Position numbers and translations under genes: made by a program
In this document: piece by piece, positions 1 through 64,000 of the stretch
How the letters are laid out: every line of letters starts with the position of its first letter
How positions within the stretch are numbered: the stretch's first letter is position 1
The notes under the pieces: model-generated
Told to the model about the DNA's origin: nothing
Database searches by the model: none
The model's input: the letters and a program-made list of their open reading frames with translations, nothing else
From: a virus
Length of the DNA: 64,000 bases
Reading direction: 5' to 3' (one strand)
Virus record (IMG/VR): IMGVR_UViG_3300036715_002161
Location: 62,001 to 126,000 of that record

Positions 1-834
1 AGTATCAATATTTGATCCGGGAAGGGTATAACCGCTCTGCCAGGAGTCTTGACTTACTAATTCTCTCAAGTATTTAAAATCTGTATGCCTATAAATACAC
101 CCAGAGTCTAACCCGATGTCAATTCTGTGGTAATCAATATCTTTGGCATAGTAGATATTTTGTACCACAGAAAAAGCCGTGGCCGCAACCAAAACATTAA
201 TAGCCATAGTCTGATCCAGGTCAGCGCAGCTGGCCGTAGAAGTAGTCTCAACCATCTGATTAAAATAGTCTACATCCATATACAGAGAAGGTACTCTAAC
301 ACTAAAGGGGACACTCTTATTACTTATAAGTTTTTCCAAGATTTCTCCAGAGGCTTGACATGCACTTGGACTACTAGTCCCCATTACTTTTACCTGGCCA
401 TAATTATCTCCATTACCAGTATCTATGATTATGCCTACCACTGAATTGGCGGAAATCCATGCCTGAATATCTTTCCTAGAGGATACCGAGTCTACACATA
501 GTATGTGTAATGCTACTTCACCATACTCCATAGTATTAGACTGTGAATCTGTAATTGAGGTAGTCTCTGCCTTAATATTAATATCATAGGCTTTGGCATA
601 CCGAGCAGCTAATACCTCTGACTTATATTTACCGACGTCAGAAGTCACAAAATTTTGTCTACTTAAATTTTTAGCCTCTACAGTGTCAAAATCAAAAAGG
701 ACAATCTCCGGATTAATTACATGTGGCAGACTTTTAAGAAACTGAGCCACCAATGGAACCAGTCTAGAACCAGTTCCACCACATCCATGTATGTATACTT
801 TGTTAGGAAATAGGCTTGAAGTGTTATATATCAT
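1..834 (-). CDS. ThiF/E1-like activating enzyme, PRTRC type (3' end beyond window)
   Basis: The frame is open from an ATG at 834 to the window edge, 278 codons. An AGGAT ribosome site lies upstream and the gap to the JAB gene is 7 nt. The N-terminus is a Rossmann-type adenylation fold: HGCGGTGSR (residues 16-24) is the nucleotide loop, VLFDFDTVEAKNLSRQNF (45-62) carries the acidic and Arg/Asn residues of ThiF/MoeB/E1 enzymes, and Lys69/Lys71 follow. Cys203 in TASCADLDQ sits where E1-like proteins place the catalytic cysteine. Known of the family: these enzymes adenylate the C-terminal glycine of a ubiquitin-like protein and form a thioester. Inferred: it activates the 65-residue ubiquitin-like protein at the head of this operon and passes it to the E2-like protein. 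The resemblance to PRTRC ThiF proteins rests on my recall of the family and on the neighbours. The C-terminus is not seen. Confidence 0.88.
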   Translation of the reverse strand, partial: MIYNTSSLFPNKVYIHGCGGTGSRLVPLVAQFLKSLPHVINPEIVLFDFDTVEAKNLSRQNFVTSDVGKYKSEVLAARYAKAYDINIKAETTSITDSQSNTMEYGEVALHILCVDSVSSRKDIQAWISANSVVGIIIDTGNGDNYGQVKVMGTSSPSACQASGEILEKLISNKSVPFSVRVPSLYMDVDYFNQMVETTSTASCADLDQTMAINVLVAATAFSVVQNIYYAKDIDYHRIDIGLDSGCIYRHTDFKYLRELVSQDSWQSGYTLPGSNIDT

Positions 835-841
835 TTCTTAT

Positions 842-1837
842 TTATCCTATAAATCCGTTGGTCGCATAGTGTCTTCTGCCATTTTCTGTCAGATTCTGAT
901 AGGCTTCATTAATAATAAGTTTTAGATTTTCATCATTGTGATGATTGTCCATTACAAAATCAAGGGCATCTCCGATTATATATTCATAGTCATCATCCCC
1001 TAGTCCTACGGGATCAATGTCTTCCAGTCGTCTACGTCTACCACCATTATCAAAATCTACGGGAGGGATAATATAATCATCCTCTTGAAAGCCATACAGC
1101 TTAGAGCTTTCCTGGTCATAAAAAGGAGTGATCTGTCCGTATTTGGGGGGATAATTATGTGGCTCCGGAACAGAAATTTGATCTAGCCAGGTAGGATCGA
1201 TTTGTACTATGTCCAAAGAGGGTATCTCAAAGATCTCATCAACTTGTACTGGATAGTTAAGTTCACGGAAGTTGAACCGGAACACCATGGTAGGCTCCTT
1301 GTCCAGATTACCAATTACTCCTGAATAATAGATACAGCCTTTATCATTATTATTGTCTGTACCACTAAAGAAGCTACTCATTGTATTATGGGAGTGCATG
1401 TCTAAGACAATAATACTGCCTGATGGTAGAGTGCTTGCATCATACGAAAAAGATACTGCCGCCTTTGATACCGTCTGTTTCGGGACCGAGACATGATACC
1501 CCTTTTCTTTTGTCCATAAGACAAAACAGTGGGCTTCATATTCAGCCTTCTTATGAGTAATTACTTCTTTAAAAAACTTGGTGATTTGATGGAGAATAGA
1601 CTTTGGGATTTTGCCATCTGGTAAGAAGTTCAGTTCCTCTTTTAATTTGTCTCCGTCACCAACTGCTTCTGCCGGTAGGCTTGGGATTTTCAGGCGGACA
1701 CTACGACCACCTACCAGGTTTTGATGTTTTAGAAACCCATCAGAAGTCGTTACATAGATGGTTGAATAGGATCCGACTACATCTTTGAATTCATCTTCTG
1801 AACAAACACAGGAGACATATGGTACAAGAATTTTCAT
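842..1837 (-). CDS. JAB/JAMM domain protein (PRTRC system protein A-like)
   Basis: 331 residues. The JAMM zinc-peptidase signature HxH-x7-S-x2-D is complete: LDMHSHNTMSSFFSGTD gives His148, His150, Ser158 and Asp161, and Glu101 in AEYEAHCFVLW is the likely catalytic acid. The wording around it (EAHCFVLW, then the HSH block followed by a D/N-rich stretch) is what I recall from PRTRC system protein A. Family knowledge: JAB enzymes remove ubiquitin-like proteins from targets or trim their precursors. The gene lies between the E2-like and E1-like genes with gaps of 13 and 7 nt, so one transcript is likely. The C-terminal third (about 225-331) is acidic and arginine-rich, has no recognised fold, and may be a phage-specific extension. 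Confidence 0.87.
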   Translation of the reverse strand: MKILVPYVSCVCSEDEFKDVVGSYSTIYVTTSDGFLKHQNLVGGRSVRLKIPSLPAEAVGDGDKLKEELNFLPDGKIPKSILHQITKFFKEVITHKKAEYEAHCFVLWTKEKGYHVSVPKQTVSKAAVSFSYDASTLPSGSIIVLDMHSHNTMSSFFSGTDNNNDKGCIYYSGVIGNLDKEPTMVFRFNFRELNYPVQVDEIFEIPSLDIVQIDPTWLDQISVPEPHNYPPKYGQITPFYDQESSKLYGFQEDDYIIPPVDFDNGGRRRRLEDIDPVGLGDDDYEYIIGDALDFVMDNHHNDENLKLIINEAYQNLTENGRRHYATNGFIG

Positions 1838-1850
1838 TTTTAAGTCCTCG

Positions 1851-2618
1851 TCATGCTAATTGGTGTAAAGTTGGCAATATTTCACTCAGGTCATTCGCCA
1901 CAGGAGTTGGAGCTAGATGTGGACTATCCCGTAGCATATAGTACGGAAAGGTTTCGGCATCTTCTAGGATTTTATACCAGGAGGAAACATTGCCTCTGAA
2001 GGTAGTATCATTAATGGATAGGTCATCGTTGAAGGGAGTATCAAACAACATGGTGTAATAATAGTGAAGACCTTTTAAGTTTTTGGAAAATACTCTAGGA
2101 GTAGTATTGCCTCCGTAGCACATATGACCATCATTATATATATTAGAAAATGGGAGTATCCAAATATGTTTTAGATGATCTTTTTCTGTAGGTACTTGTT
2201 CTAGCAGCTCTACTGACTCGGCTCCAAGATCAGTACAAAAATATCTGATATCCTTTAGGTAATATGAGTTATCTGGTTTAATATCTAAGGTAAAGGATAA
2301 TATAATGTTTGGAGCCGCAACTTTATAAATGGTCTCGGGGTCGTAGCTCTTTTTGTATTTAAGGTCTTGTTTTTTTGCAGGGAAGTAGGTACTTAATTTT
2401 ATACCTTGAGTTGTCCTGGAAAATCGTATACAGTTTGGTGGTAGACTAAAAGCTTCTTCAGAATTTGGTTGAGCTACTTCCTTAGATACTGTTTTTAAAA
2501 AGTCATTAATAGAAATTATCTTGCTACTGGTACTGAGACTATTACCGGTGTCCACTTCGACACAATCTGTATACATTTTTATATTTATATATGGCTCGCT
2601 AATATTTTCTTCAGTCAT
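1851..2618 (-). CDS. E2-like conjugating protein (PRTRC system protein B-like)
   Basis: 255 residues; the start overlaps the 74-residue gene upstream. The core resembles PRTRC protein B / prokaryotic E2 family D: LPPNCIRFSRTTQGIKLSTY (59-78), a beta-rich middle, then LPFSNIYNDGHMCYGG (155-170). In this family the ...NV..DG.VC.G block holds the presumed thioester cysteine, here Cys167. No RING-like zinc module is present. Neighbours: JAB and E1-like genes directly downstream. Inferred role: accepts the ubiquitin-like protein from the E1-like enzyme and transfers it to a target. The target cannot be told from the sequence. The assignment rests on one strong motif plus context, with little similarity elsewhere. 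Confidence 0.75.
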   Translation of the reverse strand: MTEENISEPYINIKMYTDCVEVDTGNSLSTSSKIISINDFLKTVSKEVAQPNSEEAFSLPPNCIRFSRTTQGIKLSTYFPAKKQDLKYKKSYDPETIYKVAAPNIILSFTLDIKPDNSYYLKDIRYFCTDLGAESVELLEQVPTEKDHLKHIWILPFSNIYNDGHMCYGGNTTPRVFSKNLKGLHYYYTMLFDTPFNDDLSINDTTFRGNVSSWYKILEDAETFPYYMLRDSPHLAPTPVANDLSEILPTLHQLA

Positions 2619-2839
2619 ACAAAATCCCCTTCTATGAAGATGTTAACCATTTTTAGGCGGTTATTAATAACGCCTAGATTACTTCTACCTATTGTAAAAT
2701 CCCCAATTTCAAAGTCTATTAGTTGATTTAGTATTTCAAGGGAGGTTATCGTTTGTGATAAGTTTTCCATCAAGGCCAGACCTTTAGAGTATAGATCTTC
2801 TGAATCAACAAATCCCTTCTTTAGGTTACCTATATTCAT
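2615..2839 (-). CDS. small hypothetical protein in PRTRC-type operon
   Basis: 74 residues, translationally coupled on both sides: its ATG overlaps the stop of the 206-residue gene (ATGA) and its stop overlaps the start of the E2-like gene. Predicted mostly helical, with no cysteines, no signal and no motif I recognise. The coupling argues that it is a real member of the operon, possibly a small subunit or adaptor. Confidence 0.6.
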   Translation of the reverse strand: MNIGNLKKGFVDSEDLYSKGLALMENLSQTITSLEILNQLIDFEIGDFTIGRSNLGVINNRLKMVNIFIEGDFV

Positions 2840-3456
2840 TGTGTATCTACCGGGTTATAACGCATTCTAATTCTTAGGATATTTTGCATAGCTTTTATAA
2901 CCTCTGGAAAATACCACACATATCTATATGGGGTGAATGAACGGTTAGGGTTTAATGGTTTCATCAGTACTGATATACTCTGAGTATTAACATACTCGGC
3001 ATTTACAATACTTGCTGTTAGCGTTATCCCCAAAGTAGTAGATGCTTTTACCAACTTAGCAAGATACCTAACCATAGTCTCAGATCCTTTGGGCGACATT
3101 CTACCTAAAAACTGTATCTTTAGTGGTACTCCCCGATTAATATTAGGAGGAGAAATAATTACATTAGGCCTATGTGGGAAAGGTATATAAGTAAAAGCCC
3201 CTTGGTACGACTTTAAGGCCTGTGACCCAGCTATTTTAAGTAGGGAATAAAATGGATCACTCCACCCCGATAATGTATACCTTTGGTCTGCCGAGAACCC
3301 ATAGAAGGATTTAAAGTTTCTAGTCACAGCCTTTAATTCCAGTAGTCTACTAAAGGTAAATTTAACAAGAGACTCCGATATAAGTGCTGATTGTAATCTA
3401 CTTGAAAGGACATCTACTGCCCGTTTTCTTTTAAGTGGTATTGTTTCGTATATCAA
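2836..3456 (-). CDS. hypothetical protein in PRTRC-type operon
   Basis: 206 residues, basic (RIRMRY, KRKRA), without transmembrane segments or recognised motifs. The start is a TTG at 3456, supported by AGGGG seven bases upstream; no ATG is available nearby. It is the first gene after the terminator hairpin at 3484-3509, so it is expressed either by read-through of that terminator or from an unseen promoter. The downstream coupling (ATGA) puts it in one translation unit with the E2, JAB and E1 genes. It does not look like PRTRC D, E or F as I remember them. Confidence 0.6.
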   Translation of the reverse strand: MIYETIPLKRKRAVDVLSSRLQSALISESLVKFTFSRLLELKAVTRNFKSFYGFSADQRYTLSGWSDPFYSLLKIAGSQALKSYQGAFTYIPFPHRPNVIISPPNINRGVPLKIQFLGRMSPKGSETMVRYLAKLVKASTTLGITLTASIVNAEYVNTQSISVLMKPLNPNRSFTPYRYVWYFPEVIKAMQNILRIRMRYNPVDTQ

Positions 3457-3474
3457 TTCTTAACCCCTGGAAAA

Positions 3475-3509
3475 CTAAAAAAAACATTGACCTGGCCAGA
3501 GGTCAATGT
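3475..3509 (-). terminator. intrinsic terminator after ubiquitin-like gene
   Basis: A perfect 10-bp stem (3484-3493 with 3500-3509, loop 3494-3499) is followed on the minus strand by a run of T. It sits 23 nt after the ubiquitin-like gene and 19 nt before the next start, so it should end or attenuate transcription between them. Confidence 0.9.
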
Positions 3510-3531
3510 CCTTAAACTAAAAAAGTTTTTT

Positions 3532-3729
3532 TTAGCCTTTGGTACCCGTTTTTGCGCGGAAGGTGAATTCCACATTACCATCGGAGTCAGTCTCTTGACT
3601 TGCATCCATAGAGGCCATGCCGGGCACACCACCCTTCAGGTTGCGGACGATGTCGTCTACAGTATAGTGATCACCTGGAAGAGAATATGATTCGCCGGTC
3701 GTTGCAATGTTTACGGTAGTTGTTGCCAT
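3532..3729 (-). CDS. ubiquitin-like beta-grasp protein (PRTRC system protein C-like)
   Basis: 65 residues. The N-terminal strands, a short helix (VDDIVRNLKG) and the ending VEFTFRAKTGTKG fit a small ubiquitin-like protein. The C-terminal Y/F-TFR...GTKG ending is the hallmark I recall for PRTRC protein C, where the final glycine is the residue an E1 would adenylate. An AGGAA ribosome site precedes the ATG. It is first in the operon, behind a TTAGATA/GTATAAG promoter at 3794-3822, and is followed at once by a strong terminator, so it is probably made in excess of the enzymes, as expected for a modifier consumed by conjugation. There is no C-terminal extension to trim, so the JAB enzyme would act on conjugates instead of a precursor. 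Confidence 0.8.
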   Translation of the reverse strand: MATTTVNIATTGESYSLPGDHYTVDDIVRNLKGGVPGMASMDASQETDSDGNVEFTFRAKTGTKG

Positions 3730-3793
3730 GTTTTTAATTTCCTATAGGGTTAAGTAAAAAAGAAGAAAGACTAAATATCTTTCCTCTAAATTG

Positions 3794-3822
3794 CTTATAC
3801 CATGAAATTCAAAAATATCTAA
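3794..3822 (-). promoter_or_regulatory. phage promoter of TTAGATA-N15-GTATAAG class
   Basis: On the minus strand TTAGATA (3822-3816), 15 nt, then GTATAAG (3800-3794). The expected start is near 3787, giving a leader of about 57 nt to the ubiquitin-like gene. This is one of six exact copies of the bipartite element in the window. Confidence 0.75.
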
Positions 3823-3836
3823 TTCAAAAGGCCTAT

Positions 3837-3845
3837 GTTAAAATA
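3837..3845 (+). promoter_or_regulatory. GTTAAAATA late-gene element
   Basis: GTTAAAATA 4 nt before the ATG at 3850. The same 9-mer lies just before five other late start codons at almost the same distance, which helps to choose 3850 as the terminase start. It may be a late -10 element or an A-rich translation enhancer. Confidence 0.6.
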
Positions 3846-3849
3846 CGGC

Positions 3850-5460
3850 ATGACACAAAAGAAAGTGAAGTTAACTACTTCGCAGCTGGGCAGGGCAATA
3901 TTGTCCTTTAAGGGGAAACCCTTTTCCCTGGACGGCTATAAACCATTTACTGAAATATATGACTTTGACCCACCTCTGATGACGGTCAAGTGTTCCAGAC
4001 AGGTTGGTAAGACTCTATCCATTGGGGCCATCAAAGCCCTTAAGTGTATATCAAGGCCTTATTTCACCTCTCTGTATATTGCCCCATTGTCAGTCCAGGC
4101 CTCACGGTTTTCAACTACTTACCTAGACCCTTTCCTGAATTCCCCTCTGGTCAAGAAATACTATAGGGATACCAGTTCGAAGAAAAATGTCTTTGAAAAG
4201 ACATTGAATAATGGTTCTATAATGTTCTTGTCTTATGCCGAGTCCGAGGTAGACGCCGACCGAGTTCGAGGGGTGGCCGGAGATGCCCTTTCCGTAGATG
4301 AAGTTCAAGACGTCCAAGCCGAAGCCTTGCCTATCCTATATGAATCTTTGTCGGCCTCAGACTATGCCCTTAAGAGGCACTATGGTACTCCTAAGTCAGA
4401 ACAGAATACCTTAGAGGTACTGTTCAAAAAGGGGTCGGGTAGTGAGTGGTGTGTTAAATGTAATCATTGTAATCACTGGAACATTCCCTGGGACCATGAC
4501 AATTGTGTAGCCATCTGTAGTGGACTAGTAGGACCTATTTGTATTAAATGCTCTAACCTATTAGACGTAACCTCCGGAGGATGGATCTCGGCCAGACCAG
4601 ACCAAAACAAAGTACATGTGTCTATGCATATACCAAGGTTTATGCTGGAGTCTAGGGCCAACCCTAAAAAGTGGGGGGAACTACAACATGCCATAACAGA
4701 GTATTCTACCAGCAAGCTAGACAATGAAGTCTTTGGTATTGCCAGTGGCAGTGCTGGCCGTATTCTTTCTCAGAAAGAGGCGATGGAGTGCTGTAACCCA
4801 GAAGTCTCTGAATTTGATACTTGCTGGGCGATGGACTCTCGTGGTATAGTTGCAATTGCAGTAGGGGTAGACTGGTCTTTGGTAGGTAGTAAAGTTAGCC
4901 ATACGACAATTACTGTTGCCGGGTTTGATAGTACCGGTAAGCTGTACGTAATGTATGCCAAAAGAATAGATGAAAAAGATGTACAGAAACAGGTCCGGGA
5001 AGTAATTGACATTTATCGTAGATTTAACGCCCAGATTATTTGTAGCGACCGTGGAGTAGGTGTTATGCAGGGGCAATTAATTTCTCAGATTATAGGTTCT
5101 GACAAAGCTTATATGATACAATTAGGGGCAGCCAAAGTTCCATTGACCCTGGACCGTGCTGGCGGTTATATGTTCGCCGACAGGACAATGGCTATGGACT
5201 CCGTTATATTTAAGGCCAAGTTAGGCCGTTCTAAGTTGGAGACTCCAAGCTGGAATCTGATGTCTTCACCTTTTTGGTCAGATTGGCTTAATTGTTATGA
5301 TGAAGAAACCAGGTCAGGAAGAAAAGTTTATAGAAAGAATGACGGAACGACCGACGACCTGTTAATGTCAACGGCCTTCGCCAATATTGGATTTCAGATA
5401 ATGCAGGGCGACTTCACTTATCTGGATCAGCAAGACCCACATCAACTAGGAGATTTTTAA
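3850..5460 (+). CDS. terL: terminase large subunit
   Basis: 536 residues from the ATG at 3850. An in-frame ATG at 3835 exists, but the GTTAAAATA element falls inside that longer form. ATPase part: Walker A-like SRQVGKT (Lys54), Walker B ALSVDEVQD (Asp150/Glu151). A zinc-ribbon insert follows, CVKCNHC near 201-207 and CIKC near 231-234. RNase H-fold nuclease: VGVDWS (Asp341), IICSDRG, and NDGTTDD with the last acidic cluster. Role: packages DNA into the capsid through the portal and makes the packaging cuts. No small terminase, portal or capsid gene is in the window; these should lie elsewhere. The stop overlaps the next start (TAATG). Confidence 0.95.
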   Translation: MTQKKVKLTTSQLGRAILSFKGKPFSLDGYKPFTEIYDFDPPLMTVKCSRQVGKTLSIGAIKALKCISRPYFTSLYIAPLSVQASRFSTTYLDPFLNSPLVKKYYRDTSSKKNVFEKTLNNGSIMFLSYAESEVDADRVRGVAGDALSVDEVQDVQAEALPILYESLSASDYALKRHYGTPKSEQNTLEVLFKKGSGSEWCVKCNHCNHWNIPWDHDNCVAICSGLVGPICIKCSNLLDVTSGGWISARPDQNKVHVSMHIPRFMLESRANPKKWGELQHAITEYSTSKLDNEVFGIASGSAGRILSQKEAMECCNPEVSEFDTCWAMDSRGIVAIAVGVDWSLVGSKVSHTTITVAGFDSTGKLYVMYAKRIDEKDVQKQVREVIDIYRRFNAQIICSDRGVGVMQGQLISQIIGSDKAYMIQLGAAKVPLTLDRAGGYMFADRTMAMDSVIFKAKLGRSKLETPSWNLMSSPFWSDWLNCYDEETRSGRKVYRKNDGTTDDLLMSTAFANIGFQIMQGDFTYLDQQDPHQLGDF

Positions 5461-5879
5461 TGAGTAAAGAAGTAAAAGAAGAAGTAAAAGAGAACACCAA
5501 GTACAAAGAAGAAGATCTATTGGCTATCTTTGATACCCTTATGTTTGAAGGTAAGTATACTGAAGATGTAATGATTAAGGGCAAGCTTAAGGTGACGTTT
5601 AGGTCAATGTCTGCCAAAGATGTATCAGAGACTTCTGCCCTTCTGGACTCCAAGAACTATATCTTATATGAAACCATGCAGCAACAAAGAGCGTTACTCA
5701 ACCTGAGCCGCTGCCTTGACTTTTATAATCAAAAAGACTTGTCCACAATGACTTCTGATAATAAAATGGCATTCATTGAAGGCCTCCCTGCTGCAATGGT
5801 GGCTGCCTTGTCAGACTCTCTTGGGGAGTTCTCTGTCAAAGTTATGAAAGCCTGCGAGGTAGGTGAGAAAAATTTTTAA
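5460..5879 (+). CDS. tail assembly chaperone, short form
   Basis: 139 residues, very acidic/lysine-rich N-terminus (KEVKEEVKEN), no transmembrane segment. It lies between the terminase and the tape measure gene, and its last sense codons AAA AAT TTT form a slippery heptamer before TAA. A -1 shift there enters a frame open to 6241. This is the gpG/gpGT arrangement of many tailed phages, in which the short and long forms coat the tape measure protein during tail assembly. Sequence similarity to known chaperones is not obvious, which is normal for this family; position and frameshift carry the call. Confidence 0.85.
   Translation: MSKEVKEEVKENTKYKEEDLLAIFDTLMFEGKYTEDVMIKGKLKVTFRSMSAKDVSETSALLDSKNYILYETMQQQRALLNLSRCLDFYNQKDLSTMTSDNKMAFIEGLPAAMVAALSDSLGEFSVKVMKACEVGEKNF
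5870..5876 (+). other. programmed -1 frameshift slippery site A AAT TTT
   Basis: The heptamer X XXY YYZ = A AAT TTT lies exactly in the zero frame, one codon before the TAA at 5877-5879. After slippage the next codon is TTA at 5876, and the frame stays open to 6241. Confidence 0.88.
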
Positions 5880-6241
5880 AACAGTCGTGGGCCATTAGCC
5901 GACTTAAATTATATACCTCTGGAATAAAACCTCCACCTCTTGGAAGCCCCCAAGATATAGTCCTTAGAAAGTTTGATCTTATACAGGAAGAGAAGCAGGT
6001 TATATTAAATAAGATAATGACTCAACACATTATTAGTCAAAGTAGGGGGGATTCTTTTGTCTCCTCTATTAAGAAGCTGTGGAGTCATTATGTTAGTTTG
6101 GCCTATGGTATAGAAGACAAGTCAGTAGATGAGGAAGTGGCTATGCGTCATGAATATGATTTCTTCAAACATCTACGTCCAGTAATGTCTAAGACCGCAG
6201 AAGGTATAACGGTAGTCAAAGGTCTGCTAGGGTTAAAATAA
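5876..6241 (+). CDS. tail assembly chaperone, -1 frameshift extension
   Basis: This -1 frame segment begins at the slippery site and encodes 121 residues, so the fusion with the upstream gene is about 260 residues. Codons 5876-6016 have no stop and include LKQSWAISRLKLYTSG and PPLGSPQDIVLRKFDLIQEE. An internal ATG at 6017 (MTQHIIS) with no good ribosome site would give a 74-residue product; I read it as internal to the extension. In lambda-type systems the extension recruits the major tail protein while the common part binds the tape measure. The gene ends 3 nt before the tape measure ATG, and GTTAAAATA overlaps its stop. Confidence 0.85.
   Translation, partial: LKQSWAISRLKLYTSGIKPPPLGSPQDIVLRKFDLIQEEKQVILNKIMTQHIISQSRGDSFVSSIKKLWSHYVSLAYGIEDKSVDEEVAMRHEYDFFKHLRPVMSKTAEGITVVKGLLGLK
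6232..6240 (+). promoter_or_regulatory. GTTAAAATA late-gene element
   Basis: The element overlaps the chaperone stop codon and lies 4 nt before the tape measure ATG at 6245. No Shine-Dalgarno sequence is present here. Confidence 0.6.
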
Positions 6242-6244
6242 AGT

Positions 6245-9136
6245 ATGGCTGACATCTTTAAAACCCAGGCAGATACTAGGTTTAACTCTTTTACTGATCC
6301 CCTTAACCCGGTCAATACAAACTCTGGGTCATGGGGTATTAATTCAGCCTATCTGACTCCGAGTTATACTGCCCAGTATAGACCCGGCTATCAAGGACCC
6401 TACGGAACCCAGTATGGTAACTCGGGTAATCCTGGGTTTTTCCATTCCTTAAATGCCACCTTAAATCCTTTTAGTGCTGCCCCTGGCCCTGGTGGAAACG
6501 TATACAATCAAACTTCTGGCTATTATAGCTCACTAGGACAAACACCGATGGCGGGTGCAGCCTCCTTGGCTCAGAACTATGTCTTACCTATGACGGCCAG
6601 CTACTATGCCTTCAAATACCTTAATCGTCCCAGTCATGCCATAGGTAGGGCGGCCCTGGGTGGATTTTCCAGAGGTGTTATGTCAGGTCTAGGGGCTAAT
6701 GCTGGTATGGCCGCCGGAGCTGGAGAAATGATGGGGGCAGTAGGTGGCTTCGCGGCAGAATTTGCGCTTCCCGGTATGGTGGCTCAGGCTGCCTTGGCCC
6801 CGGCAAATGCCATGATCTTTAACCCAATGGTAAACAACTTTCAGACCGCTGACATGTTAAGACGTAATACGGCGGGTATTACTTTTGGTGGTGGATATGG
6901 TAATGATGTAACTGGTGGTGGTTTGAGTCGTAGATCAGCCTCTAGGATGTCCACTCAGATGAGTCAAATAGGTGCCCGTGATCAAACCTTCAGTATGGAT
7001 GAAGTTACTGACATTGCCGATAATTCTATGAGGGCCGGGCTATACGATAACGTCAAGGCCAAGGACTTGGTCGGTAAGACAAAACAGATTGTAACCCAGA
7101 TTAAGACCATTATGCAGTTTGCCAATACCTCTGATTATAAAGAGGCTATTGAGCTTATGGCGACCATTCAAAGGTCAGGTGTAGGGGTAGGTACTGCCAT
7201 GAGCCAGTTTACTACCACAATGGGTGGGTATGCGGCCACTGCTGGTGTCTCTACTCAGAGAATGATGAATACCGTAGGTATGCAGGGTCAATATATGTTC
7301 GGGGCAAATGGATTAAATCCAGCCCTGGGGCAGTTGGCGGCAGGTAAGTCTTATGCCTCCTTTATGGCAGCTAACCGTCAGGGTTTAATTTCTCAAAGCT
7401 TGCTGGCCACAATGGGTGGAGCCGAAGGGGCAGCCCAATCCTCTATTACAGGCCAATTAAATGCCTATCAGAGTCCATATGCCAACATTATTGGGTATAA
7501 CGCCTTATATAATGGCGGAGCCGGGAAATCAGTCATAGACAACGTTACAAAATTCGGAGGGGCTGCTGCTCGTGACCCTATTGGAGTACGGGGTAAAATG
7601 CTTCTTCACCAAAATGATATTACTGGTTCCATGACCAAGGCTGGGCCTATGGGTGTGGAAAGGATGATCGAAGACTATGTTGATAATAATCACGGATTGT
7701 CCAGGGATAAAAATGGGAAAATTTCTCCAGAAGTAGCTATGGTGGCCTTGGTAGACGGTCTTGGTATGAGCCCAGAGAACGCTAAGGCCGTTATGATAGA
7801 TCGTATGAACCAGGAAGACCCGGAGGTTCTTAAGGCCCGGATGGCTGCCCTTACTAAGAATGGTGCTGACCAAACCATGTCTTATATGAAAAATCAGAAT
7901 ATTAACTATGGCCCACTTAATGGAGCTGTTCAAGGTATAAGCGGGGCTTGGAGAGGAGCTAAGGCGGCTGGAGCCAGGGGAGTAGGGCGAACTGTTGGAG
8001 CCCTGTCTGCAATTATTGGAGACGACACAGAAAAAGCTTTGTCGGGAGCTCAATACGGCGACCTAAAAGGTCAGGTGTATGACCCCAGTAGAAAAGTTGA
8101 AGGCAAGGTTAAAAGACTTAAAAATATAGAATCCTTTGATCGACTAGACCCAACGAATGAGATAAATAAGCTGGCTGATGCGGGGGATGAGGATGCTCAG
8201 ACTTATATAGACAATTCTGGCCCAGCTGGTAATAAAAGCCTACAGAAAGAAGCCTTTCGCAGAATGTCTACTATGGGAAAAATTTCTGCTGATGAAGAAT
8301 TCTATCATAACGCTGCCTCTATAAATATGGAGGGCGGTACTACAACGGCTACCCCAGCTGGCTCCAAGAATGACCTATTAACCTCTAGATTAGGCGAAAT
8401 CAGGAAGATAGGAAAAGAAGGTATGATGAGGGGTATGGCAGAAGACTTAATGCTAGGTACTCTACGCACTGACCTAAAGGGGGCTAAATCTGCCAAAGAT
8501 GCCCAAGATATTGTGGATAGGTTTAATACGGTTAGTGGTAGGACTGGTAAGAATAAATTGGATATAGCCACGGCTAGAAGCTTGGCCGACTCGGATGCTA
8601 AAAACTTCGTTAATCAGGGATTATCTGAGGCTGGTCTTAGAATGACTGAACTTGGGTTTGATCCTAAAAACCCATATGCTTTCTTTAAAAGCGAGGCCGA
8701 TCAGTTAGAAAGTGGTAAGGGTAATCTATGGGATTCCATAAAAGATAAGGATGCCCGGGCCAGAATTATGGGGCTCAAAGGTACAGCACGTAGAGATGCC
8801 TTGGAAAAGGAAGTTTTTAATGGTATTAAAATCTATGACAAAATGTCCACTTACGAAGGAGGAGACGCAGACGATGCTTCCAATCTGAATGAGCAACGTA
8901 TGCAGACGGCCAGAGATATGAACCAGGCCTTGACCGAATATAAGAGTAAGGCCATAGACTTCAGTACTTATAAGAGAGAAATTTCTGAAATCTCCTTTGC
9001 CGGATCAGTATCTAAATTTGATAAGGCAGTAAATAATTGGGTGAGTAAAACAGAGGGAGGTAAGCTTCCAGGATTTGATAAAATAAACTTCGGCAAGGGT
9101 AAAGACCCAGCCGTCAGAACTTTAAAGGAACCATAA
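6245..9136 (+). CDS. probable tail tape measure protein
   Basis: 963 residues, directly after the frameshifted chaperone, the usual place of the tape measure. The first 120 residues are rich in Gly, Tyr, Asn and Pro. An Ala/Gly/Met-rich stretch near 130-210 (GGFSRGVMSGLGANAGMAAG and on) is hydrophobic enough to insert in or cross a membrane, as tape measure proteins often do at injection. The rest is helical with few cysteines (coiled-coil type). No lysozyme or peptidase motif was seen. Role: sets tail length and leaves through the tube with the DNA. A large virion structural protein of another kind cannot be excluded, as similarity alone does not prove it. Confidence 0.75.
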   Translation: MADIFKTQADTRFNSFTDPLNPVNTNSGSWGINSAYLTPSYTAQYRPGYQGPYGTQYGNSGNPGFFHSLNATLNPFSAAPGPGGNVYNQTSGYYSSLGQTPMAGAASLAQNYVLPMTASYYAFKYLNRPSHAIGRAALGGFSRGVMSGLGANAGMAAGAGEMMGAVGGFAAEFALPGMVAQAALAPANAMIFNPMVNNFQTADMLRRNTAGITFGGGYGNDVTGGGLSRRSASRMSTQMSQIGARDQTFSMDEVTDIADNSMRAGLYDNVKAKDLVGKTKQIVTQIKTIMQFANTSDYKEAIELMATIQRSGVGVGTAMSQFTTTMGGYAATAGVSTQRMMNTVGMQGQYMFGANGLNPALGQLAAGKSYASFMAANRQGLISQSLLATMGGAEGAAQSSITGQLNAYQSPYANIIGYNALYNGGAGKSVIDNVTKFGGAAARDPIGVRGKMLLHQNDITGSMTKAGPMGVERMIEDYVDNNHGLSRDKNGKISPEVAMVALVDGLGMSPENAKAVMIDRMNQEDPEVLKARMAALTKNGADQTMSYMKNQNINYGPLNGAVQGISGAWRGAKAAGARGVGRTVGALSAIIGDDTEKALSGAQYGDLKGQVYDPSRKVEGKVKRLKNIESFDRLDPTNEINKLADAGDEDAQTYIDNSGPAGNKSLQKEAFRRMSTMGKISADEEFYHNAASINMEGGTTTATPAGSKNDLLTSRLGEIRKIGKEGMMRGMAEDLMLGTLRTDLKGAKSAKDAQDIVDRFNTVSGRTGKNKLDIATARSLADSDAKNFVNQGLSEAGLRMTELGFDPKNPYAFFKSEADQLESGKGNLWDSIKDKDARARIMGLKGTARRDALEKEVFNGIKIYDKMSTYEGGDADDASNLNEQRMQTARDMNQALTEYKSKAIDFSTYKREISEISFAGSVSKFDKAVNNWVSKTEGGKLPGFDKINFGKGKDPAVRTLKEP

Positions 9137-9137
9137 A

Positions 9138-9347
9138 ATGGCCAAGGCAGTTATTAATACCAAACTTTTGGCATTGACCCCAGCCCAAGTTTACTTACAA
9201 CAGGTAGGTGCTACTTTTGAGGCCATTAGATATAGCAATACCGACTTGTCGTATATACCCGCTCAATTTGGTGGATTGACGGGCCAAAACCTGGTTTCTA
9301 ATAGTGGGGTAGTATTAGAAGTAATTTCCTTTGATATAGAATCATGA
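9138..9347 (+). CDS. small hypothetical protein, tail region
   Basis: 69 residues, two bases after the preceding stop, with AAGGAA as ribosome site. Its stop overlaps the next ATG (ATGA). No motif recognised. Its place between the tape measure and a baseplate-type protein resembles small tail-tip proteins such as gpX-like LysM proteins, but no LysM signature is visible. Confidence 0.6.
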   Translation: MAKAVINTKLLALTPAQVYLQQVGATFEAIRYSNTDLSYIPAQFGGLTGQNLVSNSGVVLEVISFDIES

Positions 9348-10741
9348 CATTTCCTTTTACAAGTAGTCCTGTAGTACCATCTAGTCTGACTAGTTTTCTT
9401 ACACCCGATTCTCCACTTCAGGCTAGTAAGGTACCGGTTGCCTCCACCAATCTGAATAATTTCTTGACTAGTCAACCATATAACGATAGTAGTCCAGACA
9501 GAGATGGCGGAAATACCAGACTAGGAATTGTCCTACCCAGGTCAGCAAGTAACCGTATGAGTAACGGAGTAGTCCAGGCTACGACTAAGGATTATAACTC
9601 CAGGGGAGTAGTTGCGGCCATGAGACTTAAGGTCAATCCTAATCTTAAAAATAGACCTACAAGCCAAGGTGGGCTGGATTATTCTTCTGATATAGATTCT
9701 CTTACAAAAGAAGGGCTTACTTTCCAGAACTTTTTATTGACCGACATTCAGGTTACATATAGTGAAAAAGTTCAAATTATGACTACTTTTGGTGATAACG
9801 AAGTAGCCTACTATTTCGGTAGACAGCCGGTAGTATATAATTTGTCAGGTGTACTGGTAGATGCCATAAACTTTGAATGGTTTACCAAATTCGTAGCCTT
9901 ATACCAAAATACCCTCAGAGGTAGTCAGCTGGCCAAGAACTATGAATTATTGGAAATATTATTACCTAATATAAAACTTGTTGGCAGTATAATGTCTTTG
10001 TCAACAAATCAGAATGCGGCCAGGGATACAGATATAGGGTTTGTCCTTCAATTTTTAGCCAAGGGTTTTGTCCCTCAGCCTATGCCTGCTGGGACTGGAG
10101 CTGTTGGAATCGGCAAACCAATGCTTACCTTTGACACGAATAAGGTTCCCAATCTGAGTAATCAAGTATCTGTTTTATTTGGGGCCAATATCGGATCCGC
10201 AAGTAATGTACTTAGTACTACTACTGGATTAGGCAGTATACTGTCTAAAAACCCCTTTTCATCTATTACTAACCCTTTGACATCAGCCGCATCTATAATT
10301 GAGTCATCCTTTTCTCCTGTTTATGGTATCCTATCTGATATAACCAAACTTATAAACACTGGTGGTGGGGATATTGCCAGTATTATTAACTCATTTAGCA
10401 GCCCAGTTAATGCCATACTTAAATCTATTAATAATATCTCCAAGGAAGCCTTCGCCCTTGGGACGGCCATAGATAACCAGATAAAACAAATTGCTGACAT
10501 AGGATTAAAGGGCCGTAATAGTATTACTCAGACATTAATAGGTGTTAAGAATGCAGTTGGATCCATTACTCGTATTCCACATACAGCATCTCAAGCCTTC
10601 GCCTCTTTAGTTACTGGCGGTAGGGTTTCTTCTAAGGCGGCCATATTAGGAGGCGGATTCCGCTCAAGTCATACTGCCGACAAAATACCACTATTACACT
10701 CAGGATCCACTTATAAACCTTCCTCTGGGGCCTCTCTATGA
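9344..10741 (+). CDS. baseplate/tail tube-associated protein
   Basis: 465 residues, start coupled by ATGA. The centre (about 140-240: TFGDNEVAYYFGRQPVVYNL, then WFTKFVALYQNTLRGSQLAK) is a beta-rich fold of the kind seen in phage proteins located between the tape measure and the hub. The C-terminal half has repeated Ser/Ile/Asn-rich helices (SIINSFSSPVNAILKSINN). I do not recognise a named family. Context makes it a virion component of the tail tip or baseplate. Confidence 0.65.
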   Translation: MTFPFTSSPVVPSSLTSFLTPDSPLQASKVPVASTNLNNFLTSQPYNDSSPDRDGGNTRLGIVLPRSASNRMSNGVVQATTKDYNSRGVVAAMRLKVNPNLKNRPTSQGGLDYSSDIDSLTKEGLTFQNFLLTDIQVTYSEKVQIMTTFGDNEVAYYFGRQPVVYNLSGVLVDAINFEWFTKFVALYQNTLRGSQLAKNYELLEILLPNIKLVGSIMSLSTNQNAARDTDIGFVLQFLAKGFVPQPMPAGTGAVGIGKPMLTFDTNKVPNLSNQVSVLFGANIGSASNVLSTTTGLGSILSKNPFSSITNPLTSAASIIESSFSPVYGILSDITKLINTGGGDIASIINSFSSPVNAILKSINNISKEAFALGTAIDNQIKQIADIGLKGRNSITQTLIGVKNAVGSITRIPHTASQAFASLVTGGRVSSKAAILGGGFRSSHTADKIPLLHSGSTYKPSSGASL

Positions 10742-11595
10742 GTCTAAGAGAATACTCTAATTTCCTAGTCTTTGAAGGAGTCCTGGAAAGTATAGGAAAT
10801 GTCTCTCCTATAATGTCTCAGCTAAGGGATATGATTCTATATCCACATCTTAAAATTGTAGAAACAGATTGTAATACTTTTATGGGTAGAGTATTACCTT
10901 TGACCCCAGACCTAACTGGAGAGATAGAAGTATCAACCGGTGTAGCCTTGACTAAAGCCAGGATAAACTACCTATACTCAAAAGGTATCTATACTACTCA
11001 GGTAAGATCTATCAATACTTGTACCTCTATAGATGGTATCTGTACCAAGTGTTTCTCTGGCACATTCCCGGAAAAGAGCACACCAGAAGTCGGGTCTATT
11101 GTCAGTATACCTCCTAGATACATATTATCTTTTGACATAGTTATCGGAAATGGTCATAGCAATACATATACTCTGAATTTTGCCCCTGAGGCCACAGATA
11201 CTACTTTGTTGTTTATTAATGGTATTTTATCGCCTTCTAACACATATGATATACAAGGTAATATTCTTACTACTTTAACCCCACTACCAATAAATGACAT
11301 AATAGCCGTCAAAAATTATGGTCTTAGTACCTCCGGACTATTGGGGTTTTTTGCCAGGAGTTATTCTGGGGCAGTTTTCGGAATACATGAGCTGCCTACT
11401 TATCCCTTACCTATTAGACAAGGTCTTTACGAAACAGTAGTAATACCAGATGCAGTATTGGATCAGGCTTTTACGGAACTAGAGAAATTTCCAATAACCT
11501 CTACCACCCTTGAGTATTATGGTACAATAAATTCTAACCTGGAAAAAGCCTTGTTCTTATTATACAACTATGCAATCTACTCATCAATTCAATAA
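10738..11595 (+). CDS. tail/baseplate protein with Cys cluster
   Basis: 285 residues, start coupled by ATGA. Residues around 100 carry NTCTSIDGICTKCFSG, a CxnCxxC arrangement that could hold zinc. The middle resembles a beta-sandwich of baseplate proteins (YTLNFAPEATDTTLLFINGI). It overlaps the next gene by 26 nt. A virion role is inferred from position only. Confidence 0.6.
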   Translation: MSLREYSNFLVFEGVLESIGNVSPIMSQLRDMILYPHLKIVETDCNTFMGRVLPLTPDLTGEIEVSTGVALTKARINYLYSKGIYTTQVRSINTCTSIDGICTKCFSGTFPEKSTPEVGSIVSIPPRYILSFDIVIGNGHSNTYTLNFAPEATDTTLLFINGILSPSNTYDIQGNILTTLTPLPINDIIAVKNYGLSTSGLLGFFARSYSGAVFGIHELPTYPLPIRQGLYETVVIPDAVLDQAFTELEKFPITSTTLEYYGTINSNLEKALFLLYNYAIYSSIQ

Positions 11596-13879
11596 TAACC
11601 AATCCTATACTGATGTAGTATTTCAAGAATTTGCTCTTTTTATTGAGGGAGTAGAAGTCCCATTTACCTCTATGTCAGTATCTTCTGGGCTGGGGACTTT
11701 ACCAACGGCAGTAATAACTGTACCACCAGCCCCGGCCTTAATGGATATAGCTGTTTTCTATCAACCTAAGGTACATATTTTTTATAGGGATACCATAGGA
11801 GGTATAGACGATGGGGCCAATGCCGGTGATCCCAATAGACAGCCGGGAACTTGGAGACTACTATTTAAAGGTATAATTGCCAGTAGTTCCTTTCAGAAAT
11901 CTATTAATTCTTCTACTGAGAATATCCAGTTTTCCTGTATACATAAGTATAGTGTTACCAGAGATATGCTATTGGACTATACCGCTCGATTTAATCTCCA
12001 AACAGATAGGTCCACCCAGGGGACTTCTCCCGGAGCGGCCAATAGTCAAGTGAGTATTTTGGCGGCATTAGAGAGTATAACTGATAATGATCCGGCCACA
12101 GAGGCCACTCTGACCACACCTACTAATTCAGTCAAAACTTCTACCCTACCTTTATTTTTACGGAATTTCAAAAATAGACTTATTGGTATTCCAGGGGTCA
12201 TGGTCAATTTCTGGCAACAAATAAAAAGGGATACTTTTAATAAAGACTTGCTTCCTTTTATGGATATATTTAATAAATTATATCTACCGCTGGTAGAATC
12301 AGGTCTACAGATTTTCCAAAGGACTACCGGTCATAGGTTTATAGAATCATTAATAGATGGTTCTAAGACTGACTATGATTGTGGGGCGGCCAATGGAGGG
12401 GTAAGGAAAATAATCACTCCTCACCCATATAGACTATTTATTGAGTCAGCTATTCAACAGGAAATGGCTATAAGAGTTATTAGTGAAACCATGCAGAATA
12501 CTGGGGAACTTACTGATATTTTCTCTTTGTTCAATGCGGTCTATGAATCTATCGACTACGATATGATTACTTTGGCCAGCCCAGCCGAGTCTGCTAATAT
12601 GCTAGATGGGGTCAGTACCTGGGCCGCCGATACTATTATAAAACCCAAACTACCTTTTTATTATTCTCCAACTTGTAATATTTTCTTACCAGGGATGTAT
12701 CTATCCTTAAATGTAAATAGTGATGAAAGCAATATTCCTAGTAGACTAGACTTTAGAAATGATGAGAGTATTGATGGTACTAATAGTGCCAAACTAAATA
12801 CTTACTTTAGGGCTCCGGCATCTGTTAGAGAAGCCATATCCAAAGGGTTTGATCCTCAGGGTAAAAATGACCTTTTGAGTACTACCGGCCAAGGTAAGGG
12901 TAAATTCAGTAAATATGAGCAAGGCAGGGGTGTCAAGGTAGAAGTGGGTGTTTTACCTAGATGGCTATCTATGTTTAGTGCCGCTCAGTTTTCTGATCAA
13001 AGTAGTAGTAAAGAAAGCTGGCCAGACCCTACAAATAAAAACAACTATGATTCTATTGATAGACTGGCAAATGCCTGGACTGCCAGGTATGGCAAAGAAA
13101 AGGATAATCTAAATCCATGGGTTAAAAACTCTGATGTCCAACCCTACCATAGAATGCTATTTTCTGCCGTTGACTACTATTATACTCAGTATGTTGCCAG
13201 AAGTAGGGCTGGTGTAATGGATTGTCCGTTTAACCCATATGTAATACCTGGGTATCCCTTGGACATTATCTCAGGAAACCCAACCTCGCCAAGTTTCCAT
13301 GGCTTATGTACTAGCATAACCCATACAATAACCTCTACCTCTTGCCAGACTACTGTGTCTTTTGCCGCAGCCCTGACTTATTCTCAACTGGTAAACTACT
13401 ATATACCTTTTGTTCACCCCTGGTTAGAGGTCAGCCTTGGCTTGGCCGATAATCCTACTTTGGTGGCCAACACTGAAGGCAAGATAAAGGCCAAGCAGTT
13501 CTACAAAGGGGTATTATCCAATTACGTAACTGCCATAGGACCAGAGGACTTGCTGAACTTTTCTACCGGTTTACCCAACCCTTTGACAAGAGGAGGGGAC
13601 AACTTGGTCGGACCAGGAGGATCAGCCACTTCAGTAGAGGGACATAATGGCGGAGAAATTAACCCCAATCTGACCTATCAAGGTAATCTAAGTTTAGCAT
13701 ACAGAGAAATTGAGTCCAAGGACAGTATAATGGCCAGAGAAAATATAAAGTTTATTGATATGCATCCCTCCGTATACAATAGTACCGTCTTCAAGTATAT
13801 TGATAAAATTATTACTGACCCTAGTCAAAGACTAGATCTTAACCAAAGTCCATTCCTGGACTATGCTGACCCCAGTTAA
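11570..13879 (+). CDS. baseplate hub-type protein
   Basis: 769 residues. The N-terminus (FALFIEGVEVPFTSMSVSSG, then ITVPPAP) looks like the first domain of gp27/gpD-type hub proteins, where a tube-like beta barrel starts with a field such as LFIEG..VP. A second part near 90-140 (LFKGIIASSSFQ, IQFSCIHKYSVTRDM) fits the paired barrel. No cell-puncturing or lysozyme motif was found. Its place between the tape measure and the gp25/gpJ genes agrees. An alternative is a tail-tip protein of another class with a hub-like fold. Confidence 0.6.
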   Translation: MQSTHQFNNNQSYTDVVFQEFALFIEGVEVPFTSMSVSSGLGTLPTAVITVPPAPALMDIAVFYQPKVHIFYRDTIGGIDDGANAGDPNRQPGTWRLLFKGIIASSSFQKSINSSTENIQFSCIHKYSVTRDMLLDYTARFNLQTDRSTQGTSPGAANSQVSILAALESITDNDPATEATLTTPTNSVKTSTLPLFLRNFKNRLIGIPGVMVNFWQQIKRDTFNKDLLPFMDIFNKLYLPLVESGLQIFQRTTGHRFIESLIDGSKTDYDCGAANGGVRKIITPHPYRLFIESAIQQEMAIRVISETMQNTGELTDIFSLFNAVYESIDYDMITLASPAESANMLDGVSTWAADTIIKPKLPFYYSPTCNIFLPGMYLSLNVNSDESNIPSRLDFRNDESIDGTNSAKLNTYFRAPASVREAISKGFDPQGKNDLLSTTGQGKGKFSKYEQGRGVKVEVGVLPRWLSMFSAAQFSDQSSSKESWPDPTNKNNYDSIDRLANAWTARYGKEKDNLNPWVKNSDVQPYHRMLFSAVDYYYTQYVARSRAGVMDCPFNPYVIPGYPLDIISGNPTSPSFHGLCTSITHTITSTSCQTTVSFAAALTYSQLVNYYIPFVHPWLEVSLGLADNPTLVANTEGKIKAKQFYKGVLSNYVTAIGPEDLLNFSTGLPNPLTRGGDNLVGPGGSATSVEGHNGGEINPNLTYQGNLSLAYREIESKDSIMARENIKFIDMHPSVYNSTVFKYIDKIITDPSQRLDLNQSPFLDYADPS

Positions 13880-13883
13880 AATA
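13875..13883 (+). promoter_or_regulatory. GTTAAAATA late-gene element
   Basis: Overlaps the stop of the hub gene and precedes the ATG at 13889 by 5 nt. Confidence 0.55.
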
Positions 13884-13888
13884 AAGGT

Positions 13889-14098
13889 ATGATTTCTACC
13901 TCAAGTCTGGCCGTCGGAGTTCAAACCGGTGCTGAATTAATTCCTACCAATGCTGCACCGGTTCTAAGTTCGACAAGTGACGCCTTGGCCTGTTTTAGTC
14001 AACAACAGTTCAGTGCCAAACTACAAACTTACTTGGTAAGCTATGTAATGGCAGTGGGTGGTTACTATTCATTATACTCAGGGTTTAATCCAGAATGA
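13889..14098 (+). CDS. small hypothetical protein
   Basis: 69 residues with a hydrophobic C-terminal third (LVSYVMAVGGYYSLYSG). Its stop overlaps the ATG of the sigma-like gene. No motif recognised. Preceded by a GTTAAAATA element. Confidence 0.55.
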   Translation: MISTSSLAVGVQTGAELIPTNAAPVLSSTSDALACFSQQQFSAKLQTYLVSYVMAVGGYYSLYSGFNPE

Positions 14099-14790
14099 CA
14101 GAAGATGTAAAAAATCTAGACCAAGAGCTTTACTTTAAATGGGTTGAGGATAAATCCAAGCCTAACCTCAGCAAACTTGTAAAGCAGCTTTATCCAATTA
14201 TATACTCGGAAGTCCGTAGACAGTCTGGTACTTTACCAGAAGCTGCTCTTTCTGGGGAGGCCAAGAAATGGGCCATTAAAGCCATACAGACGTATGACCC
14301 TAGCAAGGGGGCCTTATTGTCTACTCATACTGTAAACTACCTGGCCAAGACTCGTAGACTTAACTATAAGTATCAAAATGCAGTTAGGCTTCCAGAAAAT
14401 CTACATAGACAATTCTCTGAGTTTAGAAATGTAGTTAGTCATTTGACTGATAATCTAAATCGTGATCCGACAGATGATGAGATTGCCGATGAAATTGGCT
14501 GGAGTAGGCCACAGGTGGTTAAGTTTAAAGGTGGTCTGTATGATGACCTGCTGGAATCAGGCTCATTAAAGCCTACTGAGGCAACTCAGTTTAATTCTAA
14601 TAAGTTCTTGTTGGACCATATACTTTCTCAATTAGATAGCCAAGAAAAATTTATACTGAATAATAGAGGTACTATGAATTCAACTCAATTGGCAGAAGCC
14701 TTGGGGGTAAATGTAAGTCGCCTCAATTATCTTGTCATGAAGTTGACCAACAAAGTAGCCGCCACTAAAAAAGAAATAGGCATGTACTAG
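14095..14790 (+). CDS. sigma-70 family-like RNA polymerase sigma factor
   Basis: 231 residues. Region 2 is recognisable in KAIQTYDPSKGALLSTHTVN and LAKTRRLNYKYQNAVRLPEN; region 3 in LNRDPTDDEIADEIGWSRPQ; region 4 as a helix-turn-helix in LDSQEKFILNN ... TQLAEALGVNVSRLNYLVMK. Family role: directs host RNA polymerase to a special set of promoters. Its place inside the tail gene cluster suggests it is made with, or controls, late genes. The fit to the GTTAAAATA elements of this cluster is inference. Start coupled to the previous gene by ATGA. Confidence 0.8.
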   Translation: MTEDVKNLDQELYFKWVEDKSKPNLSKLVKQLYPIIYSEVRRQSGTLPEAALSGEAKKWAIKAIQTYDPSKGALLSTHTVNYLAKTRRLNYKYQNAVRLPENLHRQFSEFRNVVSHLTDNLNRDPTDDEIADEIGWSRPQVVKFKGGLYDDLLESGSLKPTEATQFNSNKFLLDHILSQLDSQEKFILNNRGTMNSTQLAEALGVNVSRLNYLVMKLTNKVAATKKEIGMY

Positions 14791-14791
14791 T

Positions 14792-15169
14792 ATGGCTGAG
14801 ACAACTACCAGTTTAGGTACAGACCTAAACAGCATACTCGATACTATAAAAGGATATAATAGCGCTATAAAAGCTCACCTATTATCTCCAGTAACAGACA
14901 CACCTATACTGTTAGATTTAATTAAGCAGTTTAATATTGATAACATAATAACCAAATCTAATAGAGAAGCCTTTGCTGGAGGGGACTTAGATCGAGGGGT
15001 GTTAGTAGATGTAATACATCAATATGACGCCCTTATGAGAGAAATATCTATGAGAGCATCTGCCAAGCTAGAATACTACTCTACTGCCGCGGTTGAACTA
15101 GATAATATAAACTCTAAGCTTGATAATCAAAGGGGAATATTTATTAATACTATAAGGGGATCTGCATGA
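14792..15169 (+). CDS. hypothetical protein, baseplate region
   Basis: 125 residues, helical, acidic; one base separates it from the sigma gene stop and its own stop overlaps the gp25-like start. No recognised motif. A small baseplate or assembly protein is the likeliest reading of the context. Confidence 0.6.
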   Translation: MAETTTSLGTDLNSILDTIKGYNSAIKAHLLSPVTDTPILLDLIKQFNIDNIITKSNREAFAGGDLDRGVLVDVIHQYDALMREISMRASAKLEYYSTAAVELDNINSKLDNQRGIFINTIRGSA

Positions 15170-15663
15170 ACCCACGCATAGGCATTGCCGAGAACCTACC
15201 AGTAGGAGCCACCAATGATTTATTATTGGTAAGTACTCCTGAGGGCTATCCACAAGGCCAGCTTTTTTTTAAATTTGAGGACACCCCTAGAAAAATTACG
15301 GGTATTCAGAAAGTAGCCCAGCTATTTTTTAAGATACTTTTTAGCACAAAAGGCTCTGATCCGGTTCGGCCCAATATAGGCACGACTTTTTCGGCCAATA
15401 CGATAGGGGCCAACATAACCACTAATGATAGTGTCTTCTTGGCAACCATAACAGATGCTATAAACGATGCGGGTAATCAGGTTAAAGGTATTCTAAATAC
15501 CCAGGGTAGTGACCCTGCTAGTCAACTAAGTAGATTATCTATTCTTGGCATAACCACTTTTAAGGATGCCTTGGGAGTATATGTTCAGATAACTACTGCT
15601 GCCGGTGAATCCGCCTCCGTGGCTATACCTTTCCCGGAACTTAACCTACCCCTTTCCAGTTAA
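15166..15663 (+). CDS. gp25/gpW-like baseplate wedge protein
   Basis: 165 residues. The segment QKVAQLFFKILFSTKGSDPV followed by RPNIGTTFSAN and then ITDAINDAGNQ is the typical gp25/gpW motif (an early helix, the parent of the GTRPxxPxxG part, and a helix near the end). Family role: clamps the wedge around the baseplate hub and starts sheath assembly, which implies a contractile tail. Followed directly by the gpJ-like gene, as in many myoviruses. Confidence 0.8.
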   Translation: MNPRIGIAENLPVGATNDLLLVSTPEGYPQGQLFFKFEDTPRKITGIQKVAQLFFKILFSTKGSDPVRPNIGTTFSANTIGANITTNDSVFLATITDAINDAGNQVKGILNTQGSDPASQLSRLSILGITTFKDALGVYVQITTAAGESASVAIPFPELNLPLSS

Positions 15664-15667
15664 AATA
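15659..15667 (+). promoter_or_regulatory. GTTAAAATA late-gene element
   Basis: Overlaps the stop of the gp25-like gene and precedes the ATG at 15672 by 4 nt; no Shine-Dalgarno sequence. Confidence 0.6.
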
Positions 15668-15671
15668 ACAC

Positions 15672-17669
15672 ATGACTATTACTACTGACCTATTCAGCTA
15701 TTTACCAGGCCTTCAAGTATCTCCCAACGAAATCTTAGAGAGTGAGTTATTTTGCCAGCAAGTGTTACAGGCTCAGTTCCCCGACACTGATTGGAGGCAA
15801 GGTACGGGTGTTACCGATATGGTAATTAGGCCTAGTGCAACTCTACTGGCCTTAATTAATAAGGCACTAATTTTCTATTTCTCTCAAAATACCTTGGCCA
15901 GTGTAACCAATGACACTTCTACCAGTATCGTAGATAGTCTGTTGTCCAATTGGTTTATTACTAGAAATCAAGGATCTGCCTCAGTAATTAATGCCAGACT
16001 ATATTTTGCTGTATCTAAAAATGTCATCTTAAATACGAGTACATATTTTTCCCCAGATAACGTCTTACGTTTTTACCCAAGTGGTTCTCTGGCATTCAAT
16101 GCAGATCAGATGAGTCTTGATATACCCTCTAATTCTTGGTACATAGATGTAGACCTGGTGGCAGAAACTCCAGGTAGTGGCTATGACATAAGCTCAGGTA
16201 GTCTATTATATTTCACCACATTCGACACTTATTTCTTACATGCCGAGATCAACTATTTGTCAGCGACATCGATTTCCTCCGAGAGTAACCTAGATTTTGT
16301 AAAAAGAACTTCGGACAGTATCTCTACTCGTAATCTTATAAATAACCCCAGTATCAGCTCTAACCTACTGGAGAATTTTTCCCTTATAACTGAAGTAGCC
16401 TCAAAAGGTCTAGGGGACCCAGAAATGATTAGGGATCTTAGTCTAGTAACACCCCCATTTCCAAACGTACCAATATGGGTACATACGGGAGGTATGGTGG
16501 ACGTATATTGCAGAGTACCTTTGACTACTAATACGTTACAATTTGTAACTGATGTTAATGGCAAAGTCTATATACCCGGCCCTAACTACAAAGGCATTCG
16601 CTCAGGCGTAACCGGAGGTATAGACGTTGATACAATGTTTGTAACTCATTGCCAAGCCTTACCCAATACTTTTCAAATTACTGTAGATTCTACTAATGGA
16701 CTCGTCCTATTTGGGAATATAAGTATTGAAGGGGCGGCTCCTGGAAATAATACCTTAAATACCCAGATAACGGCCATATCCGGGTCTCTTATTACTGTGG
16801 CCGACAAGATTTGGAATACTCTTTCGGACGCCGTGGTAGGCCCTGCCTATGTTGTTAGCAATCCTAATTTTGGTCAAGCTTCTGGCGTGTCCTTGAACAG
16901 TGGCTCTAATACTACTAATACTTTTGCCTTTTCCCCTTTTGCCGAAGTTTCTTTTGCTGGATTAGTCATTAGTGGTACTACTGGGTTAGCCACGGCCACC
17001 AGACCAGATCATGGTATCACTCCCGGTAGGTATGTGACCATATCAGGAGCTACTCCTACAGGATATAATGGAACTTTTAAAGTTCTGTCATCTACAAAAG
17101 ATACTTTTACCTATGAGATAGCTCCTAGTGTGACCGGGGCGGCTACTGGAATAATTAGCCTGTTCTATGTAGTTCCCAATAGTGATATTGGTTTTAGCAG
17201 TAGGCAACAATTACTATACGACTTTGGTACTGGCCAGGCCAATAAGACAGTTAGTCTTTCATTACATTCTTTTCAAGGATTGGACGGTATTCAGAACTAC
17301 CTATCCAGTAAGAGTAATAAGGTCTTGGCTGCTGATTTATTGGCTCGTGGATTTAATCTATGTATGCTGGATATTGAAATAGTAGGATATACTGGGGTAG
17401 CACCTAGTTCTGCCTTGTCTCTATCCCTGACACAAAACTATCTGTCCTCTTTAGTTCCAGGCCAGGTTTTTGTTATGTCTGACCTGCTATCTACTTTGTA
17501 CTCTGGCGGTATTACTACTATAAAGACTCCAATATCAATTACTTATAATATATATACCCGTGACCTGGTTCCTCCCATATCTGGTACTATTACGGACACC
17601 TTAAACACTAGAGATTCAACCAATATATTTATGGTTAATAGCATTAGTACTAGCTCAGAAAATGTCTAA
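15672..17669 (+). CDS. baseplate wedge protein, gpJ/gp6 family
   Basis: 665 residues. The N-terminus matches the gpJ family: an opening GLQVSPNEILESELFCQQ, DWRQGTGVTDMVIRPSATLL (a conserved early block), and a later PGSGYDISSGSLLYF that matches the G.GYN...G segment. The C-terminal part carries a binding-type insert near 430-500 (HGITPGRYVTISGATPTGYN), a motif common in fibre and baseplate proteins. Role: dimerises to form the baseplate wedge. It overlaps the next gene by 8 nt. Confidence 0.8.
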   Translation: MTITTDLFSYLPGLQVSPNEILESELFCQQVLQAQFPDTDWRQGTGVTDMVIRPSATLLALINKALIFYFSQNTLASVTNDTSTSIVDSLLSNWFITRNQGSASVINARLYFAVSKNVILNTSTYFSPDNVLRFYPSGSLAFNADQMSLDIPSNSWYIDVDLVAETPGSGYDISSGSLLYFTTFDTYFLHAEINYLSATSISSESNLDFVKRTSDSISTRNLINNPSISSNLLENFSLITEVASKGLGDPEMIRDLSLVTPPFPNVPIWVHTGGMVDVYCRVPLTTNTLQFVTDVNGKVYIPGPNYKGIRSGVTGGIDVDTMFVTHCQALPNTFQITVDSTNGLVLFGNISIEGAAPGNNTLNTQITAISGSLITVADKIWNTLSDAVVGPAYVVSNPNFGQASGVSLNSGSNTTNTFAFSPFAEVSFAGLVISGTTGLATATRPDHGITPGRYVTISGATPTGYNGTFKVLSSTKDTFTYEIAPSVTGAATGIISLFYVVPNSDIGFSSRQQLLYDFGTGQANKTVSLSLHSFQGLDGIQNYLSSKSNKVLAADLLARGFNLCMLDIEIVGYTGVAPSSALSLSLTQNYLSSLVPGQVFVMSDLLSTLYSGGITTIKTPISITYNIYTRDLVPPISGTITDTLNTRDSTNIFMVNSISTSSENV

Positions 17670-20616
17670 TAATATTTCGCAGTTTTCTTCCAAAGGTCTT
17701 GATCTTGGTATAGACTCCAAGGTCTTGACCTTTATGTATGGGTTATCCGACTTTTGGAGATTCATGTTTGAAGACTCTGAAAAAATAAATCTTCTATTAG
17801 AGTCTGGGGCTACTCAGGCATCAGAAATTTATAATCATTTTCTACAACTGACCTCTACCCTTAGTCTGGAGGGTATTTCAGCTCTGACAAATTCCCAGAT
17901 AAAGCTGGTTTTAATAAATTCTACTGACCTGGTACCCGGCACGCCTTCTACTTATAAAATAAATGGTATATCTATTTCTTCTGCTAGGTTTATAGCAGAC
18001 AAACCTTTTCTGCCAACGGCCACCTTAGAAGAAGGAGCTCATTACTTTATAGATGCCGGCTCTAATAATCTGTTACTATATAAACCAATAGAATCAATAG
18101 GTTTTCCTTCTAGAGTATTACCGGACGGTACTACTCAGTATTCTATTTGGATGGTGGATGCCAGGATAGATGAACAACTAATATCTAAGTATTATGGCAA
18201 TCTGATTTCCATAAGCCCAGAAACGTCTACAGATAACTTTAGTAACTTTGTATATGGACTATATTACCTATATACCAATGGTCCGGTTCTAAATACAATT
18301 AAAAAGGCCCTTAATCTAGTCCTAGGCATCCCGTTGGCTAGAGGCGTAGAGACTATACTTGACATTAGGCTATACCCCAATTCGCAACAGTATTTAGTAA
18401 CCACCGATTCCAACTCCTACTTATTACCCTATGGATTATCTCCAACCGGACAGGTAGGGGATGTTCTACAACCATTTCAGGAATTAACAAGTTGGGTAGT
18501 TATTAAGGATTACGTATCCGACGGAGTGTGGTGGCTTAATCTAGCTATACCTCCAGAACTGATACCATACCCCCCCAATGGTAAGGATAATAGGGCTACT
18601 GCTGGTAGTCATGCAGAGTATGTCATGGCCAATTACTTGTACAAAAATACTTTTTTGGTCAATGTAAATACTACAAGTTTCAAAGACTTGGAACTTTTTA
18701 CAAAACTAACAGACGTTATTAGCAGAGTTCGGCCAACTTATACAAGCCCTATTTACATTTGGTCGGTTCCGGTCCCAGATGAAAAAATAGGTATATCAGA
18801 TGCTAATCTAACCCTGGAGGTAGACAGCGTCCAAGTAGAATACGTATGCCCTAATATAGGGGTTTTTACAAGAGACTCCACTACTCCTATTTCTAGAAGA
18901 GGCGGGGCTTTTACCAGATTTTCTGGCCCCTCTTCTATGGACCGTCAGGTTGGAACTAGCCCAATAGACAATGGTACAGGCACCATAGTAAATGGGACTA
19001 CGGTTACTGGCTTTCAAGGCAGATTAAGACAATTTAGAAGTGCGACCAAAAACGAAGAAGGCTGGTTAAAAGCAGTAGTAGTCTATCCTACTGACAACTT
19101 CGTCCCCAACAATACTACACTATCTTTCTGTAGGGGTATAGATACCACTATTTCATCTTGGGGTATACCCGTCTATACAAACCCAGCCTATGCGGGGTTT
19201 AGGTCTGTATATTTACATACTACTAGTGTTGACTCTTTAAGAGCCAATGGCATAGAATTTACAGCCGTTTCAAATGACGTTACAGTACAGGTTACTGATA
19301 GTACGATAGGTAACGGCGATGGTGCTACTTCTAGCTTCAGGATAACTACCGGAGCTCAGACCTTGGTTGGAAATACCGACGTATTCAAAACTAACTGGCA
19401 GGGTAGGCAGTTACAGTATTTAAATCCCAGAACTAACTTATTGACAGGCTCTGAAAGTATATCCAATGGATCCAATGGATGGTATGGTAATGATAGTCCG
19501 GTATACACTACGGATGGTACCATAGGACCAGATGGTGTAGGAGTAGCCCAGTTATTAATTGCAGGTGCTCAAAATTCCGGGTATGGTATTGGGAGCTTCC
19601 AATTAGGCATATTTGTACTTGGTCTGCAATATACTATGTCTTTATTTTTTAAAGTCCCATCTAGCGGTAATTGTAATATAATATTTGGTAGTGATATAGA
19701 GCTTTGTGCAGTAAATACCACTACTTTAAAAGCTTCTTCCACAAAGGGAACTACTACTTTGACCAGTGTTGGTAATGGATGGTATAGGGCAAGTATTACC
19801 TTCACAGCTACAACCCCTAACCCTGTTATATACTCGTCCAATACGGGACGAGTATACATATGGGGTGCTCAAATAGAACGGTCCCCGGTACTCACTTCTT
19901 ATATCAAAACAACCACAGCCCAAGTTACTAGAACGGACTATTCATTAGTAGATGGACAAGTGATAATGAATAACCCTATACCTGAGAGTGGATCTATCAT
20001 TAGCTGGTCTGGGGCCTATAGTGAAAGTAAACAAACATCTAATGGGACTGGAGGATGGCATACTCTGGCTTCTGGATCTAGGAATACAATGGGCATAAAT
20101 ACTGCTCCAATAAATGATGGTACCGGATACTCTGTTGCAAACTTCTTAATCCAAAACTTTAGCTCCTTATTTATAAGGGATACAGGGGCTAATCTACCGT
20201 GGTATTATCCAAAAAACTCGTATACCTCCATACCATTGTCCGTTTCAGACGTTATTTCTGGTGACTTCTTAATGTTTTTTGAGCATGGTGACGACACAGG
20301 TATTAGCGTATATTGGGTAACATCTAATAACAACTTCGTAGGAAGGCCCTATATAAGCACTAACTCCTCTGATGATTTGTCAATAACCATAAGTGGTAAC
20401 ATTTCTAGAGGTATGGGGAATATCGGTAGTCCATATTTTCTGACTCGTGGATCTCAGCAAGTAGTGATAGGCGGGGTAAGGGCTACTAATACCCTGAGTA
20501 TAGATGCTGGTACTACAGACCTAGGAGCCTTATACTCCAATTACTCAGATTCTTTAAACCTTATTCAAAATATGGATAGATCGGGTAAATCCCTAGTGGT
20601 CAAGGGATACTTCTAG
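17662..20616 (+). CDS. large baseplate/tail protein with C-terminal carbohydrate-binding-type domain
   Basis: 984 residues. The N-terminal third, after the gpJ-like gene, takes the place of gpI/gp7-type wedge proteins. From about 590 (RTNLLTGSESISNGSNGWYG) to about 755 (VYIWGAQIERSPVLTSYIKT followed by TTAQVTRTD) lies the very common tail-protein sugar-binding beta-sandwich that begins NLL..SE and ends WGAQ.E....SYI.T. Inferred role: wedge or fibre-network protein that contacts the surface of the host. Overlap with the previous gene supports joint translation. Its N-terminal part lacks a motif I can name. Confidence 0.65.
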   Translation: MSNNISQFSSKGLDLGIDSKVLTFMYGLSDFWRFMFEDSEKINLLLESGATQASEIYNHFLQLTSTLSLEGISALTNSQIKLVLINSTDLVPGTPSTYKINGISISSARFIADKPFLPTATLEEGAHYFIDAGSNNLLLYKPIESIGFPSRVLPDGTTQYSIWMVDARIDEQLISKYYGNLISISPETSTDNFSNFVYGLYYLYTNGPVLNTIKKALNLVLGIPLARGVETILDIRLYPNSQQYLVTTDSNSYLLPYGLSPTGQVGDVLQPFQELTSWVVIKDYVSDGVWWLNLAIPPELIPYPPNGKDNRATAGSHAEYVMANYLYKNTFLVNVNTTSFKDLELFTKLTDVISRVRPTYTSPIYIWSVPVPDEKIGISDANLTLEVDSVQVEYVCPNIGVFTRDSTTPISRRGGAFTRFSGPSSMDRQVGTSPIDNGTGTIVNGTTVTGFQGRLRQFRSATKNEEGWLKAVVVYPTDNFVPNNTTLSFCRGIDTTISSWGIPVYTNPAYAGFRSVYLHTTSVDSLRANGIEFTAVSNDVTVQVTDSTIGNGDGATSSFRITTGAQTLVGNTDVFKTNWQGRQLQYLNPRTNLLTGSESISNGSNGWYGNDSPVYTTDGTIGPDGVGVAQLLIAGAQNSGYGIGSFQLGIFVLGLQYTMSLFFKVPSSGNCNIIFGSDIELCAVNTTTLKASSTKGTTTLTSVGNGWYRASITFTATTPNPVIYSSNTGRVYIWGAQIERSPVLTSYIKTTTAQVTRTDYSLVDGQVIMNNPIPESGSIISWSGAYSESKQTSNGTGGWHTLASGSRNTMGINTAPINDGTGYSVANFLIQNFSSLFIRDTGANLPWYYPKNSYTSIPLSVSDVISGDFLMFFEHGDDTGISVYWVTSNNNFVGRPYISTNSSDDLSITISGNISRGMGNIGSPYFLTRGSQQVVIGGVRATNTLSIDAGTTDLGALYSNYSDSLNLIQNMDRSGKSLVVKGYF

Positions 20617-20625
20617 GTTAAAATA
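20617..20625 (+). promoter_or_regulatory. GTTAAAATA late-gene element
   Basis: Directly after the TAG stop of the previous gene and 5 nt before the ATG at 20631. Confidence 0.6.
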
Positions 20626-20630
20626 ATTCA

Positions 20631-21098
20631 ATGAACTTACAAGATAATATTGACTTGACCGGTACTCTGAGTATCTATCTAGATTATGGTGAAGGTAAAG
20701 AACTTTTTTTTAAAAAACAAAACTTAATCACAAATGTGGCTCGTATGGCCCTGCTCAGGTCTCTAACAATTTCTGGTGTTTCAGATCCTATAATAACTCT
20801 ACATGCAGGTACTGGAGGTACTAGTGACACCAAAGGATTATATCCATATGTAGAAAATCCTTTGGCAACCGGGTTGGCCCATGAGGTTATCGGGGTTCCA
20901 GTTAGCACCTTAGAAGACACCAATGCCATTACTATAACCTTTTTGGCCGATATTTTGACCACTCAGGCCAATGGATTACTGATAACAGAGGCTGGGCTTT
21001 TTAAAACAAGTGGGGCCATGTTTAATCTAAAAAACCATCCTGGTATTTTTAAAAGTGCTGCATTCTCCATTCACTATGAGTGGGTAATTGCCACATGA
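20631..21098 (+). CDS. putative tail fibre-associated protein
   Basis: 155 residues, beta-rich, with the pattern ITEAGLF...FNLKNHPGIFKS found in many phage fibre-region proteins of this size. Preceded by GTTAAAATA. Its stop overlaps the ATG of the next gene. Virion location is inferred from the pattern and the neighbours. Confidence 0.55.
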   Translation: MNLQDNIDLTGTLSIYLDYGEGKELFFKKQNLITNVARMALLRSLTISGVSDPIITLHAGTGGTSDTKGLYPYVENPLATGLAHEVIGVPVSTLEDTNAITITFLADILTTQANGLLITEAGLFKTSGAMFNLKNHPGIFKSAAFSIHYEWVIAT

Positions 21099-21451
21099 GC
21101 TCTTTGACATTTACTACTTCTTTAGTAAATGATTCCTACCATATACAAGTTAACGTAACAGGAGGTAGTCAACTACCTTCTGGGATTTTCGTGTATGAAA
21201 ATTCTGGTACCAACCTACTAGGAAAATACTATGGTATTTGTAGTTTGGCTGAGTTAACCAGACTTACCCTATTTACAGGGGAGGTGTTACCAGTATTCGG
21301 AAATAGGTTTGTCCGTAGTACTCAGGCTGATATCTCTGTCCCATTGGATTCTGATATAGCCGGAATAATAGCGACAATAAGTCACTCTGTAAGATTGCTT
21401 AACAAGGCCTATACTGGTCTTGGGTCTGTGACAAGCATAGTTCCCCTCTGA
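21095..21451 (+). CDS. hypothetical protein, tail fibre region
   Basis: 118 residues from the ATG at 21095, which overlaps the previous stop as ATGA; a GTG 15 nt upstream is possible but less likely. Beta-rich with no recognised motif. It lies between fibre genes. Confidence 0.55.
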   Translation: MSSLTFTTSLVNDSYHIQVNVTGGSQLPSGIFVYENSGTNLLGKYYGICSLAELTRLTLFTGEVLPVFGNRFVRSTQADISVPLDSDIAGIIATISHSVRLLNKAYTGLGSVTSIVPL

Positions 21452-21460
21452 GTTAAAATA
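21452..21460 (+). promoter_or_regulatory. GTTAAAATA late-gene element
   Basis: One base after the TGA of the previous gene and 5 nt before the ATG at 21466; no Shine-Dalgarno sequence. Confidence 0.6.
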
Positions 21461-21465
21461 AATTT

Positions 21466-23349
21466 ATGAAACAGATATACGCAAATAATGCAGCCTCTAC
21501 CCTAAGCGGTAGTATAGACAATATTCAGACTACTATAAACCTGACCTCTACAACAGGTTTTCCTGTACCTGCTGCAAACCAATACTTTTTGGTTACAATC
21601 CAGGCTGGTTCCCAGATTGAAATCTGTAGAATAACTGCGGTTAGTGCTGGAGTATTGACGGTGGCCGCAGGTGGCCGAGGCCAAGAAGGGACAGCTGCTC
21701 AAAGTTTTACTAGTGGGGCCGCAGTAGAGATACGGGTTACCAGAGATACTTTAAACGGTTTTACTAATGCCTTGGGACCACTAACGTCCATAGACTTACT
21801 GGACAAACCCGTAAATGCCCAAAGCAATAATAATAGCTATTTAACTGGTAGTATTGATCTATTCGGTAATCCTGTGGCAGTAATTGCCCGCGATAATTAC
21901 ACTTGGAATTTCTTAAACTATTCTCTTTTATTTTCAGGTACAGTTGCAGGATCAACCTCTGGAACAAGCAATATCTCTACATCAACCGGAACCTTGCCTA
22001 CTTTTACTAGTGGTGGTTCCTGTAATTATATTATTCAGTTTACTTCTGGAGCACTACAGGGTAGATCTAGAAATGTAACATCTTCGGTTTCTTCTACCGG
22101 TATATTATCTTGGACAACGGCTACTGCCTCAGCCCCAGGCAGTGGTGACTCCTTTGAAATATATCAGAATAATAATAGTATTCTAAATAGCCTTTCTAAC
22201 TCTAATATTGTTTTTCCTTTGGCAGGTAGCTATACCTTGCTGGCGTCAGACTCAGGTAAAACGTTCCTGGTAAGCACCGGTTCCATTACCTTGCCTAGTC
22301 CGTCTTCTGGCTTGAAATATAAGCTTGTTGGGGTAAATTCTGGTATTGCCACCTTAGTATCAAGTGGTGGCGTCCCGATCTATCTACCCGATTCAAGTAG
22401 TACGACCTCTTTGCCCGTAGGGCTAGTTACTACTATTGAGGTTGTATGTGATGGTACTAGTTGGTTTGTGCTTAATACTTCTGGGCAAGTGATAACCAAA
22501 ACTGCCACGGCGTCAAATCAGGCAATCTCACGAGGACAGGGAGATATTAGATACCAAGGTATACTAGGATATAACCCAGTAAGACAAGGGAATATATCTA
22601 CCCAGTCGCCTGGGCCAGTAATAAATATCGGGCAGTCTGTAGCTGACAACACCCGTGTTAAGCTTTCTGTAGATGCTACTGACCGAGGCAATGTAGTCTT
22701 GGAGAATGATAATAATACCTTCAATGGTATAAATACATTCAATCAACCAGTATATGTACCTGCGGCTTCTTTGGGGGGTCAGGCAATAAACTTGACTCAA
22801 GCTGATACCAGGTACACCCAAGGTATTAATTCAGTACAAAGAGGTAAGAATACAATTTGGATTCCAGCCGGAGCTATGACGTCCAGGGTCACCTCCGGGG
22901 CCGCTATTGGAATAGTAGAAACTACTTATAATAAGGTTGTGCATAAAACTTTGGATTTTTCCCAAGGAGTTGCCCAGTACGCTCAGTTTAAAGTTCGTAT
23001 GCCTAAGTCATGGAATGGGGCTGCTCCAGGTTTTGGAGCAACTTTTGTCTGGTCTGCTACCTCTGGAACTGGATCCGTAGTCTGGAGTATACAGGTTACC
23101 CCTATTGTCGATGGATCTCTAGATGCCATCTTCGGTACTGCCATAACTACAACTCAGGGTGTTACTACCGGAAATATTTTGACTACTTCAGAGACTGCCG
23201 GGTTTTTACCTACTGGGGCATATGTTAGGGCTTCTGAACCAACCTTGATTTTTCAAGTATCTAGGCTCATAACTGACACTTTAACTACTACTGCTAGCCT
23301 ACACGGTATCAGTCTTAGTTATATTACGGACCAAGCCAACGATGCTTAA
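21466..23349 (+). CDS. tail fibre protein
   Basis: 627 residues. The N-terminal part (NNAASTLSGSIDNIQTTINL, GTAAQSFTSGAAVEIRVT) is a common phage fibre head. The middle is Ser/Thr/Gly-rich; SYTLLASDSGKTFLVSTGSI and the following GVPIYLPD...WFVLN form a repeated fibre shaft type fold. The C-terminal 160 residues are a trimer-type beta domain. It ends 8 nt inside the next gene. Role: receptor contact or carrier of the glycine-rich tip protein encoded next, as with T4-like gp37/gp38 pairs. Confidence 0.7.
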   Translation: MKQIYANNAASTLSGSIDNIQTTINLTSTTGFPVPAANQYFLVTIQAGSQIEICRITAVSAGVLTVAAGGRGQEGTAAQSFTSGAAVEIRVTRDTLNGFTNALGPLTSIDLLDKPVNAQSNNNSYLTGSIDLFGNPVAVIARDNYTWNFLNYSLLFSGTVAGSTSGTSNISTSTGTLPTFTSGGSCNYIIQFTSGALQGRSRNVTSSVSSTGILSWTTATASAPGSGDSFEIYQNNNSILNSLSNSNIVFPLAGSYTLLASDSGKTFLVSTGSITLPSPSSGLKYKLVGVNSGIATLVSSGGVPIYLPDSSSTTSLPVGLVTTIEVVCDGTSWFVLNTSGQVITKTATASNQAISRGQGDIRYQGILGYNPVRQGNISTQSPGPVINIGQSVADNTRVKLSVDATDRGNVVLENDNNTFNGINTFNQPVYVPAASLGGQAINLTQADTRYTQGINSVQRGKNTIWIPAGAMTSRVTSGAAIGIVETTYNKVVHKTLDFSQGVAQYAQFKVRMPKSWNGAAPGFGATFVWSATSGTGSVVWSIQVTPIVDGSLDAIFGTAITTTQGVTTGNILTTSETAGFLPTGAYVRASEPTLIFQVSRLITDTLTTTASLHGISLSYITDQANDA

Positions 23350-24100
23350 TGTCAATAGCCTTATCGGGTTCGGGGTTGGTGGTTCGGGATATGAAATCAA
23401 GATCTTGGTCAACACCGCAAACTTTTCGCTCACCTCCGCCCTGACTGCCGTAGGCTGGGGCGGCGGCCCAGCTGAGGTGAGAGTGATCGTGGCGCCAGGC
23501 GTGGTAGTCTACGGAACCGCCGGTAATCCTGGATTTACTACAAGTGGCGTTCCCTACGGCTCCGTCATCAATCTAGTCAATTCTGGAATAATTACCGGGG
23601 CGGGCGGTATGGGGGGCGACGCTACACCTGTAACTTATGGAGGCCCTGGAGGCTTTGGAGGAGTTGGCAGTACTGGGCTGATTACAACCGTGCCTATGAC
23701 GATTGACAATTCGGCAGGAGTGATTGCCGGTGGTGGTGGCGGCGGTGGTGCTGGAGGCACCAGTAAAGCTGGTGACGTTTACAGCACTGGTGGTGGTGCT
23801 GGTGGAGGGGGATCTGGCTTTGGAGCAGGAGGATTAGCATCTACAGTACACTACCTTGGAGGCACTCCTCAACCTGGAGCAGTAGGGGGCTTGTTAACTG
23901 GTGGTGCTGGTGGTGCTGGCGATTTCCCCGGGGCTGCGGGTGGCGGTTGGCCTGGTACTGGAATTGGGGGAACTGGGGCAAATCGTGTAGACGATCCCAG
24001 TTCCCTGCTCGGGGTCGGCGGCAATCCCGGAAACTGCACTTCAGGGAGCAGCTTCATAACATGGATAGCTACTGGAACTAGATATGGCACTCTTGCCTAG
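23342..24100 (+). CDS. glycine-rich fibre tip adhesin (gp38-like)
   Basis: 252 residues. After an N-terminal domain (about 1-85) come at least nine glycine-rich motifs (GGPGGFGGVG, GGGGGGGAGG, GGGAGGGGSGFGAGG, GGAGGAGDFPGAAGGG), the poly-glycine type II sandwich of T4-like gp38 receptor-binding proteins, with short variable loops between them. The last residues (TSGSSFITWIATGTRYG) form a capping strand. Base composition is clearly richer in G and C than in neighbouring genes, which fits recent exchange of a host-range module. A 20-bp perfect palindrome follows. Role inferred: binds the bacterial receptor at the fibre tip. Confidence 0.75.
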   Translation: MLNVNSLIGFGVGGSGYEIKILVNTANFSLTSALTAVGWGGGPAEVRVIVAPGVVVYGTAGNPGFTTSGVPYGSVINLVNSGIITGAGGMGGDATPVTYGGPGGFGGVGSTGLITTVPMTIDNSAGVIAGGGGGGGAGGTSKAGDVYSTGGGAGGGGSGFGAGGLASTVHYLGGTPQPGAVGGLLTGGAGGAGDFPGAAGGGWPGTGIGGTGANRVDDPSSLLGVGGNPGNCTSGSSFITWIATGTRYGTLA

Positions 24101-24113
24101 CTTATTTAAAAGT

Positions 24114-24133
24114 GGAGACAACGCGTTGTCTCC
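24114..24133. repeat. perfect 20-bp inverted repeat after adhesin gene
   Basis: GGAGACAACG and its exact complement form an uninterrupted palindrome 14 nt after the adhesin stop and 16 nt before the next ATG. No T run follows on either strand, so a protein site or hairpin stabiliser is as likely as a terminator. Confidence 0.7.
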
Positions 24134-24148
24134 TGGAGATAGTTTAAA

Positions 24149-24697
24149 ATGCAGTATTCATTTGTAAACACAGAAGGAAATATAATTGATACCAGGGTTT
24201 TTATCGAAAGACCTGACAACCCCCATTATTCAAAAGGGGTCTGGCTCCCAGATGAGCCTCCAGAGTATAATCCAGAGATTGAAAATCTGGAAGTAGTTTA
24301 TCCAATTTCTATGGTGGCCGACTCCATCCCATACCTAGTCACAGACAAAGACATTGAGGTCATAAGATTGGCCAAAATAAAAGAGATGTACAGAGACTAC
24401 TTAGCAGCCCAACAGTTACCAGTTTATTATATGGGTAGTACTTTTCAGGCCGATCTGGCTAGTCAAGACGTTCTTGCTAAGAGCCTGGCTGGTATGAGTG
24501 TTGTTGCTCCAGCAGGTTTTTACTGGGTAGATGTCCAGAACAACAAGGTAGCAATGAGTTTTGAAAACCTCCAAGGCATGGCTGCCGCCATGTTCCAACA
24601 GGGATGGGATGCCTTTAAAAATCTACAAGATAAAAAAGACTTAGCTAGTTCTCCAGATGCCACCGTGGCAACAATAAAAAATATAACTTGGGCATGA
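24149..24697 (+). CDS. tail fibre assembly-type protein
   Basis: 182 residues. The last 90 residues (MGSTFQADLASQDVLAKSLA, PAGFYWVDVQNNKVAMS) follow the fibre-assembly/DUF4376 pattern: FQAD, then a helix, then FxW..., N.xxxMsxxxLxxLxxA. These proteins are usually encoded next to fibres and chaperone or decorate them. The ribosome site TGGAG precedes the ATG. Position after the adhesin agrees. Confidence 0.65.
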   Translation: MQYSFVNTEGNIIDTRVFIERPDNPHYSKGVWLPDEPPEYNPEIENLEVVYPISMVADSIPYLVTDKDIEVIRLAKIKEMYRDYLAAQQLPVYYMGSTFQADLASQDVLAKSLAGMSVVAPAGFYWVDVQNNKVAMSFENLQGMAAAMFQQGWDAFKNLQDKKDLASSPDATVATIKNITWA

Positions 24698-24700
24698 TAG

Positions 24701-25033
24701 ATGGAATACGATTCTCGTATAGCAGTAGTAGAAATGAAGGTAGGAACCCTAGAGAAATCAATTGAGACTATGGCAGAAGGTATTCAACAGTTAGTTATTG
24801 CAGAGGCCAAGAGGGAGAACGACAAAGAGATTTTTGATCGTTTGTTTGACTCTATAAAGCAGCTCCGTGAATATTCTTATGCTATAGATAAAAAAATAAC
24901 TGACTACATATCTGCCCAGAATGAGGAGGATCTAAATCAATACAAAACCCTTTTATTTAAAATACTAGGGCTGATAGGTTTAGTCCTGGCCTCGGGTCTT
25001 TCAGGTTTTCTTTTTAAAACTCACCTGTTGTAA
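24701..25033 (+). CDS. coiled-coil membrane protein, possible holin (XhlA-like)
   Basis: 110 residues: about 80 of helix with coiled-coil heptads, then one transmembrane segment at the C-terminus (LLFKILGLIGLVLASGLSGF). A long N-terminal helix with one C-terminal membrane helix fits XhlA-type hemolysin/holin accessories. It opens the lysis cassette. Without functional data I give it as a candidate only. Confidence 0.55.
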   Translation: MEYDSRIAVVEMKVGTLEKSIETMAEGIQQLVIAEAKRENDKEIFDRLFDSIKQLREYSYAIDKKITDYISAQNEEDLNQYKTLLFKILGLIGLVLASGLSGFLFKTHLL

Positions 25034-25034
25034 A

Positions 25035-25481
25035 ATGAGAATAGTAATAAGATTCATACAATCTAACTCCTTGGTGTCTAAAGTAATTCGTTACTGGACC
25101 CGAGGGGATTGGTCTCATGTAGAACTTATGATGGACGACGGCTGGTTAGTGTCCAGTATTACTGATGGGGTTGAAATCAAGCCTTTTGGATATAATACTT
25201 CTTTGGTAATGCAGTATACAAACCTGTTTACCACGACTGAAAACTACTGTAAAATAATGGACTTTGCAGCTGCTCAGGTTGGTAAGCCTTATGATTGGAA
25301 ATCCATTTTGGGGTTTATTTTCAGAAGAGACTGGACCTTAGATAATTCCTGGATTTGTTCTGAGCTTATCTTGGCCTCCTTGATGGCAGGCGATGTTACC
25401 GTACTTAATACTAATAAATTAAATAGAGTAGATCCTAATACCCTTTATTTATCCCCGGTTTTTATACCAGAAAGAGGTTGA
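25035..25481 (+). CDS. permuted NlpC/P60 (YiiX/YebB-like) cysteine peptidase-like protein
   Basis: 148 residues. The circularly permuted papain-like pair is visible: His28 in GDWSHVELMM and Cys108 in DNSWICSELILAS, with AAQVGKPYDWKSILGF between. Family role: amidase/peptidase or lipid-acting hydrolase at the envelope; in phages it is often next to lysis or tail genes. Start one base after the previous stop. The substrate is unknown. Confidence 0.7.
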   Translation: MRIVIRFIQSNSLVSKVIRYWTRGDWSHVELMMDDGWLVSSITDGVEIKPFGYNTSLVMQYTNLFTTTENYCKIMDFAAAQVGKPYDWKSILGFIFRRDWTLDNSWICSELILASLMAGDVTVLNTNKLNRVDPNTLYLSPVFIPERG

Positions 25482-25486
25482 CCTAA

Positions 25487-25783
25487 ATGGCCCTAGTACA
25501 AACAGCAGTTAGATTTTTCCTCCAAAATGAGCCCAGGTACTGGACTGTGGACAACAGACCTTTGACTGACCTTGACTCTAATGTCAAAAGTATTGTCACT
25601 GAAATCGGATTGATAGAGGCCACTGGAGTTCTTGGGATGAAGTTTTATACAGGAGTAGGGTCTCCTGAGGGAGTAATTACGGCCTCAGTAGGCTCTCTCT
25701 ACGTAAGGTCTGACGGTGCAGTCAATACTACTCTTTATGTCAAACAAGTAGGTGCTGGGGCAACAGGTTGGGCGGCCAAATGA
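25487..25783 (+). CDS. small tail fibre-type protein with GSPEG...GATGW domain
   Basis: 98 residues. The C-terminus (GVGSPEGVITASVGSLYVRS, then VKQVGAGATGWAAK) is a common phage fibre-associated motif. The N-terminus RYWTVDNRPLTDLDSNV is shared with the protein at 26609 (YYWATDNIPLQQLHDRD). AGAGG ribosome site. The role is unknown. Confidence 0.6.
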   Translation: MALVQTAVRFFLQNEPRYWTVDNRPLTDLDSNVKSIVTEIGLIEATGVLGMKFYTGVGSPEGVITASVGSLYVRSDGAVNTTLYVKQVGAGATGWAAK

Positions 25784-26391
25784 TTACTCCTGAGCTTTTA
25801 CAAAAATGTTTAGGTCTTAATGGAGCTCAGGCAAAAATCTGGTCTGCCGTCTTGGGATATGTCTGCCTGAAGTTTGAGATAAATACACCTAAAAGACAAG
25901 CTGCCTTCCTGGCTCAAGTAGTGGTAGAATCCGAGTCCTTTACTCATTTGTCTGAAAATTTAAACTATTCTGAGATAGGATTATTGACCACTTTTAAAAA
26001 ATACTTTACCAAGGTAGAAGCTGCCAAATACGCCAAAAACAAGGTGGCCATTGCCAATCGAGTCTATGCCTCTAGATTTGGTAACGGTCCAGAAGAGTCT
26101 GGAGATGGCTGGAAATATCGTGGTAGAGGTCTTATTCAGATAACATTCCATGACAACTACCTAGACTGTGGCCTAGGGCTTGGAGTAGATCTATTAAATA
26201 ATCCAGAACTACTGGAGACGCCAAATTTGGCTGCCTCCTCTGCCGCCTGGTATTGGAAGAAACACGGCTGTAATGCCCTGGCTGACACAGATGACTTCCG
26301 ATCAATTACCAAGGTTATTAACGGTGGTTTAAACGATGAAGACCAGAGAGAGTCCTTCTGGGGTAAAATAAGACAGGAGATGAAAATATGA
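25780..26391 (+). CDS. endolysin, GH19 chitinase-like
   Basis: 203 residues from the ATG at 25780, overlapping the previous TGA; a TTG at 25768 is in frame but has no advantage. Glycoside hydrolase 19 motifs: AAFLAQVVVESESFTHLSEN with Glu50 as the first catalytic acid, NLNYS next, then GWKYRGRGLIQITFHDNY and AAWYWKKHGCN, KVINGGLND. Family role: cuts the glycan chain of peptidoglycan at lysis. No signal peptide, so it needs the holin for export. It is followed by a holin-like gene and the spanin pair. Confidence 0.9.
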   Translation: MITPELLQKCLGLNGAQAKIWSAVLGYVCLKFEINTPKRQAAFLAQVVVESESFTHLSENLNYSEIGLLTTFKKYFTKVEAAKYAKNKVAIANRVYASRFGNGPEESGDGWKYRGRGLIQITFHDNYLDCGLGLGVDLLNNPELLETPNLAASSAAWYWKKHGCNALADTDDFRSITKVINGGLNDEDQRESFWGKIRQEMKI

Positions 26392-26612
26392 AAATTCTAA
26401 AAGATAGTTTTACAGTTGCCAATGGCCAAGATTTTGATATTGGTAAAATTCTCTGGGTCATGGTATCATTAACTTTTATGGTGCTTGCAATCTTTTCAAT
26501 ATTGCTAAAAGGTCAAGCGTTTGACCCAGTTGGATTTGGTACCGGCGCTGGATTGGTCTTGGCTGGTGGTGGAGCCGCCCTAGGACTTAAGTCTGGAACA
26601 GAACCTAAATGA
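26388..26612 (+). CDS. holin-like membrane protein
   Basis: 74 residues with two hydrophobic segments, about 23-42 (ILWVMVSLTFMVLAIFSILL) and 51-66 (GTGAGLVLAGGGAALG). Coupled to the endolysin by ATGA. A GGAG ribosome site precedes it. A small two-helix protein next to an endolysin is a probable holin; exact class unknown. Confidence 0.65.
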   Translation: MKILKDSFTVANGQDFDIGKILWVMVSLTFMVLAIFSILLKGQAFDPVGFGTGAGLVLAGGGAALGLKSGTEPK

Positions 26613-27034
26613 CCGCCTTTAGAAATACTCTAGACCTTTCAAATCCCATGACCCTCTTTACGGGATTTGACCCCTATTATTGGGCTACAGATAATATTCC
26701 TCTGCAACAGCTACATGATAGAGACGCAGCCCTGGCCGATAGAATTGACCTAATCTCAGTAGGTAGAGTAGATGTAACAGGTAATGGCACAGCCTCCCCG
26801 GTAATAAATGCACTACCCACAGGTTGGGCTGTGACCCGTAACGGAACTGGTGACTATACCATTACCCATAGCTTATCGACTCTATTATATTCAGTTATGT
26901 CAAGTTGTCAAAGTACGACGCCGGCGTTTGTAAATCAATATGCAGCCTCCGCTAACACTTGTAGTATTCGTACATATAACCTGAGCGGGGCTGTAACTGA
27001 TATGCAATTTTCTTTATTGATAACCAGACTATGA
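26609..27034 (+). CDS. hypothetical protein with DN.PL..L motif
   Basis: 141 residues, coupled by ATGA. The N-terminus (DPYYWATDNIPLQQLHDRD) resembles that of the 98-residue protein at 25487; the remainder is beta-rich, Thr/Ser-rich. It may be a virion decoration or fibre protein placed within the lysis cassette. No named family. Confidence 0.55.
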   Translation: MTAFRNTLDLSNPMTLFTGFDPYYWATDNIPLQQLHDRDAALADRIDLISVGRVDVTGNGTASPVINALPTGWAVTRNGTGDYTITHSLSTLLYSVMSSCQSTTPAFVNQYAASANTCSIRTYNLSGAVTDMQFSLLITRL

Positions 27035-27408
27035 ATCCCTATTTGCTATATATTAAGTGGGCAGTGCTCGTTGTTTTTGTATTGGTCTTGGTTGGTTTTG
27101 GCTATCATCTAGGCTCCAATCATTATGGTCCAATTATTGCCGACCTTACTGAAAAAGTAGAGGCGGCCAAGGATGCCCAGACTGCCTTGTCTCTTTCTCT
27201 AGAGGCTCAAACCCAGAATGCCGAAACGGCCAAAAAACAGGCCGATCTTGCCTTGGAAAATAGTAAGGCGGCCTTGGCTGCGGCCCGCAAGAGTCAGCAG
27301 AAGGCCTTAGACGAAATAGCTTTCTACAAAAGAGAGGTGGCTGACCCTAGAGGTCGCACCTGTTCCCAGGCAGTATTAGAAATAAAGGACAATATAAATG
27401 TTAAATAA
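27031..27408 (+). CDS. i-spanin (Rz-like)
   Basis: 125 residues: one N-terminal transmembrane segment (LYIKWAVLVVFVLVLVGFGY), then an Ala/Lys/Gln-rich coiled coil of about 80 residues, which is the usual inner-membrane spanin layout. It overlaps the o-spanin gene by 11 nt in another frame. Family role: spans the periplasm with the o-spanin and fuses inner and outer membranes at the end of lysis. Confidence 0.8.
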   Translation: MNPYLLYIKWAVLVVFVLVLVGFGYHLGSNHYGPIIADLTEKVEAAKDAQTALSLSLEAQTQNAETAKKQADLALENSKAALAAARKSQQKALDEIAFYKREVADPRGRTCSQAVLEIKDNINVK

Positions 27409-27670
27409 AATTATACCTTTTCTCTTTTTAAGTCTGTGCTCCTGTGCTCAACCCGTAAGACCCAATGTAGTACCTCAGATTGTAAAAGTAGAAGTACCCG
27501 TTCCGTGTGTAGTTCCGGCTGTAGAAGAACCAGTATTTATAACAGATGCTGAATTAGCCACTATGTCAGACTACCAAGTAATAATTTCCCTATGGGTAGA
27601 CCATAAAGAGAGAAAGAATTATATTGAGGAACTTAAAGCCTCGAACAAAGGTTGTTCGGGGTTAAAATAG
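27398..27670 (+). CDS. o-spanin lipoprotein (Rz1-like)
   Basis: 90 residues. An N-terminal signal with lipobox-like LCSC (acylated Cys16) follows a short hydrophobic run, and a proline-rich part (RPNVVPQIVKVEVPVPCVVP) comes next, as in Rz1-type proteins. An AAGGA ribosome site precedes the ATG. Overlap with the i-spanin gene is typical. It requires an outer membrane, hence a Gram-negative host. Confidence 0.78.
   Translation: MLNKIIPFLFLSLCSCAQPVRPNVVPQIVKVEVPVPCVVPAVEEPVFITDAELATMSDYQVIISLWVDHKERKNYIEELKASNKGCSGLK
27661..27669 (+). promoter_or_regulatory. GTTAAAATA element after spanin gene
   Basis: The 9-mer forms the last codons of the o-spanin gene. A perfect 7-bp hairpin (27642-27648 with 27652-27658) lies just upstream. 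The next ATG is at 27703, farther away than at the other copies, and has its own ATAGGATA ribosome site. Here a promoter reading is easier than a translation enhancer. Confidence 0.5.
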
Positions 27671-27702
27671 AGTAGTAAATTAACCAATAGGATATTATCA
27701 AA

Positions 27703-28350
27703 ATGGCAGGAACAAGCGATTACTTACAGAATAAACTCATTGACTTTGAACTTAGAGGTCAGGCTTTTACTCCCACACCGACTATTTATATAGGCATTAT
27801 GACTTGTACCAATGGAGCTCGAACCAGTGGCATAGCCCTAGCCCTCAATGCTACAATTAGTATGGTTGCTGCTGACGGGTTTAATCATTTATATAAGACC
27901 ACTGTTGCTGGTAATACTGCCGTAACTGCTCCTCTTTTCCCAGGTGTTCCTGGAGAGACTATTACTGATGGTACCTGTACTTTGGTAGAACAGTCTGCAT
28001 CAATTCAGAATGGTACTGCCGTCGTGGAACCTACCGGTATTGGTAGCTATCAGCGAGCTTCTGTGTCAACCTCCATGGCTACTTTTAATAATACGCAGGC
28101 CTCTGGTACGGCTGTGGCCAGCTCAGGGACCTCCTCTACTACTTCAAATACCAATACAATTTCTTTTGTGGCTGCAACTGCTGCATGGACCTCTGGTACA
28201 ACCCAAGCTTGGGGTTTTGCCATTTTCGATGCCTTGTCTGGGGGTAACCTCCTACGCTATGGCGGCCTAAATGCAAACCAGGTTATTAACTCTGGAAATA
28301 CCCTGACCTTTGCCCCCGGTACCTTGGTTATAAAAATTGATAATGCCTAA
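27703..28350 (+). CDS. phage tail fibre-type structural protein
   Basis: 215 residues. Pattern: LQNKLIDFELRGQAFTPTPT, TIYIGIMTC near the start, and GGNLLRYGGLNANQVINSGN with TLTFAPGTLVIKID at the end. This matches a frequent tail-fibre-region family of about 200 residues (WGIFDA..GGNLL..G.L...K.V..GDT..F..G.L). Virion role inferred. Confidence 0.6.
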   Translation: MAGTSDYLQNKLIDFELRGQAFTPTPTIYIGIMTCTNGARTSGIALALNATISMVAADGFNHLYKTTVAGNTAVTAPLFPGVPGETITDGTCTLVEQSASIQNGTAVVEPTGIGSYQRASVSTSMATFNNTQASGTAVASSGTSSTTSNTNTISFVAATAAWTSGTTQAWGFAIFDALSGGNLLRYGGLNANQVINSGNTLTFAPGTLVIKIDNA

Positions 28351-28386
28351 TATATCGGTTATAGATATAGATAACGACTAATATAA

Positions 28387-29613
28387 ATGATATTTGCAGC
28401 GACCTCATTCAGTACTAATTCGTTTAGTACTACTGGAACGGTGATGGTTGCCATATCTGGTAGTTCAAACTCTAGGGCCTATGGCTCTGGAGTTCCTATT
28501 AATTCTGTACTGGCCATAGGCCAGACCAATTCTAATAGTAGTTTGGCTGGAACGTTGGCCAAACAAGTAGCCATACTAGGCACGTCTAACTCCAATAGCA
28601 ATAGTTTTGTATCCCTCCCAACCCAGGCCTCTGGAGTTTCTGGGCAAGATACTTTGGCGTCTGCTCCATATTCTACAGTCAGCTTTGGTACTAGTATTGA
28701 TCTAGGCCTAATTAATATTTCTGGTATTATAGGTCAAAACTCAAACGGCTTAGCTTCAGTCTCTAGTATAAACCTTATTTCCGGTACGGCTGGTCAGTCA
28801 TCTAGCTCTACGGCCCAGTTTTTTACAATTACAACTAACTACATTTCCGGTACGGCTGTCCAGTCATCTAGTTCTACGGCCCAGTTTTTTACAATTACAA
28901 CTAACTACATTTCCGGGGTAGGGGGGCAAGTTTCATCAGGGTCAGGGGACTCGTCCAACCTGTCTTTTATCTCAGGACTAACTAGTCAAGTTCAAACTCA
29001 AGGTGCTGACAGTTTCTTGATAACCACCCCTTCTGGAGTTTCTGGCCAAAGAAGTGTAATGGCAGGGGACCTGTTCAATCCTGTGTTTATTACCACTGAC
29101 GGATCAGGTCAAACATCCTCTGGAAAAGGAACTGGAGTAATACCAACATGGATTAATCCAGGTCTCTCTAGTCAAGAAACAGTTTCTTTTGGAGATCTGG
29201 TAGTCGGAACTTTTATTGATCTGATACCGGTCTCAACTATACCTACTCAAATAGGAGAGGGTCCAGTTGTCTATCCAGTAGATCAAGACCTGGTTATATA
29301 CTCTGGGATTACTAGTAAGTTTCAGTTTGCCTATGTAGACCCCTTGTCTCTGCTACCAATCACCCTTGGTGGAGTAGAGGCGGTATTTGAGATAAGTAAT
29401 ATCAAAGATCAGTATAATATCATTTATACTCTGAGTACCCAAACAGGTGAGTTACAAATAGATCCTGTTTTCGGAGTAATCACCATTAATTTCTCTTCAG
29501 ATTTCACAGGTAGTACTGACCCTTTTTATGGTCTCTATAGGCTAAGACTGATAGCCTCCGGTACCAGTCTTCAAATCCTTAAAGGATTTATTTTATTGGA
29601 TGGGGCACCATGA
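28387..29613 (+). CDS. repeat-containing virion surface protein
   Basis: 408 residues. The first two thirds are built of degenerate units of about 22 residues with the core SG..GQ (SGVSGQ, SGIIGQ, SGTAGQ, SGTAVQ, SGVGGQ, SGLTSQ); two neighbouring units are nearly identical in DNA (66-bp tandem copy at 28777-28908). The C-terminal 140 residues (YPVDQDLVIYSGITSKFQFA, then GELQIDPVFGVITINFSSDF) are a BppU/Ig-like beta domain common in phage baseplates. The unit count could change by recombination. Confidence 0.6.
   Translation: MIFAATSFSTNSFSTTGTVMVAISGSSNSRAYGSGVPINSVLAIGQTNSNSSLAGTLAKQVAILGTSNSNSNSFVSLPTQASGVSGQDTLASAPYSTVSFGTSIDLGLINISGIIGQNSNGLASVSSINLISGTAGQSSSSTAQFFTITTNYISGTAVQSSSSTAQFFTITTNYISGVGGQVSSGSGDSSNLSFISGLTSQVQTQGADSFLITTPSGVSGQRSVMAGDLFNPVFITTDGSGQTSSGKGTGVIPTWINPGLSSQETVSFGDLVVGTFIDLIPVSTIPTQIGEGPVVYPVDQDLVIYSGITSKFQFAYVDPLSLLPITLGGVEAVFEISNIKDQYNIIYTLSTQTGELQIDPVFGVITINFSSDFTGSTDPFYGLYRLRLIASGTSLQILKGFILLDGAP
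28777..28908 (+). repeat. two tandem 66-bp direct repeats
   Basis: Copies 28777-28842 and 28843-28908 are nearly identical and in frame (22 residues each). A third start of the same unit is visible at 28909. Confidence 0.88.
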
Positions 29614-30101
29614 CAGCTTTGGCGATTCTATTTTGTGGTATATTCGATAGAATGAGGGGTTTCCACTGGAGATTCATGAGTTTCCTCTATGGCCTATTAA
29701 TGGCTTTTATCTTTGGTATTACCTGGAAACTCTCCCTAGTCTTTGCCCTGTTGTGGTGGCTGGGGGCTGCTCCTGGTTGGGGAGAGCCCCTAGGGTCTCT
29801 TTTTGCAGGCAGATTTCAAAAGGTCTCTAGTAGAGAATGGTGGCAGGTACTAGGTCTTCAAAATCCAGGAAATGAACTTTGGGCCTCTTTGTTTAGAGGA
29901 GCCATGTGGGGAGCCTGTATATTACCAATGTCCTACTGGTTTCCAAGACTAGTATTTCTTCCGGTAATAACTGCCCTAGGTTTTGTCCTGGCAGTACCCA
30001 TCGGCAAGTTTTTAGGCCATATCCTAAAAAAAGAATCCTGGGCCACAATGGAATTCGTAAGAGGCCTTTTGATGGGCCTGGGCATATTTATAATAAGCTA
30101 A
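29610..30101 (+). CDS. polytopic membrane protein
   Basis: 163 residues with three to four hydrophobic segments (about 20-48 with WWLGAAPGW after it, 92-108, 110-130, 145-162) and aromatic-rich loops. Coupled to the previous gene by ATGA. The role is unknown. Similar small membrane proteins occur near fibre or lysis genes in other phages. Confidence 0.6.
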   Translation: MTALAILFCGIFDRMRGFHWRFMSFLYGLLMAFIFGITWKLSLVFALLWWLGAAPGWGEPLGSLFAGRFQKVSSREWWQVLGLQNPGNELWASLFRGAMWGACILPMSYWFPRLVFLPVITALGFVLAVPIGKFLGHILKKESWATMEFVRGLLMGLGIFIIS

Positions 30102-30125
30102 AATAATCACTTAAAGGAAAATTAA

Positions 30126-31436
30126 ATGTCTACTTCATATTCGTACCCAGAAAGAGTCCAACAGTCTGTAACCAACACCCCTGGAACAGGGTCTTTCATC
30201 CTCGGAGCTCCCGTGGTTGGCTTTACCTCCATGGCCGCAGACTCTACTCTTGAATCAGTTATTATTACTGAAGGTAGTACTTGGGAAGTACGTAAAGATT
30301 GTATCTATACTCAAAATAATCTAACCCTGACTCGTGGTACTTTGGTAGCTTCTAGTAGCGGTGGCACCATTACTTTTTCTGGTGCTTGTATTGTAGCAGT
30401 TGGTCTCAGTGGAAGCTCGGAGGGCCTTAAGCAGACCCGGATCAATTCTCTGGAAGGGAAAGTTTCTCAATTTTATACCAACAAAAGTAACTTTCCATCT
30501 CCGACTGGGGTGGTCGATGTTTTATATGTAGACAAATCTACTAATATAATCTGGGTTTGGAACGGCTCTGCCTATGCTTCTACCCCTATGGCAGTAGACG
30601 TCAATAATAACTTTATTGCCCAGATTGCCCCCAGAACTGGGACTATATCTAACTTGATGGGCATATTCAATGCAGCCTCTGGTGAGATTGCACGGACTAC
30701 TGACTTTACTGCCAAGGTTTTATATCCAACTACAGTCGGTGGTACACCGGTACTTGAGCCTGCCAACAAATTTATTGGCTATTTGTGGGTGCCGCTCAGT
30801 GGGAATACCGGAATTACCAATAACGGCGCAATTTCACTAAATACTACCGGTGCAATCATAGATCCTAATATTGCCTCTCTTGTCACTGTCAATACTAGTA
30901 ATATAGATTTATCAGCTCTAAATACCCTGTTCACAGGGTATCTCTCACATGTTAATATTTCCGGCAGAATACACTATTCAAGTCAGACCGACTCAGAGGG
31001 CTTTAATAGGGGTGTAAAGGTCCTTATAGGGGGAGCAGCCAATTCTCTTTTCACTAATGCAACACTTACTGTTGAGGCAAGACAAGGCGCATCTTTTAAT
31101 GGTACTATTTCTGGGAATACCTTGACAGTAACCGGTGTGTTTTATGGTAATATTATTATTGGCTCTGTTATTGCTGGGACTGGGGTTACTGCTGGTAGTA
31201 AAATCACAGCCTATGGCGCAACTCCTGGGCAGTATACTCTATCGGCAGCAAGCACAGTATCCACTGCAACCAAAATGACCATAGACAGTAGGGACACTAT
31301 AATCAATATTAATGAGAATTTAGATATGACTGCTCCTACTAACTTTTTAGGCTTTTCTGCAAACCATAATGCCGTTACCCTAATGCCCAACATATCAACT
31401 GCCGGGTACATTACCATCTCAATCTACTCGATATAA
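30126..31436 (+). CDS. tail fibre-like protein
   Basis: 436 residues. The N-terminus (YPERVQQSVTNTPGTGSFIL, DSTLESVIITEGSTWEVRKD) matches a common fibre/spike N-terminal module that begins with VQ.T..T.GTG. A second fibre module follows at about 145-190 (WNGSAYASTPMAVD), and the end is a beta-rich domain. An AAAGGAAA ribosome site precedes the ATG. It is followed by the protease-like gene, so the two may form one surface structure. Confidence 0.6.
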   Translation: MSTSYSYPERVQQSVTNTPGTGSFILGAPVVGFTSMAADSTLESVIITEGSTWEVRKDCIYTQNNLTLTRGTLVASSSGGTITFSGACIVAVGLSGSSEGLKQTRINSLEGKVSQFYTNKSNFPSPTGVVDVLYVDKSTNIIWVWNGSAYASTPMAVDVNNNFIAQIAPRTGTISNLMGIFNAASGEIARTTDFTAKVLYPTTVGGTPVLEPANKFIGYLWVPLSGNTGITNNGAISLNTTGAIIDPNIASLVTVNTSNIDLSALNTLFTGYLSHVNISGRIHYSSQTDSEGFNRGVKVLIGGAANSLFTNATLTVEARQGASFNGTISGNTLTVTGVFYGNIIIGSVIAGTGVTAGSKITAYGATPGQYTLSAASTVSTATKMTIDSRDTIININENLDMTAPTNFLGFSANHNAVTLMPNISTAGYITISIYSI

Positions 31437-31439
31437 TGA

Positions 31440-32756
31440 ATGAATATTCTATTCTCTCCCGGGGCTCCTTTAATAAGGGGTTTTAATCCACAAGATGATT
31501 TTACTTACACCGTCACGCAAAACCCTGGTGCTGCCGTAACCACCACCACTAGTGGACAATTATATGATGCTAATGTAACTCATTACTATAACTCAGGTAT
31601 TCCAAATAACTTTGACATCTCCATACAGCAGTCTCTTACTAACCCGATCAAGTCTATGTCGATTACCCCTGTTCCACCGACTTTGGCAACCATAGACTTG
31701 CAAGGTCATGTTACCTATAGTGGCCAGGAAACGGCTGTTTTTGAAATACAATCAGGAGGTATAACCCGCCGTTACTTTCAATGGATGCAGTCTATCGGAT
31801 TCGTAGATAACTATTACACTACCAGCTACTTGCCAAACTCCCTTGGTGAACATATAAGTTCGTCAACGGATGCTCTCCTGATTGGAAAAGTGGCGCAAGG
31901 ACAAACTAGCGGCTTGGCTTGGAATCTGAGTTACCCACAATCAGGTGGTAGTCAGAACCGACTGCTAAATTGTAACTATGATGTAAATGCTATAGCGGCT
32001 GATATTAACCCTAACTTTTTTGGTAAGGATATTTTAAATATCTCAGCAGTAGGCATTGTCAATACTCATGGTAGTACCGTCTTCAACGAACATCCGGGAC
32101 TGTTGATTACACCAAGGCATATCTTTGGTGCCAACCACTACCAAACTGGAAATGGTGTAATCGGCTCTAAAATAGTATTTATGGCTAACGATGGTAGTTT
32201 CCAAGTCAGAACCCTGATTGATAAATGGTCAGATTCAGGTAGAGATCATTGGCTCGGATACTTAGACGCCCCAGTAACAGGTATACCTGTTTTGAAAATC
32301 ATGCCAACTGGTTGGAGAACATACTTTAAAAGCCTCGATACCTCATTAGGTCCATATAAGGGTATAGTTGCTGTAATAAGTAAAACCACGCATCTAGCCA
32401 ATGGTACTGGTAACAGTGACCGTTGGGCAGTCAATGACTATCAGCAGTATATAATAAATTTTAGTGGTAGCGTCTGGGATTTTACTTCATGTGATACATC
32501 AACCTCTAGTCCAAGAAGTACATGGAATAGTCTCATCTCCGGTGGGGATAGTGGTGGAGGAGTGTTCCTCCTCGTACAAAATTCACTGGTATTGATTAGT
32601 GCCTATGTATTTCCTGGAGGAGGTTACTCTATAGAACAAAATTCATCTAGACTTGAATCCCAGATGCTCCTGCTCAGTACTAATAATGGTGGTAGTACTG
32701 CCGCTGTTGACAATACGTTTACCCGAGCCGATCTAAGTTCATTTACGACGTATTAG
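31440..32756 (+). CDS. trypsin-like serine protease domain protein
   Basis: 438 residues. The N-terminal 130 residues look like a virion-anchoring beta domain. From about 200 on there is a chymotrypsin-fold triad: His227 in LLITPRHIFGANHY, Asp269 in GRDHWLGYLDAP, Ser371 in ISGGDSGGGVFLL (the GDSGG signature). All three catalytic motifs are in order and at plausible spacing. No signal peptide. It is the last large gene of the structural cluster. Inferred role: a virion-borne protease that digests host surface protein or matures a virion protein; the target is unknown. Confidence 0.75.
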   Translation: MNILFSPGAPLIRGFNPQDDFTYTVTQNPGAAVTTTTSGQLYDANVTHYYNSGIPNNFDISIQQSLTNPIKSMSITPVPPTLATIDLQGHVTYSGQETAVFEIQSGGITRRYFQWMQSIGFVDNYYTTSYLPNSLGEHISSSTDALLIGKVAQGQTSGLAWNLSYPQSGGSQNRLLNCNYDVNAIAADINPNFFGKDILNISAVGIVNTHGSTVFNEHPGLLITPRHIFGANHYQTGNGVIGSKIVFMANDGSFQVRTLIDKWSDSGRDHWLGYLDAPVTGIPVLKIMPTGWRTYFKSLDTSLGPYKGIVAVISKTTHLANGTGNSDRWAVNDYQQYIINFSGSVWDFTSCDTSTSSPRSTWNSLISGGDSGGGVFLLVQNSLVLISAYVFPGGGYSIEQNSSRLESQMLLLSTNNGGSTAAVDNTFTRADLSSFTTY

Positions 32757-32761
32757 ACCAG

Positions 32762-32953
32762 GTGGAAAAGTGTAAGGTATGCCTTGTATGTTCAATCCTG
32801 ATTTCCGAATGTGAAGACACCGGAGATGCTTCAGCCAGAGTTAAGGAAGTTTTATCACGAATCTACTCAAACCACAAAGAAGAAATAGATGTCTTAATGG
32901 CTGAAAAAAATCTCTCTGAAGTAGAATTCAAGTCTACCACGACCTACTCTTAG
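32762..32953 (+). CDS. small cysteine-motif protein, doubtful start
   Basis: 63 residues from a GTG at 32762. The N-terminus KCKVCLVC could form half of a zinc ribbon; the rest is helical and acidic. There is only a weak ribosome site, and it lies between the protease gene and the terminator. I give it with reserve. Confidence 0.45.
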   Translation: MEKCKVCLVCSILISECEDTGDASARVKEVLSRIYSNHKEEIDVLMAEKNLSEVEFKSTTTYS

Positions 32954-32954
32954 C

Positions 32955-32990
32955 TAAAAAAAACGCCCAAACCACGGGCATTTTTTCTAG
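32955..32990. terminator. bidirectional intrinsic terminator between converging blocks
   Basis: A GCCC/GGGC stem (32965-32968 with 32976-32979) is flanked by an A run to the left and a T run to the right, so it works in both directions. It lies exactly where the plus-strand late block meets the minus-strand early block. Confidence 0.85.
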
Positions 32991-33724
32991 ATTTCTACTA
33001 CCAATTCCTGGATATATTCAGGGTTTAGCCTTATAGGTTCATATCCATAAGGGTTACAGATAACTCTGGTTTCTCCGATTTTATAGTCAAAGGAGTCATG
33101 AGTATGCCCGTGAATCCAGACCTCCGGTTGGTACTCCATAATCAATCTATCCAGGCTATTACTAAAGCAGTCATTTAAAAGGTCTCCTTTAAATCTGGCC
33201 GGAATGGATTGAAGACTAGGAGTATGATGGGTCACCACTACAGTTTTAACCTTAGTATCCAAGGCATCTTTCAAGAACTCGACAGTATTACTGTTCTCTA
33301 GTACTGTGTCTTCTACCCTAAGTCCTTTAATAACCCTATAATCTGAGAAGTATTTCTGGACTTCCCACTTTCTAGGCTCTTCTATATTAGTCCAAAGAGT
33401 GTCTCCGATAAATCTAATCCCTTCGAAGAAAAACTCATCTCCAGCCTGTAGGATCACACAGTTGGATAGGTCAGAGTATCTTTTTTTAAAGGCTTCCTTG
33501 GAGTATTGACTTCCGTAAAACTCGTGATTACCCGACACCATGACAAAAGTCTTGTCTGGATTCTCAATAAAGATTTCTCTGAGGCGATCTATAGACTCAT
33601 GGCTGGAGGAGGTCATATCCCCGGCCATGACAACCAAGTCTGCCTCTTTGCTAATAGTAATCCCTAGACTATCAATAGGTCTAAGAAATTCAAGATGGAC
33701 ATCTGACATTACTTGAAACTTCAT
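32987..33724 (-). CDS. calcineurin-like metallophosphoesterase
   Basis: 245 residues. Metal-binding motifs in order: DVH (Asp8, His10), GD (Asp36), GNHE (Asn66, His67), VVVTHHTPS, and GHTHD near 205. All expected ligands are present. The AGGAG ribosome site supports the ATG at 33724. It overlaps the upstream gene by 35 nt. Phage homologues act as phosphodiesterases on nucleotides or nucleic acids; the exact substrate is unknown. A second member of the superfamily is at 58257. Confidence 0.82.
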   Translation of the reverse strand: MKFQVMSDVHLEFLRPIDSLGITISKEADLVVMAGDMTSSSHESIDRLREIFIENPDKTFVMVSGNHEFYGSQYSKEAFKKRYSDLSNCVILQAGDEFFFEGIRFIGDTLWTNIEEPRKWEVQKYFSDYRVIKGLRVEDTVLENSNTVEFLKDALDTKVKTVVVTHHTPSLQSIPARFKGDLLNDCFSNSLDRLIMEYQPEVWIHGHTHDSFDYKIGETRVICNPYGYEPIRLNPEYIQELVVEI

Positions 33725-33995
33725 TTTTTTCTCCTGCTAAAAATTCGCCCAAAAGAGCTGAATAGGCTGCTGCATCAACATAGTCATCAGCCCTAAAAGA
33801 ACCTTGACGACCACGTACTAGTTTTAATAATATCATAAACTCCCAGCCTTCGGCCTCTGTAAGTAAATGGCCAGTAAGGGAATTGAATACCTCGACTATG
33901 GTCTTCATACTACGTTCACCTTCTGGTTTATCTCGTTGACTACCTCGGTCTTTCATTTCAGAGGCAGCCTTCTCTAGGAAGTTAATTGCTTTCAT
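33690..33995 (-). CDS. DUF6378-like protein
   Basis: 101 residues with the pattern RGSQRDKPEGERSMKTIVEV, FNSLTG, EGWEFMILLKLVRG, DDYVDAAAYSALLGEF, which I recall as DUF6378 of phages. The function is unknown. It sits directly before the phosphoesterase gene. Confidence 0.7.
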   Translation of the reverse strand: MKAINFLEKAASEMKDRGSQRDKPEGERSMKTIVEVFNSLTGHLLTEAEGWEFMILLKLVRGRQGSFRADDYVDAAAYSALLGEFLAGEKNEVSSNVRCPS

Positions 33996-34081
33996 ATTGT
34001 TTAGATTTGAATATAGGCCTATGGTTGAATTTAAAAAGGGAAGTAGGTACCCTAGGTTAGGTCTTGGTATTTAAACCTCTC

Positions 34082-34426
34082 CTAGTGAAGAATCGTCCGT
34101 GTTAGGATATTCGGTTCAGTCTCCAGGTACTTAATATAGGGTAGATTATCTGTGGCCTCCAAGATTCTTATAGTAGTTTCTTTATCATAGGCCTCATTAC
34201 CACAGTCAGAGCAAACATATGCATTAACCATTAATGATCTAGGCTCTTGGTCTAAGGGTGTTTCTAAAAAGACCTCGTGGTCTTTAACTAACTCTACTGT
34301 TCCTTCTCCACCACAATCATTACAATCAGAACTATCTATATCTTGTAGTCCAAATTCTTCCTGTGTATTAGACAAGGCTCGACGAATTGCTTCTTTTTCT
34401 ACTTCATTAGTAACTTCGGTCTTCAT
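34082..34426 (-). CDS. zinc-finger protein (YgiT/MqsA-like CxxC pairs)
   Basis: 114 residues. Cys pairs CNDCGGEG (near 36) and CSDCGNEAYD (near 72) can bind one zinc, like the N-terminal half of MqsA/YgiT proteins, but no helix-turn-helix follows. A GGGAGA ribosome site precedes the ATG. It is the first gene after the iteron region, so a regulatory role there is conceivable, but that is inference. Confidence 0.6.
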   Translation of the reverse strand: MKTEVTNEVEKEAIRRALSNTQEEFGLQDIDSSDCNDCGGEGTVELVKDHEVFLETPLDQEPRSLMVNAYVCSDCGNEAYDKETTIRILEATDNLPYIKYLETEPNILTRTILH

Positions 34427-34458
34427 GATGATCTCCCATAGATTCTTAATATTTTAGG

Positions 34459-34965
34459 TTTGTCAAAGCCCTTTTCCAAACTTTTCGTTTGAAATCAAGT
34501 ACTTACCTTCCCAACTGACAAACTGACAAACTTTCTTGAAAAAAATGCCCCCACCTCTCTATAAAAAGCTCTATTAGAACGAAAGTACGACAACCTCTAT
34601 ATATATATATAATATAATATAATATAATATATATATATAGAACAAGGGGTTAGCTCTTTTTTGTAGAGACCCAGGCTTTTCCTTTTATAAAGGTTGGCAA
34701 ATAATTTTATGCTGTAGACAGAAAAGATGTGCCATTTTCACGAAAAGTTTTGTCAGTTTGTCAATAATGGGGTTAAGTGCTTGATTTTAAAAAGAAATCC
34801 AACTGACAAAACTATTTTCCCATTTGTCAATAACTGACAAAGTATAGATAACTCTTTGTTTTAATTAACTTTTTTAATTTGTCCATTTTGTCAATAAAAT
34901 CCAAAAATTGACAAACTGACAAAATGCCTCTGACAGACTTTTGGAGTTTTGTCAGTAATTTGTCA
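34459..34965. repeat. cluster of 13 TTTGTCA/TGACAAA heptamers (candidate origin)
   Basis: Exact heptamers begin at 34459, 34516, 34524, 34749, 34757, 34804, 34823, 34835, 34887, 34909, 34917, 34948 and 34959, in both orientations. Four pairs are spaced exactly 8 bp or close to it. A near-copy (TTTGTCC) lies at about 34878. A long AT tract lies inside the cluster. Iterons plus an AT tract in a gene-free region suggest a replication origin or a repressor/partition site. Confidence 0.7.
34599..34639. other. AT-only tract inside iteron region
   Basis: About 41 bp of pure A/T with repeated ATAT and AATAT units, a likely easily melted DNA segment (candidate unwinding element). Confidence 0.65.
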
Positions 34966-34971
34966 TAGACT

Positions 34972-35000
34972 AAAAAAAACCAGAGATGCTTTTCTGGTTT
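34972..35000 (-). terminator. intrinsic terminator, minus strand
   Basis: An 8-bp stem (34977-34984 with 34993-35000) is followed on the minus strand by eight T. No coding gene ends just upstream of it; the element would end the RNA made from the promoter at 35526-35554. Confidence 0.8.
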
Positions 35001-35519
35001 CCTTATTCCTTTACTCATCCAATTTATTGAACCCGTTTATGCATATATCTCTATACTCCAGTACCAGGTACCAGCTCCTGGTTACCGGATCTGGGGGCTC
35101 GCCCCGTCAGGATTCTGAAAATATAAGAATAGGTGTTACACCTATTAACTACTTGTTTACAAATTACTAAAGGAAAAACAGATATACTTAAAAAATTTTA
35201 CCTATCGCATGGGGGTGCCAGTAGATAGGAAGAGCTCAATATGCCGTTACAACATACATCTTACCTGTACTAGATACTATATCTATATTCAATTTACAAA
35301 ATAAGTAAAGACTTTAAAGACCTTCTTTACTTACTTTGCTGAGATGAACTCAAATTTCTCATATCTCGATATGAGCGTTGGACCGTAGCGGATATATTAA
35401 AAAACGTAGCCAGAGGCGTAGTGTTTAATATGGAGCGGTGGGTCCAGAGCTCATATCGAGAAAGTTAAACGAGGACGTTAAGCATCCTCTAACCACTCAT
35501 CATGGTAGTACTTCATCCC
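35001..35519 (-). ncRNA. candidate structured non-coding RNA
   Basis: About 520 nt without a convincing ORF, bounded by a TTAGATA/GTATAAG promoter and a terminator, both on the minus strand. Perfect inverted repeats: 35365-35376 with 35449-35460 (12 bp), inside it GGACC 35380-35384 with 35441-35445 and 35394-35401 with 35424-35431 (8 bp), and at its centre a GCC/GGC hairpin. Further hairpins: 35303-35311 with 35324-35332 (9 bp), 35201-35206 with 35224-35229, and 35129-35135 with 35139-35145. The left arm of the 12-bp stem can also fold on itself, so a switch is possible. It is not a known RNA family as far as I can tell. Confidence 0.6.
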
Positions 35520-35525
35520 AAAGTC

Positions 35526-35554
35526 CTTATACCAGGTTTTTAGAAATTATCTAA
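35526..35554 (-). promoter_or_regulatory. phage promoter of TTAGATA-N15-GTATAAG class
   Basis: TTAGATA (35554-35548), 15 nt, GTATAAG (35532-35526), start expected near 35519. Its upstream half lies in the end of the 118-residue gene. It faces the structured non-coding region. Confidence 0.72.
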
Positions 35555-35896
35555 ACAGTTCCCGATTTTTTTAAGTACGTTACTTGGGACCCTTTCTTCA
35601 AACATTGGAAATCCGTATGCCTCATTATTAGAATTCCATAAGGCGGTTTCGATATTGAGCATGGTACTAGTTTCATGGTTATAATTGATCAAATGAAACA
35701 CCTGCCCAGAGTCCATCTTTTCTGTGGCAACTTCTCTTCCATTTTTAAAACAGAAAAGTTCGTCGTCTCTACAGAGGGCTATGGCCACTTCGGCCCTGTT
35801 AGCCTCTGGTTGAAGCTTAACTTTAAACGTTACTCCACCCTTAGGCTCCCAACTACTTGTCCTAAGATGTCGATAAAAAATCATTTCTTTGTTCAT
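35540..35896 (-). CDS. hypothetical protein
   Basis: 118 residues; the AGGAT ribosome site favours the ATG at 35896, although that gives a 35-nt overlap with the RuvC-like gene (an alternative ATG is at 35884). Mixed beta/alpha, no recognised motif. A promoter for the next transcript lies in its last codons. Confidence 0.6.
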   Translation of the reverse strand: MNKEMIFYRHLRTSSWEPKGGVTFKVKLQPEANRAEVAIALCRDDELFCFKNGREVATEKMDSGQVFHLINYNHETSTMLNIETALWNSNNEAYGFPMFEERVPSNVLKKIGNCLDNF

Positions 35897-36365
35897 TTAA
35901 GTATCCTAAAAATGCTAAACATATAGCATCGGCTTCATGATCTGATTTAAGTTTTTTTCCATAAATCAATTCAGCAGCGGCCAATGAAAACTCTTTGTTG
36001 AAGGAATTGCCTGGATTAGTAAAACCATGATCTCTAACCAGTATTTTGCACAGGGTTGATTTCCAATCTATGGCCCTTACCATTTGTACTGGTATTTCTT
36101 TAGACTCAAAGTAGAATACCAAGGCCCCTATCATCATAAGTATATACTCAGATGCTCCTGAATTTACCCCACTATATCCTACATATCTCTCCATTACAAC
36201 CGAAGAAATTGAGTAGTCTTGGAGCAGGGTTTCCAGGCCGGAAATAAAACCAGTAATACCTTGGTCCCTTGGTTTGCCACTATACCTAAGGACAACCTCT
36301 CCCTCTGGACTGATTATTCCTAGTCCAAAAGAAGCCCAACCTGGATCAATACCAAGGGCGAACAT
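35862..36365 (-). CDS. RuvC-like Holliday junction resolvase
   Basis: 167 residues of RNase H fold: FALGIDPGWASFGLG with Asp7, VVMERYVGYSG with Glu59 or so, and the C-terminal SDHEADAICLAFLG that supplies the last acidic residues. Family role: cuts branched DNA during recombination, replication and packaging. It overlaps the HD-Pnk-like gene by 20 nt. Confidence 0.82.
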   Translation of the reverse strand: MFALGIDPGWASFGLGIISPEGEVVLRYSGKPRDQGITGFISGLETLLQDYSISSVVMERYVGYSGVNSGASEYILMMIGALVFYFESKEIPVQMVRAIDWKSTLCKILVRDHGFTNPGNSFNKEFSLAAAELIYGKKLKSDHEADAICLAFLGYLNEQRNDFLSTS

Positions 36366-37356
36366 ACATTATCTCATCAAACTCCCCAAGACTTGGTTGC
36401 TGAGTTTTGAAGTACTGACTTCTGGCCACTTCAAAACTAATTGGTTTTTCAGGCCTTTTCAATAGATTGGCAGCAATATTTTCAAGACTATTTTGAAAGA
36501 CAACGGCCACAGTACGAAGCCCTGCCTCATTAGCCACTGTCAAAAACTCCTTGCGGGACTTGATTGAAACATGGCAGTTGTCTACAAATCGGACCGGGTC
36601 TTCCTGCTTGACAAACTTATTAAACTCCTTTAATACTTTACCACTAAAGCCAGAGTCTTCTGTGGAATGTTTCCAGGCTTCTTGGTAATTTCCAGGATAC
36701 CAGTCCAGTCTAAGGGTGTCCATACTAAAGATGGGCCCATCCCTTTGACCCAACCAGGTACTCTTGCCGGACCCCGAACATCCAATCATGAATAAAATTT
36801 CATTTAATTTTATATCTGGTTCTGGCAAGGTCACAGGATTTTTAAGCCAAAACTCTGCCAAAAAAATCTTTTCCTTATGATTATCTGAGATTCTTCCTCG
36901 GCAGTCAGCCATAATTACCTTGGAGTATAAATCCCAGTCAATAGTGGCCTGTGCCCACTCAGGCTTGACCTTATAGTATAGGTGATTTTCAATCAGCCAT
37001 ATGACTTTACCCAGGTCAAACCCGAAAGGAATATTATCCCTATTGGTAATCAGCCAGTCTTCGGCCAATCGGGCAGAAATAAGCTCATGGCCATAAAATA
37101 CAGACCTACCTTCTTTATCTCTCTTGGCTTCCGGTTTGCCAGCATCATGGAAGGCCACGGCCAAAAAGCCTGAGGCCAGGTCAGTATTAGAAAGATCGAT
37201 GTCGGACCTAAGGTATTCCTGTACTACCATGTCAGTATGAACTAGCACTGACTCCTCCCTATGCCATTCAGAGTCTTCCCGACACAGACCCATTATACGA
37301 AACAATGGATCCGGCCTCAGAACTTCTTGATAGAAGTTCAGTAGGGTTTCTTTCAT
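36346..37356 (-). CDS. HD-Pnk-like RNA end-healing enzyme (HD phosphohydrolase + kinase)
   Basis: 336 residues. N-terminal HD domain: His40 in SVLVHTD, His70-Asp71 in VAFHDAGKPEAKRD, His90 in YGHE, His125, and Asp151 in MADCRGR. C-terminal P-loop kinase: IGCSGSGKSTWL (Lys198), then DTLRLD and the RSRKEF-like segment of polynucleotide kinases. The same fusion, HD-Pnk, is known from bacteria, where HD removes 2',3'-cyclic or 3' phosphate ends and the kinase adds a 5' phosphate. Together with the two RNA ligases of this window it makes a full RNA repair set. Overlaps (ATGA) the NAMPT gene upstream. Confidence 0.78.
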   Translation of the reverse strand: MKETLLNFYQEVLRPDPLFRIMGLCREDSEWHREESVLVHTDMVVQEYLRSDIDLSNTDLASGFLAVAFHDAGKPEAKRDKEGRSVFYGHELISARLAEDWLITNRDNIPFGFDLGKVIWLIENHLYYKVKPEWAQATIDWDLYSKVIMADCRGRISDNHKEKIFLAEFWLKNPVTLPEPDIKLNEILFMIGCSGSGKSTWLGQRDGPIFSMDTLRLDWYPGNYQEAWKHSTEDSGFSGKVLKEFNKFVKQEDPVRFVDNCHVSIKSRKEFLTVANEAGLRTVAVVFQNSLENIAANLLKRPEKPISFEVARSQYFKTQQPSLGEFDEIMYVRPWY

Positions 37357-39005
37357 AGGTTGTTTACCCTTTCTCTAATTTCAGTAATAGTTTGAAACTT
37401 GGTGATTTCACCATCCTTAAAGACAGTTTCTAGACAACCAGTTTTTTCCTGTTCTGGAGTTTGTTGATCGTATAGGACATATTTTCCATTTTCCTTTTCA
37501 ACTCTTAAAAGACCTTTGGCTGATTTCTTGGTGCCTGAATCAGTGGCTGGATCTTTTACAAGTTCTACGGATTGACCTTGGATAACTCCATGGGTTGCTT
37601 TCATTGCAAATCCCAGAGAGTCTCTGGTTACATAGTTATAGGTGTATGACCCAATACCAAAAACCACGTTATCACTACAAAACCCTTTTTCCTCCAAACG
37701 CCTAAAGATTTCCTCGGCCCGTGCCAATGTAATTGAATCACCATAGATCAAACCAATATGGCTATCCAACATCTTATACCCAGTGTCAGTTACAACTCCT
37801 CCGAAGATTTCCCAAAGACATTCTACAGCTCCTTTTAGCTCTGGGGTAAGAGTGGTTATTTCTAAGTTAACAGGATTAATATCATCATAGAGATTAACCC
37901 TATATAAGTTACCTTTCCAATGGAAATAAGTAAGGCCATCGGACCACATTGGGTTTACACCTGTTTCTAATTGAATCTTATCTAAATATCTCAAGGCCTC
38001 ATTCATGGTATTCCCGACCGCATCAATTATTTTTACCCCACAGATAATTTCTACGGGATCGCCAGAGTCAGGTCTTAAGACGGTTTTAGACTGGCCAATA
38101 CCATTTGCGGGTCTGGCCAAAATCTCCTCCTTAAGCTCAGGGAGATACTCGGTAATAACCTTCCAAAAATCCCAGGTGTCAGAAACGATAGATACAATGC
38201 CTGTAGGATAGACTTCACTAATGAGTCTACGGAAGGTTTCAATTTCTGTTTCCTTGCTACCCATACACATTACAGAATGTTCCGTCGCAGGGACACTTCC
38301 CCCAAGGAAAGTATCCAAACCGTTGTAGTAGTCTTCTAGGTAGTCTAAGGATGGTACGGTATCAGTTCCTGAGAAACAGGTCAAATGGGCAGCTCCACTC
38401 TTGGCTGCATCCTGCATTGAACTCATACCTCTCATTGAGAAGTCGTGGCATTGCCATCCTTTGAAACCAGGGTGGCCCCCAGTCAGTGCAGAATATTTGT
38501 CAACCAGTTTTTTATAACCAAGGGCTGTGGTGGCCGAGGTAATTGGCTTCCACAATTCTACAGAAAACAAAGTTTCCAGATAGGTAACCAACCAGGCAAA
38601 GTGTGGATCGGTATTGGTCACAGTAAAGACCGGAACTTTAAAGGGAACCATGCTTCCCTCTGGAAGGGCCTTAATTTCCAAAGGTAAGTATCCAAGTTCC
38701 CACAAGGCTTTGATATGATCGGTTCCGACCAGTCCGGGCCCAAGGGCTTTGTCCATTCTAGCCTTATATCGGTCAAGAATGTTTTCAATTGGTTTCCTGA
38801 AGAAATTATCTTTCCACAGGTCAATTAGAGTTGATTGCATGAACCCTTGAAGGCCGAAGAACAATACTCCTTCTACACCCTCTTGTAGAAAGTAGCTACC
38901 ACTCCTGGGAGTGAAGTTGGAATAAATCTTTTCAGTTCCTTTCGGGTACTGGCTGATGTGGCCGGACTTATAGAAGTCGATTTGATGTTCTGGGCGAATA
39001 TTCAT
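37353..39005 (-). CDS. nicotinamide phosphoribosyltransferase-like (Namat, NARP1 pathway)
   Basis: 550 residues, about 60 longer than human NAMPT. Family blocks: IDFYKSGHISQYPKGTEKIY and SNFTPRSG at the start, FSMRGMSSMQDAAKSGAAHL (substrate loop), FSGTDTVPS, VPATEHSVMCMGS, VSDTWDFWKVIT, LRPDSGDPVEI, YGDSITLARAEEI and GIGSYTYNYVTRD. These carry the His and Asp residues of the family. Paired with the PRPP synthetase-like gene it matches the NARP1 pathway, in which the partner makes ADPR-pyrophosphate and this enzyme joins it to nicotinamide, giving NAD+ back. That specific role is inferred from gene pairing; ordinary NMN synthesis is the alternative. Confidence 0.9.
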   Translation of the reverse strand: MNIRPEHQIDFYKSGHISQYPKGTEKIYSNFTPRSGSYFLQEGVEGVLFFGLQGFMQSTLIDLWKDNFFRKPIENILDRYKARMDKALGPGLVGTDHIKALWELGYLPLEIKALPEGSMVPFKVPVFTVTNTDPHFAWLVTYLETLFSVELWKPITSATTALGYKKLVDKYSALTGGHPGFKGWQCHDFSMRGMSSMQDAAKSGAAHLTCFSGTDTVPSLDYLEDYYNGLDTFLGGSVPATEHSVMCMGSKETEIETFRRLISEVYPTGIVSIVSDTWDFWKVITEYLPELKEEILARPANGIGQSKTVLRPDSGDPVEIICGVKIIDAVGNTMNEALRYLDKIQLETGVNPMWSDGLTYFHWKGNLYRVNLYDDINPVNLEITTLTPELKGAVECLWEIFGGVVTDTGYKMLDSHIGLIYGDSITLARAEEIFRRLEEKGFCSDNVVFGIGSYTYNYVTRDSLGFAMKATHGVIQGQSVELVKDPATDSGTKKSAKGLLRVEKENGKYVLYDQQTPEQEKTGCLETVFKDGEITKFQTITEIRERVNNL

Positions 39006-39805
39006 TTAGTATAAACCTTAACGTTGGGGTTACAAAATACAGTATCATTGACCATCTTAAATATAAATATATCTTTGTAATACAAGAGTAAGTCAAAAAA
39101 TCCTTTAGAAAAGATACCATGTGTTACATACAGGAAAAGATGTACGGTACTACCAGTCTGTCTTATGGCCTTGGCCAACTCTATAAATGTCTTGCCACCG
39201 TCACATATGTCGTCGACAACTAATATTGACCGATATTTATAGGCCTCCAACTCTTTATTGTTTACCTCTATACCGACAATATCCCCATTGTCTGCATCTC
39301 TGATCTTGGTGGCGGCAGTAAACGGTAAGTTAAGGGACATGGCCAGTGTTCTAGTTTTTTCTAAAGCTCCATGGTCTGGGGCCATCAGTATTGACTTATC
39401 TAACACTGGCCGTGGGATTGCCACTAAGGCAGCAATAAATTGGGGGATTACGGAGCTACGTTCTAAAAGACCTGAGACTTCACTATGAGGGTCTACAAGG
39501 CTGACATGGTAAAACTTGGCAGCATTTATAAGGTCACAGAAAACTTTTAGAGAAAATGCTTCTCCAGGATAACATGCACGGTCTTGTCTACCATAGGGTA
39601 AATATTCCAGACTAAGGCTTACCTCTATTACTCCTGCCCGATCCAGGGCGTCTTTGACCAGTAATAGGGTCATTAAGTCATCAGAGGACCGGATGTCATA
39701 ATCCAGACAGATTTTCTCAGGTAAGGACTCAACCAGTCGTATCTGGATTTCCCCGGCTGAGAATTTAATAGGATAGCCAGGAGCCATCAGTTCAGATATT
39801 TTCAT
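39002..39805 (-). CDS. ribose-phosphate pyrophosphokinase-like (Adps, NARP1 pathway)
   Basis: 267 residues, shorter than cellular PRPP synthetases (about 310-320). Motifs: EYLPYGRQDRAC (Arg73-Arg76 region), DPHSEV (105-110), APDHGALEK (142-150) and the PRPP loop ILVVDDICDGGKTF (194-207). Overlaps the NAMPT gene by 4 nt (ATGA). In NARP1 phages the homologue phosphorylates ADP-ribose (the product of NAD+-destroying defences) instead of ribose 5-phosphate. Which substrate is used here cannot be read from the sequence. Confidence 0.88.
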   Translation of the reverse strand: MKISELMAPGYPIKFSAGEIQIRLVESLPEKICLDYDIRSSDDLMTLLLVKDALDRAGVIEVSLSLEYLPYGRQDRACYPGEAFSLKVFCDLINAAKFYHVSLVDPHSEVSGLLERSSVIPQFIAALVAIPRPVLDKSILMAPDHGALEKTRTLAMSLNLPFTAATKIRDADNGDIVGIEVNNKELEAYKYRSILVVDDICDGGKTFIELAKAIRQTGSTVHLFLYVTHGIFSKGFFDLLLYYKDIFIFKMVNDTVFCNPNVKVYTK

Positions 39806-40209
39806 TTAAATTCCCCATTTATAATCTCCGAGTCTGACGAGTTTAAACCGCTGCTACAATTTACTGCGACTACTTCAGAGGTACTCTTTAGACTGAATCG
39901 GACAAGTCGGGTCTCCAAGGCATCACAGCCGAACAAATGTTCATATTCGGCAGATGCATGGAGCCACCATCTAAGAGCTTGGGCAGCCGAATACCCCAGG
40001 AGTCCGGCATTGGAAAGTTCTTGGTCATACGGACTATGACTTGGAATTCCAGAAGGATTTTCTTGAAACTTGACCTCGACCCAGTTATTGTCGAAAGTCT
40101 GACCTGAAACGGTCAAAGGTCTACTAGATACTCTGGCCTCTACTGAATACCCGGTCTTTCGACTAGATCCAGTACTTCTGTTCATTCTGTAACCTTGCTC
40201 AAGTTCCAT
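39802..40209 (-). CDS. hypothetical protein heading NARP1-type operon
   Basis: 135 residues, coupled to the PRPP synthetase-like gene (ATGA) and preceded by AGGAG. WVEVKFQENPSGIPSHSPYD and ALRWWLHASAEYEH are the clearest blocks; no family recognised. Its place directly behind a terminator hairpin suggests that operon expression depends on read-through. Confidence 0.6.
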   Translation of the reverse strand: MELEQGYRMNRSTGSSRKTGYSVEARVSSRPLTVSGQTFDNNWVEVKFQENPSGIPSHSPYDQELSNAGLLGYSAAQALRWWLHASAEYEHLFGCDALETRLVRFSLKSTSEVVAVNCSSGLNSSDSEIINGEFK

Positions 40210-40223
40210 TTAATTCTCCTTTG

Positions 40224-40286
40224 AAATAAAAAAAGTTCAATCCACACCTGACTGGGATAGCGAATCCCAATCAGGTACAGGTTGAA
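40224..40286 (-). terminator. strong terminator/attenuator before NARP1-type operon
   Basis: A 12-bp stem with one mismatch (40247-40258 with 40264-40275), extended by TTCAA/TTGAA (40236-40240 with 40282-40286), is followed on the minus strand by seven T. It lies 15 nt before the ATG at 40209 and overlaps nothing coding. Confidence 0.85.
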
Positions 40287-40463
40287 GACTGCTCTTGTGA
40301 AACAATCAACAGCTTTCTGAATACCGGCAGGTCACCACCAGGCTCCAGACGTCCAGTTTCAACAGCTTGACTAAGGCTGTTACGTTATGTCAGGGCGTCT
40401 GTAACACCCCTATCAATACCCTATGCTTATAACTGGAAAGTTCAGCAAAAGTATTAATTCTCT
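40224..40463 (-). ncRNA. candidate structured leader or small RNA upstream of NARP1-type operon
   Basis: About 240 nt from the expected start near 40463 to the terminator. Stems: CAGACG (40396-40401) with CGTCTG (40346-40351), which encloses AACAGC/GCTGTT (a perfect 6-bp hairpin at 40360-40381), and the terminator stem itself. No ORF. Flanked by its own promoter. It may be an independent small RNA or a ligand-sensing leader that opens the terminator; I know no riboswitch of this shape. Confidence 0.58.
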
Positions 40464-40469
40464 ATTGTT

Positions 40470-40499
40470 CTTATACCAAATTCTTAGGAACTTATCTAA
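40470..40499 (-). promoter_or_regulatory. phage promoter of TTAGATA-N16-GTATAAG class
   Basis: TTAGATA (40499-40493), 16 nt, GTATAAG (40476-40470), start near 40463. It follows the 207-residue gene and faces the structured leader and the NARP1-type operon. Confidence 0.75.
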
Positions 40500-40533
40500 T
40501 TCAACCTAGACTTGGAGACAAAGGTTCTGCCTA

Positions 40534-41157
40534 TTATTTCCTATGTCTAAACGATTGTCTTAGGTCAAAGCCATACTGATTAATTTTGTCCCGGTCACCT
40601 ATTTCTACCAGAGTAGGTTCCGGTGGAGACATAAAACAGGCCAGGTCTTGATAAAGTTGTTCTGGTGGATATTGGGCGGCAAAGCCTACTATGTTCTTAA
40701 GGATGGGGATTTCGGCGTCAATTACCACATAGTCTTTATACGGAGTCAATCCTTTGATTATAAAAACTGGGGTTCCCATTCTATGGGAAAGGTCTACCAG
40801 GTTTTGATCCATGAAGCCTGTATAGTAATCTAATTGCTTCTTGTTAACACTACGTGGATTATAGAGCAGAATTTTAGCTATTTCCGTGTGTCTTACCGGG
40901 TTGAAGAGGCTCCAGGTATAATCGGGATCCATCACTATTAGGTAGTATTTACCAACTACACATAAATATCTACATTGGTAGTCTCTGGTCGGAAATAGGT
41001 TTCGATCTGTCTCATAGTTAATTGTTATACTTCCAGAGATCCCTTCTGCTGACAAGGGAACAAGCCTATTACGAGAGTAGATTACTTTGGGATCACCACC
41101 ACCATATAGGTGAGGTACATGGTCATAATAGTCTTTGAACTTGGATTGAATTATCAT
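40534..41157 (-). CDS. conserved phage hypothetical protein
   Basis: 207 residues. The opening (MIIQSKFKDYYDHVPHLYGG followed by GDPKVIYSR) is one I have met in other phage proteins without known role, and the ending FDLRQSFRHRK agrees. Mixed alpha/beta, no catalytic motif. Upstream are the paralogue genes. Confidence 0.65.
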   Translation of the reverse strand: MIIQSKFKDYYDHVPHLYGGGDPKVIYSRNRLVPLSAEGISGSITINYETDRNLFPTRDYQCRYLCVVGKYYLIVMDPDYTWSLFNPVRHTEIAKILLYNPRSVNKKQLDYYTGFMDQNLVDLSHRMGTPVFIIKGLTPYKDYVVIDAEIPILKNIVGFAAQYPPEQLYQDLACFMSPPEPTLVEIGDRDKINQYGFDLRQSFRHRK

Positions 41158-41228
41158 AGATTAGAAATGTTCCAATGTTTCATTCTATTTTCTCCTTGGG
41201 TATGGTAAAGTCAGGTAACGTAGTTCAC

Positions 41229-41579
41229 TTACTCTTCCCACTCAATACTAATACAGGCAATAAGACCTGGCCAACGATTACATGAAGCTCGTGCTTCTTC
41301 TTCGGTTTTATAAATAGACCTACCTGCCACTTCATCTTTATATATATTGATCCAGCCTTCCTTCTTAACTGGAGCCATGAATAGATCCATGAGAGGGTGG
41401 GGACTTTCGTTTGAGATACGTCCAGTCACTGTGAAAGTGATGATCTGCCCAAGTATTACTGCACAAACCTTGTGGCTCCCATCTACTGAGGGGAAGTATG
41501 CAATATCAGTCACCAGTTTTTTATCGCCAGTCATTACTTTTGCACCGGCAAGTGCTTCTTCTAAAACAAATGGTTTCAT
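41229..41579 (-). CDS. paralogue 1 of MKPF...GWINIY family
   Basis: 116 residues, one of six copies in 41229-44719. Shared blocks: MKPF-LEEALAGAKVMTG, VTDIAYFPSV, HPLMDLFMAPVKKEGWINIY, YKTEEEA near the end, IEWEE at the C-terminus. Closest to copy 5 (both carry GSHKV and TFTVTGRIS). Known as a widespread phage domain without a proven function. Coupled to a 59-residue ORF upstream by ATGA. Confidence 0.75.
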   Translation of the reverse strand: MKPFVLEEALAGAKVMTGDKKLVTDIAYFPSVDGSHKVCAVILGQIITFTVTGRISNESPHPLMDLFMAPVKKEGWINIYKDEVAGRSIYKTEEEARASCNRWPGLIACISIEWEE

Positions 41580-41755
41580 TTCAATATCCTTCTACTATTA
41601 TTAAATGGGTTTGGAACTACGCGGCTAATTAGGTCAGCAACTGAATGCCACCCAGCCTGTGCTTCCGCGAACTGCTCCGCAGCTTCCCATGCGTTGTCGG
41701 CCTGCAATAAATCAAATGTTTCCAAATTATCTAGTTCCATTGCTTGATTGCTCAT
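41576..41755 (-). CDS. small protein (59 residues) coupled to paralogue 1
   Basis: ATG at 41755, stop overlapping the ATG of paralogue 1 (ATGA). The protein is acidic at the start (MELDNLETFDLLQAD) with NAWEAAEQFAEAQAGWHSVA, then VPNPFNNSRRILK. It fills the gap between paralogues 1 and 2. Coupling and clean codons support it; no family recognised. Confidence 0.55.
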   Translation of the reverse strand: MSNQAMELDNLETFDLLQADNAWEAAEQFAEAQAGWHSVADLISRVVPNPFNNSRRILK

Positions 41756-41765
41756 TTCAATCCCG

Positions 41766-42110
41766 CTAGATTTCCCACTTAATACGAATACAGTCGATAG
41801 GACCTAGGCCACCTGAAGCTCGTGCTTCTCCTTCGGTTTTATATATAAACTGCCCAGTCATTCTACCAATATGGATATTGATCCAACCTTCTTTCTTAAC
41901 TGGAGCCATGAATAGATCCAGGAGAGGGTTGGGACTATATTTTGAGATACGTCCAGTCTCTGTGAAATAACGGATTCCCCCGTCTATTACTGCACCAACC
42001 TTGTAGGGACTGTTTACTGAAGGTAAATACGCAATATCAGTTGCCGGTTTTCCAAGGCCGGTTATTACTTTTGCACCGGCCAAGGCTGCTTCTAAATTAA
42101 AAGGTTTCAT
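41766..42110 (-). CDS. paralogue 2 of MKPF...GWINIY family
   Basis: 114 residues, MKPFNLEAALAGAKVITG, TDIAYLPSVNSPYKVGAVID, DLFMAPVKKEGWINI, YKTEGEARAS. Closest to copy 4 in the SVNSPYKV part. GGAG ribosome site, 12 nt after paralogue 3. Confidence 0.75.
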   Translation of the reverse strand: MKPFNLEAALAGAKVITGLGKPATDIAYLPSVNSPYKVGAVIDGGIRYFTETGRISKYSPNPLLDLFMAPVKKEGWINIHIGRMTGQFIYKTEGEARASGGLGPIDCIRIKWEI

Positions 42111-42122
42111 TATATTTTCTCC

Positions 42123-42473
42123 CTACTCTTCACACTCTTCCCACTCAATACGAACACAGGCAATCCGACCTGAGCTGGAAGCTTGTGCTTCTTCTTCGGT
42201 TTTATGTACACAATACCCAAGCTTCCTACTCTTATAGATATTGATCCAGCCTTCACTCTTAACTGGAGCCATAAATAGATCACAGATAAAGTCGTGTTTT
42301 TTGTCGCGGAAATGTCCATCCACTGTGAAAAAGCGGACTCCTCCATTTATTACTGCACCAACCTTGTAGACGCTATTTTCTGATGGGAAATACGCAATAT
42401 CAGTTGCCGGTTCTCCACAGCCGGTTATTACTTTTGCACCGGCCAGAGCTTCTTCTAAATTAAAAGGTTTCAT
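42123..42473 (-). CDS. paralogue 3 of MKPF...GWINIY family
   Basis: 116 residues, MKPFNLEEALAGAKVITG, ICDLFMAPVKSEGWINIYKS, extra ECEE at the end. Its upstream 25 bp are nearly the same as those of copy 6, which points to block duplication of three genes. AGGAA ribosome site. Confidence 0.75.
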   Translation of the reverse strand: MKPFNLEEALAGAKVITGCGEPATDIAYFPSENSVYKVGAVINGGVRFFTVDGHFRDKKHDFICDLFMAPVKSEGWINIYKSRKLGYCVHKTEEEAQASSSGRIACVRIEWEECEE

Positions 42474-42583
42474 TCTGTTTCCTATTGAAAGTTTCTACTT
42501 GACCGGTTAAAGAATTGTTTGACCAGGCCGCGATATACTATATTCCCTTTTGAAGTTAATACTGTTGCGCCTAGTCTTTATAC

Positions 42584-42659
42584 TGGTGGGACCGCCCAGG
42601 GATGATCTGGGATAATACAAATTATGAGTTTGCTGCATTACCAGTTATGCTACAGTCCC
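42584..42659 (-). tRNA. tRNA with CAU anticodon (Met or Ile2)
   Basis: On the minus strand: acceptor GGGACTG/CGGTCCC (7 bp with one G-U), D stem GCAT/ATGC, anticodon stem GCAAA/TTTGT with loop CTCATAA (CAU), T stem CCCAG/CTGGG, discriminator A and encoded CCA. The T loop ATCATCC is unusual (no TTCRA), so processing or modification may be atypical. The anticodon could also be an Ile tRNA with modified C. 2 nt separate it from tRNA-Arg. Confidence 0.85.
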
Positions 42660-42661
42660 TT

Positions 42662-42738
42662 TGGTCCGACAGACAGGATTTGAACCTGTAACCTACGGAT
42701 TAGAAATCCGTTGCGCTATCCGGTTGTGCTACTGTCGG
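42662..42738 (-). tRNA. tRNA-Arg (UCU)
   Basis: Acceptor CCGACAG/CTGTCGG (perfect), D stem GCAC/GCGC region, anticodon stem ACGGA/TCCGT with loop TTTCTAA (UCU), T stem ACAGG/CCTGT with loop TTCAAAT, encoded CCA. Preceded by a TTAGATA/GTATAAG promoter, with about 19 nt of leader. It reads AGA, a common codon in these AT-rich genes. Confidence 0.95.
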
Positions 42739-42763
42739 TATAATAATATTTCCTTCTATGTTT

Positions 42764-42793
42764 CTTATACCAAGTTTACCTCTCAGTATCTAA
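42764..42793 (-). promoter_or_regulatory. phage promoter of TTAGATA-N16-GTATAAG class
   Basis: TTAGATA (42793-42787), 16 nt, GTATAAG (42770-42764), start near 42757, 19 nt before the 5' end of tRNA-Arg. Its upstream half overlaps the last codons of the deoxyribosyltransferase-like gene. Confidence 0.78.
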
Positions 42794-43138
42794 TTCGGTA
42801 ACCAGACTCTTTAGGTCGTAAAAAACCTTGGCCCCATTAGCCATTACCAGGTTGGCCACGGCCTGTAGTGACCTGTCCAGTAGAGGCCCAAATCTCAAAA
42901 ACACCAAATTGGGTCTTTTATTACTATCATCTACTTCGGCCACAGAATATACTCCGGTCATTTCTGTAGTTAAGACGTATAGACAGATGTCACATTCCCG
43001 CCTCTGTCTAATTTCTTCGGCCTGGCACTCCGGAGTCCAGTCTGGGACCAACGGATTAAAGTAATCGCATTTGAGCATAGGAATAAGCTCGTCTCTCCAA
43101 TTGGAGCCAGCACAGGTACCACCTAGGAATATTTTCAT
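42776..43138 (-). CDS. nucleoside 2-deoxyribosyltransferase-like protein
   Basis: 120 residues, MKIFLGGTCAGSNWRDELIP, YFNPLVPDWTPECQAEEIRQ, CDICLYVLTTEMTGVYSVAE. This is the pattern of the nucleoside 2-deoxyribosyltransferase-like family: GGT.....WR, FNP.V..W, E...R..CD..LYV.T..M.G.YS.AE. Family members cleave or transfer bases of deoxynucleosides; phage members are little studied. Coupled to the 80-residue gene upstream by ATGA. Confidence 0.75.
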   Translation of the reverse strand: MKIFLGGTCAGSNWRDELIPMLKCDYFNPLVPDWTPECQAEEIRQRRECDICLYVLTTEMTGVYSVAEVDDSNKRPNLVFLRFGPLLDRSLQAVANLVMANGAKVFYDLKSLVTELDTER

Positions 43139-43377
43139 AGGCCAATCGGTCTCTTGTCCAAACCTGGAACGGCTAGTAGTTCAGCCAAGTCATCGACGTG
43201 CAGGCAGTCACACAGACAGGCATAGTCGTTTGCCGCCTGGATTACGGCAATATTACCATTGCAATAGCTACTACCTGGGGTGGCACTATGAAGTACTCCG
43301 AAGGAGACTACCTTGCCTCCGTCCAGTTTTACAATTTTGTCACCATTTTGGGCCTCACGGCCATTTCTGTAATGCAT
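43135..43377 (-). CDS. small hypothetical protein
   Basis: 80 residues; AGGA ribosome site before the ATG, stop overlapping the next start. Beta-rich (GDKIVKLDGGKVVSFGVLHS) and Cys-rich near the end (YACLCDCLHVDD). No family recognised. Two plus-strand open frames across it are shadows. Confidence 0.6.
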   Translation of the reverse strand: MHYRNGREAQNGDKIVKLDGGKVVSFGVLHSATPGSSYCNGNIAVIQAANDYACLCDCLHVDDLAELLAVPGLDKRPIGL

Positions 43378-43654
43378 ATTAGATTCCTTTCATTGGCCTA
43401 TTCAGCCCTTAAACCCTGCTCAGTTTGACACATCAATCTTTCCTGGTCCTCCCAGGTTACTAATATAATACCACTATTGAATTTAAAAAGTCTATATTTA
43501 AATTTTTCATATCTTACTCTGAAAGAAGTATTTAAAGTCCATAGTGGATTAGAAGTTTCTTGCCAGCCAAAAACTCTACCCAGCTGCCTTTAAACTAGGC
43601 CTTGGCAACTTCAAGAGGGCATTGTGGGATTTCCGGCACTTAATTTCATTCTGT
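43378..43654 (-). other. gene-free gap with a possible gene remnant
   Basis: 277 bp between the 80-residue gene and paralogue 4. On the minus strand a frame with no ATG (43589-43398) reads like a protein end: GRVFGWQETSNPLWTLNTSF, YEKFKYRLFKFNSG, TWEDQERLMCQTEQGL. It follows a TAA and has no usual start codon, so a decayed gene is possible, as is chance. No clear promoter or hairpin was seen. Confidence 0.35.
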
Positions 43655-43999
43655 TTACTCCTCCCACTCAATACGAACACAGGCGATAATATTTGAGCCA
43701 GCTGAAGCTTGTGCTTCTTTTTCGGTTTTATATATATTCCCCATTGACTTTCCACCCTTATAGATATTGATCCAGCCTTCACTCTTAACGGGAGCCATGA
43801 ATAGATCCAGGAAAGCGTTGGGACATTCCTTAGATAGACATCCAGCCACTGTGAAGTAAGAGGTTTCTCCGTTTATTATTGCATAAACCTTGTAGGGACT
43901 GTTTACTGAAGGTAAATACGCAATATCAGTTACCGGTTTTTTCTCGCCAGTCATTACTTTTGCACAGGCCAAGGCTGCTTCTAAATTAAATGGTTTCAT
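43655..43999 (-). CDS. paralogue 4 of MKPF...GWINIY family
   Basis: 114 residues, MKPFNLEAALACAKVMTG, SVNSPYKVYAIINGETSYFT, DLFMAPVKSEGWINIYKG. A GGAG ribosome site and a 12-nt gap to copy 5. SVNSPYKV is shared with copy 2. Confidence 0.75.
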   Translation of the reverse strand: MKPFNLEAALACAKVMTGEKKPVTDIAYLPSVNSPYKVYAIINGETSYFTVAGCLSKECPNAFLDLFMAPVKSEGWINIYKGGKSMGNIYKTEKEAQASAGSNIIACVRIEWEE

Positions 44000-44011
44000 T
44001 ATATTTTCTCC

Positions 44012-44359
44012 TTACTCCTCCCACTCAATACGAACACAGTCTATCGGACCTGTCCAACCTGAAGCTAGTATTGCATCTTCTTTGGTTTTATAAATACACT
44101 CTCCTGGCTTTTCATCTTTATAGATATTGATCCAGCCTTCCTTTATAACTGGAGCCATGAATAGATCCATGAGAAGGTTGGGGTTTTCGTCTGAGATACG
44201 TCCAGTCACTGTGAAAGTGGCGATATGCCCGTATATTACTGTGTAAACCTTGTGGCTCCCACTTATCGAGGGGAAGTATGCAATATCAGTCACCGGTTTT
44301 TTACTGCCGGTTATTACTTTTGCACCGGCCAAGGCTGCTTCTAAATTAAAAGGCTTCAT
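44012..44359 (-). CDS. paralogue 5 of MKPF...GWINIY family
   Basis: 115 residues, MKPFNLEAALAGAKVITG, FPSISGSHKVYTVIYGHIAT, LLMDLFMAPVIKEGWINIYK. Closest to copy 1 (SHKV, TFTVTGRIS). GGAG ribosome site. Confidence 0.75.
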   Translation of the reverse strand: MKPFNLEAALAGAKVITGSKKPVTDIAYFPSISGSHKVYTVIYGHIATFTVTGRISDENPNLLMDLFMAPVIKEGWINIYKDEKPGECIYKTKEDAILASGWTGPIDCVRIEWEE

Positions 44360-44371
44360 TATATTTTCTCC

Positions 44372-44719
44372 TTACTCTTCCCACTCAATATGAACACAGG
44401 CAATAAGATTTGAGCTGGATGAAGCTCGTGCTTCTTCTTCGGTTTTATATAAACAATGCCCAATCCTCCCACCTTTATAGATATTGATCCAGCCTTCACT
44501 CATAACTGGAGCCATAAATAGATCACGGGTAAAGTCGTTGTTTCCGCTGTGGAATAAATATCCAGCCTCTGTGTACTGAGAGACTTCCATATCTATTACT
44601 GCATAAACCCTGTATCTACAGTTCGATGATGGTAAATACGCAATATCAGTTACCGGTTTTCCAAGGCCGTTCATTACTTTTGCACCGGCAAGTGCTGCTT
44701 CTAAATTAAATGGTTTCAT
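44372..44719 (-). CDS. paralogue 6 of MKPF...GWINIY family
   Basis: 115 residues, MKPFNLEAALAGAKVMNG, FTRDLFMAPVMSEGWINIYK, C-terminal IEWEE. It is the first copy transcribed and shares its upstream block with copy 3. It follows the DNA polymerase gene by 33 nt. Confidence 0.75.
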   Translation of the reverse strand: MKPFNLEAALAGAKVMNGLGKPVTDIAYLPSSNCRYRVYAVIDMEVSQYTEAGYLFHSGNNDFTRDLFMAPVMSEGWINIYKGGRIGHCLYKTEEEARASSSSNLIACVHIEWEE

Positions 44720-44752
44720 TCTGTTTCCTATCGAAAGTTTCTACTTGCATAG

Positions 44753-47551
44753 TCATCCTTTTAAATCAAACAAAACAGCCTCAATTTCAGGCTGGGTAAC
44801 ACCTCTATGTACTGACTTTAATTTCCCCCAGTTAAATCCAATTTCGGCATCGCTACCAATAGGTAGGTCAAGCCAATCAAAGGTTTCAACCAACAGATCA
44901 TCCATGCATTGGAATATAAGTTCAATTGCTTCGGCTACTCTTGGGATTGGTACTTCTAACTCAAGTGAGTCATATACCGTAGATGTAGCCATACCTCCCA
45001 AGGATTTAACTGCTTCACTGGCCCTGCCGAAAGCAAACAAGCCAGCACTACTGGTTGGACTTTGAATAAGAACATTCTGTGAATTTCGTAAGCCTCCTTT
45101 GTATACTGCCGTTCTACGAAATGGTGGCAGGGTGCCAAACTGCATTTTCCTAAATCCAAATACCGTTACCACAAAATGATTAAACTCGGCCATCTTATGG
45201 GCATTACTGATAAATACCTCAATACCTGGGTATGTCACAAAGTACAAGGCAATCAAACGCTCTGCCTCTGACAGTGGAATATCTAGGTTATGAGCAATGC
45301 CGTTTGCGGTTGAGCCGTAGATAATACCGAACGTCAAGGCTTTTGCCACCTGTCTTTTATTCTTATAATCTGAATACAGAGGGTTACGATCATCCTTAAG
45401 CACTACCACAAACTCTTCATACGGTATACCAAACATTTGACCTGCTGAAAAGCTATGAAAGTCCATTCCCTTTCTAATGGCTTCTAATAATAATGGATCT
45501 TTGCTCAATGCCCCTAGAACTTTAACCTCGGCAGAACTGAAGTCAAAAGTTACAAAGGCATTACCCTGTTCTACACAATAACACTCTCGTATGTTATACC
45601 CATGTTTTGCCCTGGGAATCTGGGTCAAATTAGGATCCTCACCGCTTATACGAAATGAACTGGTACCGTGCAAATTATAAGACGGGTGAATACGACCATC
45701 TCTTTTTACAAAGTTTAAGTAGTCTTTGATAAAAGTCCTCCAGGTGGAGGCAATGTCATTGCGCTTGGCCAACTGCCGGAGCCATTCCTCTTGGGTAAGA
45801 CTATACAATGCTCTGATGGCATCACCATCCGTAGAGGGGTCACCCATCTTAGTAAACTTCTGAGGGGTAAACCCTTTGACCTCATACAGGAATTTGGCCA
45901 ATTCTGTCCCAGAATCCAGATTGACATCGCCAGTAACTAGTTTGATTTCTCTTTCCAGGCTGTCCATGTCAGCCCTCATCCTACGATCCATGTCACGGTT
46001 CAAGGCCTTATCATACTTGATCCCATTTATCTCCAGGTCAGTAATGAAGTCAAAGGCTGGACCTGTATACTTTTCATATGTCTCCATTATACTGGGAGCC
46101 AATACCTCTCTTTTTTTAGACTCTGGACCATAAAACTCCGTATACTTTGGAGTAGTATATAGCCTGGTCCCAAAACTAGCGGCAAGCTGGCTTGTGGCCA
46201 AACAGTCGATGCCAGCATACAGTAAAAGGTCTTCCACAGGGAAATCCTCATAAGTCCTATATACCGGCTTACTTGGACTTAGCAGGCTGTCTTCTTCTTC
46301 CTCTCCTTCTTCTTCCAGATCTTTGGCCTTAGTCAGGTCTGGTAATTTGTCCTCATATCCCCCAAGCTCAGTCTCGGGGATCCAATCTACTACGGCCTGT
46401 TTTAGACCATACATTCCCTGTAGACCAGAGTTGATCATATGAAGAATCAGCATAGTATCGAATACTATATTTCGTATCTTTACACCAGTTGTATGCCAAG
46501 TATAAAGATAATCAAACTTCATATTATGACCTACCTTACCTATCGCTGGGTCAGTCAGAATTTCAGCCACTCCAGGCCAGATTAGGTCGGGGTCATACCA
46601 AGTATTTTCCCTATGCCATAAAGGAAAGACCACGGCCTTATAAATACCGTTTTCTTTATACCCAAACTGGGCGGTCAAGAGTTTGGCCTCAGAGTCCATA
46701 GGGTCAAGTCCTGTGGTTTCAGTATCATAGCTGAGTAATACATTGTTCCTACCAAGGGCCAATACGTGGGCTATTGCCTCCTGGGCTTCAACTTCAGTTC
46801 TGGGTATCCAGATATTTTCACCAGCTCTGGCCAAAGCTGAGTCCAGGTCAGGAACTCCAAGCTCTCCTTGTATAATTCTACGAACTTTGTTTAGATCGCG
46901 TAGGATAACGCTGTAGAAGTCAGGGCCCCAAAAAGCTCCGGTGGAGTTCTGTCTCAACATCATCAGTATTCTCGGGTGAAGAGTCAGTACAACTGGAATA
47001 TCTTTATATGTAAATATATCACCAAGATTATTCTTATTAGACTTCTTAAGACCCAGGGCTTTGGTAACCCCCGTGGTCAGACTTACAATAACCTTAGGCT
47101 TAAGCCGATCTATCTCGCTGAAGAGATAAGGTCTACACTTACGCATAGTAACTTCACTAGGAGCCTTGCCTTTTACCAGGTCAGCTGCATCTAGACTACA
47201 CTTTAGCAGGCTGGTTACCTTATAAGTAATGCCTGAATCAGTAAAGGCGGCCTTGGCCAGGTATTCGATAACTCCAAGGTTTATCTTCTCTATGGCATAA
47301 CCAGGCCTTTTGAACTTAGGATCGTCCAAGGCCTTATAATCTTGAATTATGAGAACATCCAGAGGTTTTTCTGGGTTTACTTTTAATAGGTAAAAAGAGG
47401 ATGGAGCTTTTTGTTTAAGGGTACAAACTTTGTCACACCATTGTGGTGATATTGTATCAAAGTTCTCTTTTGGGATAATTGCATCTTCTACGGCTTTTGT
47501 AGTCTTTCTGGAGTATAGTTCTTCCAAGGAAAGAGTAGTTAATTTCGCCAT
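44753..47551 (-). CDS. family A DNA polymerase with N-terminal uracil-DNA glycosylase-like domain
   Basis: 932 residues. The N-terminal 60-235 resemble family 4/5 UDG: PLDVLIIQDYKAL, VTSLLKCS, KPKVIVSLTTGVTKALG, PVVLTLHPR. The 3'-5' exonuclease begins SYDTETTGLDP (Asp276, Glu278), with GHNMKFDYLYTW and LLYAGIDCLATSQLA. An acidic Glu-rich loop near 420 splits it. Polymerase motifs: A TFDFSSAEVKVLG, B KRQVAKALTFGIIYGSTANG, C STVYDSLELEVP with Tyr860-Asp861-Ser862 where cellular enzymes have His-Asp-Glu. Role: replicates phage DNA. The UDG part suggests uracil handling, as with the SPO1 polymerase; its own activity is uncertain. Confidence 0.92.
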   Translation of the reverse strand: MAKLTTLSLEELYSRKTTKAVEDAIIPKENFDTISPQWCDKVCTLKQKAPSSFYLLKVNPEKPLDVLIIQDYKALDDPKFKRPGYAIEKINLGVIEYLAKAAFTDSGITYKVTSLLKCSLDAADLVKGKAPSEVTMRKCRPYLFSEIDRLKPKVIVSLTTGVTKALGLKKSNKNNLGDIFTYKDIPVVLTLHPRILMMLRQNSTGAFWGPDFYSVILRDLNKVRRIIQGELGVPDLDSALARAGENIWIPRTEVEAQEAIAHVLALGRNNVLLSYDTETTGLDPMDSEAKLLTAQFGYKENGIYKAVVFPLWHRENTWYDPDLIWPGVAEILTDPAIGKVGHNMKFDYLYTWHTTGVKIRNIVFDTMLILHMINSGLQGMYGLKQAVVDWIPETELGGYEDKLPDLTKAKDLEEEGEEEEDSLLSPSKPVYRTYEDFPVEDLLLYAGIDCLATSQLAASFGTRLYTTPKYTEFYGPESKKREVLAPSIMETYEKYTGPAFDFITDLEINGIKYDKALNRDMDRRMRADMDSLEREIKLVTGDVNLDSGTELAKFLYEVKGFTPQKFTKMGDPSTDGDAIRALYSLTQEEWLRQLAKRNDIASTWRTFIKDYLNFVKRDGRIHPSYNLHGTSSFRISGEDPNLTQIPRAKHGYNIRECYCVEQGNAFVTFDFSSAEVKVLGALSKDPLLLEAIRKGMDFHSFSAGQMFGIPYEEFVVVLKDDRNPLYSDYKNKRQVAKALTFGIIYGSTANGIAHNLDIPLSEAERLIALYFVTYPGIEVFISNAHKMAEFNHFVVTVFGFRKMQFGTLPPFRRTAVYKGGLRNSQNVLIQSPTSSAGLFAFGRASEAVKSLGGMATSTVYDSLELEVPIPRVAEAIELIFQCMDDLLVETFDWLDLPIGSDAEIGFNWGKLKSVHRGVTQPEIEAVLFDLKG

Positions 47552-47581
47552 TATATTTCCTACTTGGGTTGATCGGAGGTG

Positions 47582-47827
47582 TTACTCTTTCTTATACCAC
47601 GAATTTCCTATTATTCCATTTCTGGCCTTGAAAATTGTCAAGGCTAATATTTCCTCTGACAATTTAAAAAAAGACTCATTTAACCTCTGGTAGGCTGCCC
47701 TATGTTTGGGCGAGCCTGGAACCAGTTGTTGTAAGTCTTCTTTTAAAATTTCGAGAGAAAGACGGGACAGTTTCTGCTGAGTATGAACCTCGGCCACTAC
47801 TGATAAAACTGGGTCTTCCTGATCCAA
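47582..47827 (-). CDS. small hypothetical protein
   Basis: 81 residues from a TTG at 47827, right after the TGA of the previous gene. Helical and acidic (LSLEILKEDLQQLVPGSPKH). No motif known. A GTATAAG-like sequence in its last codons lacks the upstream TTAGATA, so I do not count it as a promoter. Confidence 0.5.
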   Translation of the reverse strand: MDQEDPVLSVVAEVHTQQKLSRLSLEILKEDLQQLVPGSPKHRAAYQRLNESFFKLSEEILALTIFKARNGIIGNSWYKKE

Positions 47828-47828
47828 A

Positions 47829-48113
47829 TCAGCGTCCCGGAATAATGGTCAAGGATACTTTTACAGGCTTGAAAATAGACCCGGCAAAATAGCGAGCCAC
47901 GTTTCGACTAGTACATACGAAGTTGTCTAAACGGTTGGAACTTTTATGTACCAAACCCCAACGATTACTTTTGGCATTATGTACTAATACTTCAACCTCT
48001 ACTTTACGAATTACTCCTGTTTTATTGTCTCGGGCATCTTGTCTAGTGCCATATAGAGGAATCTTTGAATTTTTCAACTGGTCTTCACACACCCACATTT
48101 GTTTTGTAATCAT
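47829..48113 (-). CDS. small hypothetical protein
   Basis: 94 residues with an AAGGA ribosome site. Basic beta-rich body (VIRKVEVEVLVHNAKSNRWG), one early Cys (MWVCEDQLKNSKIPLYGT). No family recognised. Confidence 0.55.
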   Translation of the reverse strand: MITKQMWVCEDQLKNSKIPLYGTRQDARDNKTGVIRKVEVEVLVHNAKSNRWGLVHKSSNRLDNFVCTSRNVARYFAGSIFKPVKVSLTIIPGR

Positions 48114-48129
48114 TTTATTTCCTTTTAAG

Positions 48130-48360
48130 TTAAGTTTTAGGTTTTCTTACCCGGCGGACCACCAATGGCCCAAAGGTAAAATTAATGGTTAGAAATTTGG
48201 CATCATAGGCAGCTCTTATTGCATCAAAATCAGAATCTGCCTTAACTACACCAAGCCTTGGAAGGGGACCCCATTTGGGTTTCCAATAATCTGGAAACAC
48301 ATCATAGGTATAAGTAAATCCCCGGTACCTACTAGAGTAATACTTTACTGTTGGCTGCAT
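48130..48360 (-). CDS. small hypothetical protein
   Basis: 76 residues, aromatic-rich (YYSSRYRGFTYTYDVFPDYW), basic tail (VVRRVRKPKT). No family recognised. A terminator-like hairpin lies just upstream of its start. Confidence 0.55.
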   Translation of the reverse strand: MQPTVKYYSSRYRGFTYTYDVFPDYWKPKWGPLPRLGVVKADSDFDAIRAAYDAKFLTINFTFGPLVVRRVRKPKT

Positions 48361-48371
48361 GTTAATACTTA

Positions 48372-48392
48372 AAATCTGGGAGAATTCCCAGT
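48372..48392 (-). terminator. terminator-like hairpin between RNA ligase and next gene
   Basis: CTGGGA/TCCCAG (48376-48381 with 48386-48391) is followed on the minus strand by ATTTT. It lies after the Rnl2-type ligase gene and 12 nt before the ATG at 48360. The stem is short, so it may only attenuate. Confidence 0.55.
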
Positions 48393-48414
48393 TCCAAGAA
48401 TAATACGTAATACA

Positions 48415-48960
48415 CTACTTGTCAATGATTACTTTCCAATAAGACTTAGATTTTTCTGCATATACAACAAGTCCTTCTGGTCTCATAAAACCAGGAGAAG
48501 CCATGGAGCCATCAGTTTCAAGCCGGGTTCTACACTCAGAAATCCCCTTATTTAATTCTTCTTGGCAAGATTCAGCCATGTATGGAATATTATGGCAGCA
48601 CAGGCTTTTCTTAGTAGGGTTGAAAAGACTAAATCGTTTTTCAGTAAGTTCATACCCCCGGTTTATACTCTGCCCCCACCATTCACCAAAATGGTGACCT
48701 ACTCCTAGGTCAAGTATAAGTTGCTCGGCATTTTTGGCTACCCAGGACCCCAGGCCATAGTGATCAACTTCAAGACTTAATAGTCTACTACGGCTTTGAG
48801 CTCCTATATAATAGGTAAGTCCTTCTACTTCAAGATGATTTATAAACGTATCAAAAGCCTCCTGCTGTATTACTATACAGGCATTTGTGCCATCTATCTT
48901 TTCTGTAATATGAAATACTTCATTTTCTAATCTTGGTATTTTTGGCCAAGCAATAAACAC
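48415..48960 (-). CDS. RNA ligase, Rnl2-type
   Basis: 181 residues, shorter than T4 Rnl2, with the nucleotidyltransferase motifs: I EKIDGTNA (Lys21), III-IIIa HHFGEWWGQSINRGYELTEK, IV RPEGLVVY, V YWKVIIDK. So the catalytic domain is complete and no C-terminal domain is seen. Family role: seals 3'-OH/5'-PO4 nicks in RNA. It is one of two ligases of different classes in this window (other at 56678). Confidence 0.82.
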   Translation of the reverse strand: MFIAWPKIPRLENEVFHITEKIDGTNACIVIQQEAFDTFINHLEVEGLTYYIGAQSRSRLLSLEVDHYGLGSWVAKNAEQLILDLGVGHHFGEWWGQSINRGYELTEKRFSLFNPTKKSLCCHNIPYMAESCQEELNKGISECRTRLETDGSMASPGFMRPEGLVVYAEKSKSYWKVIIDK

Positions 48961-48969
48961 TTATCTCTC

Positions 48970-49161
48970 CTATACAATTAGGTGTTTTTCAATTTTCGGC
49001 ACTGAATAGTCTTGTAACTCCTCTACTAAAATGTACTTGTTAAGTCTACGGGCGGCGGCCATTACTATCTTCTCTTCGCTAAGGCCCAACCCGCCCCTTA
49101 CTACGGTATAGTCAAGGACCTTAATCAAATCTGATTTCAAGTTGTGCGCTGTCTGGTTCAT
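48970..49161 (-). CDS. small hypothetical protein
   Basis: 63 residues from the ATG at 49161, which gives a 41-nt overlap with the gene upstream; an in-frame TTG further in would remove the overlap but has no clear ribosome site. Helical. No family recognised. Confidence 0.45.
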   Translation of the reverse strand: MNQTAHNLKSDLIKVLDYTVVRGGLGLSEEKIVMAAARRLNKYILVEELQDYSVPKIEKHLIV

Positions 49162-49360
49162 GTTGTGGGTTCTCTATAGTTTTTCCCAAGGCTTTATCGA
49201 TAGAATTTGAATGGTACAATTTAAGTATCAAGTCCTCCTGGAAATGAATCTTCTTGGCGGCCTCTTCTAAAAGATCGCTGATTCTGTCTGGCTCACCTCT
49301 AGGAATACTTCTACGAATTTCCTCCCTTTTAAGTAGGCGGTAGACCAAGTCATCCTCCAT
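49121..49360 (-). CDS. small hypothetical protein
   Basis: 79 residues, AGGAG ribosome site, helical and charged (RLLKREEIRRSIPRGEPDRI, then EEAAKKIHFQED). No family recognised. Confidence 0.55.
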   Translation of the reverse strand: MEDDLVYRLLKREEIRRSIPRGEPDRISDLLEEAAKKIHFQEDLILKLYHSNSIDKALGKTIENPQHEPDSAQLEIRFD

Positions 49361-49927
49361 TTAATTACTCCTAAGACCTGTAACAGATGCAGAAATATTT
49401 AAATAGGCGTTTTGTGTCCCTTGAGAATTACTGATAAATCCTTTGGTAAAATCTCTGGCAATACCGTAGGACTGACCTACTGCAAAGGCATCTTGGTTTG
49501 CGGCCAGGAATACTACGGTCCAACCTTCTCCCTGCTTTGTCTCAATTAGCTGTTTGACCTGAGAGGTTGTAAACTCCTTGCTGGCATTTTCCCCACCATC
49601 AGTAAGAATACAAAGAATTACCTTGTCAGCCCAATCTTCCGCTTTGATACGAACTGCCTGTTCGTTAATTAGTTTGCCTAGGGAGTCCAAAAGAGCCGTA
49701 GACCCTCTGGGGACAAAAGTCTCACAGGTCAAGTCAGTAGCTTCACTCAGTTTTTTACCCTGGTAAACGTATTCGAAAAAGTCATCAAACAGGGCCAAGG
49801 TCATACGAGCCTTCCCCTTAACTTCTCTCTGATCTTTTAAAAAAGTGTTAAATCCCCCAATGGCATCCTCTGCTATTATGGCCATGGATCCACTACGATC
49901 AATAAGTGTAAGTATTTCAGTTTTCAT
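49361..49927 (-). CDS. von Willebrand factor A (vWA) domain protein
   Basis: 188 residues from the ATG at 49927, one base after the previous stop; a longer frame to 50005 is open but would overlap that gene. MIDAS: LIDRSGSM (Asp10, Ser12, Ser14), then RGSTALLD (Thr) and LTDGGEN (Asp), all expected metal-site residues. Family role: metal-dependent protein binding. Such free-standing vWA proteins occur in large phages with unknown partners. The IS.S.QG...AYLN end is not known to me. Confidence 0.78.
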   Translation of the reverse strand: MKTEILTLIDRSGSMAIIAEDAIGGFNTFLKDQREVKGKARMTLALFDDFFEYVYQGKKLSEATDLTCETFVPRGSTALLDSLGKLINEQAVRIKAEDWADKVILCILTDGGENASKEFTTSQVKQLIETKQGEGWTVVFLAANQDAFAVGQSYGIARDFTKGFISNSQGTQNAYLNISASVTGLRSN

Positions 49928-49928
49928 T

Positions 49929-50177
49929 TTAGCTATTCTCTGGGTGCATAGATTCATATTCTTCAATGGCAAAGTCCCATCCGTCCCAATTATCAACCCC
50001 TGCATTTCTAAGACAATACAGAAGGTCAGAGTCAGTATAAGCCTCCTCTATTTCTTCAGCTAAGCCATCCAATCTTTCCTGGAAGGTATGTACCATATCC
50101 ATTACTTCTGAGCTCAACTCCAGCTTACTAAGTTCAGCCTGTAATTCTGTGTATTCCAGCAACATATCTTTAATCAT
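49929..50177 (-). CDS. small acidic coiled-coil protein
   Basis: 82 residues, mostly helix (LQAELSKLELSSEVMDMVHT), acidic with an aromatic end (GVDNWDGWDFAIEEYESMHP). Stop TAA one base before the vWA start, so coupling to it is likely. Function unknown. Confidence 0.55.
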   Translation of the reverse strand: MIKDMLLEYTELQAELSKLELSSEVMDMVHTFQERLDGLAEEIEEAYTDSDLLYCLRNAGVDNWDGWDFAIEEYESMHPENS

Positions 50178-50193
50178 ATAACTTTCTCCTAAA

Positions 50194-52992
50194 TCAGTTT
50201 CTAATAAAACTTCCTATGCTCTGCAAGGCCTCCGGGGCCTCTGTCAGATTTAATTTCAACACTCTACGAATGGTCCCGTTCATACCCATAGACTTCCTGG
50301 TCTCTTCTACAAAGTACTTAGATTCTCTTATAGAATTATATATGGCCTGCTTGGAAAATACCTCTTCAGTATCATTTCTTTTCTCTTTGTTTACTATTCT
50401 AAAAATCTCAGAGAACCACAGATATAGAAAATCTCCTTCTTGCCGAATATGGTCCGGGGAAATTGGTGGCCTATCTCCTACCTGTAGCCCTTCTAACATT
50501 TCGAAGAATCTAATTACCATGTCGCCCTCTTCCATATTAAGGGTTTCATTGAGACTGGCCTGGCGCATATACCCAAGATAGTCATATTCCGGAAAGTAGG
50601 TTTTGGCCAACAGATTTGCAAAATACCCGGGAATACACCAGTTGATTGCAGTCCTGCTTGGGACACCAAGACTTTGCATGGCATGATTCAAATCTTTGGT
50701 GCCTTTTACTATGGTCTCGGCATCAAGACGGTGGGCATTAGCTATCCAGTGGTATCCTATACCTGACAGAATATCTTTTCTACTAGTAATCCATTCATAG
50801 CTAGTAATCTTCTCTCGACCTTCCTTGGGCACACGGACGATAATACACCTTTGACGGGTGGCATCATCTGAAATAGTATCTTGTCCACCAAGAATAAGGG
50901 TAGACCTAACCTTCTGACTACTAGTGGCAAAAGACTCTTTGGCACCAATAGTCCTACTTATCCGGTTATAGTATCCACGCATTTTACCATAGATCTCTAC
51001 CGACTCCTTATTAGCCCGTAGTTCGTCAATACAAGCTGGCAAACTTGAAAAATAGGCCATCTTTCTACCCCAGCCCACACCTGAGTTCATATTAGGAACA
51101 GTAATCAATCTTGCCTCTGGTGGGCCGAATAGGCTAAGTAACCAACTAAGGACTGTACTTTTACCACGGTCCTTATCTCCCCATAGCATTAAAAAGGGGA
51201 AACCATCTCCAATACGACTGAACAAAAGATTACTATATACTGAGCTCCAACAGAAGCCAACGCTGGTCAGAGCTTCTCCAAGCATGGTCCCATTACGGTT
51301 AAGGTTCAAACTAAGCTGTCTTATAAACCCCTCCAACAAGTCTTCTGACTCTTGGACGGTAAGTCTATCATACAGGGTCAGTACCTTATTACTAAGGAAT
51401 TCCCCGTCTACGTCGTGAGCAGTACTAGAATCAACCGACACCGGTTTTAGCCCGTGTTTTTCATCCGTCCAAATTACTCCTGTTTCATCGGCAACATACT
51501 TTACTCCCAGGTCATTTATAAAATAGTCTTTGAACAACCATCCTTTTAAGGCTTCATGTCTGCCAATAATCTCCGGTATATGGACGACCCTTTCTGTTCC
51601 TTGAGAATATACGTATTCCCAAAGAGAGGTAAGATCCTCTTCTTTGCCATAATAACTGGCATCGGCTGCATTGGCCACCAAGGTTTTGAATAGCTTGGTT
51701 GAGACTTTGGCCTCTGACGGGATTATTAAGGGCTCACTTACATAACCATTATCCTTGGTCAAAATCATTTCTCTTTGACGTTGGCCATCTCTTATAAAGA
51801 TGTTCATCAACTTCATAGTGAAATTGGTTATTTTTACCAAGGTGGGCTCTCCGTCCTTGTAACGGATTTTATAGTAAGCTCCGTCTTTTTCAACAATACC
51901 ATTGACAGTATTACTTTCTGAGGCTTGTTCCTGGGAATAATCAGAGTCTGAAATCCCATAGTCAGGACAACTGGTTACTGCCAAGGCAGACTCAAGGGTG
52001 GCCCCGCCCTTCAGGTACTCATCAATATCTTTACCGTCCAACCGTACTTGTCTAAGAGATGAAAATGAGGTTTTGAGTTTGTTTACTTTTGTACGATAGC
52101 CATCACCAGCCGGATCAGGGTCGAACAGAGTTATGACTTCTCTGTTGGCAAGATTGACTCGTAACCAATCAAGTTGTGTAGATGACACACTACCGATTGT
52201 GGCAATCACCCCAGATTCCCAACCAGCTTCTATTGTGGAGATAAGGTCATTTTCACCCTCTACTACAATTACCGGACCATCCAAAGTTATAGAGTCAGAA
52301 TTGTAGAAACAGTGACCCCTAAGCTTATTTTTATTGGGTAACTGATACTCTAACTGCTTGAGTGGATCTTTAAATGTAAAATGACTAGTATGACTTTTAA
52401 CCTTGTGGGGATAGATAAACACCTTAGAAGGTAGGAAGTCTTTGCCTCTGCGGTTTACAAGTCCAGAGGCCTTTATAAGCTCTTCATCATATCCAAGAGA
52501 AACCAAGTGTGGAACAAGTCCACCATCACTCCATCCTACCTGCATATCCCCTAAGACTTTAGGTAGATGCTTTCTCCGGTCGTGCTGAAACTCCAAAGGT
52601 GTTAACCCATTAAGTTCAGGGCAAGGGCCTGTTTCAAGTAGGATATTATGATAGTAGACTGCCGCCTGATTAAAAATACCCTGGACTGGATTATGATCTT
52701 TGGGTAGGACAACATCATACTCTGTGGACAGAAGCTTTACGGCCTCTACAGGGGTAATGGCCTTGACCTTGGCAGTCAAGGCAATCACATCTCCTGTTTC
52801 GTCACAGGAAAAGCACTTGTAGAAGGACTCCTTTTCAGTCTTCTTAATTCTAAAACAATCTCTATGATTACAAAATGGGCACTCTTTATCCTCTGGTTCA
52901 AAAGTAGATTCGCCAATGGCCCTATACTCGGTTGAAAATAACTTCTCTGCTACATCAATTATATCTACTTGGTCTTTGACCGTGGCGAACAT
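50194..52992 (-). CDS. primase-helicase (CHC2 zinc finger, TOPRIM, P-loop helicase)
   Basis: 932 residues. Zinc finger: CPFCNHRDCF (Cys38, 41, 46) and YKCFSC (60, 63). TOPRIM: VIVVEGENDL with Glu245, and FDPDPAGDG with Asp291/Asp293. After a linker (about 330-590) comes a P-loop ATPase: MLWGDKDRGKST (Lys611 or so), PACIDELRANKESVEIYGK, ILGGQDTISDDATRQRCIIV (sensor and Arg finger), of the DUF927/SF3-like kind instead of the RecA-like DnaB kind. Role: primes and unwinds at the phage fork. It is followed by the glycosyltransferase and nuclease genes. Confidence 0.88.
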   Translation of the reverse strand: MFATVKDQVDIIDVAEKLFSTEYRAIGESTFEPEDKECPFCNHRDCFRIKKTEKESFYKCFSCDETGDVIALTAKVKAITPVEAVKLLSTEYDVVLPKDHNPVQGIFNQAAVYYHNILLETGPCPELNGLTPLEFQHDRRKHLPKVLGDMQVGWSDGGLVPHLVSLGYDEELIKASGLVNRRGKDFLPSKVFIYPHKVKSHTSHFTFKDPLKQLEYQLPNKNKLRGHCFYNSDSITLDGPVIVVEGENDLISTIEAGWESGVIATIGSVSSTQLDWLRVNLANREVITLFDPDPAGDGYRTKVNKLKTSFSSLRQVRLDGKDIDEYLKGGATLESALAVTSCPDYGISDSDYSQEQASESNTVNGIVEKDGAYYKIRYKDGEPTLVKITNFTMKLMNIFIRDGQRQREMILTKDNGYVSEPLIIPSEAKVSTKLFKTLVANAADASYYGKEEDLTSLWEYVYSQGTERVVHIPEIIGRHEALKGWLFKDYFINDLGVKYVADETGVIWTDEKHGLKPVSVDSSTAHDVDGEFLSNKVLTLYDRLTVQESEDLLEGFIRQLSLNLNRNGTMLGEALTSVGFCWSSVYSNLLFSRIGDGFPFLMLWGDKDRGKSTVLSWLLSLFGPPEARLITVPNMNSGVGWGRKMAYFSSLPACIDELRANKESVEIYGKMRGYYNRISRTIGAKESFATSSQKVRSTLILGGQDTISDDATRQRCIIVRVPKEGREKITSYEWITSRKDILSGIGYHWIANAHRLDAETIVKGTKDLNHAMQSLGVPSRTAINWCIPGYFANLLAKTYFPEYDYLGYMRQASLNETLNMEEGDMVIRFFEMLEGLQVGDRPPISPDHIRQEGDFLYLWFSEIFRIVNKEKRNDTEEVFSKQAIYNSIRESKYFVEETRKSMGMNGTIRRVLKLNLTEAPEALQSIGSFIRN

Positions 52993-52997
52993 CTACT

Positions 52998-54080
52998 TCA
53001 CTCCGATAATAGGGTTATTAAGGTACGCTGCCATATGGCAGTAGATTTATCACTATAATTATTTAAGAATCTACGGTTAAGCTTATGGACTCCTACTTTT
53101 GATAAAGATAAGGCCCGCTTCATAGTAGTTACTACACTACCTACATCATTAGGATCTGCTGCAAACATTTGATTAACCCATTTGATTTCTGGGGAAACTA
53201 CCACTGGTACATGTTGGCTGACAAAATCGGCAGTGACAATATTAAAAGTCTCTGAAAAGCTTACCTGAGTTCCTAAGTCCATGGTAGCTACCACATTTAA
53301 GAAATCATCATGGTTGTACCAATTATGAGAAATTAGTTTATGTCTTGGGTGATCTTTAAATACGGCCCTGAGATTACTCAGGACAGGGTTGCCATGCATC
53401 TCTAGTCTAGCCCCATTAATATGGAACTCCATTTTTTTTTCCAGGGAATCAGCTACCTCTATTGAGGCTAAAGCCTGTACCAGGTGATTCTTAAATGGTC
53501 TAATGGCCCCAAAACAGCCTATTTTTAAAACCCCATTTGAAGGTAAGCAGGTAATATGTTTCTTCTCTGGGGGTATAGAGTAGATGTTTGGTAGGTATAT
53601 CACTGAATTTTTACCAACAAGTCTAGGGTTAAAGCTTAAGGCCCAATTATAGGCATCATCGGCAGCGTCTTCTGAATTAAAGGCAAGCTTAATACCTTGT
53701 TCTAAGTAGCCTCTAATCCACTCAAAAATCATACCCTCAACTGCGGCAAATTCCGTATTACTATGACTGCGCACCATCCAGGTCACATGCGGGTATAGTT
53801 TTTTCAGCTCGGCAAACTTACTTGGAACTACCCAAAACCCCTCTATTATGACAAGCTCAGGTCTAAAAGTAGAAACCTCACGATCAATACTATTATTATC
53901 TACTACATCTACAATCTTGGCCTCTACTACCTTTTTAGCATTTAGGGCATCAACTATAAAACGTACTGAGTTATACAACCCAGAACATTTAGTTGGTAAA
54001 CCTACACTGCCTCCATAGTAGTCAGATGACCAACTACTATTACGTTGTTTACATATAAATAAAACTCGTTCTTTTCTCAT
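52998..54080 (-). CDS. GT-B glycosyltransferase (GT4-like)
   Basis: 360 residues. The N-terminal Rossmann part begins RVLFICKQRNSSWSSDYYGG, the C-terminal part has VLKIGCFGAIRPFKNHLVQA, then FHINGARLEMHG and SFSETFNIVTADFVSQHVPV, the usual GT4 nucleotide-sugar binding blocks (the last is the E-x7-E-like element). Coupled to the nuclease gene (overlap 4 nt). Acceptor unknown: modified DNA bases in this replication neighbourhood, or envelope sugars. No base hydroxylase or hydroxymethylase gene is in the window. Confidence 0.75.
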   Translation of the reverse strand: MRKERVLFICKQRNSSWSSDYYGGSVGLPTKCSGLYNSVRFIVDALNAKKVVEAKIVDVVDNNSIDREVSTFRPELVIIEGFWVVPSKFAELKKLYPHVTWMVRSHSNTEFAAVEGMIFEWIRGYLEQGIKLAFNSEDAADDAYNWALSFNPRLVGKNSVIYLPNIYSIPPEKKHITCLPSNGVLKIGCFGAIRPFKNHLVQALASIEVADSLEKKMEFHINGARLEMHGNPVLSNLRAVFKDHPRHKLISHNWYNHDDFLNVVATMDLGTQVSFSETFNIVTADFVSQHVPVVVSPEIKWVNQMFAADPNDVGSVVTTMKRALSLSKVGVHKLNRRFLNNYSDKSTAIWQRTLITLLSE

Positions 54081-54976
54081 TTGATTTCCTTAATCTCAAA
54101 ATATCTTTTAGTTGACAATTCTATTGGCTTTAATTCACCGGATTTGCATTCTACTCTGTAGTCGCAATATTTACAACTATTACAAGATATGTGCTTGAAG
54201 AATCCAAGGTCATCTACTCGGTCTATACTAGCCTGAATGCCTGAGGTCAGCCCATGTAGCAGCTTTGTTTCAACTTCTTCGACAGAGGAGTATTCTCCCA
54301 TTTTGGTTTGTCCAGCCCTAATGAAGTGAACTCCGGATTGAGCTCCGGTTAATTTCTCGACACCATAATGGAATAATACCTTATAAGTGTTTAGCTGCCC
54401 TGCGAAATTCTTAACTCCCATTTCTGCCGGAGCTCCTGTCTTATGATCTATTAGAATAACGTCTTTATTTTCCAATTGAATACAGAGATCAATTACACCT
54501 CTGAAGAAGACATCTTCTCCAAAAAATCCTGTGGGCCTCCATTGGTCATCACAACCAATTCTTAGTTCAGTAAAATATCTCTTAACCTTATTAACCCTTT
54601 CGAACTCCCTTAGTTTAGAGGCGAAAGTCTCAATACTCATTTCTAGCGTCTCTACCTGGGCTTCCCAGTAAGGGTCTAATATAGGAGTAAATTCTCTTTT
54701 AGTGGCCAAAAAAGAGTTTTGGACAGACTTACCTTGTATTACAAGTTCACAGATACGGTGGGCCGCCTTACCTACCTCAGTAACCAAGCTAAAAGGAGGT
54801 TGGGGAGTCTTAACCTTCAATATATACTTAAGGTAAAAATTAAAAGGGCAAGACTGTAACATCTTATACTTGGAAAAACTCCAGGCACCCAGGCCAAACA
54901 TACCAAAATTTAAACTAGCAGGATCTTCAAAAGACGCTTGTTCTGCTTTTATAATTATTTCAGTTAAAGTTGACAT
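54077..54976 (-). CDS. Cas4/RecB-like PD-(D/E)XK nuclease with Fe-S cysteines
   Basis: 299 residues. WSFSKYKMLQSCPFNFYLKY (first Cys 43), GKAAHRICE (His), FRGVIDLCIQ (Asp), VILIDHKTGAPAE (Asp-x-Lys), GQLNTYKVL (Q/Y), and CNSCKYCDYRVEC near the end. One Cys early and three or four late form the 4Fe-4S pattern of Cas4/AddB. Family role: DNA end processing by exonuclease. Its place next to primase and a Cys-rich protein suggests recombination-dependent replication. It is not in a CRISPR context. Confidence 0.85.
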   Translation of the reverse strand: MSTLTEIIIKAEQASFEDPASLNFGMFGLGAWSFSKYKMLQSCPFNFYLKYILKVKTPQPPFSLVTEVGKAAHRICELVIQGKSVQNSFLATKREFTPILDPYWEAQVETLEMSIETFASKLREFERVNKVKRYFTELRIGCDDQWRPTGFFGEDVFFRGVIDLCIQLENKDVILIDHKTGAPAEMGVKNFAGQLNTYKVLFHYGVEKLTGAQSGVHFIRAGQTKMGEYSSVEEVETKLLHGLTSGIQASIDRVDDLGFFKHISCNSCKYCDYRVECKSGELKPIELSTKRYFEIKEIK

Positions 54977-55390
54977 CTAATGTTTACTTCCTTTTGTGTC
55001 AAATACTAGTCCACCATGTTGTACTACCTCGGCCAACTTTTCAGTTAATTCCTCAGTAGATTTTTGCTCATACTGCTCCGTAGTGGTAGTCTTGATATAT
55101 TTAGAATACATATTACTGTATTCTGGTCTTAAGAACATAACCCATTTCACATTAGATTTCAGTAATCTGAGATAGACTTGATCTCTTATATACGGTTCTA
55201 CCGTCTTCACCCCATCTCTTAAAATGACAATGGCGGGCAAGGTTAGTAAAAAAGAGTCTTCGGTTTCTTCAAGTAATACAGCCATAAAATTAGTATCATC
55301 TTTATCTCCCAGGACAAAGGCTCTTGGACCTGGCTTACTGGAGAAAAGTAATATATCTACTGGCTCTGTTTCAGATACATCTTCGGTCAT
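54977..55390 (-). CDS. hypothetical protein in replication cluster
   Basis: 137 residues, beta-rich in the middle (FVLGDKDDTNFMAVLLEETE, SFLLTLPAIVILRDGVKTVE), helical at the end. Directly between the Cas4-like nuclease and the Cys-rich protein; a replication accessory role is inferred only from context. Confidence 0.55.
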   Translation of the reverse strand: MTEDVSETEPVDILLFSSKPGPRAFVLGDKDDTNFMAVLLEETEDSFLLTLPAIVILRDGVKTVEPYIRDQVYLRLLKSNVKWVMFLRPEYSNMYSKYIKTTTTEQYEQKSTEELTEKLAEVVQHGGLVFDTKGSKH

Positions 55391-55433
55391 ATACTTCCTT
55401 TAATAAATGCACTGGCCTGCATTCATTTTTAAT

Positions 55434-56282
55434 TTACATAGTGTACTTGCTAGATCCAGAAACGGCAGCCGTTACTTCTGGCTCCAAAACTTGAACAGTG
55501 GTCACTTCAGACTCATCCAATTCCATGTGGCTAGGCAGGGCCATAGGGGTTGCACTGGTCAGACTTTTGACGTAATCATAGAATTTGGCCAGGGACTCTT
55601 CCCGATTTGCACTAATCTGATCGAACAATTCTTGAAGGAATGGTAGTGAATCTTTGGCCGAGGTGGTGTCATTAGCCGCCAATAGCACTTCCACATTCTT
55701 TGACTTTTTAGAAGTCTCGGTAGTAAGAGTATATTGACGTTTATAAGTAGAAACACCGTTCTTAGACATCAAACTCATCCAGGCAGTACCGTTGGAATAG
55801 TTCGACTTACTAAAGTTTACCATAAATACTTTGTCCAATTCTGGCGTGGTGGCCATTACTGTTACAGTAGTATTACACTGACTTTTATTGTTCTCTTCGT
55901 CAAATTTAGAATACTGGCAGCTTGAGCAATTACCAAACCGGAACCCAACCTTTGTGTCCTGACTACTGCAAATTACACGACTATTATTTTGATCTGGATC
56001 CCAGTATTGACGACCTTTCCATGCTCGAAGTGGAATTACCGTCAGAGGCTGTTCAAATACCGTATCACGAATGACTATAGAACCAATTACAGCCGACTTG
56101 GGGAGCTTGGAGCGGTCGCTTGTGCCTTGGACTACTTTAAGGGAGTCTGGACGCCACTCAATTGGGTTATCGCCAATCCCCTCTACTACTTCCCCCATTT
56201 TAGAGACAAGCTCTGCGGCACCGGCCTTGATTTTTGCAGGTAGGGTCGTTGCCAGTTCTGCTAATTTATCTAAGTTTTTCAT
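55434..56282 (-). CDS. possible single-stranded DNA-binding or zinc protein
   Basis: 282 residues. Beta-rich with four Cys (ICSSQDTKVGFRFGNCSSCQ, then SQCNTT) that can hold one zinc, and a Ser/Thr-rich acidic tail (MELDESEVTTVQVLEPEVTA), as ssDNA-binding proteins often have. A protein of this look is common next to phage Cas4-like nucleases. No OB-fold motif can be proved by eye. Confidence 0.5.
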   Translation of the reverse strand: MKNLDKLAELATTLPAKIKAGAAELVSKMGEVVEGIGDNPIEWRPDSLKVVQGTSDRSKLPKSAVIGSIVIRDTVFEQPLTVIPLRAWKGRQYWDPDQNNSRVICSSQDTKVGFRFGNCSSCQYSKFDEENNKSQCNTTVTVMATTPELDKVFMVNFSKSNYSNGTAWMSLMSKNGVSTYKRQYTLTTETSKKSKNVEVLLAANDTTSAKDSLPFLQELFDQISANREESLAKFYDYVKSLTSATPMALPSHMELDESEVTTVQVLEPEVTAAVSGSSKYTM

Positions 56283-56465
56283 TTAATTTTCCTGTAATGT
56301 AAAAAAGTTACTATTGATTGCTTCTGCTAATTCAGTCAGAGTAAACCCCCAGGAGTCCTGGAGCCTATCGCTGACCACCCCTTGGTGAAAAAGAATAAGG
56401 TCTGATTCTGTTATGATCGGTGACCCAGACTTCTCCATCATACTAGTTATACCATCATTATTCAT
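56283..56465 (-). CDS. small hypothetical protein
   Basis: 60 residues; its stop abuts the ATG of the next gene. Begins MNNDGITSMMEKSGSPIITE. No family recognised. Confidence 0.5.
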   Translation of the reverse strand: MNNDGITSMMEKSGSPIITESDLILFHQGVVSDRLQDSWGFTLTELAEAINSNFFTLQEN

Positions 56466-56470
56466 AATGT

Positions 56471-56656
56471 TTAACTGATATTAAATTGTACTTCAAACGA
56501 ACGTGAGTCTAGATAGCCACCACGTTTAGGATCTGATCCCATCATTAAGGAGTAGACTTCGTCTAATTCTTGGAGGGCCTGTTCCGAGGTCTCTCTTGAA
56601 GTTAAGACCAATCTATGTTCTTTATCTGATATTTTCAGAAGTTCTACTTTAATCAT
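56471..56656 (-). CDS. small hypothetical protein
   Basis: 61 residues, 5 nt before the next gene. Strand-helix-strand look (VELLKISDKEHRLVLTSRET, FEVQFNIS). No family recognised. Confidence 0.5.
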   Translation of the reverse strand: MIKVELLKISDKEHRLVLTSRETSEQALQELDEVYSLMMGSDPKRGGYLDSRSFEVQFNIS

Positions 56657-56677
56657 TTCTCGCTTTCTTTAAAAAGT

Positions 56678-57829
56678 CTATTCTACAGGGGTAGTATCAT
56701 ATGTCAAGATAAATATCTTATCTCTATACTTAATGGCCCATTCTTTCCAATTTATTTCTCTGGTCTGGAATCCACCCCCCGGCGGGTTTTCATTCAAGTA
56801 TAAATTCATAAGCATACCCATGACTTCTGGCATTTCTGTCTGGGCCTTTATGGCAAATTCTTTCCGGCCCAAGGTTTTGTTCTGATCAAAGAAGTGTTCA
56901 GTACGGCTTACCCATCCATTAAAAATAGGTAATATGACATTCTCCATTTCCTGAACCATATTCAGGGCAGCTGGGTCGTCCCAGAACATTGCTCGAAGGT
57001 CGTCAGCCCCCTCATTGATGACTACTTCAAAAAGCCTGGATGGGCAGGTAATACTATCTTTAGTCTTATGAAGGGTCAGGTACTTTGTATTTTTAACCTT
57101 TACATTATAAGTAGACCCATCAGCCTGGGCTATTTTTATTACGTAACCTTCTCCAGAGGTCTCGGCCCGGATGTCATCTACTACTTTCTGCTGCTGAAGT
57201 CCTGGCTGGTAGATGGTAAAGTCCACCATTCTACATAGGTCAATACCAAGTATAGACAAGAGTTCTGTGTCAATAGTATCTCCCGAGTCTTTATCTCTTA
57301 GCTGTAATACGGTCAACCTTTCATCTTGATATGGCACCACAATCCTGTTTGTAGGAGAGGTGTATTCCATATTAGTGGTAAACCCTAAAAGCTCTAAGTT
57401 TAGAATGATTTGTTTGAAAGATGCATTATTTGGCTGATCTAAAAAAGCCATGGCAGCTAAGGCCTGGTCTGATTCCAAGGAGCCTTTGGACTTAAGAAAA
57501 AGCTCTCCCTCCAATAAGTAGCTGGAGATAAGAGAACCGTCCATTTTTACCATTTGACATAAAAACTCGCCCTGAGTATGATCTACTCCACCCTCTTCGT
57601 AGTTGAAGAATTTTTCCATCGGTAGACTTATCAACTTAACATTTTCCGGGTCGGTGATGTCAAACATAGTCCCTCTACAATTCTTGGCTCCAGGCCTTTG
57701 AAATTCTGTCCAAGAAGACAGCCTATAATTAAAAATCCTCAGGGTTCTATTTAGCTTAAAAAAGTCTTTGAAGAAAAAAGGACTTTCGTCCCCCACCAGG
57801 TTCATCAAATCTATATATAATGTTTTCAT
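56678..57829 (-). CDS. RNA ligase, Rnl1-type
   Basis: 383 residues, the length of T4 Rnl1. RIFNYRLSSWTEFQRPGAKN followed by CRGTMFDI (Arg52), LPMEKFFNYEEGG, motif I VKMDGSLISS (Lys95), motif III LEGELFLKSKGSL, motif IV GEGYVIKI, and motif V KVKNTKYLTLHKTKD. All adenylyltransferase motifs are present. Family role in T4: reseals tRNAs cut by host anticodon nucleases. Start coupled by ATGA to the HNH-like gene. Confidence 0.88.
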   Translation of the reverse strand: MKTLYIDLMNLVGDESPFFFKDFFKLNRTLRIFNYRLSSWTEFQRPGAKNCRGTMFDITDPENVKLISLPMEKFFNYEEGGVDHTQGEFLCQMVKMDGSLISSYLLEGELFLKSKGSLESDQALAAMAFLDQPNNASFKQIILNLELLGFTTNMEYTSPTNRIVVPYQDERLTVLQLRDKDSGDTIDTELLSILGIDLCRMVDFTIYQPGLQQQKVVDDIRAETSGEGYVIKIAQADGSTYNVKVKNTKYLTLHKTKDSITCPSRLFEVVINEGADDLRAMFWDDPAALNMVQEMENVILPIFNGWVSRTEHFFDQNKTLGRKEFAIKAQTEMPEVMGMLMNLYLNENPPGGGFQTREINWKEWAIKYRDKIFILTYDTTPVE

Positions 57830-58260
57830 TTACACTCCAAAGGCCCAACCCATTTTTCATAGGCTGCAACCCAATTTTGAGAAATTTCTTTTTGGGCCTC
57901 TACCAAAGTAATTTTGCCACTACAGACAAGCCTGTTCAACTTGGTCTCTATGACGTCCTTTTTTCTGGCGCCACAAATCCCTGCATACAGCTGAGGCTGT
58001 AGATTACCAATGTCTGTTGGGTGTCCACCTAGCCCTAGGTTTTCTACGTGGTCTTCTTCATAATCGGCTAGATTTTTATCAGGTAGATTCCGGGCCTTTA
58101 TCTGGGCTACCTTTACCCTATTAGTATAACTAACTGGTGGTCTTATCGTCTCAGTCCAGCCGACAACACAGATGGTGGAGTGAATATTTTCCTGATTAAC
58201 GGCTGGATTACTAACCCCAGGAGAAAGTAATAAGTTTCCTACTAATAATAAAGTTTTCAA
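57826..58260 (-). CDS. exported HNH-like protein
   Basis: 144 residues with a short hydrophobic start (MKTLLLVGNLLLSPGVSNPA). Motifs ENIHSTICVVGWTETIRPPV, YEEDHVENLGLGGHPTDIGN and LQPQ form a treble-clef HNH-type pattern (DH...N...GG), followed by KLNRLVCSGKITLVEAQKEI. This combination is frequent in bacteria and phages and its biochemical role is not known to me. Coupled to the phosphoesterase gene by ATGA. Confidence 0.65.
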   Translation of the reverse strand: MKTLLLVGNLLLSPGVSNPAVNQENIHSTICVVGWTETIRPPVSYTNRVKVAQIKARNLPDKNLADYEEDHVENLGLGGHPTDIGNLQPQLYAGICGARKKDVIETKLNRLVCSGKITLVEAQKEISQNWVAAYEKWVGPLECK

Positions 58261-58775
58261 TTTTTGGTCCTATCCACTAATTCTAAAAGGTCTTCTAGTA
58301 AGACGGGTTTCATCCCGTAGTTACCCGTCCAGACATCAAACCTATTTTTTACGATTTCTGAAGTCCCATGACTATGGCCATGAAGGTGTAGACTATTGTA
58401 ATACTTTTTATTCCAGGATTCAATAGGGTAGTGGAACAGGGCAATATCAGTACCATAACCATTATAGTTCTTCAAGAATAAATAATCCTGAATAGAGTGG
58501 AAACACCTTTTATAATTATCTGTATGATCGTGGTTCCCTTTGATCAGGTGCTTTCTACCATTAAGACTATTAAGAATTTCCTTGGTTTTTTCCACCTTAT
58601 GAAATGATACATCTCCCAGGTGAAAGACAATGTCTTCTGGATCCACCAAGGCATTCCAATTATCAATCATATCCCTATCCATATCATCTGCATTTGCATA
58701 TGGTAAGTTACAGAACCTGATAATATTAGTATGTCCGAAGTGAGTGTCTGAGGTAAACCATGTTTTTATTGACAT
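58257..58775 (-). CDS. second metallophosphoesterase
   Basis: 172 residues from the ATG at 58775 (MSIKTWFTSDTHFGHTNIIR); a longer frame to 58868 would overlap the divergent sigma gene. Metal motifs: SDTHFGH, HLGDVSFH, GNHDHTDNY, LFHYPIES, HLHGHSHG. All are present. It resembles small phage phosphoesterases of about 170-180 residues. No clear Shine-Dalgarno sequence is seen, and only 47 nt separate it from the sigma gene. Confidence 0.78.
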   Translation of the reverse strand: MSIKTWFTSDTHFGHTNIIRFCNLPYANADDMDRDMIDNWNALVDPEDIVFHLGDVSFHKVEKTKEILNSLNGRKHLIKGNHDHTDNYKRCFHSIQDYLFLKNYNGYGTDIALFHYPIESWNKKYYNSLHLHGHSHGTSEIVKNRFDVWTGNYGMKPVLLEDLLELVDRTKN

Positions 58776-58795
58776 ATTTTTTAAAGTACTATACA
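58769..58795 (+). promoter_or_regulatory. sigma-70-like promoter for sigma gene
   Basis: TTGACA (58769-58774), 15 nt, TATACA (58790-58795). The spacer is short for sigma-70. Start would be near 58802, 21 nt before the ATG at 58823. It would let host polymerase express the phage sigma gene. Confidence 0.5.
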
Positions 58796-58822
58796 GTTGA
58801 TAGATAACAACAGGATATAAAA

Positions 58823-59593
58823 ATGGATTTAAGTAAATACTATTCCGAAATCTCCAGATACAAGTCAATAGGGGCAGAAGAGGAGGTAGCCTTGTTTAAA
58901 ACGTTTCAAGCTACTACAACTACAGAAAAAGAAAAAACCAAGATTAAGGATCGTATAATCTCCTCTAACCTAAGGTTTGCCTTTAAGGAGGCCAAGAAGT
59001 TTTCAAAGAATGATCCTATATTATTTGAGGATTTGATCTGTGCCGCCAACGAAGGATTATTGGTAGGTTTTGAAAAGTTCAATCCGGCCAATGGTGTTAG
59101 GTATTTATCATATGCAGGTTGGTGGGTAAAGCAAAGGATATTAGATGAGATGTCAAAAAAGAGAATAGTTTCTTTACCTAAATCAAAGCAGCAGCTGGCC
59201 ACTAGAATTCAAAAAGCCAAAGATAGAGACGAATCCCTATCCTTGGCCGATTTAGTAAAGGTCTTTCCAGAGGATAACCCCAAGGACATTAAGGAACTTT
59301 CCGATACTAGATACCTTACGTATTATATGGAGGACCTCAGTGATGATCTTCTAGAAATAGATCCAATAGGTGAACAAGTTCAAATTAACATTGATAATAA
59401 TAAGGTTTGGAAATCTGTCTCTGATCTACCCTCTCCGCACAGGGAAGTAATTGCCCAACTATTTGGGCTTGATGATGGGGTCGAGCAGTCGATTACAAAC
59501 ATATGTAAGTCAATGAAAGTTTCTAAGGAAACGGTACGACAGATTAAAGCGGAGGGCCTCGAAATGCTCACAAGAAAGCTGGGCCCTACTTAG
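58823..59593 (+). CDS. sigma-70 family RNA polymerase sigma factor
   Basis: 256 residues, the only plus-strand gene in 32954-64000. Regions: IISSNLRFAFKEAKKFSKND and FEDLICAANEGLLVGFEKFN (region 2.1-2.2), VRYLSYAGWWVKQRILDEMS (2.3-2.4), and DLPSPHREVIAQLFGLDDG with ICKSMKVSKETVRQIKAEGL (region 4, helix-turn-helix). An AGGAT ribosome site precedes the ATG. Family role: redirects host polymerase. It is a candidate reader of the TTAGATA/GTATAAG promoters on the same arm; that is inference. Confidence 0.88.
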   Translation: MDLSKYYSEISRYKSIGAEEEVALFKTFQATTTTEKEKTKIKDRIISSNLRFAFKEAKKFSKNDPILFEDLICAANEGLLVGFEKFNPANGVRYLSYAGWWVKQRILDEMSKKRIVSLPKSKQQLATRIQKAKDRDESLSLADLVKVFPEDNPKDIKELSDTRYLTYYMEDLSDDLLEIDPIGEQVQINIDNNKVWKSVSDLPSPHREVIAQLFGLDDGVEQSITNICKSMKVSKETVRQIKAEGLEMLTRKLGPT

Positions 59594-59692
59594 GTTTTAT
59601 AAGGATCAAAAGTCCCAGTTAATCATTTTGATTCATGTTAGACACTACCGAGTTCTTGTGGTTTGATAGTGGTTGCTACTCTACCGATGGTT

Positions 59693-60238
59693 CTATTGTA
59701 CCGGTAGTTTTGGTTTGTTCTTAGACCCTGGTTTACGGCCTCGACGTTTTAATAGTACTGGTCCAGGATTTTCTTCCTGGCCTCCCACCAGTAGCTCTCG
59801 TGACACTCCAGGTCCATTATCTCTTGATTTTCGGATTCTAGGTGTTGACTGGCCAATATCTGTTTTACTATTGTGGGTTGACTTTTCAACTGATTTTCTG
59901 ACAAGTCCGGAGTCCACGACTGGTCTAACCTCGGAGAAGTCATGTGTAATAGTGGGGATTTTGAAAACTGTTTGTTCTTTAGAATTTTTACGCAGCTTTT
60001 TGAAAACATAGTTTATCTTTCCAGACAGGTAATTTTTAAGTTCAATTTTTATCTCTTCACTTGGCTGGGTAGTAGTATCCAGCGCCCCATCTAGTCCTTT
60101 ATCTAGATAGAAATATTTTACATAGCTTAGTATCCTACCAGACCCATCAGGTAGGCTTAGGAAAAAATGATAAGATCCTTTGATCGAGTTAAACCCTAAA
60201 TAATACGGAAGATTATTCTCCTGTTGTTTCATAGACAA
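59693..60238 (-). CDS. DNA-binding protein with C-terminal AT-hook (AP2-like N-terminus possible)
   Basis: 181 residues. The C-terminus VLLKRRGRKPGSKNKPKLP is an AT-hook (RGRKPG core). The N-terminus LPYYLGFNSIKGSYHFFLSL and the following strands recall AP2-type domains, with low certainty. In between, a Lys/Ser-rich linker. A TTACATA/GTATAAG promoter lies at 60263-60292. Inferred role: binds AT-rich DNA as regulator or nucleoid-type protein. Confidence 0.6.
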   Translation of the reverse strand: MSMKQQENNLPYYLGFNSIKGSYHFFLSLPDGSGRILSYVKYFYLDKGLDGALDTTTQPSEEIKIELKNYLSGKINYVFKKLRKNSKEQTVFKIPTITHDFSEVRPVVDSGLVRKSVEKSTHNSKTDIGQSTPRIRKSRDNGPGVSRELLVGGQEENPGPVLLKRRGRKPGSKNKPKLPVQ

Positions 60239-60262
60239 ACCTATATATTTTTCTTATATCTA

Positions 60263-60292
60263 CTTATACCACAACCTGATGGTATTATGTAA
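60263..60292 (-). promoter_or_regulatory. phage promoter of TTAGATA class, one mismatch
   Basis: TTACATA (60292-60286; one base from TTAGATA), 16 nt, GTATAAG (60269-60263), start near 60256, 18 nt before the AT-hook gene. Confidence 0.6.
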
Positions 60293-60359
60293 TCTAGTTT
60301 ACGACTGGGAAATTCCTATTTGGTATGTGGTAATGTATACGGCTTTACAATACCCGACT

Positions 60360-60785
60360 TTATTTTTTAGTAGGTTTAAAGTCAGAGATAAAAGGCTGAA
60401 TGGATATTTTACCGGAGTCCAAAACCAGACTAAATGGTGCATTTTCCCCCATAGAAGCAACGACTGTCATATAGGTTATTCCAAACGTTTTAATCAGTTC
60501 TGAAAACTGACTGGCAAGTGCATAGCCCCTTGCCAAACGATCCACCTGGATCTTATCTTCTATAATCCTTAGAAAATCCCGTAAAGTATTAGCTTTGTTA
60601 ACCTCAGTATTAGAAATATCAATACCAAAAGTGTCCTTGATGCCAAGACACATCTCAATCATATCAAGGCCATCCATTTCTAGGTCTTTTCTAAGATCTG
60701 TTTCTAAATGTATGTCAGATCTCTGCCTATCTAGTTGCTCTGATATAGTGGTAATCAGATACTGCTGTCTATCTTCAGGCTTCAA
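60360..60785 (-). CDS. acyl-carrier-protein-like protein lacking the phosphopantetheine serine
   Basis: 141 residues from a TTG at 60785, chosen because GAGGAG lies seven bases upstream; an ATG at 60812 gives a longer overlap with the gene upstream. Residues 1-75 resemble an acyl carrier protein: helix I TTISEQLDRQRSDI, then LRKDLEMDGLDMIEMCLGIK, DTFGIDISNTEVN and the last helix. The DSL motif reads DGL, so the usual attachment Ser is Gly. The remaining 60 residues (ASQFSELIKTFGITYMTVVA) are unknown. It may be a decoy or a scaffold for a partner protein. Confidence 0.65.
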   Translation of the reverse strand: MKPEDRQQYLITTISEQLDRQRSDIHLETDLRKDLEMDGLDMIEMCLGIKDTFGIDISNTEVNKANTLRDFLRIIEDKIQVDRLARGYALASQFSELIKTFGITYMTVVASMGENAPFSLVLDSGKISIQPFISDFKPTKK

Positions 60786-61029
60786 TGTATATCTCCTCAA
60801 ACACAGGTTCAATCAATGGCTCTATTTTTTTAATCCGCCAGGGTTCAATACAACTCCCTTTGTATAAACCTATGTGCCCTATGGTAGATATAATGTCACT
60901 ACAAAATACACACTTCGCTAAATCATTTAAAGGACCTCTGTCAACAGTAAGTATATTACCTATTGTATCCCCATTATTACAACAAACTGTAGGTTTTATG
61001 ACTACTACTAAATCACCATGTTTAAACAT
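60775..61029 (-). CDS. small hypothetical protein
   Basis: 84 residues, starts FKHGDLVVVIKPTVCCNNGD, four cysteines in two pairs (CC, CVFC), with the beta-rich pattern of phage KOW/SH3-like small proteins. Its end overlaps the TTG start of the ACP-like gene and supplies that gene's ribosome site. Confidence 0.6.
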   Translation of the reverse strand: MFKHGDLVVVIKPTVCCNNGDTIGNILTVDRGPLNDLAKCVFCSDIISTIGHIGLYKGSCIEPWRIKKIEPLIEPVFEEIYIEA

Positions 61030-61070
61030 ATATATCTACCTAAACGTTTACTAAAAGAACACTAGGAGTT

Positions 61071-61253
61071 TTAATTCTGAGATTTATCTTTTGCCTCTTT
61101 AATCTTTCGGTTAAGTTCAACGTTAATGTCTTCAAGTTTTAAAAACTCTCTACGACAATAACTATCATTTTTTACAGGTAAGCCAGCCCTGTTTACTTCT
61201 TGACTAGGCCCAAATCCAAAGGCAGTGGCCAAGTCCTTCAAAAAAGATTTCAT
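61071..61253 (-). CDS. small hypothetical protein
   Basis: 60 residues, charged, helical end (NVELNRKIKEAKDKSQN), start FLKDLATAFGFGPSQEVNRA. The stop of the next upstream gene is 2 nt before its ATG. No family recognised. Confidence 0.5.
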   Translation of the reverse strand: MKSFLKDLATAFGFGPSQEVNRAGLPVKNDSYCRREFLKLEDINVELNRKIKEAKDKSQN

Positions 61254-61255
61254 AA

Positions 61256-61459
61256 CTAAGATACCGATAAGTGATTTTTAGTACAGACCTCAAAGATCTT
61301 GTACCCTAAAATAATTTGTTGACCAGGGTCAGGCTTATAATGAGGCGATTCATTCAGTAACCTAAGTTCACCCTCTCCCAAGTATAGGTTCTGGGGCAAT
61401 TGGCCAGTAGTGCGTATGAACTCTTGAGCCGTCACACGTATCCTATAAATGATTTCCAT
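61256..61459 (-). CDS. small hypothetical protein, possibly from a leaderless mRNA
   Basis: 67 residues (MEIIYRIRVTAQEFIRTTGQ and on). Its only ATG (61459) is 5 nt after the GTATAAG of a TTAGATA-class promoter, so transcription should start at or next to the ATG, and no ribosome site exists. The protein is of unknown function. Confidence 0.55.
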   Translation of the reverse strand: MEIIYRIRVTAQEFIRTTGQLPQNLYLGEGELRLLNESPHYKPDPGQQIILGYKIFEVCTKNHLSVS

Positions 61460-61463
61460 AGTA

Positions 61464-61493
61464 CTTATACCAAATTCAATAATTAATATCTAA
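61464..61493 (-). promoter_or_regulatory. phage promoter of TTAGATA-N16-GTATAAG class
   Basis: TTAGATA (61493-61487), 16 nt, GTATAAG (61470-61464), start near 61457. It lies in the 35-nt gap behind the 63-residue gene. Confidence 0.75.
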
Positions 61494-61494
61494 C

Positions 61495-61686
61495 CTAGGC
61501 TCCCACCATTTTACCGCCTACTTCCGGAAAACACTCTACTACTACATTTTTCTCCGGAGCCACCTTTTTGATAATTGTTTCAATGGCATAAGTCTTCAAT
61601 TTTAAGCAGGCATCTGCACTGGGAACTTCGATTACCTGAGCTCCTGTATTTCCAAACAGTAGAATTAAAACGTAGTATGTGTTCAT
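61495..61686 (-). CDS. small protein with N-terminal hydrophobic segment
   Basis: 63 residues: YYVLILLFGNTGAQVIEVPS can be a signal or membrane anchor, then a two-Cys body (Cys in ADACLKLK and VVECFPEV). A secreted or periplasmic small protein is possible. No family recognised. Confidence 0.55.
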   Translation of the reverse strand: MNTYYVLILLFGNTGAQVIEVPSADACLKLKTYAIETIIKKVAPEKNVVVECFPEVGGKMVGA

Positions 61687-61699
61687 CCCAAACCTTTAA

Positions 61700-61849
61700 T
61701 TAGTGGGGGTACCCCCAAGTTACTGTTGCCGTAATGGCAAAGGCAGATAACCAGTAAAACATATCTGCCCACTTTCCCTGGACTGCCCACCATAGTGCAT
61801 TTAGTAGGTATAGTACAAGAATAACATAATTAAATATTTTAGGATTCAT
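61700..61849 (-). CDS. small membrane protein, 49 residues
   Basis: ATG at 61849, TAA at 61700. Two transmembrane segments: VILVLYLLNALWWAVQG and WADMFYWLSAFAITATVTW. The aromatic pattern (N.LWW...GKWAD..YW.SA) is that of a frequent small phage membrane protein without known role. It lies 13 nt before the 63-residue gene. Confidence 0.65.
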   Translation of the reverse strand: MNPKIFNYVILVLYLLNALWWAVQGKWADMFYWLSAFAITATVTWGYPH

Positions 61850-61902
61850 TGGTCAAACAAAGGTCCGAGATTAGGGATTACATATAGGCACATACTGTTT
61901 CC

Positions 61903-63510
61903 TTATTTATAACAAACTGCCTCTAGTAACCAGTTTTGAAGGACCTTATTATTAGACCTTAAGAACTTCTTAAATCTGCTATCAATTAAAACCGTATGAC
62001 CCCAGTCAGTGTCAGACCTCACTACTCTGCCTATCTGTTGACCAAATGTTATCAAGGCTCGATAGTTATATCCTATAAAGTCATTTTTTAATTGATGATA
62101 TGTAAATGGGTCTGAGACATTATCATATGGCACTCGAAGAATAATCTGAAACCTAGCTCGGTCATCCTTCATGTCCACGCCCTGCTGACAGATGGGAGAG
62201 ATTAAGACCAAAGGCTTATCTGACTCATAGAACATATTTAAAACCTGTTGGAAATCTGTTTTGTCATGTAGAATCACCCGCCCCGTTTTCTTAAGAGAGG
62301 CATAAATCTGTCTGGCCACTGCATAGCTTGGGGTATGGATAAGCCCTTTTACGTCATGATATGTTTCCAAGACAGTCTCCAGGCTTTTAACTATGCTAGG
62401 GTAATTTTCATCCCAGGTCCGATGAGATGTATCTACCAGTAAGTCTTCTTTTACAACAATAGGCCTATTTTTTTTATTGAAACTAGAGGCCACCTTGATA
62501 AAATAAGTTTCGTCCTTTACGAGTCCTAGCCCTCTACAGAAAAGCTCTTTTGAATACACAGTACCAGACATTAAAAGTCTTCTAGTGCCATAATTGAACA
62601 GGAGACTATTTGCGTCTCGACCTATATCCAGCGGGACTATCTTGAGCCTAACCTCATGCCTAGGAGTATCGTTAGTGTCAAGGCTAAAAATGTAATTCTG
62701 CTCATGTTCCCGGTAGATTATTTCAAGATTAAATATGAACTTAGACACTCTTTCCAAGTAATCATCTCTAGGTGAGGTACTGCCACCAATAGGTATACTT
62801 TCAGAGTATTCTGTTTGCATCTCAGACAAAAGGATTTCCCATGTTCCTGGTGGAGTATTTTCATAAGAGGCACCTGAAAGTACGGCTGCTGCCTTTTCTG
62901 GAAGCATTATTGAGAAAGTCGCAAAATCTCGGATTACCCCAGCTATCTCATGGGCCTCATCCACTATCAGCAAATCTCTTGGAGGAAAGTGCCCAGCAAA
63001 AGAAGACTGGTAAATAAAAGAGTGGAAATTGTGTACCACGGTCTTATTCTCAATAGCCAAGTCTATGGCTAGCTTATAAGGGCACGGATTAATTGCTACA
63101 CATTCTTTGTATACGGCTGGGCTGCCTTTACAAGGCCCTTCTGCACAAGAATAAGATCCACGACGAACTTCTGATTTACCAGTAGCCCGTATGGAATCTA
63201 AAACCCCACTGATATAATCCTTATCCTTATTCTTATAGATACATGGGTATGCATTTCTACCCTTCATCAAGTAGGCATCTGTCGGGAAATCGTCATTATA
63301 TTGATTTTGTAACGATTTTCTAGGGGTGATAATATAGGAACTTTCTTCCTTATTACCAAAAGTAACGGCAATGGCGCTTTTACCACAGCCGACGGGGCCT
63401 TCAACTATTACATTTTTATACCCCGAGTCAAAAGCCTTTTCAATCTCCAGGATAATTTCTTTCTGGGATTTTCTAGGATTTGGCAAGGGGAAATATTGCA
63501 TTACAGACAT
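61903..63510 (-). CDS. XPD/DinG-like DNA helicase
   Basis: 535 residues, superfamily 2. Walker A VEGPVGCGKSAIAV, then Cys-rich stretch (YSCAEGPCKG, ECVAINPCPY) at the place of an Fe-S domain, DEAH box LLIVDEAHEIAG, and motifs LISPICQQGVDMKDD, QIILRVPYDNVSDPF, FGQQIGRVVRSDTDWG. Role: unwinds 5'-3' on branched or damaged DNA. It follows the Tad2-like gene by 6 nt. Confidence 0.82.
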   Translation of the reverse strand: MSVMQYFPLPNPRKSQKEIILEIEKAFDSGYKNVIVEGPVGCGKSAIAVTFGNKEESSYIITPRKSLQNQYNDDFPTDAYLMKGRNAYPCIYKNKDKDYISGVLDSIRATGKSEVRRGSYSCAEGPCKGSPAVYKECVAINPCPYKLAIDLAIENKTVVHNFHSFIYQSSFAGHFPPRDLLIVDEAHEIAGVIRDFATFSIMLPEKAAAVLSGASYENTPPGTWEILLSEMQTEYSESIPIGGSTSPRDDYLERVSKFIFNLEIIYREHEQNYIFSLDTNDTPRHEVRLKIVPLDIGRDANSLLFNYGTRRLLMSGTVYSKELFCRGLGLVKDETYFIKVASSFNKKNRPIVVKEDLLVDTSHRTWDENYPSIVKSLETVLETYHDVKGLIHTPSYAVARQIYASLKKTGRVILHDKTDFQQVLNMFYESDKPLVLISPICQQGVDMKDDRARFQIILRVPYDNVSDPFTYHQLKNDFIGYNYRALITFGQQIGRVVRSDTDWGHTVLIDSRFKKFLRSNNKVLQNWLLEAVCYK

Positions 63511-63516
63511 GGTTGT

Positions 63517-63705
63517 TCACCTAATAAGTGTTTCGTAAAGTTTCCAATCACAGGCCAAAATATCTTCCGGTTTAAACCCTACAAGTCCTGTGAACAAAAA
63601 TGGTTCTGGTTTAAACATGATACTCCAATATTCTCCAGGTTGCCATCCTGACCGACAGATTTTTTCGCCACACTTTAATTCAAATAATGCTTTTTCAAAG
63701 TTCAT
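63517..63705 (-). CDS. Tad2-like (DUF2829) anti-Thoeris candidate
   Basis: 62 residues from the ATG at 63705 (GGAG ribosome site); a longer frame to 63789 runs through the terminator and is rejected. MNFEKALFELKCGEKICRSG then W, later FKPEDILACDWKLYETL. The opening MNFE.AL..L..G.....R.GW and the end ..A.DW are the DUF2829 pattern. Known Tad2 proteins bind the cyclic ADP-ribose signal of Thoeris defence. The match is short, so confidence is moderate. Directly upstream is a small RNA-like unit with its own terminator. Confidence 0.65.
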   Translation of the reverse strand: MNFEKALFELKCGEKICRSGWQPGEYWSIMFKPEPFLFTGLVGFKPEDILACDWKLYETLIR

Positions 63706-63729
63706 AATAGTTCTCCAAAAGAAACAAAT

Positions 63730-63762
63730 AAAAAAAACCAGGATCAAAACTACCGATCCTGG
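63730..63762 (-). terminator. intrinsic terminator, minus strand
   Basis: Perfect 8-bp stem (63738-63745 with 63755-63762) followed on the minus strand by eight T. It ends the short unit behind the promoter at 63853-63882, 25 nt before the Tad2-like ATG. Confidence 0.88.
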
Positions 63763-63846
63763 CGAGTGGCTAGACAAAAAAGCTAGCAAGGAGCAGCGGT
63801 CTAATAAAACGACCGCAACAAAAGAAAAAAGTAAACTCTACTCTCT
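63763..63846 (-). ncRNA. candidate small RNA or attenuated leader of Tad2-like gene
   Basis: About 115 nt with the terminator. Two more hairpins: GCGGTC/GACCGC (63796-63801 with 63811-63816) and GCTAG/CTAGC (63769-63773 with 63783-63787). No ORF. Promoter and terminator are both present, as for the RNAs at 35 kb and 40 kb. Confidence 0.5.
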
Positions 63847-63852
63847 ACCTTA

Positions 63853-63882
63853 CTTATACCAATATATAAGCCCTATATCTAA
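63853..63882 (-). promoter_or_regulatory. phage promoter of TTAGATA-N16-GTATAAG class
   Basis: TTAGATA (63882-63876), 16 nt, GTATAAG (63859-63853), start near 63846. The element abuts the stop codon of the MazG-like gene. Confidence 0.75.
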
Positions 63883-64000
63883 TTATTGTTCAGCTGCTTC
63901 AAGTACTTCTCTTTCTGCATCCAGGTCCCGGTTTAGGGCTTTTTGAGTTGAAAAACCTTCTGGGTACCGGGCCTTTAATTTCTTAATATTAGCCTCTCTG
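63883..64000 (-). CDS. probable MazG-like NTP pyrophosphohydrolase, C-terminal end only
   Basis: 39 codons plus stop (TAA at 63883), open to the window edge. The end REANIKKLKARYPEGFSTQK then ALNRDLDAEREVLE is the closing block of phage MazG-like proteins (NI.KL..RYP..FS...A.NRD...ER). The catalytic part is outside the window. Confidence 0.62.
   Translation of the reverse strand, partial: REANIKKLKARYPEGFSTQKALNRDLDAEREVLEAAEQ

Follow-up and report, generated by a model that had tools for sequence, protein, structure and literature searches.

In this study, we identified in a bacteriophage genome an operon that most probably (about 80%, a figure that excludes the identity of the target) encodes a complete system for the reversible conjugation and deconjugation of a ubiquitin-like protein (UBL), used in infection. 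Bacterial ubiquitin-like conjugation is mainly familiar from host immunity and from unexplained plasmid cassettes. The operon lies in the window, the whole stretch of 64,000 nt that was analysed (C1:62001-126000 of a 138,036-bp virus record). A preliminary description had placed there a PRTRC-type operon in a phage, including two unrecognised proteins and apparently able to attach and remove a small modifier. All six frames were found on the minus strand, in the order UBL, X, Y, E2, JAB, E1 (Table 1), with overlaps of 4 bases at X/Y and Y/E2 that are consistent with putative coupling of these genes. The phage setting was borne out by the adjoining terminase gene, whose best matches among phage records come from Arash (45%) and from Vibrio phages (37%). 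At the sequence level, the features that broadly characterize prokaryotic UBL conjugation are present, namely a C-terminal glycine on the UBL, an ATP site and a cysteine in the E1, and a cysteine in the E2.

Table 1 Features of the operon and its flank in the window
Feature	Position	Strand	Remarks
E1 (ThiF type)	1..834	-	295 aa in full; GCGGTGSR, Cys203; frame runs 54 bases past the window edge
JAB/JAMM metallopeptidase	842..1837	-	331 aa; Glu101, His148-Ser-His150-x7-Ser158-x2-Asp161; Prok-JAB 7e-8
E2-like conjugating enzyme	1851..2618	-	255 aa; Cys167; Prok-E2_D 2.9e-6
Y	2615..2839	-	74 aa; conserved hydrophobic C-terminus, mostly F/Y-V
X	2836..3456	-	206 aa; TTG start; predicted to be mostly helical; corresponds to PRTRC_F in position alone
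Predicted intrinsic terminator, UBL–X gap	3480..3513	-	hairpin of -15.9 kcal/mol, then T run
UBL	3532..3729	-	65 aa; C-terminus TGTKG; orthologues, AF2 model, PRTRC_C profile match
Promoter-like element	3795..3821	-	TAGATA-N14-TGGTATAA, upstream of UBL
Terminase large subunit	3835..5460	+	phrog_675 3.7e-55; phylogenetic anchor, neighbour of the operon

The capacity to attach and remove a modifier is argued for by the families and invariant catalytic residues of the three enzymes. The E1 frame, whose continuation past the window edge the preliminary description had relied on, extends to C1:61947 and closes there (full frame L002:17947-18834). Its product matched ThiF in Pfam (8e-16) and, as its best NCBIfam match, PRTRC_ThiF (TIGR03736; 3.3e-24, 85.6 bits against a curated cut-off of 144.75), and the proposed Cys203 is invariant in 26/26 phage representatives and also in three plasmid ThiF proteins. 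In addition to Prok-JAB, the peptidase matched PRTRC_A (TIGR03735; 4.9e-19, 68.7 bits, curated cut-off 101.8), its JAMM residues being invariant in all 13 JABs. The E2-like protein scored above the cut-off for Prok-E2_D, a family matched by 11 of 15 relatives, and weakly with PRTRC_B (TIGR03737; 3.5e-4, 20 bits, curated cut-off 131); Cys167 is invariant in 26/26 representatives. The three NCBIfam matches (E1, JAB and E2) fall below their curated cut-offs and the three Pfam matches above theirs. Sequence searches of the PDB with E2 and JAB gave no match, and a tblastn comparison of the JAB alignment with genome contigs found no cellular relative.

Instead of conjugating proteins, the E1–UBL pair might act in sulfur transfer or in the synthesis of small molecules (ThiF/ThiS, MoeB/MoaD or MccB-like). 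The E1 scores with ThiF, MoeB and MccB models as well, and some sulfur-transfer operons contain JAB domains (PMC1779556). Nevertheless, we regard such a role as very unlikely, for a cysteine-bearing E2 is present throughout, the operon shows no sulfur-transfer partner, the tandem UBL precursors described below are ill suited to a sulfur carrier, and the best family of the window E1 is PRTRC_ThiF, which is matched by all 16 members of the E1 alignment.

The preliminary description had made its reading depend on ubiquitin or PRTRC family matches for both the UBL and the E2-like protein. The E2-like half held, with Prok-E2_D and PRTRC_B; the window UBL alone matched nothing in Pfam or NCBIfam, but we give more weight to its relatives, to the profile match and to the predicted fold. 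Phage relatives of the UBL match PRTRC_C (TIGR03738; 0.0013, one relative) and Prok_Ub (0.011), weakly, and profile–profile comparison linked the UBL to PRTRC_C-type profiles with 83-95% probability. At least 24 terminase clusters have, at this place, a UBL orthologue that shares the C-terminus, and orthologues are found in every fully visible locus. Taken together, the orthologues, the family-matching relatives and the profile match indicate that the window UBL is more than a chance frame. The AF2 model (beta-beta-alpha-beta-beta, pLDDT 87) has a predicted ubiquitin-like beta-grasp fold. In a fold search against the PDB, ubiquitin, UBX and protein G, which all share the beta-grasp fold, made up most of its top matches; no E value was below 1e-3, and these matches are therefore supportive only. 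A PDB sequence search with the UBL gave nothing. The window UBL ends in KG rather than GG, which counts against the conjugation reading. In Arash, the correct UBL frame lies at 180513-180713 of the record, on the minus strand, and is missing from the GenBank annotation. Some UBL genes contain two, three (D69) or five (L124) tandem copies, each ending in TGTKG, and some carry additional C-terminal residues, so that processing must be needed, which is likely the task of the JAB.

Expression of the modifier may be separately controlled. The motif TAGATA-N13..17-GGTATAA occurs six times in the window against 0.02 expected, on the minus strand every time, and GGTATAA-type elements stand upstream of UBL in most relatives inspected. 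A terminator-like element lies 3′ of UBL in 28/28 loci, compared with 12/84 shuffles. With a promoter of its own and a terminator that would halt most transcription ahead of the enzyme genes, the UBL would be produced in excess. Tandem or extended precursors would be cut by the JAMM peptidase after TGTKG, freeing the C-terminal glycine. Judging from its family and invariant residues, the E1 would adenylate this glycine and hold the UBL on Cys203; the E2 might then take the UBL onto Cys167 and hand it to a target protein, from which the JAMM peptidase could also strip it.

It is possible that X and/or Y act as fast-evolving adaptors or E3-like parts. A gene of 200-350 aa is kept at the X position in all of the 14 distinct loci inspected, and the small gene Y is conserved in position across relatives. 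Both proteins proved as unrecognised as the preliminary description had them: a family search with X and Pfam and NCBIfam searches with Y gave no match, and the structure model of X (pLDDT 46) is unreliable and too poor for a fold search. Profile comparison gave no match of X to PRTRC_F, so that this identity was rejected, no match of X or Y to their counterparts in other viral PRTRC-like operons, and no demonstrable homology of either to any PRTRC part.

These genes belong to the core set of a whole group of large bacteriophages. It was found in cultured phages (Salmonella phage Arash and Vibrio phages D69, D148 and D181) and in more than 20 metagenome clusters. In Arash the operon adjoins the large terminase; among 27 terminase clusters of viral metagenomes, 24 show this arrangement, two have the operon at another genomic site, and the contig of the last one is too short. 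L108 and L124, considered as lineages without the module, were rejected as such, since it sits elsewhere in both genomes. Distances among E1, JAB, E2 and UBL proteins track terminase distance (r = 0.81-0.89, 0/999 permutations). The terminase evolves several times more slowly than the module proteins; dN/dS is below 1 wherever computable, mostly 0.06-0.4, and the E1, E2, deconjugase and modifier are under purifying selection in this phage group.

The phage operon resembles plasmid operons in gene order and family matches. Its UBL, E2, JAB and E1 are PRTRC-like and correspond to C, B, A and ThiF of plasmid and integrative-element PRTRC systems, such as those of Paraburkholderia PPGU16_p2 and Sulfuricystis pSTJ1; their order C-F-B-A-ThiF equals the phage order UBL-...-E2-JAB-E1, and their UBL likewise ends in KG. 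This similarity would fit recent capture of a plasmid cassette as accessory cargo of one phage. We consider that exceedingly improbable, because the module occurs across the cultured phages and metagenome clusters listed above and its E1s follow the terminase and form a single clade separate from plasmid E1s (SH-aLRT 87). Furthermore, as regards the additional PRTRC genes that the preliminary description had proposed to seek beyond position 1, ParB (TIGR03734), which it had already reported as not seen, PRTRC D (TIGR03739), E and F (TIGR03741, TIGR03742) were detected in 0/11 phages (the window phage and ten relatives), the control plasmid being positive for all four. The phage operon also differs from plasmid PRTRC in X, Y, the sometimes tandem UBL and the terminator 3′ of UBL.

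The best reading is that the phage system is related to the plasmid PRTRC or Iyer type 6d kind. Type 6d operons (Iyer et al., 2006; PMC1779556) likewise comprise UBL, JAB, E1, E2 and a rapidly diverging alpha-helical protein, and X is similarly fast evolving and, by prediction, partly helical; however, they were listed from bacterial genomes with no phage named, and the phage operon adds the small protein Y and a frequently tandem UBL. The tandem UBLs resemble the polyUbl operons of type 6e, with two to three UBL domains per protein, but in type 6e the E2/RWD is inactive and JAB is fused to E1, whereas the phage E2 keeps Cys167 and JAB and E1 are separate genes. In phage lambda, TAPI/TAPK (PMC1779556) also bring together a UBL and a JAB peptidase close to tail genes, but E1 and E2 are lacking, the UBL is fused to another domain and the pair is no conjugation system. 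Host immune UBL pathways (Bub being putative) combine UBL, E1, E2-like protein and deconjugating peptidase as well; these belong to hosts, whereas the phage genes are core phage genes. The phage E1 matched BilD and E1-E2 models only weakly (BilD in PADLOC, 4e-5), and JAB, E2 and UBL matched no Bil model.

As far as we found, this would be the first UBL conjugation system that is complete and conserved in bacteriophages, and one with precursors that resemble polyubiquitin. Among open-licence papers, none was found on Arash or on phage-encoded PRTRC/ubiquitin systems, and a 2021 jumbo-phage review mentions neither JAB nor PRTRC. The core conjugation kit suggests that these phages may tag proteins during infection much like cells. 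Such tagging may account for modified virion or host proteins overlooked by standard proteomics, since trypsin, cutting behind Lys64, would leave a single Gly (+57.02 Da) on the target, equal in mass to the carbamidomethyl group that iodoacetamide adds, and the cultured phages offer tractable systems for asking what PRTRC-type pathways do.

As to the target, our first guess, with a nearly even chance, falls on virion or assembly proteins of the phage itself. This is favoured by the place of the operon, between structural genes and the terminase, and by the GenBank label ‘structural protein’ of Arash E1 and E2; no paper supporting that label was found, and it could possibly reflect contaminated virion preparations. 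Host proteins are a doubtful second guess, and escape from a host UBL-based defence is an improbable third. We also entertain, as a tentative and somewhat doubtful extension, that the phage group with multi-subunit RNA polymerases depends on its own polyubiquitin-like reversible conjugation, with E1 and E2 in the virion, for assembly or immediate takeover. In Bil, a host defence, a ubiquitin-like protein is attached to phage tail parts. A role in conflict, with the UBL placed on host proteins for takeover or with JAMM peptidase and UBL blunting defences such as Bil, is a serious contender, albeit at less than even odds. Bil-type defence is described in literature that PMC12660748 and PMC13373217 cite, and the rapid evolution of the module proteins would suit such a role. 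So would the UBL promoter, whose class also precedes other minus-strand genes, DNA polymerase among them, and thus counts against a purely late role. On the other hand, no lineage with a visible locus lacks the module, whereas counter-defence genes are typically patchy, and removing a host modifier alone would not require E1 and E2. A role in conflict concerns the target and purpose of the modification, not whether the machinery conjugates.

The six genes at the window start, encoding a 65-aa ubiquitin-like protein (UBL) ending in TGTKG, two proteins without family (X, 206 aa; Y, 74 aa), an E2, a JAMM peptidase (JAB) and an E1, follow one another in the same direction on the minus strand of a 138,036-bp virus record, of which the window is C1:62001-126000. 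As the preliminary description had expected, the E1 frame ran on past the window edge, closing after 54 bases to give 295 aa. The further PRTRC genes (parts of plasmid and integrative-element systems) that it had proposed to look for past position 1 were not found there; the genes following E1 lie on the opposite strand, indicating that no more operon genes follow. The divergent neighbour of the operon is the terminase large subunit gene.

The proposed ThiF and JAB/JAMM identities were borne out: E1, JAB and E2 matched ThiF, Prok-JAB and Prok-E2_D above the Pfam cut-offs, and PRTRC_ThiF, PRTRC_A and PRTRC_B below the NCBIfam cut-offs. For the 65-residue protein, matches to the predicted families were indirect. 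By itself the window UBL had no match in Pfam or NCBIfam, although one of 14 relatives matched PRTRC_C (0.0013), three of 14 matched Prok_Ub (best 0.011), and the UBL profile matched the plasmid PRTRC_C profile (83%, E 9e-6) and that of a broader group of PRTRC_C-like proteins (95%, E 3e-8). An AlphaFold2 model (14 sequences; pLDDT 87) had the order E-E-H-E-E with a flexible TGTKG tail, and its closest solved folds were mostly ubiquitin, UBX and protein G, none reaching E 0.001.

The operon is a core feature of a phage group. Salmonella phage Arash and Vibrio phages D69, D181 and D148 gave tblastn matches to JAB and E2, and the best terminase matches in the phage collection also came from these phages. 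Arash carries the six genes in identical order, including a 66-aa UBL frame ending in TGTKG that GenBank missed (OQ632216 gp251c is called in another frame). A JAB-alignment scan of viral contigs yielded about 14 distinct phages with terminase beside UBL-X-Y-E2-JAB-E1. In a terminase-alignment scan, which involved no selection for the module, UBL adjoined terminase in 24 of 27 clusters (90% identity), accompanied by each further module gene to which the contig extends; one contig was too short to show the module, and in two clusters (L108, L124) it lies at another genomic site. UBL is repeated three times in a 263-aa D69 protein and five times, plus one additional C-terminal residue, in a 368-aa L124 protein.

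The E1 ATP-site residues and the two cysteines previously named, E1 Cys203 and E2 Cys167, were invariant in 26/26 representatives; Cys203 also occurs in three plasmid ThiF proteins. JAMM residues were invariant in 13/13, and in the 26-row set at most one row differed at three of them, probably the lineage with JAB divided into two frames. Module dN/dS was below 1 wherever computable (mostly 0.06–0.4; terminase 0.02–0.08), and pairwise distances of E1, JAB, E2 and UBL tracked those of terminase (Mantel r 0.81–0.89; 0/999 permutations). In a quick tree with long branches, module E1s formed one clade (SH-aLRT 87) adjoining, yet separate from, most plasmid E1s (99).

Judged from sequence, the module is not a full PRTRC system. 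ParB, reported earlier as unseen, was undetected along with PRTRC D, E and F in the 11 phages searched, and a control plasmid was positive for all four. X occupies the PRTRC_F position and has no similarity to it; X and Y are conserved in nothing but their position. PRTRC-like operons with UBLs ending in GDKG or GNKG also occur in viral contigs that are more distant (L040, L041, L042 and L045; up to 316 kb). The passages considered from Iyer et al. (2006; PMC1779556) describe a bacterial type 6d operon and, in phages, the lambda TAPI/TAPK pair, and contain no complete phage system; nor did our literature search, outside subscription papers and preprints, find a complete phage-encoded system described.

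At the sequence level all the catalytic parts are evident, as are the conserved residues, the precursor forms, the order of the genes and their co-inheritance. In the pathway we propose, JAB would process UBL precursors, E1 would hand UBL to E2, and UBL would form lysine adducts on a target, with X and Y possibly taking roles in conjugation. A hairpin and T run lies 3′ of UBL in 28/28 loci, each at −15 kcal/mol or better (12/84 shuffles, 4/26 after E2, 9/24 after JAB), from which we infer that UBL is produced in excess over the enzymes. A virion-side target is supported by the operon location and by the GenBank label 'structural protein' on Arash E1 and E2. Because this label extends to genes beyond the main structural block, it suggests virion mass spectrometry as its source; a literature search found no paper behind it. 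A host-side target is supported by the promoter class and the fast evolution of the module. The putative UBL promoter carries TAGATA-N14-TGGTATAA, and TAGATA-N13..17-GGTATAA occurs six times in the window (0.02 expected), only on the minus strand. That strand carries DNA polymerase and other metabolic genes, which argues against a purely late operon.

Positions of module genes and of other genes seen in these phages (window positions unless prefixed)
Feature	Position	Strand	Remark
UBL	3532-3729	-	open frame
X	2836-3456	-	open frame
Y	2615-2839	-	open frame
E2	1851-2618	-	open frame
JAB	842-1837	-	open frame
E1	834 to past window edge	-	stop 54 bases further
AAA_33 protein	36346-37356	-	same cluster as next gene
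NAMPT/NAPRTase-like	37353-39005	-	
Ribose-phosphate pyrophosphokinase-like	39002-39805	-	beside NAMPT/NAPRTase-like gene
Phage sigma-70-like factor	58823-59593	+	
Reverse transcriptase	L002:9149-10189 = C1:53149-54189	-	RVT_1 2.7e-27
RNA polymerase beta homologue	G000:C1:1617-2684		multi-subunit type
Homing-endonuclease-like frame	L130:957-1502		L124 genome, between JAB and E1

Module genes vary in form: JAB is split between two frames in L090, L094 and L125, and E1 of L115 has 1046 aa. The annotation of D69 E1 (OZ195729 VPHD69_0301) is in error, its late start leaving out the N-terminal nucleotide-binding part. Elsewhere in the window, the cluster 36346-39805 resembles a phage NAD+ reconstitution pathway. 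The RNA polymerase beta homologue was present in 11/11 module phages searched, and in Arash one 1525-aa protein fuses beta with part of beta′.
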